Assembly (NCBI GenBank): GCA_007694185.1 | Contig: RECD01000131.1 | Coordinates: 1-33,393 of the forward strand | Source: Planctomycetaceae bacterium | GTDB lineage: Bacteria > Planctomycetota > Planctomycetia > Pirellulales > Pirellulaceae | Reading direction: 5' to 3' | DNA: 33,393 nt | Translations under genes and position numbers: made by a program | The notes under the pieces: generated by a model | Told to the model about the DNA's origin: nothing | Database searches by the model: none | What the model saw: the letters and a program-made list of their open reading frames with translations, nothing else | In this document: one piece after another, positions 1 to 33,393 of the stretch | Position numbering within the stretch: the first letter of the stretch is position 1 | Layout of the letters: each line of letters starts with the position of its first letter

Positions 1-315
1 CCGGTTGTGACGGCGATTTGCGGTTGCTCTTGCGGCCAATATTAGGGCGGCGGCCCATAGGGCTAGGCCTAGGCCGATGGAGTATCGGGTCGCGGTCGCG
101 TTGGATACCGGTCGGCCATTGAACTCGATGCCGAAGATGCCGGTCTGCGTTGGTATCCAACCGAGTTCCTGATTGAGCAGCAGCAAACCGGGCAGGGCAA
201 CCGTAATTCCGACCAGCAGCAGGGCAGTGGAACCGATCCAGTAACGGCGTACCGCCCGCCGATTCGTCGCGACAGCCGTAATCGGGAAGTCCGACGGTTC
301 GTACGGGTTGGCCAT
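1..315 (-). CDS. small membrane protein, 3' end cut by window edge
   Basis: The frame is open from the ATG at 315 to the window edge without a stop, giving at least 105 residues. The protein starts MANPYEPSDF, then has a basic stretch (NRRAVRRYW, about residues 17-25) and a hydrophobic segment at about 27-45. A polar loop follows, then a second hydrophobic segment rich in A, L and G at about 82-98, and a basic end. This predicts two membrane helices. Short planctomycete proteins opening with M(A/S)NPYE are common in that phylum, which supports a real gene, but I recognise no function. It is divergent from the cytochrome gene at 833. Confidence 0.6.
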   Translation of the reverse strand, partial: MANPYEPSDFPITAVATNRRAVRRYWIGSTALLLVGITVALPGLLLLNQELGWIPTQTGIFGIEFNGRPVSNATATRYSIGLGLALWAAALILAARATANRRHNR

Positions 316-832
316 GGGCGCGACTGCGTTCAGGCGACAGGAGAATGAAATGTCACTCGGATTATTCCCTATTTTCGCCCGGTCGTGTTCGACGTGCTAT
401 CGACGATGCCGACCCCGTTTCGCGGTCGTCTCACGGAAATCGGTTGGTTTCGACAGGGAATTATGGGCTTGATGTCGATCGGGGAAGCGGTCGCACGGAC
501 CCAACTGGGCTGATTGCTTTTCGCTGGCGATCGGTCGCTGCCCCCCCCAACCGCGTCGAAATCGTTTTTTTGTCCGCCCTTCGCCGGTTGCGCTGCGCGA
601 CCCGGGCCTTGGCGCTGCAATCCGTGTAAGGCTGTGAATTTTTCATGTAGCAGGCACTGGCCCTGTGCCGTCAGCCGCCCGGTGTAATCTCTGCACAATC
701 TGTGCCAACAACGGCTGCGGCGAAAACGAAGTTTGCACAAAAATCGGATTCCTCTTGTCGCGGCGCCGGGGTGCTCGCTAGGGTGCTGGCTAGGTCGGTG
801 GGGATAGCCGAAGTACTCGTTGGGATGCACGG
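316..832. other. gene-free divergent region (517 bp)
   Basis: This separates the leftward membrane-protein gene from the rightward cytochrome gene, so promoters for both should lie here. A 94-codon frame at 345-629 (+) and antisense frames are open, but their translations are Arg/Ser-rich and unlike any protein. A short imperfect tandem repeat (12-bp units 770-781 and 782-793, one mismatch) is the only structure I see. I could not assign a convincing -35/-10 pair. Confidence 0.5.
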
Positions 833-3800
833 ATGATCGGGACGAATCGACCCGCAACGGACGCGTGGCGCGGTCGCCCTTCGCCTGGAGGGCAGGCGCT
901 GCGGATGTTCGCTTGCTTGATCGCCTGGTCGCTTGGCATCTGGTTCTCGACTTCTCATGGCCAGCCACCCCAAAACGCTTCGTCCGCAGGTTCTCAAACG
1001 GCTGAATCGGGCACCGTTTTCCGGTTGTCGGACGATTCTCTCGACGACGCACAGGCCGTTGCCGAATCGATCCCGGCACCGCGGCGTGAGCCAACTGGGT
1101 CGCCGAAAGCGGCTCGCCCGAAGTGGCAACCGACAGCCGATCCGCTGCCGGGCACCGCCGGCGGCGGCAAGTACCATGCGACGAACCCACGGGCGCTTCG
1201 TGAGATGATCGCGCGTCAGGCTGATGCGGCGGACCCTTGGGACACGGCCCGTAAGCTCGGGATCGCTGACAACGCGTCGTACCCGATCCCCGAGTCGTTG
1301 CGGCACGAGAATTGGTTGCGTCAATCGGCGGGGGACGCGGCGGCCAAGAGCACCAGTTGCATCCATTGCCACACCGATGTCGGCAACATGCACCCGCCCG
1401 GATCGGTCCATATCGGCTGCGTCGATTGCCACGGCGGCGATCCGCAAGCCTTCACGCTGAAAGGGGCCCACGTCGCGTCACGTTTCGGGCCGATCTACGC
1501 CGGCGGGGCGAACCCGGAACGGAGCTACACGCTGCTGAATCATGAGGCTCCCGAATACGTCCGGTTCATGAACCCGGGTGACCTGCGAGTCGCTCACATC
1601 GCTTGCGGCCAGTGTCACCCGAACGAGGTGTTGCAGCTTCGCAAGAGCATGATGACGCATGGCGCGATGCTGTGGGGGGCCGCCTTGTACAACAACGGCG
1701 CCAGCCCTTCGAAGTGGTCGAAATACGGCGAATCGTATTCGATGCATGGCAATCCACAGCGATTGCAGACCGTGCCGCCGCCGACGCCTGAGGAGACCCG
1801 CACGAAGGGAATCTTGCCGTATCTCGACCCGTTGCCGCCGTATCAAGTCAGCCAACCCGGCAACGTGCTGCGGATCTTCGAACGCGGCGGACGTTTCTTT
1901 CCCGAAGTCGGCATCCCGGAACGTTTGGAAGAACCGGGGCGGCCTCGTCAACGGTTGGGCGTCCGCGGGTTGGGGACCGACAACCGCACCGATCCGGTCT
2001 TCATCGGCCTGCAAAAAACGCGGTTGCTCGACCCGACTCTTAATTTCCTCGGGACCAACGACCATCCCGGCGATTATCGCAGCAGCGGTTGCAGCGCCTG
2101 TCACGTGTTGTACGCGAACGACCGCAGCCCGATCGCCAGTGGCTTCATCGCCAAATACGGGAACCGCGGCAAGGCGGCGGCGGAAACGGATGACTGGGTT
2201 CAGGCGGTCGACCCGATGATCCCCAAGGACCAATCGGGGCACCCGATCCAGCACAAGTTCGAATTGCGGATGCCGACCAGCCAGTGCATGGTCTGCCACG
2301 TTCACCCCGGCACGAACGTACTCAATACCTATCTCGGTTACATGTGGTGGGATAACGAGACCGATGGCGAATTCATGTACCCGGCGAAGCAGCGTGAGCT
2401 GACGTCCGAAGAATACGTGCGGCTGACTTCGCGAAACCCAGAAGAGGCGGCCGCTCGCGGGTTGTGGTCCGATCCCGAGTTCCTGGCCAACCTGACGGAT
2501 CTGAACCCGCACCTGCGGCATACTCAATTCGCTGATTTCCATGGCCACGGCTGGGTTTACCGGGCTGTATTTAAGAAAGACCGCGCGGGCCAGTTGCTCG
2601 ATTGGCGAGGCGAAGTCGTGCAGTCACCTCAGACGGAGGATTTGGTCAAGGCGGTCGAACCGCCGACGCCGGAAGAGCAGGCTGTCGGCAAAGAACGCGA
2701 CGGCGTCCCGGTCCATCTGATGGACATCCACATGGAACGGGGGATGCACTGCGTCGATTGTCACTTCTATCAGGATGGCCATGGCGACACGAAGCTGTAT
2801 GGCGAAGTCCGGGCGGCGATCGAAATCCAGTGCGTCGATTGCCACGGGACGGCGAGCCGCACTTTGCCGGAAATGCTCGACGCGCAAATCGCGGCCGGCG
2901 AATCGCCTCGGTTGCCGACCAGCGGTCCTGCGGCGGCACCCGGCGGCACCAATCTGCTGGCGCTGCGGACGGCCTTCGGAAAGCCGCGTTTCGAGGTGAT
3001 CCGGCGGCCGGGTGGCAAAACGAAGCTGATCCAGCGGTCCAACGTCGAACCCGATTTGACTTGGGAAGTGGCCCAAACCGCCGACACGATCCGGCCGGGC
3101 TCGGATCATTACAACCCCCGCAGTCATGCGGCGAAGACGTCGCGGTTGGGAGCGGACGGGCGGATCGTTTGGGGCGGGACGTCCGAAGCTGACGTGCAGG
3201 CTTGTGCCCACCGGGACGAAAACATGTCCTGCATCGCTTGCCACAGCAGTTGGAACCCGAGCTGTTTCGGTTGCCATTTGCCGCAACGGGCCAACATCAA
3301 GTCGCCGGAACTGCACAACCTCGGCGACGTGACTCGCAACCGCACCTCTTATAACTTCCAAACGTTGCGTGACGACATCTACATGTTGGCGCGGGACGGC
3401 AACGTGACCGGCAATAAGATCGGCCCGGCGCGGTCGAGTTGCGCGATCCACGTCAGCAGCTTCAACAACAACCGCGAATCGATTTACGCGCAGCAGCAGA
3501 CCGTGTCGTCCGACGGGCTGTCCGGGATCGCCTTCAGCACCAACGTCCCACACACCGTCCGTGGCGGCACGGGCTGGGATCGCGAATCGGATCACAGCCT
3601 ACCGGGCGTTCGCGAAACGAAGTCGTGTACCGATTGCCACCCGTCGGCCGGCGGTGACAACAACGCGATCATGGCGCAACTGGTGATGCAGGGGACCGGC
3701 TTCACGAACTTCATCGGCAAGTATTGCTACGTCGCCGCCGGCGAACATGGCTTCGAAGCGGTCGTGGTGACCGAATCGAGTGAACCGCAAGCGGTGATCG

Positions 3801-5134
3801 GCAGCAGCTTGCACCAAATCGCTTACCCGGACAATTTCCGGCACCATGTCGAGGCTGAGCGAAAGTTAGAACACAGCCACGAGCATCCTGGCCGCGACAT
3901 TCTGGAAACGATCCTGCCGCGATACCGCAAACCGGAAGTGCTCGACCTGCAACACCGCGGCGAGTACCTCTACGCGGCTTGCGGCGAAGGCGGCTTGCGG
4001 GTGTTCGACATCGCCTTCATCGACCACAAGGCTTTTAGCGAACGGATCACCACGGCGCCGGTATCGCCGCTGGGGCAGCGGCTTTATGTCCGCACGAAGT
4101 ACGCGCAAGCCGTCGCGGCGCCGACGACGATCGTCCCCGATCCGACCCGCCAGCAATTACCGGAGAACGAAGAACCGGCGATCCACCCGCTCTACGCCTA
4201 CTTGTACGTCGCCGACAAGTACGAAGGCTTGGTCTTGGTCGGTGCCGGCACGCTGTTGGATGGAAATCCGCTGAACAACTTCCTCGAGCGGGCTTTGACC
4301 TTCAACCCCGGCGGGCTGCTCAACGGGGCTCGGGGAATCCATTTTCACGGCACCTTCGCCTACGTCGTCTGCGACGCGGGGTTGGTCGTGGTCGATTTCT
4401 CCACGCCGCTCGAACCAAAGATCACCGCAGTGGTCGGCGAACCGACGCTCCATCACGCCCACGCGGTCTCGACTCAGTTCCGTTACGCCTTCGTCACCGA
4501 CGATAGGGGCGTCACCGTGCTCGACATTTCTGACCCGGCCCAGCCACATCCGGTGCATCATGTCGAAGTCGAAGACGCTCACGGGATCTACTTGGCACGG
4601 ACTTACGCCTACGTCGCGGCCGGCAAGCAGGGGTTGGTGGTGCTCGACATCTCGCGTCCCGAATCGGCGTCGGTCGACCAAATCTACAGCGCCGGTGGCA
4701 AGATCAATGACGCCCACGACGTGCAGTTGGGGATCACCAACGTCAGCCAATTCGCTTACGTGGCGGACGGCAAGAACGGTTTGCGGGTGATCCAGTTGAC
4801 CGGGCCCGAAGTCGTCGGCAACGACGGGTTCTCGCCGAGGCCGGCTCCGTTCCTGGTCGCGACCTACCCGATTCCCAAGGATGGTCATGCGCTCGCGATC
4901 AGCCGCGGGATCGATCGCGACCGCGCGGTCGACGAATCGGGTAACCAGATCGCGGTCTTCAATCGGGTCGGCGCCCGGCCGCTGAACCCGACCGAGGTCA
5001 ACCGGATGCATCGCCGGCCGGACGGGACGACGTACGTCACGTCGGAGGACATTTTTGACCCGCGGATCTACGATGTCGCGCCGCCGGTGCGAGCCGCCGC
5101 GGCAGCGGAACGGGTCAAACCTAACAAGCGTTGA
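833..5134 (+). CDS. exported decaheme (10 CXXCH) cytochrome fused to an LVIVD-type beta-propeller
   Basis: The protein has 1433 residues. Ten CXXCH haem-attachment motifs have their first Cys at about residues 176, 196, 258, 420, 485, 640, 667, 800, 811 and 932. From about residue 965 to 1340 there are repeated blades of the form YAYVAxxxxGLxVxDIS, typical of LVIVD repeats (e.g. YVAAGKQGLVVLDIS). I kept the start at 833 because the hydrophobic signal core (LIAWSLGIWF) would have no positive n-region if translation began at the alternative ATG at 905; from 833 it has several Arg. The protein should be exported and carry haem c in the periplasm or on the surface. From the motifs I infer electron transfer with a propeller serving as docking or catalytic scaffold; the substrate is unknown. 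No cytochrome maturation or quinol oxidase genes lie next to it. Confidence 0.9.
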   Translation: MIGTNRPATDAWRGRPSPGGQALRMFACLIAWSLGIWFSTSHGQPPQNASSAGSQTAESGTVFRLSDDSLDDAQAVAESIPAPRREPTGSPKAARPKWQPTADPLPGTAGGGKYHATNPRALREMIARQADAADPWDTARKLGIADNASYPIPESLRHENWLRQSAGDAAAKSTSCIHCHTDVGNMHPPGSVHIGCVDCHGGDPQAFTLKGAHVASRFGPIYAGGANPERSYTLLNHEAPEYVRFMNPGDLRVAHIACGQCHPNEVLQLRKSMMTHGAMLWGAALYNNGASPSKWSKYGESYSMHGNPQRLQTVPPPTPEETRTKGILPYLDPLPPYQVSQPGNVLRIFERGGRFFPEVGIPERLEEPGRPRQRLGVRGLGTDNRTDPVFIGLQKTRLLDPTLNFLGTNDHPGDYRSSGCSACHVLYANDRSPIASGFIAKYGNRGKAAAETDDWVQAVDPMIPKDQSGHPIQHKFELRMPTSQCMVCHVHPGTNVLNTYLGYMWWDNETDGEFMYPAKQRELTSEEYVRLTSRNPEEAAARGLWSDPEFLANLTDLNPHLRHTQFADFHGHGWVYRAVFKKDRAGQLLDWRGEVVQSPQTEDLVKAVEPPTPEEQAVGKERDGVPVHLMDIHMERGMHCVDCHFYQDGHGDTKLYGEVRAAIEIQCVDCHGTASRTLPEMLDAQIAAGESPRLPTSGPAAAPGGTNLLALRTAFGKPRFEVIRRPGGKTKLIQRSNVEPDLTWEVAQTADTIRPGSDHYNPRSHAAKTSRLGADGRIVWGGTSEADVQACAHRDENMSCIACHSSWNPSCFGCHLPQRANIKSPELHNLGDVTRNRTSYNFQTLRDDIYMLARDGNVTGNKIGPARSSCAIHVSSFNNNRESIYAQQQTVSSDGLSGIAFSTNVPHTVRGGTGWDRESDHSLPGVRETKSCTDCHPSAGGDNNAIMAQLVMQGTGFTNFIGKYCYVAAGEHGFEAVVVTESSEPQAVIGSSLHQIAYPDNFRHHVEAERKLEHSHEHPGRDILETILPRYRKPEVLDLQHRGEYLYAACGEGGLRVFDIAFIDHKAFSERITTAPVSPLGQRLYVRTKYAQAVAAPTTIVPDPTRQQLPENEEPAIHPLYAYLYVADKYEGLVLVGAGTLLDGNPLNNFLERALTFNPGGLLNGARGIHFHGTFAYVVCDAGLVVVDFSTPLEPKITAVVGEPTLHHAHAVSTQFRYAFVTDDRGVTVLDISDPAQPHPVHHVEVEDAHGIYLARTYAYVAAGKQGLVVLDISRPESASVDQIYSAGGKINDAHDVQLGITNVSQFAYVADGKNGLRVIQLTGPEVVGNDGFSPRPAPFLVATYPIPKDGHALAISRGIDRDRAVDESGNQIAVFNRVGARPLNPTEVNRMHRRPDGTTYVTSEDIFDPRIYDVAPPVRAAAAAERVKPNKR

Positions 5135-5214
5135 GTCCGGCGAGCGGATTCGACAACGCGGCTCTCGGTATCCTTCACCGGGGTAAGCATCTCCGCATGA
5201 ATCATTCGGCAAAA

Positions 5215-5274
5215 TCAGCCGGCACGCGCTAGCGTCCGGTTACCGGAAACCGGACGCTAGCGCGTGCCGGCTGA
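5215..5274. repeat. 27-bp perfect inverted repeat with 6-nt loop (REP-like hairpin)
   Basis: The left arm 5215-5241 is the exact reverse complement of the right arm 5248-5274; the loop 5242-5247 is ACCGGA. Each arm contains CGCGCTAGCGTCCGG, and its core GCTAGC is itself a palindrome. It lies 80 bp after the cytochrome stop and 86 bp before the kinase start. There is no T-run on either side, so it is not a classic intrinsic terminator on either strand, though it could stop or stabilise the cytochrome mRNA 3' end. It looks like a dispersed intergenic palindrome, a class I associate with planctomycete genomes; this copy number is not visible here. Confidence 0.85.
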
Positions 5275-5360
5275 TAGTGATATCATCAAAGACTCATGCC
5301 GACCCGCTTACAATGGTTCGATGGCGCGATCGTGTGTTGTCGATAAAAGGGAGATTGCGA

Positions 5361-8093
5361 ATGTTTCGACCGGGATTCGAGTTTGCTCCCGATTACCGGC
5401 TCGATCTGTTTCTGGGGCGCGGCCAGTTCGGCCAGGTCTGGCGGACGTCTGCGCCCGGCGGCGTCCTGATGGCGGTCAAGTTCGTCGATCTCGGTGACGG
5501 CCAGTGGCAGAAGGAATACGAGGGGATCCAGCGGATCAAGCAGATTCGGCACCCCAACCTGATGCCGATCACGGCGATCTGGCTGTTGGGGGCGGACGGC
5601 AAGCTGCTGGTCGAATCGACGTCGCAAGACCCGGATGCCGGGACGATCGACGGGATCGTTGTCGACACGATGCAGATGGAAACGCCCACCGGCCAACCCG
5701 ATTGGTTGTCGCGGCACCAGGGGCGTGGCAAGGCGCGGTGGTTGGCGGTCGCGATGACGTTGGGAGGCAAAAGCCTGCTACAGCGGATGGAGGAATGCCA
5801 GCAGCAGGGGCACGACGGAATCCCGCCGAAGGAATTGCTCGGGCTGATGGACGAATCGGCCAAAGGTCTCGATTTTCTCAATTCGCAAACCCACGAATTC
5901 GGTGCCGATCTGGGGACGCTGCAACACTGCGACGTCAAGCCGGCCAACATCGTCCTGGTCGGCTCCTCCGCGGTCGTCTGCGATTTCGGATTGGCGCGGA
6001 TCATGTCGCGGGACCAAGTCACCGCGTCGCGGATCGCTGGGACTCCCGCCTACATGGCTCCCGAAACGATCGGCGGTAAACCGGCGCGGACCAGCGACCA
6101 GTATTCGCTCGCCGTGACCTATTATCACCTGCGGACCGGCGTGCTGCCGTTGAGCGACAACTCGTTGTGGGAAGTGCTCGACGCGCATCGGCTCGGAAAA
6201 TTGAATTTCGATCGGATCGACGAAGCCGAGCGGGAAGTTCTGCGGCGGGCGACGTCGCTGGATTGGGCCAGTCGGTATGAGTCGAGCGGCGAGTTGGTCG
6301 AAGCGTTGCGGGAAGCCTGGCGTTCGACCCAGCGTCCGGCGTTGCAATTGCCGCCCAGTTTGAATCGCGTCGGCGACGCGACGCTGCCGGCTTGGAAACG
6401 TCCTGCGGTGATCGGTTCGGCCGTCGGCGTCGCCCTGCTGGCACTGCTGTTGCTGGGACAGACTTTCGGTGGCAAAGAGACGCCCGCGAATGGCGATGGC
6501 GATGGCGATGTGACCGGCGTGACCAAAAGCGCGGGCCTGGGCGATCCGGAGTCGGGCGACCGGGGCAATCAGGCTGACAGCTCCCTGGCAGGCAATCCGG
6601 GCGAACCGTCGGACACGCAAGTTACCGCCAATTTGATTTGGAACCCGGAAGGTTGGCAGACGCTGCTTGAGCGTGGCGGTAGCGATCCCGCTGCGGTCGC
6701 GACGGAGTTCGTCGGTTGGATCGAAACTTTTCCGGGCTTGGCCAGCCCCTTTCCGATCGGCTTGTCGGGACATGCCCAAGATTTGGAACAAGCTTTCTGG
6801 GCGACAACGGCCGCCAGCGACAATCCGGATGCCGGCAGCGTCCTGTTGACCCGATCGCTCGACCCGCACGTCGTCCGCTTCCCACTCGATCAACTGACCC
6901 GGCTCGCCCACGCCTCATCGAGTACCCACGCCGGCCAGGGTTCGTCCGCGGCGGGCGAGTCTAAAACATCCGACGCGGTTGACGGAAACGGTCAGGTGGG
7001 GATGCGGATGCCGCCGCACGAACCGTTCACCTCCGCGATGACGCTCTCTCCCGATTCGCGTTTCGTCGCCACCGGCGGGCTCGACGGCCGGGTGCGGGTG
7101 TTGCCGATCGACGCCGAACCGGCGGCTGCTGCGGGCGACAACCGGTCGCTGGAGCTGGGCGATTTCGACATCGACCAAATCCTGTTCCATCCGACTCAGG
7201 ATTATTTGTTGGTCAGCGACGGTGCCGGCGGCATTCACTTGGTCAAGTCGCCGGGTGATGCCGGATTCGCTGCGGCAACCGAAGTCCGCTCGATTCTGCT
7301 ACCATTCCCGGTCATTCGGATGGCGGCGGATCGTTGGGGCGAGACGCTGGTACTGCTAGCCGATGACGGCCGTTTGCACACGATTTCGTGGCGTGATTGC
7401 GAGCGGTTTTTGTTGAGCGGCATGCCGCCTGAGCCGAAAGCCTTTTCGACCCCCGGATCGGCGATCCGTTCCTTCGTCGTTCATGAAATTCGCGCCGGAG
7501 AAAACGTGGTGCTGGCGTTCGATGAAGCGGGCGTGTGGAGCGAATACGCGTTGGCCGGCGGCGAATTACTCGGCCGCGCCCCGCTGCTCGACGGCCCGGT
7601 CTTGGCGTCCGACGCACGGCTGACCCCGGACGGCTGGGCGGTCTTTGCCGGCGGCGATTACGGCGCCCTGACGTTCAAACCGCCAGGCATGACGGCCGTC
7701 ATCCCGTTGATCGCTCACCGTGACGCCGTTTCCGACATCGCGATCTCGCCCGATGGCCGGTCGGTCGTCAGCGTCTCACGCGACGGGTGGGCGGCACTTC
7801 GCAAGCTCGACGACCTGCCGAATTTCCTTCCTTTCCGCGATCTCGCCGAAGGCCCTTTGACGCTCGTCCGTTGGTCGCCGTCAGGACGCTGGATCGTCAC
7901 CGGCGGCTACGGCGGCCGCTTGACCTTTTGGGACGCGCGGCATCTCGGTCTGCTGCTTCGTCGATTTCCGATGACCCAATTGCCGACACCAGACGCCCCG
8001 CCCGAAACGTCGCCTGCGGATGACCCGACGTCACCGGAAAAGCCGACCGGAGCGAGTCTGTCGGCGACCGCCTTTCCGCCCCTGCGATCGTGA
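5361..8093 (+). CDS. membrane Ser/Thr protein kinase with C-terminal WD40-like domain
   Basis: The protein has 910 residues from the ATG at 5361, chosen because AGGGAG sits 7 nt upstream; an upstream in-frame start at 5277 adds 28 residues that precede the kinase fold. Visible kinase motifs are the glycine loop GRGQFGQVW (19-27), the ATP lysine in MAVK (K40), the catalytic loop HCDVKPAN (D191, K193, N196), the DFG motif (D208) and the APE motif (E235). About 40 extra residues lie between strands 4 and 5 (86-125). A membrane helix follows at about 350-369, then a polar Gly/Asp/Asn linker. From about 558 to the end are WD40-like units such as LSPDSRFVATGGLDGRVRV and WSPSGRWIVTGGYGG. The kinase is probably cytoplasmic and the propeller extracytoplasmic, giving a receptor-kinase layout. 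The ligand and substrates are unknown. Confidence 0.92.
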   Translation: MFRPGFEFAPDYRLDLFLGRGQFGQVWRTSAPGGVLMAVKFVDLGDGQWQKEYEGIQRIKQIRHPNLMPITAIWLLGADGKLLVESTSQDPDAGTIDGIVVDTMQMETPTGQPDWLSRHQGRGKARWLAVAMTLGGKSLLQRMEECQQQGHDGIPPKELLGLMDESAKGLDFLNSQTHEFGADLGTLQHCDVKPANIVLVGSSAVVCDFGLARIMSRDQVTASRIAGTPAYMAPETIGGKPARTSDQYSLAVTYYHLRTGVLPLSDNSLWEVLDAHRLGKLNFDRIDEAEREVLRRATSLDWASRYESSGELVEALREAWRSTQRPALQLPPSLNRVGDATLPAWKRPAVIGSAVGVALLALLLLGQTFGGKETPANGDGDGDVTGVTKSAGLGDPESGDRGNQADSSLAGNPGEPSDTQVTANLIWNPEGWQTLLERGGSDPAAVATEFVGWIETFPGLASPFPIGLSGHAQDLEQAFWATTAASDNPDAGSVLLTRSLDPHVVRFPLDQLTRLAHASSSTHAGQGSSAAGESKTSDAVDGNGQVGMRMPPHEPFTSAMTLSPDSRFVATGGLDGRVRVLPIDAEPAAAAGDNRSLELGDFDIDQILFHPTQDYLLVSDGAGGIHLVKSPGDAGFAAATEVRSILLPFPVIRMAADRWGETLVLLADDGRLHTISWRDCERFLLSGMPPEPKAFSTPGSAIRSFVVHEIRAGENVVLAFDEAGVWSEYALAGGELLGRAPLLDGPVLASDARLTPDGWAVFAGGDYGALTFKPPGMTAVIPLIAHRDAVSDIAISPDGRSVVSVSRDGWAALRKLDDLPNFLPFRDLAEGPLTLVRWSPSGRWIVTGGYGGRLTFWDARHLGLLLRRFPMTQLPTPDAPPETSPADDPTSPEKPTGASLSATAFPPLRS

Positions 8094-8142
8094 TCGTGAT
8101 CGGTAGGTCACGAGCCGGCGGATTTCGCGGCGGCAAATGTCG

Positions 8143-9027
8143 TCAATGCTGCCGAATTTTCGGTGCGACCGCGTTCAAACCGTCGTCCAGCAGCGCTTCG
8201 ATGACCAGGTTTTCGTGCAGCTGATGAGGCAGCTCGATCAGCGGCGACAAGCTTGCGGCGTCACCGCCGGTCAGGAACAGACGGCGGTTGGACTCGCCGG
8301 AATCGTCATCGCCCGCGACCCGCCGATGCGTTTCCCGAACGAGCCCCACGATGGCGGCTGCCGTTCCCAACCAGACACCGGCATGGATCGCGGACAGGGT
8401 ATCGGTACCCGGGAGAACCCAATCCGACGCAAGCGGCGTGCTGGCGTGCTGGCCCGTTGCGTTGCCGACGTCCCCGAGGTCCAACGCCACGCCCAGGGCG
8501 TCGGTGCCTCGGCCGAGCGATTCCAGTTGCAGCGAAATGCCGGGCAGGATCGAGCCGCCCAGGAAGATGCCTTGCGGGTTGACGCAGTCGACCGTGATCG
8601 CCGATCCGGCGTCGACGACGGCCACCCAATAGCCGGGGGTCAACCGCGAAGCTCGCCAAGCCGCCAGCAGGCGGTCGATCCCGAGTCGGTCGGGATAGCG
8701 GACGCGGGTTTCCATCGGGCAGTCGTTGCCACGAATCAACCGCAAAGCGATCGCGTTGCCCTGTTGGTGCAGCTCCTTTCGCAAGTTCTCCAGCGCTTTC
8801 GCGTTGACACTGGCGACCCGCAGTTCTGCCGGCCGCCCGCGGCGGTGTTGATCGACCGCGTCGAGGAATTGCGAGACCCAGTTGGTGTCATCGATCGATA
8901 ACCGCCGGATGACGCGTCGCGAAGCATCGTCACTCGAATCGGCAGTCCACTTGATCGCCGTGTTGCCGATGTCGACCGCGATCAGACCCTCGCCACGCGG
9001 GCTCGTTTTACCGGCCGCCAAGTTCAA
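8143..9027 (-). CDS. coaX: type III pantothenate kinase
   Basis: The protein has 294 residues and should phosphorylate pantothenate in the first step of coenzyme A synthesis in the cytoplasm. Diagnostic motifs are the phosphate loop DIGNT (19-23), [14 protein letters not shown] (111-124), DAGSAITVD (139-147) and FLGGSILPG (155-163). The usual DAGTA is DAGSA here, a conservative change. The probable start is TTG at 9027, overlapping the obg stop (TTGA), which suggests translational coupling to obg. No ATG exists before the DIGNT motif, and the next in-frame alternative is another TTG two codons on. The protein is longer than the usual ~255 residues because of the N-terminal lead and insertions. 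It converges with the kinase gene, 49 bp away. Confidence 0.93.
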
Positions 9028-10316
9028 GTGGAGGTCTCGTCGAAATCACGCGGCTGACGTTCGTCCGACAATTGAGCGGTCAGTCCGCGGAGGTGCGGGG
9101 GGATGCGGCGAGGTTTGACGGGCGACGGCTTCTCTGCGGGGCTTGCCGATCCGCTGGCGGCAGCAGCGGCTGCGGTTTCGGACAGGTCTTCAACGGAAGA
9201 AGCATCGCCGGTTGTGCCTTCTCCGACGGGACCTTCGCCGGACGCCGCCTGGTCGGAGGAGCCTTCGCCGACAGGTGCGGTGCCCGCATCCGTCGGGGCG
9301 TGGACGGGACTGCGGGAAAACTCTGGTCGTAAACGATCAAGCCTTTCGGCGATCTCACGCACCAGCTCTTTCAAACCGATTCGGGTCGCGGAGCTGATCA
9401 TTCGGACTTCCAGCCCGGTCGCTGCGACCAACGCGTCGCGGACCGCTTCGGCACCCGGCAATTCGCATTTGCTGACAACAATGATCTCCTCGCGGGTCGC
9501 CAACTCGGGGCTGTAGTTTTTCAGCTCCCCGCGAATGGTTTGGTAATTCTCAATCGGGTCCGACTCGTCGCTCGGCAACGGTTCGACGAGATGAACCAAC
9601 AGGCCGGCCCGCTCGACATGCCGCAGGAATTCGTGACCCAACCCGATCCCTTCGCTGGCCCCTTCGATCAAGCCGGGGATATCGGCCATCGCGAAGGAGG
9701 TATCGAGGGTCGGGCGGACGATCCCGATGTTGGGCCGCTTGGTCGTGAAGGGATAGTTCGCGATTTCGGGACGCGCGGCACTGATCACGCTTAGCAGCGT
9801 GCTCTTGCCGGCGTTGGGCATCCCCAGCAGTCCCACGTCGGCGATCGATTTGAGTTCCAGTACCACCTGTCGCGTTTCGCCATCGCCACCGAGCGTCCGT
9901 TCGCGCGGGGCTTGGTTTTGTGCCGACTTGAAATGCAAGTTGCCGCGGCCACGTTTGCCCCCGCGGACGACGACCACCGAATCGCCCTCGTAGAGCAGAT
10001 CCTTGATAACGAAGCCGTCTTTCGCGTCGATCAGCGTCGTGCCGATCGGGACCAGCAGCGTCATGTCTTTGGCGGCCCGGCCGTTGCGGCCCGAACCCTG
10101 GCCCGCCGCCCCGTTGGGGGCTCGCCAGAACTTGCGGTTCGCGAATTGAGCGAGGCTGTTCACCCCCTGGCGTGCTTCCAGGATGATGCTGGCCCCATCG
10201 CCACCGTCGCCGCCATCGGGACCACCACGGGGAACGAACTTCTCCCGCCGGAAACTGGCGCAACCGCTCCCGCCACGCCCGGCTCTCAACTCGATTTCGA
10301 CCCGGTCAACGAACAT
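9024..10316 (-). CDS. obg: Obg-family GTPase
   Basis: The protein has 430 residues from the ATG at 10316 ([16 protein letters not shown]). The glycine-rich Obg fold comes first (about 1-155, including [11 protein letters not shown]). The G domain then shows G1 GMPNAGKS (165-172), switch I with TTKRPNIG (191-198), G3 DIPG (212-215) and G5 SSA (308-310). The G4 position, normally NKxD, reads SKCE (282-285). After about 330 the usual OCT domain is absent; instead there is a low-complexity Ser/Gly/Glu/Ala-rich stretch and a basic tail. Obg proteins act in late 50S subunit assembly and stress signalling, which fits rpmA upstream. It overlaps coaX by 4 nt. Confidence 0.95.
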
Positions 10317-10456
10317 GGGGACCAACTGCGGGAGATTCGCCCGCGATCAGCCGCTGGGATTCGGTGAGGCTCCCAGTCGAGTCGCGGGCAGGTGGGAACG
10401 GCGAGGCGTTCGGGAAATATAACGGGTTACGCCGATGAACGACCGGAATAACGAAA

Positions 10457-10482
10457 ATGGCCGACCTGGTCAGGTCGGCCAT
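10457..10482 (-). terminator. palindromic hairpin downstream of rpmA
   Basis: Two perfect 12-nt arms (ATGGCCGACCTG at 10457-10468 and its complement at 10471-10482) are separated by only 2 nt. Read on the minus strand the hairpin is followed by TTTCGTTATT, a weak T-rich tail. It lies 59 bp after the rpmA stop and about 140 bp before obg. It could end most rpmA transcripts and reduce read-through into obg. Confidence 0.6.
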
Positions 10483-10541
10483 CGGCTGCGACGATGTTCG
10501 GCTCGGAAAACGGCCGATGCGTTCAAGCTTACCAGCGACGA

Positions 10542-10805
10542 TCAAGACTCGGCGGCGACCGCGACCGGCTCAATGTTGACGCGCCGACCTTCCCGGTCAA
10601 ATTTGACATGCCCTTCGACCAACGCATAGAGCGTGTAATCGTTGCCGCAACCGACGTTGCGGCCGGGGTGGAACTTCGTGCCAACTTGGCGGACCAAGAT
10701 GTTACCGGCGTACACCTTTTCGCCGCCAAACTTTTTCACGCCACGTCGCTGCGCGTTGCTGTCACGGCCGTTGCGGCTGCTGCCTTGGCCTTTCTTGTGT
10801 GCCAT
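10542..10805 (-). CDS. rpmA: 50S ribosomal protein L27
   Basis: The protein has 87 residues and starts [20 protein letters not shown], the conserved L27 opening, followed by [19 protein letters not shown] and [12 protein letters not shown]27 lies near the peptidyl-transferase centre of the large subunit. The ATG at 10805 was chosen because the L27 N-terminus is invariant there; the frame is open further upstream but that translation is not L27. In most bacteria rplU (L21) precedes rpmA; here it does not, and an unrelated exported protein ends 55 bp upstream. obg follows, as in many genomes, but behind a hairpin. Confidence 0.97.
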
Positions 10806-10860
10806 GTTCCGATCACGGGATAGTGGGGAAACCGATAACTGTATGTGAAACCGCCACAGA

Positions 10861-12006
10861 CTATCGGAAAACCCAATCGTAATCAAGCCGCGAATCGATC
10901 CCGAATTGCCGCAACACGTACTCCTGCTCGGCCGGGTCCTGGAACGCCGGCACGCCAAACCGAATCCGGTCCTCGGTTTGCCGCAAGGCATCGCCGGGGC
11001 GGTAAAAATTCAGCCGAAGCGCCTTCTTCAGGTACGTCCCGTCGGTCCCCTCACCCGTTTGCTGGAAGGCGTTCGTCAACCCGTAGACAAATACCGAGCA
11101 GAAGTCGATTTCGCCGTCAACACCTTCCCACGTCGCCACCCCCCACACGCCGGGCGCATCCTCGTCGCTGGATTGGGGGATCGGGACGGAGGTGATTTCG
11201 ACGCTGTCGTGCAACGGCGCCGTGATCTGTTCCCTCACCGCGATCCGCTGCTTGGCCGTCGGCAGCACGCGGTCGAGGTATTTCTTGTCCCGGATGTGGT
11301 CTTCCAGCACCAGCATCGGAAAAGCCCGCCGCGAGTTGTACGCGACCGCCTCGACCCGTTTGAAAACCGGCACGTTCCCCACCAAGTCGGTCGCCGGACG
11401 CAAATCGCCGCCGAGGTACCGAATCCGATAAACCATGTACCAAATCAGCTTCCGCGACAGCCGCCCGTCCGGTTGCGGGACGTCCAAATAAATCATCCGC
11501 AGCGGCTTGAAGGAGAACTCCAAACAGAAGATCTCGCGCCGCAGCGTCACCTGGCGAGCCATCTCGATCAGCGTTCGGGTCCGCGGGTCGAAAGCCGGCC
11601 GACCGCCCGGAAACTGCTGTTCGTCCCAACGGATTTCCGGGTGAGCGTCGATCAGCGATTGCAACGTCAACGGCCCAGAAAACGTTTCCTGCGGGTGCGC
11701 CGCCGGTGCGATCACCGTCACGATCCCGGGGGCGAACTGCGTCAGCTCCGTCCGCGCCGGTTCGCGGTCCGACGGCGACGCGGCGATTTCGGCGTCCTCG
11801 TCCGCGACCTCATCGGCGAATTCGGGCGGCTGGGCGAGCAGAGATCGCGGGGACCATAGGCCAGGAACCAGCGGACCGGCGAAGAGCGGGCAGGCGACTG
11901 CCACGGCCGCCAGCGTGATCCGCCGCATGCGGCCGCGGGCGAAACGCAACGAAGCGCGACCGCCCTGTAGCCAAAGGTCCGCCAGCGAGATACCGGATTT
12001 GCTCAT
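10861..12006 (-). CDS. exported protein of unknown function
   Basis: The protein has 381 residues from the ATG at 12006 ([12 protein letters not shown]), which has GGTGACGAAG just upstream. An alternative ATG at 11928 ([18 protein letters not shown]) would give a textbook signal peptide; from 12006 the same hydrophobic stretch (about 28-44) has a long basic n-region. The mature part begins with an acidic region ([16 protein letters not shown]) and continues as a mixed alpha/beta soluble protein with many aromatic residues ([28 protein letters not shown]). I see no catalytic motif and recognise no family. It lies between another exported protein and rpmA, all on the minus strand, and may share their transcript. 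Confidence 0.75.
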
Positions 12007-12162
12007 CTTCGTCACCGTCAAGGAATCAACCGCTAAATTCGATCGCCGTGATGGCGATAGCCACCATCCGGAATCTAAGTCCGGAATCACCGTCCACACC
12101 CCGCCGTCCCCGCATTTTCGCTCGCCCCAAAAATTCGCGAATGCGACGCATCGCGAACCGGG

Positions 12163-13599
12163 TCAGCGCAAGCTTTCAGCCCCTTTGCGATCCGACGCGA
12201 CCGTTTGGGTCGCATCGTCCAGCGGCAGAAAACGCAGCGAACTGGCCAACTGCTGATCCGCCCCCGCGAACGACTCCAGGAAATCATTGCCGATCGTCAG
12301 GGTGGCGAGCAGTCGTCGTCCGTTATCGTCCGAAAATTGGATGAATATCCATTGTACCGGTACGGTTTGCACGACGCCTTGGATCGTGACCCGCATGACC
12401 CGCAATCCCGCTTCATTCACCTCCTCCGATGACTGCAGGATCTCGACAAATCGCTCGCCCATCGATTCCCGGCTGTCCCGGACGAAGGCTTCGAGCGTCA
12501 TCTGTTGGCCCGCCGCGAGCTTCCCCAGCGGCCTCAGATTGCACTGCGCCACCAGCGTATCCCGTTCGACCAACCGCATCATGCCGGCGCCCGCCACGTC
12601 ACTCATCATCCGCCAATTGCGGTCCATCAGGACGCTGTACCCGACCGCGGCGCTATTCAGTTCGACCAACAACAGGTTGCTCGGGACCTCCTCGCCCAAA
12701 TCCTCGGTCGGCGCGGGACTGATCCGAATCGGATCGGCCAACGGCCTGCGAACCATCCGGATCTTGGCCGCGACTTCGAAACCCGGCTCGGATCGCCCGA
12801 TCTGACGCGTCTCCTTCATCCCGATCGCCATCCAAGTGCAGCAGCCCTCGACCCGATCAAACGTTAGCTTGGCAGCCAACTCGACCGTCGTCGGCACCCC
12901 CGCGGCAGACCCCTGGACCTTGCCTTGCAGTTGAATCTTGGCTTCGGTGGGCGTCACCGACGTCAATTCACCCGCAACGGTCGACGATTCGACCGACGCC
13001 AGCGACAACCACTTGGCGATCACGGCCTCCTCGATCGTGTAGGACTCCCCCACCGAAATCCGCTCGGTCGGCAACAACGCGTCGATCGCCAAGCTGCTGG
13101 TCGGCACCGACAACAATTCCAACTCCCGCCCTTCGAGGTAATGCTCGGGCGAATAAACGAGCCACTGCGAATCCTGGTGCTGGACCCGTAAGTCCCGCAT
13201 TTCAGGCCGCAAAGTCAAATTCTGCTTCTGATTGCCGATCGTCCCCCGGCTTTCGGCTTGGTGGTAATACCGCTGGGCCACATGCCCGACCCCTTCGACG
13301 GTCGAGATCAAAATCCGCTCTTCCCAATCGAGCGTCGCGCGGCTCTGCACCGGCACCTGCTTCGTCTCACCCTTTGCGATCGCCGGCGACTGCGGAACCC
13401 GCACGTTCCCTTCGATTTCCAACTCGACTCGCAAGCGAAACAGGTCGTGACCGCCAGCGCCCGCGCGGAGCAATTCTCCGTCGTTCTCGCCGGCGACCGA
13501 GATCCGTTCCGCGACTACATCCCCCAACAACATGGCGGTCGACAAACCGACAGCCGATTTGATCCAATGACGACGATCCGGAGTGACTGAGGAAGACAT
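12163..13599 (-). CDS. exported protein of unknown function with Tat-like signal
   Basis: The protein has 478 residues. The N-terminus DRRHWIKSAVGLSTAMLLG (8-26) resembles a twin-arginine signal (R9, R10, then an uncharged core). The mature part is rich in beta-prone segments and has no cofactor motif I can see. It contains only a few cysteines, including an adjacent pair in EGCCTW. I recognise no family; proteins of this type (secreted, about 450-500 residues, no domain) are frequent in planctomycetes. It ends 156 bp before the next exported protein, on the same strand. Confidence 0.75.
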   Translation of the reverse strand: MSSSVTPDRRHWIKSAVGLSTAMLLGDVVAERISVAGENDGELLRAGAGGHDLFRLRVELEIEGNVRVPQSPAIAKGETKQVPVQSRATLDWEERILISTVEGVGHVAQRYYHQAESRGTIGNQKQNLTLRPEMRDLRVQHQDSQWLVYSPEHYLEGRELELLSVPTSSLAIDALLPTERISVGESYTIEEAVIAKWLSLASVESSTVAGELTSVTPTEAKIQLQGKVQGSAAGVPTTVELAAKLTFDRVEGCCTWMAIGMKETRQIGRSEPGFEVAAKIRMVRRPLADPIRISPAPTEDLGEEVPSNLLLVELNSAAVGYSVLMDRNWRMMSDVAGAGMMRLVERDTLVAQCNLRPLGKLAAGQQMTLEAFVRDSRESMGERFVEILQSSEEVNEAGLRVMRVTIQGVVQTVPVQWIFIQFSDDNGRRLLATLTIGNDFLESFAGADQQLASSLRFLPLDDATQTVASDRKGAESLR

Positions 13600-14510
13600 C
13601 GGCAGCCTGGCTTTGGCGGAGCGAAACGGTGAAACGGTCGCGTCGGCTTTCCACCGACCGCTGCGGGAAATCGGAGGTCCGATCGGGCTTTGCCACCGCG
13701 CCGCGATACGTCACCGTGATCGGGCTGCTCGGCTGCCGGCCGACGAAAATGCGTCGGCGACTAAACACGGAACTCCATGCTCCTTTTCGGCAAGCCCCCC
13801 GCCACCTCTGCAATCGATTCGGCTAGCCACGACGAAACCGAACCAAACTCCGCCAGCCAAATCGTCCAAACCCGCCTGCCGACTGCCAATTTGGACGCGC
13901 CAGTACTGCCAAATGGACGGCGCTATCCACAAGAAATCTCACTTTGAGACGCGCAGTCTCTCAAGTTGGGCTAGGGAGTTGAAAAAAATTCCGAACTTTT
14001 CCCACATTTACCAGGGACATTTACCTGGCCACAACCGCGTGCCCGCGATTTCAAAACGAGTTTGAGCGGTCAATTCGCGACAATCGTGACGCGGGTGGTA
14101 CAAATCCGGACCGAGCCGGAAAGATTTTCAAGCGATTTGGCGCGCCATTTCCACTGTTGTCACTCCCGAAAGCAGGACGGTGAAGGCCGAATCGAATCCG
14201 AGACAATCGGGCCGATTCGGGGGAACCTCACCCAGTTTCACCGCGTACCAAATGTGCACGGCGGAGCAGGGATTGGAAGTTGTCGTCAAAGTCTTTGATC
14301 TGCGGTCAGTGGCGTACCCTTTGGGACAGTTATCCACGAGAGTTGCCGACCGGTCGCAGGTAGGGACGCAGCACCCATTGTCTGTCCGACATCACGAAGC
14401 CTTTTTTGGAGATGAACGCCAAGCCGACGCGAACCCGGAAACCGACTAGCCCTCTGCGGCTGTGAAGCGACGGGTCGCGAGAACGAGTGTTTGGCGGACA
14501 TTCGAAACCG
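13600..14510. other. long gene-free region upstream of the sigma factor (~910 bp)
   Basis: This lies between the leftward exported protein and the rightward sigma factor. Several short frames are open (longest 13583-14065 on +), but their translations have no protein-like composition. A stretch around 13975-14030 is more AT-rich than its surroundings and could hold a promoter. I found no tRNA-like, riboswitch-like or strong hairpin structure. The length suggests a long regulated leader for the sigma factor or an unrecognised small RNA. Confidence 0.4.
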
Positions 14511-16178
14511 ATGCACGAACATTACCGCGACTCGAAAATCAAAGAACTCCGCGACCAACTGGTCCGGTTCTCGCCCAAGGCCCAAAAGGTTGAACAGGCG
14601 GCGAGGGCGGAAGTGTTGTTGGGAGAAATCCAGCCCGATCGCTGCTACTCGTACGACTTCCTCTGCTATCGGTTGACCAACTACCGACCAGAAAAGGCGT
14701 CGCGGCATACGATCGCACCGGCGGACCTGATTTCCGATTTGCGCCAATTGATCGATGACCTCAGCGAATCATCCGACCTTTCGGTGGCGGAGATCGATGA
14801 ACCGGTCCACTCGGTGGATGACCTCAGCCGCATGTTTCATGTGTCGACCAAAACGATCGTCCGCTGGCGGGACGTCGGTTTGGTCGGCCGTAGGTTTCTG
14901 TTCGGAGGCCGGCGACGGGTCGGCTTCCTGCACAGCACCGTCGAACGGTTCATCGCGAACAACCGCGATCGGATCCGGCGGGGGGAAAGGTTCAGCCAAC
15001 TCAGCGAGGACGAAAAGGGCGAAATGATCCATCGGGCGCGGGTCCTGGCCGACGACGGCGCGAGCCTATCCGAGGTTTCCCGCGTGCTCGGTGAAGCGAT
15101 GCGTCGCAGCCCGGAAACGATCCGTTACACGTTGAAGAATTTCGACAGCCAAAACCCCGCGACCGCGATCTTCCCGAATCATCGGGCGGTACTCGGGAGC
15201 GAGGAAAAGCGGTTGCTCTACCAGCGATTTCGCCGCGGCGAATCGATCGCGCAGTTGTGCAAGCGTTATCAGAGGACCAGGAGCAGCATTCAAAGGATTT
15301 TGATCGAGATGCGTAAAGAAAGACTCAATGAACTGGCGCTGGATTACATCTACAACGCCGATTTCGAAGATACGTCCCGCGAAGCCGAATTCTTGGGTGC
15401 CGAACCGGAACCGGCCGTCGCCCCGCGGAAAGTCCGCGCCCCCAGCGGCTTGCCCAGCTACCTCGCGTCGCTTTACGATTCCGCCCTGCTGACCCGCGAA
15501 CAGGAATACCACCTGTTTCGCAAGATGAATTACCTGAAGCACAAGGCGACTCGCTTGCGTGAATCGTTGCAGTCGGCTCGCAGCAGCCGCACGGCGGTGA
15601 TGGACCAAATCGACGAACTGTACGAACAGGCGGTCAAGACAAAAAACCGAATCGTCCAGTCGAACCTCCGTCTGGTCGTGTCGATCGCCAAGCGGCACAT
15701 GGGGTCGACCGACGACTTCTTCGCCTTGATCAGCGACGGCAACATGTCGCTGATCCGAGCCGTCGAAAAGTTCGACTACGCCCGCGGGAACAAGTTCAGC
15801 ACGTACGCCTCCTGGGCGATCATGAAGAACTTCGCCCGGACGATCCCGAACGAGTTCAAGCACCGCGACCGCTTCCGCACGACCGCCGAAGAATTGTTCC
15901 TCTCCTGCACCGACGAACGGTCCGACCCCTACGCGGAGGAATCGGCGCACCAGCGTCGTCAACGCGAATTGGGCCGAATCCTCAATCGGCTCGACGAGCG
16001 GGAACAAAAAATCATCGTCGCCCGCTTCGGGCTGGGTCGCGGCAACGAGCCGGCGACCCTGAAAGAAGTCGGCCAAGAATTGGGAGTGACGAAAGAGCGG
16101 ATTCGCCAGATCGAAGCGAGGGCCTTGTCCAAACTGCGGGAAGCCGCGGACGCCTCCAAGATCGACCTGGAAACTTAA
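14511..16178 (+). CDS. sigma-70 family RNA polymerase sigma factor with N-terminal HTH modules
   Basis: The protein has 555 residues from the ATG at 14511 (MHEHYRDSKIKELRDQ); a GTG at 14487 would add eight. The C-terminal half is a group 1/2-like sigma factor: region 2 at about 379-447 (NLRLVVSIAKRHMG, then the -10-binding FDYARGNKFSTYASWAIMK) and region 4 at about 488-545 (LDEREQKIIVARFGLG, then the -35-binding TLKEVGQELGVTKERIRQIE). The N-terminal half lacks region 1.1 but has three helix-turn-helix-like stretches: about 100-150 (VDDLSRMFHVSTKTIVRWRD, MerR/excisionase-like), about 175-212 (LSEVSRVLGEAMRRSPETIR) and about 235-270 (ESIAQLCKRYQRTRSSIQRI). It probably redirects RNA polymerase to a specific promoter set; no anti-sigma gene is adjacent. 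Confidence 0.93.
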   Translation: MHEHYRDSKIKELRDQLVRFSPKAQKVEQAARAEVLLGEIQPDRCYSYDFLCYRLTNYRPEKASRHTIAPADLISDLRQLIDDLSESSDLSVAEIDEPVHSVDDLSRMFHVSTKTIVRWRDVGLVGRRFLFGGRRRVGFLHSTVERFIANNRDRIRRGERFSQLSEDEKGEMIHRARVLADDGASLSEVSRVLGEAMRRSPETIRYTLKNFDSQNPATAIFPNHRAVLGSEEKRLLYQRFRRGESIAQLCKRYQRTRSSIQRILIEMRKERLNELALDYIYNADFEDTSREAEFLGAEPEPAVAPRKVRAPSGLPSYLASLYDSALLTREQEYHLFRKMNYLKHKATRLRESLQSARSSRTAVMDQIDELYEQAVKTKNRIVQSNLRLVVSIAKRHMGSTDDFFALISDGNMSLIRAVEKFDYARGNKFSTYASWAIMKNFARTIPNEFKHRDRFRTTAEELFLSCTDERSDPYAEESAHQRRQRELGRILNRLDEREQKIIVARFGLGRGNEPATLKEVGQELGVTKERIRQIEARALSKLREAADASKIDLET

Positions 16179-16216
16179 CCGGGACACCCGGCTTCACCGA
16201 TCCCGATGCGACCCAG

Positions 16217-16249
16217 CAGGCCGCGAGGACCCCAAGTCCCCGCGGCCTG
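16217..16249 (+). terminator. intrinsic terminator of the sigma-factor gene
   Basis: A 14-bp stem with one mismatch (16217-16230 against 16236-16249) and a 5-nt loop is followed directly by TTTTCG. It begins 39 bp after the stop codon at 16178, so it should end the sigma-factor transcript. Confidence 0.85.
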
Positions 16250-16621
16250 TTTTCGTAACCACCCAACTCAATCGCTTCCCCCCACCACCCAAGCTGCTTT
16301 CAGCTGCAGCGGCACAGCCAGATAAAAGCTCAACCAAAACGACTGCCGTCAAACCATCAACCTCACCATCACAAAGCCCGGACGACGCCACCGCCCACAA
16401 AACCTCATAGCCCGGAGCGACACATACTCGCCGGTGGCGTAAGCCACCGGAACCCAAAAAACAGGGTTACAAGCCCGGGCGACACATCTTCGTAGCAGCG
16501 CCGAAAAAGCTTGGCATCCAAACAACTTGAGCACCGCAAGAGGCCCCATCTTGTACAAATCGAACGCGCAGAACGACACCGCCGGCGTTGTCGACGAATT
16601 TGCAGGACCGGTTGAATCTTA
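16250..16621. other. gene-free region carrying dispersed-type repeats
   Basis: I see no convincing gene. The part from 16405 to 16490 is a cluster of short repeats (described separately). Frames open on the minus strand here run through the repeats and look spurious. Confidence 0.45.
16409..16487. repeat. REP-like repeat cluster with nested hairpins
   Basis: The motif AGCCCGGAGCGACACAT (16409-16425) recurs as AGCCCGGGCGACACAT (16472-16487), one base shorter. Between them are two hairpins: CCGGTGGC/GCCACCGG with a 4-nt loop (16431-16450) and AACCC/GGGTT with an A-rich loop (16451-16468). The arrangement of direct repeats flanking palindromes resembles non-coding dispersed repeats of planctomycete intergenic regions. 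Copy number elsewhere cannot be seen from this window. Confidence 0.65.
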
Positions 16622-16960
16622 TTATAGGCCTCGTTGAATAGCGAAGTACGCAGCAATGAAAAGGAATAGCCAGATGCCTACGGAGTGACCCCACGCGAGC
16701 AGTTGTACGAGTGCGAATATCGCAGTGGAGGGACAGGATTTGCGGCGACGGATAGACAAAATCGCAATCGCCAACGCGAATAGAACACCCACTGTGAGGT
16801 CAATCGCGATCGCATTACCGAGTCCCATCTCGTGAAGACGGTTGTTCGGAACAAAGGCGAGGACAATCGTCACGCACCAAAGGCCTGAAATCAGCAGGAG
16901 CAGAGCGACGTGGAACGCGGCGTCGGTCCGGCCGCTATGCGGCGCGTTTGTCTCGTTCAT
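16622..16960 (-). CDS. small multi-pass membrane protein
   Basis: The protein has 112 residues from the ATG at 16960 (MNETNAPHSG); an ATG at 16969 would add three. Hydrophobic segments VALLLLISGLWCVTIVLAFV (about 17-36), AIAIDLTVGVLFALAIAILS (about 48-68) and a long one near the C-terminus (about 78-108) predict three or four helices, with a basic RRRK loop before the last. The base composition is lower in GC than in the flanking genes. The frame stays open upstream to 17185, but that part reads as Pro/Lys-rich noncoding sequence. I recognise no family, and there is no clear ribosome site. Confidence 0.5.
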   Translation of the reverse strand: MNETNAPHSGRTDAAFHVALLLLISGLWCVTIVLAFVPNNRLHEMGLGNAIAIDLTVGVLFALAIAILSIRRRKSCPSTAIFALVQLLAWGHSVGIWLFLFIAAYFAIQRGL

Positions 16961-16967
16961 TTGCGGC

Positions 16968-17147
16968 ATGCCAAATATATTCGTCGACAATAAAAGCATC
17001 ACTAGCTTGGTCAGGGAACTCGGCATTATTTTCAGTCGCGAACCGGGGTTGGCGGTTATTTTGCCACTTATGCGCGGTTGCGTGATGGTCTCGCTCGGAT
17101 TTTTGGGGATTATCTTCGGGTTCTTCGGCGTTGGCAAGGTTTTTTGA
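16968..17147 (+). CDS. candidate 59-residue membrane peptide, divergent from the previous ORF
   Basis: The ATG at 16968 opens MPNIFVDNKSITSLVRELG and ends in a hydrophobic, glycine-rich segment (VSLGFLGIIFGFFGVGKVF). The pattern of a charged amphipathic start and one membrane helix is protein-like. However, it has no visible ribosome site, and its ATG shares a palindromic CATG with a possible start of the leftward ORF, so only one of the two may be real, or both may be remnants. Confidence 0.25.
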   Translation: MPNIFVDNKSITSLVRELGIIFSREPGLAVILPLMRGCVMVSLGFLGIIFGFFGVGKVF

Positions 17148-17304
17148 AGAATCAGGCGATTTGGTGGAGATTGGACATGCGGCACGTGGGGAACACATCA
17201 CTAACATCCGGCAGCGGCCTTTCGCCAAGAAGGTGAATGTCCCCGTCCGCTCCCGACCGCTGGCGAAGGATGCGTTGTTCGCGATATCGCCCCCTCAACC
17301 CCAA
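17148..17304. other. short spacer before the IS, no gene seen
   Basis: The sequence between the candidate peptide and the palindrome at 17305 shows no protein-like frame. With the adjacent repeat it forms the left flank of the insertion element. Confidence 0.4.
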
Positions 17305-17336
17305 CCCTTCTCCCCCGCCGAGCCGGGGGAGAAGGG
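17305..17336. repeat. 13-bp inverted repeat abutting the IS end
   Basis: CCCTTCTCCCCCG (17305-17317) and its exact complement (17324-17336) flank a 6-nt loop. It ends three bases before the left terminal repeat of the IS. Pyrimidine-rich palindromes of this kind occur as dispersed intergenic elements in several GC-rich genomes. There is no T-run. Confidence 0.7.
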
Positions 17337-17339
17337 AGC

Positions 17340-18486
17340 CCGAATTATTCATCAAGCGTTGTTGAGGGCAGGTTTAGCTGACCGTTCTTGGGATCTGGCT
17401 GGTCCACGACCACGAGAATCAACCGCTGGGCATGACGCCACGAATCGATTTGATAGTCGCCCAACTCGATGACACGCTCGTAGCCTTCGGTTGGCGGGCG
17501 ACCCGGTGGACGCTTCAGATGCGGCGCTGCCAACGCGTCCAGCTTGGCGTTGGTCTTCAATCGCCCCACGAAATGACGATTCTTATCCGTCAACGCGTCC
17601 ATCACCTCGCCGCTGGTATAGCCCGCGTCCAAGCGATAATCGACATTTTGACCGATCGTGTGTGCCTTGGCGTCGACGTTGTCGACAAAGCGTTTGACGC
17701 CATCTGCCGTGTGGACCTGGCCCTGTCGCAGGGTGGCGTGAATGAAGCCGTTGCCCAGTCGCTGGCCCTCGCGAGCGGCGTCGTAATCCCCGCCGACGCT
17801 GATCGACGCGATCAACGGGTGGTAGACGGTTTTGCGGTAGTACCCGTTGTATTTCGCGCCATGTTGCTTGCCGTGCACTTAGATCGGAAAGCTGTCGATA
17901 TCGACCGTCGCGTGCCGAACACGCCCTTTGCCGGAAGCGAGCACGTGCCGTTCGATCCCGCTAGCGAGTCCGTTGCGGAGCGTTTCGAGGTTCGGTGTGT
18001 GGCCGGTGAGGATGCGAATCAACCGGGACTGTGTGGGCTGACTGGCCAATCGTTCGGACACGACTTGATCACCGGAGCGATTCCAGACGGCGGATCGAAA
18101 CGCGGGGTCGTGAGTGAGTCGATCCGCGTCGTCTTGAGCGGAGTAGCCAAGCGCCATGGCGAAGATGCGTCCGCGGAGGAGTTCGTCGATGTGATAGCGA
18201 ACGTATTCTTGGTCTCTGGGGTCTGAGATGTCGCGGGCGATGGAATCGATCCAGCCGAGTCGATGTTCGGCCTCGCGGAGGAGGATGACACCTGCGTTGG
18301 AGGTGAGTCGCTGGTCGGTGGCCTGGACCTTGATGGCGCGGTTGAATTCGGGCTCGAAAAGGTTAGCTTGGGCTTCACCCATCGCGTGATCCTCACCGTG
18401 TTTGAGGGAAGTGGTTTGCTATCCGTAAAGCGCGGGAGATCACGCGATGGCTCCCTCTTTTTTCCCGTAATTGATGAATAATCCGG
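17340..18486 (-). mobile_element. IS1380-family-like insertion sequence, inactive, both ends present
   Basis: A 16-bp terminal inverted repeat, CCGAATTATTCATCAA at 17340-17355 and its complement at 18471-18486, matches at 15 of 16 positions. Between them lies a broken transposase on the minus strand. The total length is 1147 bp, shorter than the roughly 1.6-1.7 kb usual for the family, which indicates an internal deletion. I could not find a target-site duplication: the flanking bases are GAGC on the left and GGGG on the right. Confidence 0.8.
17345..18382 (-). pseudogene. IS1380-like transposase, nonsense codon plus internal deletion
   Basis: The reading frame starts at the ATG at 18382 (MGEAQANLFEPEFNRAIKVQ) and runs through DIDSFPI to a TAA at 17879-17881. 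It continues in the same frame as VHGKQHGAKYNGYYRKTVYH to a second stop at 17345. In the family the block reads DxDSFP(I)EVHG, so a single GAA-to-TAA change split the gene. DID and the later RLDAGYTSGE supply two candidate catalytic aspartates. After VVVDQPDPKNGQLNL only a few residues remain before the stop, which lies inside the terminal repeat. A DDE domain should continue for about 100 more residues, so the region with the catalytic glutamate is probably gone. Confidence 0.85.
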
Positions 18487-18609
18487 GGGGAGTCAGAGTA
18501 GGTGGGGCGGGGACGCGACTGGGCGGGGGGACGCTTGCCTGTGCGCGGTTGTTCCGCGGTCTGGCGACCGTGGCTACTCGGGAAATCGACTTTCCGAACA
18601 GAGCCCTGG

Positions 18610-20109
18610 TTACCGCAGGATCGCGGACACCAACTCGCCATGGACGTCAGTGAGGCGGTGGAAGCGGCCTTGGTGTTGGTATACCAGACGCCGGTGGTCG
18701 ATGCCCAGCAGGTGCAACAGCGTGGCATGCAGATCGTGCACACTGACACCGTCGCGCGTGATGTTGTAACTGTAATCGTCGGTCTCACCGTGGGTCAGGC
18801 CGCCGCGAATGCCCGCGCCTGCGAGCCAAATGGTGAAACATCGCGGATGATGGTCACGGCCGTAACTGTCGCTGGTCAGTTGCTCCTGGCAGTAAACCGT
18901 GCGGCCGAACTCGCCTCCCCAAACGACCAACGTGTCATCCAGTAGCCCGCGCTGCTTCAGATCGCTCAACAGGGCCGCCGAAGGTTGGTCGGTGTCGCGG
19001 CACTGGCCCGCGAGCTGTTTGGGCAAATCACGGTGCTGGTCCCAACCGCGATGAAACAACTGGATAAAGCGCACGCCGCGTTCCGCTAGGCGGCGAGCCA
19101 GCAGGCAGTTGTAGGCAAACGAGCCGCGGCGGCCGGCATCGGGGCCATACATGTCCAGCACATGCCGTGGTTCGTCAGACATGTCGGTCAATTCGGGTAC
19201 CGAAGTCTGCATGCGATAAGCCAATTCGTACTGCGCGATCCGGCTGTTGATTTCCGGGTCGGGCGTGGCCTGCTGTTTCAATTCATTGAGCTGCCGCACG
19301 GCATCAAGCATCCGCCGTCGGTCGGTCGCTGCAAAACCGGGTGGATTGGAAAGGTACAGAACGGGGTCACCGACGCCGCGGAACTTGACGCCTTGAAAAT
19401 GCGTTGGCAAGAAACCGCTGCCCCACAGCCGGTCGTACAGCGGTTGTCCATTGGGTCGTCCGGTCCCCTGCGAGATCATCACCACGAAGGCCGGCAATTC
19501 CTGGTTCTCGCTGCCAAGTCCGTAAGCCGTCCACGCCCCCAAGCTCGGCCGTCCCGCCTGCTGTGTGCCGCTGAGTAAAAAGGTGATCGCCGGATCGTGA
19601 TTGATGGCGTCGGTATGCATCGACTTGATGAAACACAAATCATCCGCCACACCCGCGGTATGCGGCAACAACTCGCTCAGCCAAGCTCCGCTGTCGCCAT
19701 GCCGTGCGAACTCAAAGAGCGATGGGGCGACGGGATGTGAGGTTTGCCCGGCGGTCATGCCGGTCAGACGCTGGCCCTTGCGCACCGATTCAGGCAACTC
19801 CTCGCCGAACCGCTTGGCCAACTCGGGCTTGGGGTCGAATAGGTCGATCTGCGAAGGCGCACCGGACTGGAACAAGTAGATGACGCGGCGAGCTTTCGGC
19901 GTGTGGTGCGGCAGCCCGGGTAGACCCATGCCGGCAGTCGGGGCATCGGCCGCTTGCCCGGCGTCTTGACCCAACAGCGACGCCAGTGCGGCGACCCCCA
20001 GACCGCCCGCTCCGCGTTCGAATAACTGGCGGCGAGTCTGCTCGAGCCAACCGCGTGACCGGGGTGTTTCGAAGCCGTCGATAAGCTGTCGTTGTGGCGG
20101 CACTGCCAT
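18610..20109 (-). CDS. DUF1501 family exported protein
   Basis: The protein has 499 residues. It opens with a Tat-type motif TRRQLFERGAGGLGVAALAS (25-44) and continues RRVIYLFQSGAPSQIDLFDPK, the DUF1501 signature. It later has SMHTDAINHDPA, FIQLFHRGWDQH, VVWGGEFGRT and GRDHHPRCFTIWLAGAGI. DUF1501 proteins have a sulfatase/alkaline phosphatase-like fold and are highly amplified in planctomycetes; the enzymatic role is not established. It starts 3 nt after the stop of the cytochrome/DUF1549/DUF1553 gene, the standard two-gene arrangement, so the two are almost certainly cotranscribed. The dead IS sits 124 bp behind its stop. Confidence 0.95.
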   Translation of the reverse strand: MAVPPQRQLIDGFETPRSRGWLEQTRRQLFERGAGGLGVAALASLLGQDAGQAADAPTAGMGLPGLPHHTPKARRVIYLFQSGAPSQIDLFDPKPELAKRFGEELPESVRKGQRLTGMTAGQTSHPVAPSLFEFARHGDSGAWLSELLPHTAGVADDLCFIKSMHTDAINHDPAITFLLSGTQQAGRPSLGAWTAYGLGSENQELPAFVVMISQGTGRPNGQPLYDRLWGSGFLPTHFQGVKFRGVGDPVLYLSNPPGFAATDRRRMLDAVRQLNELKQQATPDPEINSRIAQYELAYRMQTSVPELTDMSDEPRHVLDMYGPDAGRRGSFAYNCLLARRLAERGVRFIQLFHRGWDQHRDLPKQLAGQCRDTDQPSAALLSDLKQRGLLDDTLVVWGGEFGRTVYCQEQLTSDSYGRDHHPRCFTIWLAGAGIRGGLTHGETDDYSYNITRDGVSVHDLHATLLHLLGIDHRRLVYQHQGRFHRLTDVHGELVSAILR

Positions 20110-20112
20110 GGG

Positions 20113-22512
20113 TCATTCCTTGGTGATGGCTTCATCGAGGTTGAGAATCGTGGTTGCTAGCGCCGTGTAGGCAGCGAGTTCCGCGGCGGGGACGTCTTTC
20201 ATCGGTATCGAATCACCCACTGCAATGAATTGCTCCGCTGCCTCGGCGTCGCCGGCAAATCGGTCGCGAAAATCGGCGAGCACTTCGCGTAGCACCTGTT
20301 GTTCCTCAGCCGATGGACTGCGGCTGGTCAGCAGTCGAAAGGCGTAAGCGATGCGGGCATCATCGTCCGCCGGAGCCAAGCGAAGCACGCGCTCCGCCAA
20401 TGCTCGCGACGCTTCGACAAACGCCGGGTCGTTCATCAAGACAAGTGCCTGGATCGGCGTGTTGGTGCGCGGCCGGCGGACCGTGCAGATCTCACGATTG
20501 GGAGCGTCCAAGGTTGTCATCGATGGCGGCGGAATCGTCCGCCGCCAGAACGTGTACATGCCGCGACGATACAGATCGGCTCCCTGGCTTTGATCATATG
20601 CAATGTGCGCCGATGCCAATTCTTCCCAAAGCCCTTCCGACTGGTACGGACGCACGCTGGCGCCGCCGATTCGCGTGACCAGCAAGCCGGATGCGGCAAT
20701 CGCCTGGTCGCGGAGCAACTCCGCCGGCAAACGGAAACGCGGTCCGCGAGCCAACAGGCGATTGTCGCGATCGCGCTGGTAGGATTCCGCGTCCGCCGCG
20801 GAGGATTGACGATACGTCGCGCTGCTGACAATCAGCCGGTGCAATGCCTTGACGTCCCAGCCGCTGTGAATGAACCACGTCGCTAGCCAATCGAGCAATT
20901 CGGGATGACTAGGCCGCTCGCCCTGCGTTCCGAAATCTTCCGGCGTGGCGACCAAGCCGGTCCCAAAGTGCAGTTGCCAGTAGCGGTTTACGATCACCCG
21001 CGCCACCAGCGGGTTCGCCGGGTCAACCAACCAACGAGCCAATCCAAGCCGATCGGCGGTCGCTTTTTCAGGCAGCGGCGGCAGCGCAGCCGGCACGCCT
21101 GGCTGCACCGCCTCGCCGGCTTGGTCGTAGGCTCCGCGCACGTGAACGTGAGTCGCCCGTGGTGTGGGCAATTCCTGCAGCACCATCGTCACGGGTACCG
21201 CGGAGAGCAACGCTCCCTGCTGCTTTTCGAGGTCCTGCACCTGCTGCGTCAGTGCCCCCTTCAGCACAATCGCCTCGGCATCGTCGCCGAGTTGATTGAT
21301 CTGAGTTTGCAGCGAATCGAGTTGACTGGACCACTGGTCGATCTGCATCTGCTGGTCGGGCGTCGTCAGCCGCAAAATCGGCGGAGCGTTCCCGTGACCG
21401 CGGCCTTGCTCGTCAATGCTGTTAAAGAACGCATAGAAACGGAAGTAGTCGGCTTGAGTCAGCGGATCGTATTTGTGATCGTGACATCGCGCGCAGGCGA
21501 GCGTCAGTCCCATCCAAACGGTCGCCGTCGTTTCAGCCCGATCGGCGACGTACTCGACGCGGAATTCTTCGGGGATGATGCCATCTTCATCGTTGATCCG
21601 GTGATTACGGTGAAAGCCGGTAGCGATCCGCTGGTCGCGTGTGGCCCCGGGCAGAAGGTCACCGGCGATCTGTTGGATCGTGAACTGGTCAAACGGCAGG
21701 TTGCGGTTGAATGCCTCAATCAACCAATCGCGCCACGGCCACATGGTGCGGAAGATATCGCCTTGGTAGCCGCCGGAATCCGCAAAACGTGCGGCATCCA
21801 TCCAGTCCAGTGCCATTCGTTCGCCGTACGCCGGCGAGTCGAGCAGGCGATCGACTTGCCGCAGGTAGGCGTCGGGCGAACCGTCCGACTCAAACACGTC
21901 GAGCTCGGCGGGAGTCGGCGGCAGACCGGTGAGGTCCAATGACAACCGGCGAAGCAGCCGAGCGCGGTCGGGCGGCAACGCGGGCGTCAGCCCTTGTTGC
22001 TCAAGCCTCGCGAGCACGAAAGCATCGATCGCATTCTCTGGCCAGGCTGTATCCTTGACCACCGGAACGGCCGAAGATCGCGGCGCTGCCAGCGACCAGT
22101 GCGGCTCGTACTGCGCCCCCTGCTCAACCCACTGGGCCAGCAGTTCGATATCGGCGGCGGTCAACTGCTGGGCGGCGTCGGGGGGCGGCATCCGTAGTGA
22201 CTTATCGTCCGCGCGGATGCGTCGGATCAATTCGCTCTGATCAGGTTGGCCCGGCACGATCAAGCTCCCGACTTCAAGCACGGGCCGCAGCACTGCCGGA
22301 TCGTCCAATCGCAGATCGGCTTGGCGCGTCGCGGAATCGGGCCCGTGACACGGAAAGCATTTCGCCGCCAGCAGCGGACGAACCTGCCGATCGAATGACA
22401 GCGAATCCGCAGCCGGCTCCACCGCCAGCGAGCCCGGAGCGTCAATCAGTAGGCAAGCGGCCGATATCAGCAGCGCTGCCGAAGTGATCGCGCCGATCGG
22501 TCGTGAAGTCAT
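20113..22512 (-). CDS. planctomycete cytochrome C / DUF1549 / DUF1553 protein
   Basis: The protein has 799 residues. A signal peptide (1-30) is followed by a PSCyt1 cytochrome domain with FDRQVRPLLAAKCFPCHGPD (haem C52, C55, H56) and the distal LRMPPP segment (107-111). DUF1549 follows (about 155-365; LSLDLTGLPPTPAEL, DWMDAARFADSGGYQGD), ending with a second haem-type motif CARCHDHKYDP (340-350). A Gln-rich coiled-coil linker lies at about 385-435, then DUF1553 (about 480-765; PLVARVIVNRYWQLHFGTGL, RRPRTNTPIQALVLMNDPAF). It is shorter than many relatives because no carbohydrate-binding insert is present. These proteins are exported and thought to act in envelope redox or polymer handling; substrates are unknown. 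It forms an operon with the DUF1501 gene. Confidence 0.95.
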   Translation of the reverse strand: MTSRPIGAITSAALLISAACLLIDAPGSLAVEPAADSLSFDRQVRPLLAAKCFPCHGPDSATRQADLRLDDPAVLRPVLEVGSLIVPGQPDQSELIRRIRADDKSLRMPPPDAAQQLTAADIELLAQWVEQGAQYEPHWSLAAPRSSAVPVVKDTAWPENAIDAFVLARLEQQGLTPALPPDRARLLRRLSLDLTGLPPTPAELDVFESDGSPDAYLRQVDRLLDSPAYGERMALDWMDAARFADSGGYQGDIFRTMWPWRDWLIEAFNRNLPFDQFTIQQIAGDLLPGATRDQRIATGFHRNHRINDEDGIIPEEFRVEYVADRAETTATVWMGLTLACARCHDHKYDPLTQADYFRFYAFFNSIDEQGRGHGNAPPILRLTTPDQQMQIDQWSSQLDSLQTQINQLGDDAEAIVLKGALTQQVQDLEKQQGALLSAVPVTMVLQELPTPRATHVHVRGAYDQAGEAVQPGVPAALPPLPEKATADRLGLARWLVDPANPLVARVIVNRYWQLHFGTGLVATPEDFGTQGERPSHPELLDWLATWFIHSGWDVKALHRLIVSSATYRQSSAADAESYQRDRDNRLLARGPRFRLPAELLRDQAIAASGLLVTRIGGASVRPYQSEGLWEELASAHIAYDQSQGADLYRRGMYTFWRRTIPPPSMTTLDAPNREICTVRRPRTNTPIQALVLMNDPAFVEASRALAERVLRLAPADDDARIAYAFRLLTSRSPSAEEQQVLREVLADFRDRFAGDAEAAEQFIAVGDSIPMKDVPAAELAAYTALATTILNLDEAITKE

Positions 22513-22941
22513 GTTTCAGCGGTCCAGTGAAACGGAAGCACCCGTGATCAACTTCCGATTATGGCCGCGCCGTGCGCAAAATGATACCGATTGTGGGCAG
22601 CTTCAGCGTAGGCAACGGCCAAACGGCGTGCAGTTGCCCTCGAGCATCAGCTACCATGGAAAGGTCAACCATCACCGAGATGCGGCGATCGGCGAACCGA
22701 CGCACGACTGCTGTCGCGAATGGTTGCTGGCGATCGGTGTGCTGATCATGCGTCAATGGCACTCGAGCGGTCCAGAATGTTTCCAGCCGATGGTTGCGAC
22801 GTTTTGGCGTTGCCAATCAGATAGCAGCCCCTGGACATCGGCGGCCGGCAGCATCCGCCTCTTGATGCCGTGGCAACGGTCGGTAAAAAGCGAGCAAGCG
22901 GCCGAGCATTTTTCCCGGCGATTCGATATCCTGCTGGGCTG
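22513..22941. other. divergent intergenic region (~430 bp)
   Basis: This lies between the leftward cytochrome operon and the rightward SNF2 gene and should hold both promoters. Frames are open on both strands, but the translations lack protein character. No hairpin or repeat stands out. A GTG at 22870 would extend the SNF2 protein into the right end of this region. Confidence 0.4.
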
Positions 22942-25743
<2,802 letters not shown>

Positions 25744-25765
25744 TCTGAACAGAAAGGTATCGACG

Positions 25766-26857
25766 ATGGGACATTATGGAAGATGGGCGCCGTACGTCCC
25801 GGTCGCGACACGGCGGGCCAACGCGGCTCGCGAGGCTAGTAAGCTTGCCCAGAAGGGAAAAAAGCTACGACCGATCTGGGTTCAGACTCGGGCGATCGCG
25901 ACCAGTTTCTGGGGTGTCGCCTGGTGTGATAACTTGGAGAATTACGCGGATTGGGCGAACCGGATGCCCCGCGGTCGGACGTACGCCCGCAACGGTTCGA
26001 TCGTCGATTTGCAGATCACATCGGGTGAGATCACCTCGCTGGTGAGCGGTTCCTCGCTCTACAAAATCAAGGTCTCGATCGACAAGCTCGACCCGAAGAA
26101 ATGGAAGGCCATTCGCACCGACTGCGCTCAACAGGTCAGCTCGCTGTTGGATTTGATGCGGGGCAAGTTGCCCGATACCGTGCTGAAGCGTTTGACCGAT
26201 CCCACGGCCGGCATGTTCCCGAGCCCTAAAGAGCTGAAGGTGCGATGCAGTTGTCCGGACTATGCCGTTTTGTGCAAACACGTTGCGGCGACCCTGTATG
26301 GCGTCGGGCACCTGCTGGATACCGAGCCCGAGTTGTTCTTCAAGATGCGGGGCGTCGATCAAACCGAGCTTGCGGCTGATGCCTTAACCGCTCCGGCGAC
26401 CGCGGACGCCATCGGGCTCAATCGGCAATCGGACCTGGCAGGCGAGGATTTGGGCGCGATCTTCGGAATTGACTTGGCGACATCCGAGGAGGTTCCGTCG
26501 ACTGGCACCGCGAAATCTAAGGCGACAACGCGGGCCCGAAAGCGATCCGCATCGCCGAAGTCTAAAGCGATTGCATTATCCGAACCGTCGAGCAAGGCCA
26601 AAAGTGCTAAGGTCGCGACGCGAAAAGTCAAATCGACCAGTTCGGCAAGTGCCGGTCGAGCGACCGGCTCCAATGCTGTCGAGCGGGTGATGGGAGCGGT
26701 GACCAAAGGGGCAACGATTAAAAAGGCGGCAATCAAGAAACCTAGCGTCAAGAAAGCCGTTTTCAAGAAGCGTGCTGGTAAGAAAGCCGCCGCCACGAAG
26801 AAGTCAACGGCGCGGTCTGCGACGGTGAAAAAGGCCGTTCGTCGCGTCGTCAAATGA
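25766..26857 (+). CDS. SWIM zinc-finger protein with lysine-rich histone H1-like tail
   Basis: The protein has 363 residues from the ATG at 25766, preceded by AAAGG at good spacing; the frame is open further upstream inside the SNF2 gene, but the family N-terminus MGHYGRWAPYVPVATRRANA fixes the start. A conserved block FWGVAWCDNLENYADWANRM is followed by the SWIM motif CSCPDYAVLCKH (zinc ligands C161, C163, C170, H172). From about residue 245 the protein changes to a Lys/Ala/Ser/Thr-rich disordered tail with repeats such as KKAAIKKPSVKKAVFKKRAG, like eukaryotic H1 or chlamydial Hc2. SWIM domains bind DNA or protein. I infer that it is the partner of the SNF2 motor and that the tail adds non-specific DNA binding. 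Confidence 0.92.
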   Translation: MGHYGRWAPYVPVATRRANAAREASKLAQKGKKLRPIWVQTRAIATSFWGVAWCDNLENYADWANRMPRGRTYARNGSIVDLQITSGEITSLVSGSSLYKIKVSIDKLDPKKWKAIRTDCAQQVSSLLDLMRGKLPDTVLKRLTDPTAGMFPSPKELKVRCSCPDYAVLCKHVAATLYGVGHLLDTEPELFFKMRGVDQTELAADALTAPATADAIGLNRQSDLAGEDLGAIFGIDLATSEEVPSTGTAKSKATTRARKRSASPKSKAIALSEPSSKAKSAKVATRKVKSTSSASAGRATGSNAVERVMGAVTKGATIKKAAIKKPSVKKAVFKKRAGKKAAATKKSTARSATVKKAVRRVVK

Positions 26858-27169
26858 ATCATGACTCCGGGCCCCGACGTCCTGTCGGTTGGCACCAAAC
26901 GCTGCCACGGATATGGTGCCCGCATTGTTACCCGTTGACCCTTCACGCCGGTCGCCTCGCCCGCAACGGCGGGTGCCACGAATTGAGAGGACGCTGCCGT
27001 GGGTGGCGTTGTCGGATAGTCTCCGTTGCGAATTGATCGCAATGCAACTGGCGACATGCCGTTTGACCGAATGAACGAAGACGCGGCCCCATGGGCAAGT
27101 GTTGTTCGATACTGTGGCGTGCTGCCAAAGGCAAAAACGGATTTGGCATGTTCTTAAGGCTGTCGGCGG
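26858..27169. other. convergent intergenic region (312 bp)
   Basis: This separates the rightward SWIM gene from the leftward SEC-C gene. I see only weak 5-bp stems (for example CCCGC/GCGGG near 26960) and no T-run, so termination is not obvious. Small open frames here have no protein-like features. Confidence 0.4.
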
Positions 27170-28438
27170 TCAGTTTTCACGGCGCAGGCAGCACTGTTTG
27201 TGCTTCCTCCCGCTGCCACAGGGGCATTTCGCATTGCGAGGCACTCGCTCGCCTCGTTTGCCTGGCTGCTTGGCGGCCGGGCGACCGCTCGCACCGGATC
27301 GCTTCAGCTTAGTGGGCCTGACCCGAATGCGACGCGGCGGAGGTGTGGTGGGGGTGGAGCTGAACGCCGCCCAATCACGAACGCATTCCAAGGCATCTTC
27401 GATGCGTGTCGGCGGAAGACGGTGCATCCTGTTTCGAATCGTTTCATCGAAAGTTGAATTCGCGTATTCGACGAACGTATCCCTATCGATGATTGATTCT
27501 TCGACGAAGTCCCAGTTTTGCTCGTCAGCGGAGAACGTTGACCGAGAGGCGCCACCGATGGAGCAGATGACCGATAGCAGGCCGGCGCTCAGTTCATACT
27601 GGTGTTCTAAACTTGGATGTCCGTGTTCGCAAACGATTTTGATTTTGTGAAAAAGACGATCCAGGCGAGCGACCGCATCGTCGAGCGAAATCAGTTGGTC
27701 TCGTACCAGGAGTTTATAACTGCTTGCCGCGGACCATCTCACATAGGTGTTTGCCTGGGGATCGGCGATCAATTCGTCAATCCGATCGAGGTCATGCGAC
27801 AAAAATTGAGCCAGATAATGTGGCGTATGTTCGTTAGCCGCGTCGCCGAAAAGTTCGTACGGACCCTTGCCGGGCAGTCTCAAGCTTTCCAAGATGACCG
27901 GAACCGATTCTTCAACGGACCACTCAGAAAAAAGAAAAAAAGCGAGGAAAGGTATCGTATTGTGTTGATCGTCGTCTAATTGTGCGTCGCGATCATCGAA
28001 CCGTTTGAGCTTTTCGATTTGTTCGTAGCATCCACGAATCAAATGGGACGCAAACCATTCGCGATGCCGGCGGGCTTCGATCACTTCCGCCTCGGGCAAG
28101 ACACCGCCGTGATCGCGAAACCGGTCGAGGATCCGCTCGGTTTCCGTGTCACGGATCAGTTCGGCAACCTGACGCAGGTCGATCACCAGTTCGTGCGCCT
28201 CTTCGTCGCTTAGCTCGGCAGGTGTCTCTGCTGATTCTGCCAAATGCCCCCGCTGCATGGCATTGTACTTCATACCGAACGATTCGATCGAATTGCGGAC
28301 GGCATCGGAAGCGCCGGTCAGTTCGATTCCGTCGAGTGCATGAAACGCTGCCGAGACACGATCCGCCGGAGAACCGGTTTGCTGCAACGCATCGAGAACG
28401 GCGAAGGCTCGATCGAGTCGGGTGTTTTCGAGTGTCAT
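27170..28438 (-). CDS. DUF1186-like protein with C-terminal SEC-C zinc motif
   Basis: The protein has 422 residues. The middle (about 155-290) is helical and repeat-like, with a pattern (FFLFSEWSVEESVPVILESL, LPGKGPYELFGDAANEH, ADPQANTYVRWSAASSYKLL) that matches what I know of DUF1186 proteins. A basic Pro/Arg-rich linker (about 365-398) leads to the SEC-C motif KCPCGSGRKHKQCC (C405, C407, C416, C417), the zinc-binding element first known from SecA. The role is unknown; SEC-C proteins often bind nucleic acid or protein partners. No soluble enzyme motif is visible. It converges with the SNF2/SWIM pair. Confidence 0.85.
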   Translation of the reverse strand: MTLENTRLDRAFAVLDALQQTGSPADRVSAAFHALDGIELTGASDAVRNSIESFGMKYNAMQRGHLAESAETPAELSDEEAHELVIDLRQVAELIRDTETERILDRFRDHGGVLPEAEVIEARRHREWFASHLIRGCYEQIEKLKRFDDRDAQLDDDQHNTIPFLAFFLFSEWSVEESVPVILESLRLPGKGPYELFGDAANEHTPHYLAQFLSHDLDRIDELIADPQANTYVRWSAASSYKLLVRDQLISLDDAVARLDRLFHKIKIVCEHGHPSLEHQYELSAGLLSVICSIGGASRSTFSADEQNWDFVEESIIDRDTFVEYANSTFDETIRNRMHRLPPTRIEDALECVRDWAAFSSTPTTPPPRRIRVRPTKLKRSGASGRPAAKQPGKRGERVPRNAKCPCGSGRKHKQCCLRREN

Positions 28439-28515
28439 GAGCGGGTGGTTCTGTGTCGCGTGAACGGTCGCGGGTGCGCGTGCGGGGTGATGGCCACTTA
28501 TCGGGCAGGGGCTGA

Positions 28516-28541
28516 AACGCGGTTGCCGAACGCGGTTGCCG
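28516..28541. repeat. 13-bp perfect tandem duplication
   Basis: AACGCGGTTGCCG occurs twice without spacer (28516-28528 and 28529-28541), in the 215-bp gap between the SEC-C and aldo/keto reductase genes. It is probably a slippage product and could be a binding site. Confidence 0.6.
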
Positions 28542-28653
28542 GTTGTGCGCCGTCGTCGGGTGGTTTCGCAACGGAGAACCCGTCACAATTCCCGCGAATC
28601 GCTCCAGGGGCGCCGCAACATCCCTCTGGACTCTCCCAGGTCGCCCTGATCCG

Positions 28654-29622
28654 TCACGCGATCCGCCCCAAATCATCCAGAAACGCATCCAACTCGGCCA
28701 CCGTCTCCGCGTCCAGCCTAAACTCCAGCGCACCCACGATACCCGCTACCTGTTCCGGCGTCCGTATGCCGACGATCGCCGCCGTGACTGCCGGCAGTCG
28801 CAGCACCCACGCGATCGCGACCTCGCCCGGCGTGCGGCCGACTCGCTTGCCGACATCAGCGACCTTCTTGGCGACTTTCAAATTGTGACTCAGTCGGGGT
28901 TCTTGAAAGTGAACGCTTTGGCGTCGCCAATCGTCGGTCGGCAAATCCGCGACCCGTTGCCGCGTCATCGCACCGGTCAACATCCCGGAACCCATCGGGG
29001 AATAGGCGAGCACCCCGATTCCGGCAGACTCGACGTGAGGCAAAATTTCAGCTTCGATCTCGCGTCGCACCATCGAGTAAGGAGGCTGTAGCGACGTGAT
29101 CGGCGCGATGGACGCCGCCCGCTTCATCTGCGCGACGTCGAAATTCGAAACGCCAATCCAGCGGACTTTCCCTTCTCGCTGCAATTCGGCCAGCGTCCCC
29201 CAACCCTCCTCGATGTCTTCGTTCGGCTCGGGCCAATGGATCTGGTACAAATCGATCGCATCGACCTGCAACCGCCGCAAGCTGGCTTCGCATTCCTGGC
29301 GGATCGAATCCGCCTTAAGCACCTTTATGATTTGGCGGTCGCTCGTCCAGTTCCGAGCACATTTCGTGAATAGGTACGGCTTGGCCCCCGAATAGCTTTT
29401 GACCGCCGCACCGACGACCTCTTCGGAGTGCCCCAACCCGTAGACGGCGGCGGTATCGATCCAGTTCATCCCGGCGTCCAGCGCCGCATGAATTGCCCGC
29501 TCGCTCGTCCGGTCATCCTGATCGCTCCAGGAAAACGCCCAGCCCGACCCGCCGATCGCCCAAGCCCCGACGCCGACCGCCGTGATCTCCAAGTCCGAAT
29601 TACCCAACCGTCGCGTTTCCAT
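28654..29622 (-). CDS. aldo/keto reductase
   Basis: The protein has 322 residues, the usual length for the family. The catalytic tetrad is present: D56 and Y61 in IDTAAVYGLGHSE, K87 in LFTKCAR, and H129 in DLYQIHWPEP. Further conserved blocks are VRWIGVSNFD, VLAYSPMGSGMLTG and the cofactor-binding region AAIVGIRTPEQV near the C-terminus. It should reduce aldehydes or ketones with NADPH in the cytoplasm; the substrate cannot be told from sequence. The gene stands alone, 215 bp upstream of the SEC-C gene on the same strand. Confidence 0.95.
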   Translation of the reverse strand: METRRLGNSDLEITAVGVGAWAIGGSGWAFSWSDQDDRTSERAIHAALDAGMNWIDTAAVYGLGHSEEVVGAAVKSYSGAKPYLFTKCARNWTSDRQIIKVLKADSIRQECEASLRRLQVDAIDLYQIHWPEPNEDIEEGWGTLAELQREGKVRWIGVSNFDVAQMKRAASIAPITSLQPPYSMVRREIEAEILPHVESAGIGVLAYSPMGSGMLTGAMTRQRVADLPTDDWRRQSVHFQEPRLSHNLKVAKKVADVGKRVGRTPGEVAIAWVLRLPAVTAAIVGIRTPEQVAGIVGALEFRLDAETVAELDAFLDDLGRIA

Positions 29623-30199
29623 CGTTCAACTCCCGTAGCCGTCACTCGCAAGTTCCGCCCAAATCTGCCCAAGGCCGCTCGACCAGTTGATTGCCCGATC
29701 GATTCCCGCCCGGGCATCTCAAAAGCCGAGATTGTATCACCCCTCACCTACTCCCGCCCGCCCCCGCTGCTCCCTCCTTTAGCCCAAAGCCGATCAAACT
29801 CCCAATTCGAGCATCGTGCAGGACCCCGTTCTCGTGCTCAGGCGGGAAGCGACGGTGTTCTGCTCTTGATCGAAAGGAGCAACGGCAAGCGGACCCCAAA
29901 AGGACCACGCACGGTCCGTTGAGACCGTTGGTCCGACTGAGGTGAAAAGCTGGCAGACCGGAAAGCTGAGCGGTAAAATCATCATGTTGAACCGGTTGCC
30001 GCTCAGCGGCCCAATCAAGCTCAACGGCTCAATCAAGGCGGAATTCCTCGCTCATCGACGAGACAATCCTGCTCTGCTCGTGGTGCAAAAAATAGCGCAA
30101 CCTTACACAGACCCAGGCTCTTGGACCGGCGGCGACCTCGCTGAATTGATGCATTGATGCACTTCGCCCATGTGACCACTGTCGATGCGATCGCGATCG
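29623..30199. other. gene-free region (~580 bp)
   Basis: Two short frames overlap here on opposite strands (29794-30036 minus, 29942-30157 plus) and neither looks convincing. Visible structures are a 9-bp inverted repeat GCTGAGCGG/CCGCTCAGC (29965-29973 and 29999-30007) with a 25-nt loop, and an 8-bp tandem duplication TTGATGCA near 30146-30161. The 5' part should contain the aldo/keto reductase promoter. Confidence 0.4.
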
Positions 30200-30274
30200 T
30201 TAGATTGCTGTGGCCGCTTCCACGGCTTCAGGGCCCTTAGGATCGAGCGATTCATAAGTCACGCCTTTTTCCAT
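30200..30274 (-). CDS. candidate 24-residue small ORF downstream of DUF2254
   Basis: The ATG at 30274 encodes MEKGVTYESLDPKGPEAVEA plus four residues. GGAG lies 6 nt upstream, one of the better ribosome sites in the window. The same frame is open back to the DUF2254 stop codon at 30338, giving 45 sense codons after that stop with a protein-like translation (DRPLFYWLNFSHLWTLPPER). It could be a genuine small protein, a remnant of a lost gene, or a readthrough extension of DUF2254. No homologue is known to me. Confidence 0.3.
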   Translation of the reverse strand: MEKGVTYESLDPKGPEAVEAATAI

Positions 30275-30337
30275 GTTCCGCTCCGGCGGAAGAGTCCAGA
30301 GGTGCGAAAAATTGAGCCAGTAAAAAAGCGGCCGATC

Positions 30338-31690
30338 CTAAGTCCGTGAAGGAGAACCGGGGGGGCGTCCGCTCGGCACGTTGAGAATTTGGGCCAGCCG
30401 CACCGAGGCGACTTTGACACCCGCCAAATCGTGAGGCAAAGGGATCGTGCGTTCGGCCACGTCGACGATCCGGTCGGCCTGCTTCTGCAGTGATTGCCGC
30501 CGCCGGATGTTGGCCGTTTGGCCGGCGATGACTTCCAGCGTCTCGAGTTGGCGCGTTAAGATGGCGACGTTTCCTCCCGCGTTCTGCCGGATCTGGTCAA
30601 AGCCTTCTGCCAACAGGCTTTCGAAGCACGGGCCTCGGGCGATGACACGCAATTCACCCTTGTCCAAACGCTGAGACTTAGGTATCCGCCGACCCGCAAG
30701 TCGGGTGAGGATCGCCCCCAGATAATCGACGCACATCACAGCGGTCGTGGTATCGTTGATTCCGGGCGACAGTGCTTTCATGGCGACGTCTACAATCTGG
30801 CGGACACCGAAACCGACATCCTGTTCCACCGTCCGCTGGCGACTGATGACAAAAACCTCCTTCAGTTCGTCCGTTGCCTCATCATTCGACCCGGTCGGAT
30901 CAGCCACGGAAATCAGTGGAGAGCCCTCGATGACGAATTCGCCAATCCCCCGTTCCATCCGCACCATGCTCGCATGCTTCCGAGCCCAAGCCAGCAGCGC
31001 GTCCCCGTCGACGCTTTCGATGTAGCCCGTCTTCCCTGCGACGATGGCGGACCAAGACTGCCCATCGATCACCGCGGCCTGGTCGCAGAGCAAGTCTTCG
31101 TCCGCGTCGTCACCCAGCCCTTCGGGAAACAGGTGATCGACGGCCGCGATCGAGTCCTCGGCGGCCGCGGCGATGATGGTCGAGGCTTGGATGGACATCG
31201 AGATGTGATGGATGAAGTAGATCAGGAAGCCGATCCCGACGAATGCCAGAACCAACCCGCCCAGCACCGCCAACGACGGCACGAATGCCCCTTCATCGCC
31301 CGCACGGATGGTCCGGAGCACCACCAGGCAGTAGGCGAAGTTGCCGACAAACACGCCGAGCACGACCTGGTTCATGCGGTCACGCATGAAGTTGCGAAGG
31401 ACCCGCGACGTGTACTGACTCGAAGTCAACGAGAGGGCGACGATGGTGATCGAGAACACCACCCCGGCCACCGTGATCATCGAGCTGGCGACGGCCGTGA
31501 GTAGGTCGCGAGAACCGGCCGCTCCGGCATCGAAGAGCAGAGGCCATCTTTTGTCCACAGGCAGTTCTAAGTTCGCGTCCATTGCGATTAGGCCGCTAGC
31601 AAGCCCTATCGCACCCAGAACGATCAGCGTGGGAACGAACCAGAAGCTTGCCCGCGTCTGTTGCCACCAATACTGCGGCTTTAAGGTCAT
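30338..31690 (-). CDS. DUF2254 family membrane protein
   Basis: The protein has 450 residues. Four membrane helices lie in the first third (about 16-36, 62-90, 108-128 and 137-162), the second and third joined by the family motif SLTSSQYTSRVLRNFMRD. The C-terminal two-thirds is soluble and includes the conserved ALSPGINDTTTAVMCVDYLG segment. The function of DUF2254 is not known. Its ATG overlaps the stop of the upstream BON-MscS gene by 4 nt (ATGA), so the two are translated in a coupled way and probably act together in envelope or osmotic stress. Confidence 0.93.
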   Translation of the reverse strand: MTLKPQYWWQQTRASFWFVPTLIVLGAIGLASGLIAMDANLELPVDKRWPLLFDAGAAGSRDLLTAVASSMITVAGVVFSITIVALSLTSSQYTSRVLRNFMRDRMNQVVLGVFVGNFAYCLVVLRTIRAGDEGAFVPSLAVLGGLVLAFVGIGFLIYFIHHISMSIQASTIIAAAAEDSIAAVDHLFPEGLGDDADEDLLCDQAAVIDGQSWSAIVAGKTGYIESVDGDALLAWARKHASMVRMERGIGEFVIEGSPLISVADPTGSNDEATDELKEVFVISRQRTVEQDVGFGVRQIVDVAMKALSPGINDTTTAVMCVDYLGAILTRLAGRRIPKSQRLDKGELRVIARGPCFESLLAEGFDQIRQNAGGNVAILTRQLETLEVIAGQTANIRRRQSLQKQADRIVDVAERTIPLPHDLAGVKVASVRLAQILNVPSGRPPGSPSRT

Positions 31691-33216
31691 TTGCCGGCCC
31701 CTTCTCCGAAACCGCCCTGCCCCTTCGCGATCCCATTCATGACGGTCGTCCCAATCGGATCTGCCAACAGATTCTCTCCGTCGTTCAACGGCTGCACATG
31801 CCGTGCTTGTTCCTTGATCACGCCGGCTTCACTGACTAGCCCGCCTTCCGCTTTCGTCGACGCCGCATCGAATGCTTCTGGCGGCGGTGGGCCAGGAACC
31901 CGCTCGACCGGACCGAGAGCGTTGTCTTCCGGTTTTCCGTTAACCATGGTGCCCGGGATGCCTTGGGGAAAGACGATCTCACGGGCCTCATCGGGCATCG
32001 TGATGCCGTGTTTCTGAAAGGCGAGTTTCACCAGGCGGATCACCGAGGATCGTACTTTCAACCAACTGTATTCGCGGCCGTTGAGCCAAAAGAAGACCCG
32101 CAGGTTGACAGTCGATCTGTCCAAGCTATCCACCAGCACCAACGGTTCGGGGTCGTTCAACACCGCCGGGTGGTCCGCCAACACGTTCCGTGCGATCTCT
32201 TGGGCCTCGTTGATTGAGTCGTTGTAGCCGATGCCGACAATAAATTCTTCGCGCCGATTGGCGTTGGTCGTGAAGTTGCGGAGGTTGTTCTTATAAACGC
32301 TGGCGTTCGGGATCTGCACCAGGTTGCCGTCGAGGTTCATCAAGATCGTCGTGCGCACGTTCAATTGCTGCACGTAACCCGTCACGCCCGTGATCTCGAC
32401 CAAATCGCCCGTCTCGAAAGGCCGCTGCATGCTGAGGAAGATGCTTGCCAGGAAGTTCTCGGTGATATCGCGAAAGGCGATGCCGACGGCCAGACCGATC
32501 AGGCCGGTGCCGCCGACTACGGTGAGGGCCAATTGGGTCAGTCCGGAAACTCGCAGAATGATATAGACGCCGATGAGGAAAACCAGCACTCCCATCCCCC
32601 GGGCTATCACATTACGCAGCAACCTCGCCTGTATCTTTTGGCGAAGGAACATCCGCGTTCCTCGCGTCGCCAACACACCGGTTGCCGCTGACAGCGTCAG
32701 GATGAGCAGCCCGAAGAAGAAAAAGGGGAGCGAACGGACAAAGTCACGCCACAGGACAAGCGAAGCCCGCCAAGCAGGGCTGAAATCCCAGACCGAAGGC
32801 TCGAGCACCTCGATCCGGTTGGCCACCGCGGCGACGTCCTGCGTGTTCCGCGCCAGATCGCCGGCCCATCTCCTCAGCTCGTCGGTTTCAGCCTGGCCGT
32901 TGAGGAACACGACTCCCTCTCTGACCTCGACTCCCGGTTCGGTGAACCAACCGGTGGCATCCAGGACGCTTTGCAGCCGCTTACGAATCTCGTCATCAAA
33001 CGCGACGGGGTTGACATCGACCTTCGTGGGTGCCGTGGCGAGGTCGTCCCTATCAGCGGCTGAGGCCTCCGCCTGCCCGCCGACCGCGTCGCCTGGCGAT
33101 TGCGCCCTGAGCGGCGATGCCATCACGCCGCAAAGACAGCCGATCATCGCCGTGGTGAACACCAACCGAAAGCAACGGCCGGCCACCGCACGCCAACTCG
33201 CGCTGGAAAACATCAT
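31687..33216 (-). CDS. MscS-type mechanosensitive channel with N-terminal BON domain
   Basis: The protein has 509 residues from the ATG at 33216, with GAGG upstream; an adjacent ATG at 33213 would remove one residue. A signal peptide (1-39, ending PLRAQ) is followed by a BON domain (about 73-138; EIRKRLQSVLDATGWF, VVFLNGQAETDELRRWAGDL). Three membrane helices follow (162-182, 203-222 and the pore helix 229-248). Next comes the MscS beta domain (AFRDITENFLASIFLSMQRP, GDLVEITGVTGYVQQL, LVQIPNASVYKNNLRNF). A Pro/Glu-rich tail (about 415-509) is unlike the usual end. The BON domain should be periplasmic and may bind envelope components, gating the channel on osmotic downshift. Confidence 0.94.
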   Translation of the reverse strand: MMFSSASWRAVAGRCFRLVFTTAMIGCLCGVMASPLRAQSPGDAVGGQAEASAADRDDLATAPTKVDVNPVAFDDEIRKRLQSVLDATGWFTEPGVEVREGVVFLNGQAETDELRRWAGDLARNTQDVAAVANRIEVLEPSVWDFSPAWRASLVLWRDFVRSLPFFFFGLLILTLSAATGVLATRGTRMFLRQKIQARLLRNVIARGMGVLVFLIGVYIILRVSGLTQLALTVVGGTGLIGLAVGIAFRDITENFLASIFLSMQRPFETGDLVEITGVTGYVQQLNVRTTILMNLDGNLVQIPNASVYKNNLRNFTTNANRREEFIVGIGYNDSINEAQEIARNVLADHPAVLNDPEPLVLVDSLDRSTVNLRVFFWLNGREYSWLKVRSSVIRLVKLAFQKHGITMPDEAREIVFPQGIPGTMVNGKPEDNALGPVERVPGPPPPEAFDAASTKAEGGLVSEAGVIKEQARHVQPLNDGENLLADPIGTTVMNGIAKGQGGFGEGAGK

Positions 33217-33256
33217 CCATGCCTCGGCTCACGCCAAACTCGGCCACGCCCAAAAA

Positions 33257-33284
33257 GCAAATCAACCACGGGCAAATCAACCAC
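33257..33284. repeat. 13-bp direct repeat upstream of the MscS gene
   Basis: GCAAATCAACCAC occurs at 33257-33269 and 33272-33284, with a period of 15 bp, about 40-70 bp upstream of the channel start. This is the promoter or leader region of the BON-MscS/DUF2254 operon, so the pair could be a regulator site; it may also be a chance duplication. Confidence 0.5.
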
Positions 33285-33393
33285 CGATTTTGGTGTTGCC
33301 GGTAGTTACCACGCGAAGCCGTTCGTTTGTTCAAGCTACCACAAACCGCAATTCGCCGCACGGTGACGGACTAGCCGCAGAAGTTTGTCGGGT

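Follow-up and report, generated by a model that had tools for sequence, protein, structure and literature searches.

In the porin-cytochrome systems MtrCAB, OmbB-OmaB-OmcB, and OetABI, the gene for an outer-membrane barrel is paired with the gene for a multihaem cytochrome. Barrels of the MtrB, PioB, and MtoB type contain 26 strands (PMC10654088). Porin-cytochrome complexes have already been reported in Acidobacteria (Holophaga; MtrB and ExtB/E types; PMC7399161), and in freshwater Verrucomicrobia a porin predicted to have 20 or more membrane segments adjoins a multihaem cytochrome gene (PMC5615132). The extHIJKLMNOPQS cluster of Geobacter sulfurreducens, implicated in reduction of selenite and tellurite, comprises a porin, ExtM, several multihaem cytochromes, and an inner-membrane b-type cytochrome (PMC5877670).

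We analyzed a 33,393-nucleotide stretch of DNA from a Planctomycetaceae bacterium (contig RECD01000131.1), hereafter the window. Its positions 833-5134 (forward strand) form a single intact open reading frame with an ATG start that encodes 1433 amino acids. A hydrophobic segment near the N-terminus, judged by eye, has the appearance of an export signal, in agreement with a sequence-only reading that had called the protein exported. Residue 25 is an alternative candidate for the start. Inspection of the N-terminal segment by eye revealed no lipobox. Among the relatives described below, the window's protein being outside these counts, crude patterns detected a hydrophobic stretch ahead of haem 1 in 109 of 112 proteins and something resembling a lipobox in 21 of them. 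The gene and its signal segment are as follows.

833-5134, forward strand: entire gene for the exported decahaem cytochrome and its LVIVD propeller, 1433 amino acids (open reading frame, Pfam, motif count, full-length relatives)
905-961, forward strand: probable Sec signal segment, residues ~25-43, hydrophobic, ending in TSHG (read by eye)

The protein contains ten CXXCH motifs, at residues 176, 196, 258, 420, 485, 640, 667, 800, 811, and 932; its cysteine and histidine content predicts ~0.02. The corresponding sites are listed below, with variants counted in an alignment of 113 sequences (112 relatives plus the window's protein).

1358-1372, forward strand: haem site 1, CIHCH; CX4CH in 4 of 113 rows (motif and alignment)
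1418-1432, forward strand: haem site 2, CVDCH (motif and alignment)
1604-1618, forward strand: haem site 3, CGQCH; CX4CH in 40 of 113 rows (motif and alignment)
2090-2104, forward strand: haem site 4, CSACH (motif)
2285-2299, forward strand: haem site 5, CMVCH (motif)
2750-2764, forward strand: haem site 6, CVDCH (motif)
2831-2845, forward strand: haem site 7, CVDCH; 27 residues past site 6 in 113 of 113 (motif and alignment)
3230-3244, forward strand: haem site 8, CIACH (motif)
3263-3277, forward strand: haem site 9, CFGCH; 11 residues past site 8 in 113 of 113 (motif and alignment)
3626-3640, forward strand: haem site 10, CTDCH (motif)

The close pairing of sites 8 and 9, pointed out in the sequence-only reading, is thus conserved in every aligned protein, as is the spacing of sites 6 and 7. 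All ten sites could be counted directly in 110 of the 113 proteins, and masking or trimming explains the other three. Because site 3 and, more rarely, site 1 take the CX4CH form, a tally restricted to CXXCH is too low and overlooks haem sites in about one-third of relatives. A further ten histidines, none of them part of a motif (187, 213, 470, 474, 491, 628, 633, 650, 793, and 907), are invariant in all 113 proteins, a number that would suffice for ten distal ligands. Motifs and histidines together predict a ten-haem protein. The window's protein contains no CXXCK motif, and none of the multihaem Pfam models listed reaches its own cut-off on it.

The C-terminal part of the protein contains a genuine propeller domain. 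In a Pfam search, LVIVD (PF08309) matched four stretches with 79.2 bits against a gathering cut-off of 20.2 (E 1.4e-22). Among 962 chains compared with a structural model of homologue L137, the best match was 1l0q (Z 19.9, rmsd 2.3, 273 aligned), which tied with the seven-bladed designer protein 7bid (Z 19.8); other propellers followed closely. These structural matches to the model, rather than a count of blades, indicate that the propeller is probably seven-bladed. The best structural match begins at residue 726 of the L137 model; anchored on the shared haem-10 motif, this corresponds to residue ~962 of the window's protein, which bears out the earlier placement of the last haem (residue 932) ~30 residues before the first blade. 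A conserved tail follows the propeller.

3716-4882, forward strand: LVIVD beta-propeller, probably seven-bladed, residues ~962-1350 (PF08309; ends placed from the homologue L137 model)
4913-5032, forward strand: conserved tail past the propeller, residues ~1361-1400, DRDRAVDESGNQIAVF..., also in propeller-free relatives (alignment, profile match)

The protein is real and widely conserved. We identified 112 distinct full-length relatives, mainly from Planctomycetota and Acidobacteriota, all of which share the haem sites, the ten extra histidines, and the propeller. In all 113 aligned rows the propeller columns are filled to 89% or more. A sequencing or frame artefact that joins two genes has a negligible probability: the relatives, which come from many assemblies, span the junction, and nothing was found in its favour. 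Three conditions that would refute the fusion had been named beforehand, namely that it never occurs elsewhere, that a frame error lies near position 3720, and that the propeller scores below threshold. Each was checked and none holds; full-length relatives run across the junction, which speaks against the frame error. We found no description of the propeller-decahaem architecture in the literature searched. The gene is patchily distributed, occurring in 52 of the 396 genomes sampled from the order, and one locus (L145) derives from Opitutaceae. Carriers include the named isolates Rhodopirellula, Singulisphaera, and Granulicella. These are aerobic heterotrophs for which extracellular respiration is not known.

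Sequence comparison identifies the cytochrome half as a distant relative of Geobacter ExtM, and collinear haem segments place it in the wider ExtM superfamily.

1328-3667, forward strand: cytochrome part, residues ~166-945, distant ExtM relative (NCBIfam ExtM, profile match to propeller-free relatives)

The NCBIfam ExtM model matches the cytochrome part of 36 of 36 family members (set A4), with a best E of 4.8e-30. Against the equivalog NF040943, the window's protein scores 65 bits as a whole and 69 bits for the cytochrome part, far below the cut-off of 800. A propeller-free, ExtM-like protein of Planctomycetota (L019; E 8.3e-66, 222 bits) likewise falls under this cut-off and shares five collinear stretches with the decahaem protein. 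L019 and its counterparts L163-L182 align with the window's protein from haem 1 to haem 10 (517 columns, E 3.7e-60) and, more weakly, in the tail (E 1.4e-5, probability 80). The propeller therefore looks as if it had been inserted into an ExtM-type cytochrome. Eighteen of these 21 propeller-free proteins contain 12 CXXCH motifs, two more than the window's protein, and L019 appears by eye to end in a C-terminal membrane anchor. The window's family thus differs from ExtM in having ten haem sites, not the twelve of the superfamily, in its propeller ahead of the tail, and in the NuoEF-like and Fe-S/cNMP genes described below. The Geobacter ext cluster has a set of parts similar to that of the decahaem loci: a porin, multihaem cytochromes, and an inner-membrane protein (PMC5877670).

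The absence of an adjoining redox partner had suggested a self-contained electron conduit. No redox gene directly adjoins the decahaem gene within the 33 kb of the window, where the contig starts 832 bases upstream of it. That observation stands for the window and fails for the family. Across 80 named loci, an outer-membrane barrel gene lies directly upstream of the decahaem gene in 65 and elsewhere in the locus in 6; 7 loci were not scorable and 2 lack a barrel. Of the genomes chosen for comparison, all 40 that carry the decahaem protein have the barrel, and 0 of the 38 that lack the protein have it. In a sample of 392 genomes of the phylum, 38 encode the barrel, 38 the decahaem protein, and 37 both. 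This linkage and co-occurrence strongly disfavour a conduit without partners, which we now consider highly improbable. The barrel is not adjacent to the decahaem gene in the window's genus, and in the window's own genome it is present, unlinked, on another contig (C274).

A model of the barrel from Roseiconus (pTM 0.81; first ~70 residues mostly of low confidence) has 18 strands by our count. Its best structural match is the alginate exporter AlgE (3rbh; E 2.5e-15, 13% identity), a likeness that concerns the partner barrel and not the window's protein. MtrB was not found among the 50 structural matches listed. Conserved charges in the barrel are mixed (16 K/R and 20 D/E at ≥90%, by our count) and so give no clue to its cargo. 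In a conduit of the MtrCAB type, the barrel would enclose a threaded segment of the decahaem chain, which would carry electrons through the outer membrane to an outside acceptor. The pairing of barrel and multihaem cytochrome genes follows the porin-cytochrome cluster pattern (PMC5615132, PMC7399161), but the modeled barrel is smaller than the 26-strand barrels (PMC10654088), and the cytochrome part, at ~780 residues, is no compact MtrA. The family is characterized by one large propeller-bearing cytochrome, with no small periplasmic decahaem protein of the MtrA type evident. We regard threading as doubtful. The freshwater Verrucomicrobia, from the phylum that also holds the Opitutaceae locus, have a porin beside a multihaem cytochrome gene; compared by description only, their cytochromes have eight haem sites, and the consulted part of the report does not mention a propeller (PMC5615132).

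Contig C274 carries the barrel gene together with genes for an HbpS-like protein, an Fe-S/cNMP protein, a NuoEF-like protein, a c7/c554 multihaem cytochrome, and an inner-membrane protein. In named loci, members of these families again neighbour the decahaem gene. The inner-membrane protein was detected in 34 of 40 genomes with the decahaem protein (6 had no match at 1e-6) and in 2 of 38 without it. The Fe-S/cNMP protein, at E <1e-60, was found in 30 of 40 and 0 of 38, respectively, leaving 10 carriers without such a match. One genome (G449) departs from the pattern: its Fe-S/cNMP and membrane-protein matches are strong, but it lacks a barrel and matches the decahaem protein only weakly and in part.

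The similarity to AlgE raises the question of a polysaccharide system, in which the barrel would export or import a polymer, the HbpS-like protein (extracellular on this account) and the propeller would bind it, and the haems would modify it oxidatively. The HbpS-like neighbour bears a dockerin domain in locus L083 and in the window's genome, and 4 of the 80 loci, each titled Acidobacteriota, include a polysaccharide-export gene (Poly_export; E 1.8e-19 in L135). Four loci are few, however, and the electron-chain genes are left unexplained; we judge a polysaccharide function very unlikely.

A stronger, though still unlikely, candidate is a periplasmic reductase. The barrel would admit a small substrate such as an oxyanion, which the decahaem protein would reduce, and the propeller would serve as a substrate or scaffold domain. 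Consistent with this are the ExtM relationship, an 18-strand model barrel that is apparently not wide enough to hold a decahaem wire, and matches to octahaem nitrite reductase/NrfA, which are short and local (E 6.4e-6, whole-protein profile; 2.4e-4, cytochrome profile). Loss of the porin ExtI lowers reduction of selenite and tellurite in Geobacter, and the authors favour a selenite-selective channel (PMC5877670); selenite would enter here by analogy only. Against a reductase, no haem site with an open ligand stands out, the extra histidines would suffice for ten bis-histidine haems, and CXXCK is absent.

We favour a role in electron transfer. Because genomes with this conserved ten-haem propeller protein nearly always encode the barrel and often an electron-supply chain as well, the protein probably forms the outer terminus of an undescribed electron pathway across the envelope. 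That it acts as an oxidoreductase docked at the outer membrane, at the end of such a chain, we consider an evenly balanced proposition. The exported ExtM-type cytochrome, its LVIVD-repeat propeller placed after haem site 10 and ahead of the C-terminal tail, would probably reside at the outer membrane with the AlgE-like barrel encoded by its partner gene. Electrons would pass from NADH through the NuoEF-like flavoprotein and the Fe-S/cNMP protein to the inner-membrane protein, and from there through periplasmic multihaem cytochromes to the decahaem protein, which would be the terminal oxidoreductase or the last relay. The propeller's most likely role would be docking, either to the barrel or to some other surface partner. 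Of this picture, the data show the ten haem sites and their fusion to the propeller, the conservation of the protein, its linkage and co-occurrence with the barrel, its association with the NuoEF/Fe-S genes, and its kinship with ExtM; where the protein resides, which way electrons flow, whether it touches the barrel, what its substrate is, and what the propeller does are inferred. Several observations weigh against this model: the non-adjacent barrel in the window's genus, the uninformative mix of conserved charges in the barrel, the aerobic heterotrophy of the named isolates, the patchy distribution of the gene, the carriers without Fe-S/cNMP or membrane-protein matches, and the counterexample G449.

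It is tempting to speculate that Planctomycetota and Acidobacteriota possess an undescribed pathway from NADH to the outer membrane whose last member is an ExtM-type decahaem protein that bears a propeller and sits at an AlgE-like barrel of 18 strands, a proposal that we advance tentatively and hold somewhat less probable than not. If true, it would represent outer-membrane redox chemistry unlike that of MtrCAB in bacteria mostly seen as aerobic heterotrophs. The protein also provides an apparent case of propeller insertion into a group of multihaem cytochromes associated with metalloid reduction. The module occurs in named isolates and can therefore be tested. Two large phyla that are seldom regarded as electroactive retain this strictly conserved ten-haem protein and its dedicated outer-membrane barrel, which would extend the known reach of electron chemistry at the outer membrane.

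The decahaem gene of the window is a single open reading frame.

833-5134, + strand: decahaem gene, encoding 1433 amino acids

Its product contains ten CXXCH motifs, compared with ~0.02 expected from composition, and carries on their C-terminal side an LVIVD propeller that scores 79.2 bits against a cut-off of 20.2 (PF08309). These values bear out the sequence-only reading, which had described ten haem motifs and a propeller in one protein. That reading had also allowed for a frame error joining two genes; full-length relatives rule out a frame error or chimera as the origin of the reading frame, since the fusion is retained in 113 of 113 aligned proteins. Judged from these sequences, the fusion of haem region and propeller is real.

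At an E-value threshold of 1e-20, the decahaem protein has matches in 52 of 396 genomes sampled from the order and in 38 of 392 sampled from the phylum. The genome_contigs collection yielded 138 relatives, 80 of which were kept; their titles are mostly Planctomycetota and Acidobacteriota, with single Opitutaceae and Rhodanobacteraceae records, and their best segments are 47-83% identical to the decahaem protein. Of 146 family reading frames, 126 extended from query residue 230 or earlier to residue 1380, and removal of identical cores left 113 proteins, the window's included. The propeller columns are at least 89% filled in all of these proteins, and the tail that follows the propeller is kept throughout. 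Ten haem sites can be counted directly in 110 rows; of the other three, the relative L092 contains masked letters, and L067 and L068 are trimmed N-terminally in the alignment, their full reading frames having ten CXXCH motifs. Haem site 3 takes the form CX4CH in 40 of the 113 rows and site 1 does so in four. A rapid 72-row tree is mostly structured by phylum, with a few exceptions and some rows on long branches; the labels Planctomycetota and Acidobacteriota each change four times on it.

The spacing of haem sites 6 and 7 (27 residues) is constant throughout the alignment, as is the 11-residue spacing of sites 8 and 9 that had been singled out in the window's protein. Outside the haem motifs, ten histidines are invariant in 113 of 113 rows, and four further ones are present in 105 to 111 rows. 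The ten invariant residues would be enough to provide each of ten haems with a distal ligand. Neither histidine conservation across the alignment nor a CXXCK motif singles out an open catalytic haem. In a predicted structure of the relative L137 (1154 amino acids, 68 alignment rows, pTM 0.85), residues ~726-1108 form the propeller, whose first structural matches are 1l0q, with Z 19.9, and a designer protein of seven blades, with Z 19.8. Many unrelated propellers follow closely behind these matches, and the model therefore yields a fold and no function. By eye, no lipobox is seen at the hydrophobic stretch of the window's protein. In contrast, one clade of relatives has a lipobox-like ACEHA motif after this stretch (L147 and L148, less clearly L150 and L152), which makes these relatives resemble lipoproteins and would fit membrane anchoring.

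The cytochrome part resembles ExtM, a 12-haem protein of a Geobacter selenite/tellurite operon according to passages of PMC5877670. All 36 members of a cytochrome-only alignment match the NCBIfam ExtM model (best E 4.8e-30). The window's protein reaches 69 bits on this model against a cut-off of 800, and its cytochrome part, as far as such profiles tell, is a relative of ExtM and not an ExtM. Propeller-free ExtM-like proteins were found at 1e-40 or better in 20 of 392 genomes of the phylum with L019 (409-2910) as the query, which itself matches the ExtM model with E 8.3e-66, likewise under the cut-off. Twelve CXXCH motifs are present in L019 and in 17 of the 20 matches (L163-L182); the remaining three matches are shorter open frames. 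No LVIVD-like pattern occurs in any of the 21. All are from Planctomycetota; L019 appears by eye to have a C-terminal membrane anchor.

Profile-profile comparison aligned the propeller-free and decahaem proteins over 517 columns that reach from the first to the tenth haem site (E 3.7e-60). A separate stretch of 34 columns, with 41% identity (E 1.4e-5, probability 80), aligned the tail that follows the propeller with the propeller-free profile, and this alignment falls at the expected place, ahead of the twelfth haem site of L019. Among 40 column-shuffled profiles, the best E was 0.0035 and the median 0.46. The other controls gave 0.76 for the reversed tail, 0.2 for the barrel and 0.56 for the propeller, and the propeller compared with the propeller-free profile gave 0.22. 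HMMER sequence-to-profile comparison of the tail, taken alone, reached no significance (E 2.4-5.3). These alignments are most simply explained by insertion of a propeller into an ExtM-type cytochrome, after haem 10 and ahead of the tail, with two haem sites lost or gained. Alternatively, the change may have run the other way, with loss of the propeller.

The decahaem gene has a regular neighbour. Clustering of reading frames around the 80 named loci revealed a dominant family in 69 loci, on the same strand and typically with an open frame of ~650-750 amino acids; because such families are single-linkage clusters of stop-to-stop frames, all locus counts from clustering are rough. Homology search placed the corresponding gene, which encodes an outer-membrane-type barrel, directly upstream in 65 of the 80 loci and elsewhere in the locus in six, including L146 and L151, where it and the decahaem gene's stop-to-stop frame overlap. 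Seven loci in which no barrel was matched and the upstream sequence is shorter than 1.5 kb were set aside as not scorable. The barrel is absent from two loci, L074 and L105, both of the window's genus. In L074, the usual barrel position directly 5' of the decahaem gene is occupied by a Porin_O_P-family porin (5527-7218, + strand, E 4.4e-27). This porin was dropped, as it is not found in L105, which has a different gene at that position.

The window starts at a contig end (G000:C25:1), so the upstream view is confined to 832 bases, in which no barrel gene was found. The sole barrel match in the same genome lies on another contig.

C274 18511-20379, - strand: barrel, E 4.7e-282

In the 392-genome sample of the phylum, the barrel was found in 38 genomes and the decahaem gene in 38, with both in 37. 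The exceptions are G449, which has a partial decahaem match (4e-23) and no barrel, and G744, which has a weak barrel match (3.2e-38) and no decahaem gene. In a set of 80 genomes picked from these earlier results and not at random (40 with the decahaem gene, 38 without and the two ambiguous genomes), the barrel was present in 40 of 40 with the gene and 0 of 38 without. This co-occurrence, together with the adjacency of the two genes, leads us to reject for the family the earlier suggestion of a self-contained conduit.

Other genes in the window include the following.

5277-8093, + strand: protein kinase with WD40 repeats, directly 3' of the decahaem gene
14487-16178, + strand: sigma-70 family protein whose long N-terminal region gives weak helix-turn-helix matches
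18610-20109, - strand: DUF1501 protein, adjoining the next gene
20113-22512, - strand: PSCyt1/PSCyt2/PSD1 protein

A kinase-like frame also lies 3' of the decahaem gene in L074, and Obg is encoded further downstream in the window on the opposite strand. The best NCBIfam match of the sigma-70 family protein is MzaA, far under the cut-off. PSCyt1/PSCyt2/PSD1 and DUF1501 genes are frequently paired in planctomycetes.

A predicted structure of the Roseiconus barrel (54 alignment rows, pTM 0.81) has 18 long strands by manual count, and its best Foldseek match is Pseudomonas AlgE (3rbh; E 2.5e-15, 13% identity). Pfam Alginate_exp recognizes one of 18 barrel members, the own-genome barrel falling just under the cut-off, and NCBIfam gives a weak porin match alone, in five of 54 members. 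In contrast, the MtrB, PioB and MtoB barrels have 26 strands, as passages of PMC10654088 state. An MtrB-like barrel is not supported; MtrB is absent among the 50 structural matches listed, which does not by itself disprove such a barrel. With a barrel modelled at 18 strands, a small-substrate pore or a docking site seems more likely than a haem wire running through the pore as in MtrCAB. The small-substrate pore would have a parallel in Geobacter, where the authors describing ExtI prefer a selenite channel (passages of PMC5877670).

Porin-cytochrome pairs are an already known kind. Passages of the respective papers report the MtrB, OmbB, ExtB/E and ExtI families, along with two clusters from an Acidobacteria genome (PMC7399161), the OetI system (PMC10553843), the ext conduits of Geobacter (PMC6148476) and an eight-haem-site system of Verrucomicrobia (PMC5615132). 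No multihaem cytochrome bearing an LVIVD propeller was found in the literature searched, mostly outside subscription journals, or in its passages on porin-cytochrome systems; the same literature yielded no report of alginate export together with multihaem proteins and extracellular electron transfer. A Methanosarcina passage that mentions LVIVD concerns quinoproteins (PMC6315138).

Divergent from the own-genome barrel lies a further gene.

C274 20894-23416 (L159:2895-5417), + strand: extracellular protein that has dockerin type I and HbpS-like domains, with a Planc_extracel signal below cut-off

Next in order on C274 are a small protein without family match and an Fe-S/cNMP-binding protein (941 amino acids, NuoG/HoxU-like Fe-S parts); further on are a NuoEF-like protein, a 1056-amino acid c7-type multihaem cytochrome, a 341-amino acid membrane protein and two c554/c7-type proteins. 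Among the 80 named loci, the neighbour clusters comprise HbpS-like (46 loci, 14 titled Acidobacteriota), c554-type (22, nine), membrane-protein (15, ten), ten-CXXCH c7-type cytochrome (12, ten), Fe-S/cNMP (12, ten) and NuoEF (eight, all Acidobacteriota) families. A Poly_export/SLBB polysaccharide-export protein is found near the decahaem gene in four Acidobacteriota loci (L129, L135, L139 and L141; scanned in L135).

In the chosen genomes, the membrane protein is present in 34 of 40 with the decahaem gene and two of 38 without. The Fe-S/cNMP protein is found in 30 of 40 versus 0 of 38 at E <1e-60, a threshold chosen after the rows were seen, and in 39 of 40 versus 12 of 38 at 1e-30 or better, where shorter related proteins match. 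G449 has the Fe-S/cNMP and membrane genes but no barrel. The own-genome HbpS-like query at 1e-15 detected 23 of 40 versus one of 38; among decahaem-bearing genomes, it matched 22 of 22 tested in the window's class and gave one weak match among the 18 from elsewhere in the phylum. The count of 23 probably understates the range of HbpS-like proteins: this query probably missed distant members, as the cluster extends over 46 loci, Acidobacteriota among them, and a Pfam scan that covered two locus members and the own-genome protein identified L147, the cluster's member from Phycisphaerales, as HbpS-like. The HbpS-like protein may be a third regular partner. The association with these genes is clear, yet looser than the link to the barrel.

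The decahaem-propeller protein and the outer-membrane-type barrel thus constitute a conserved two-gene module, which is associated in this looser manner with an NADH-linked chain whose cytoplasmic, inner-membrane and periplasmic compartments are assigned from protein families. The decahaem protein would form the outer end of this electron chain, docked at the barrel.
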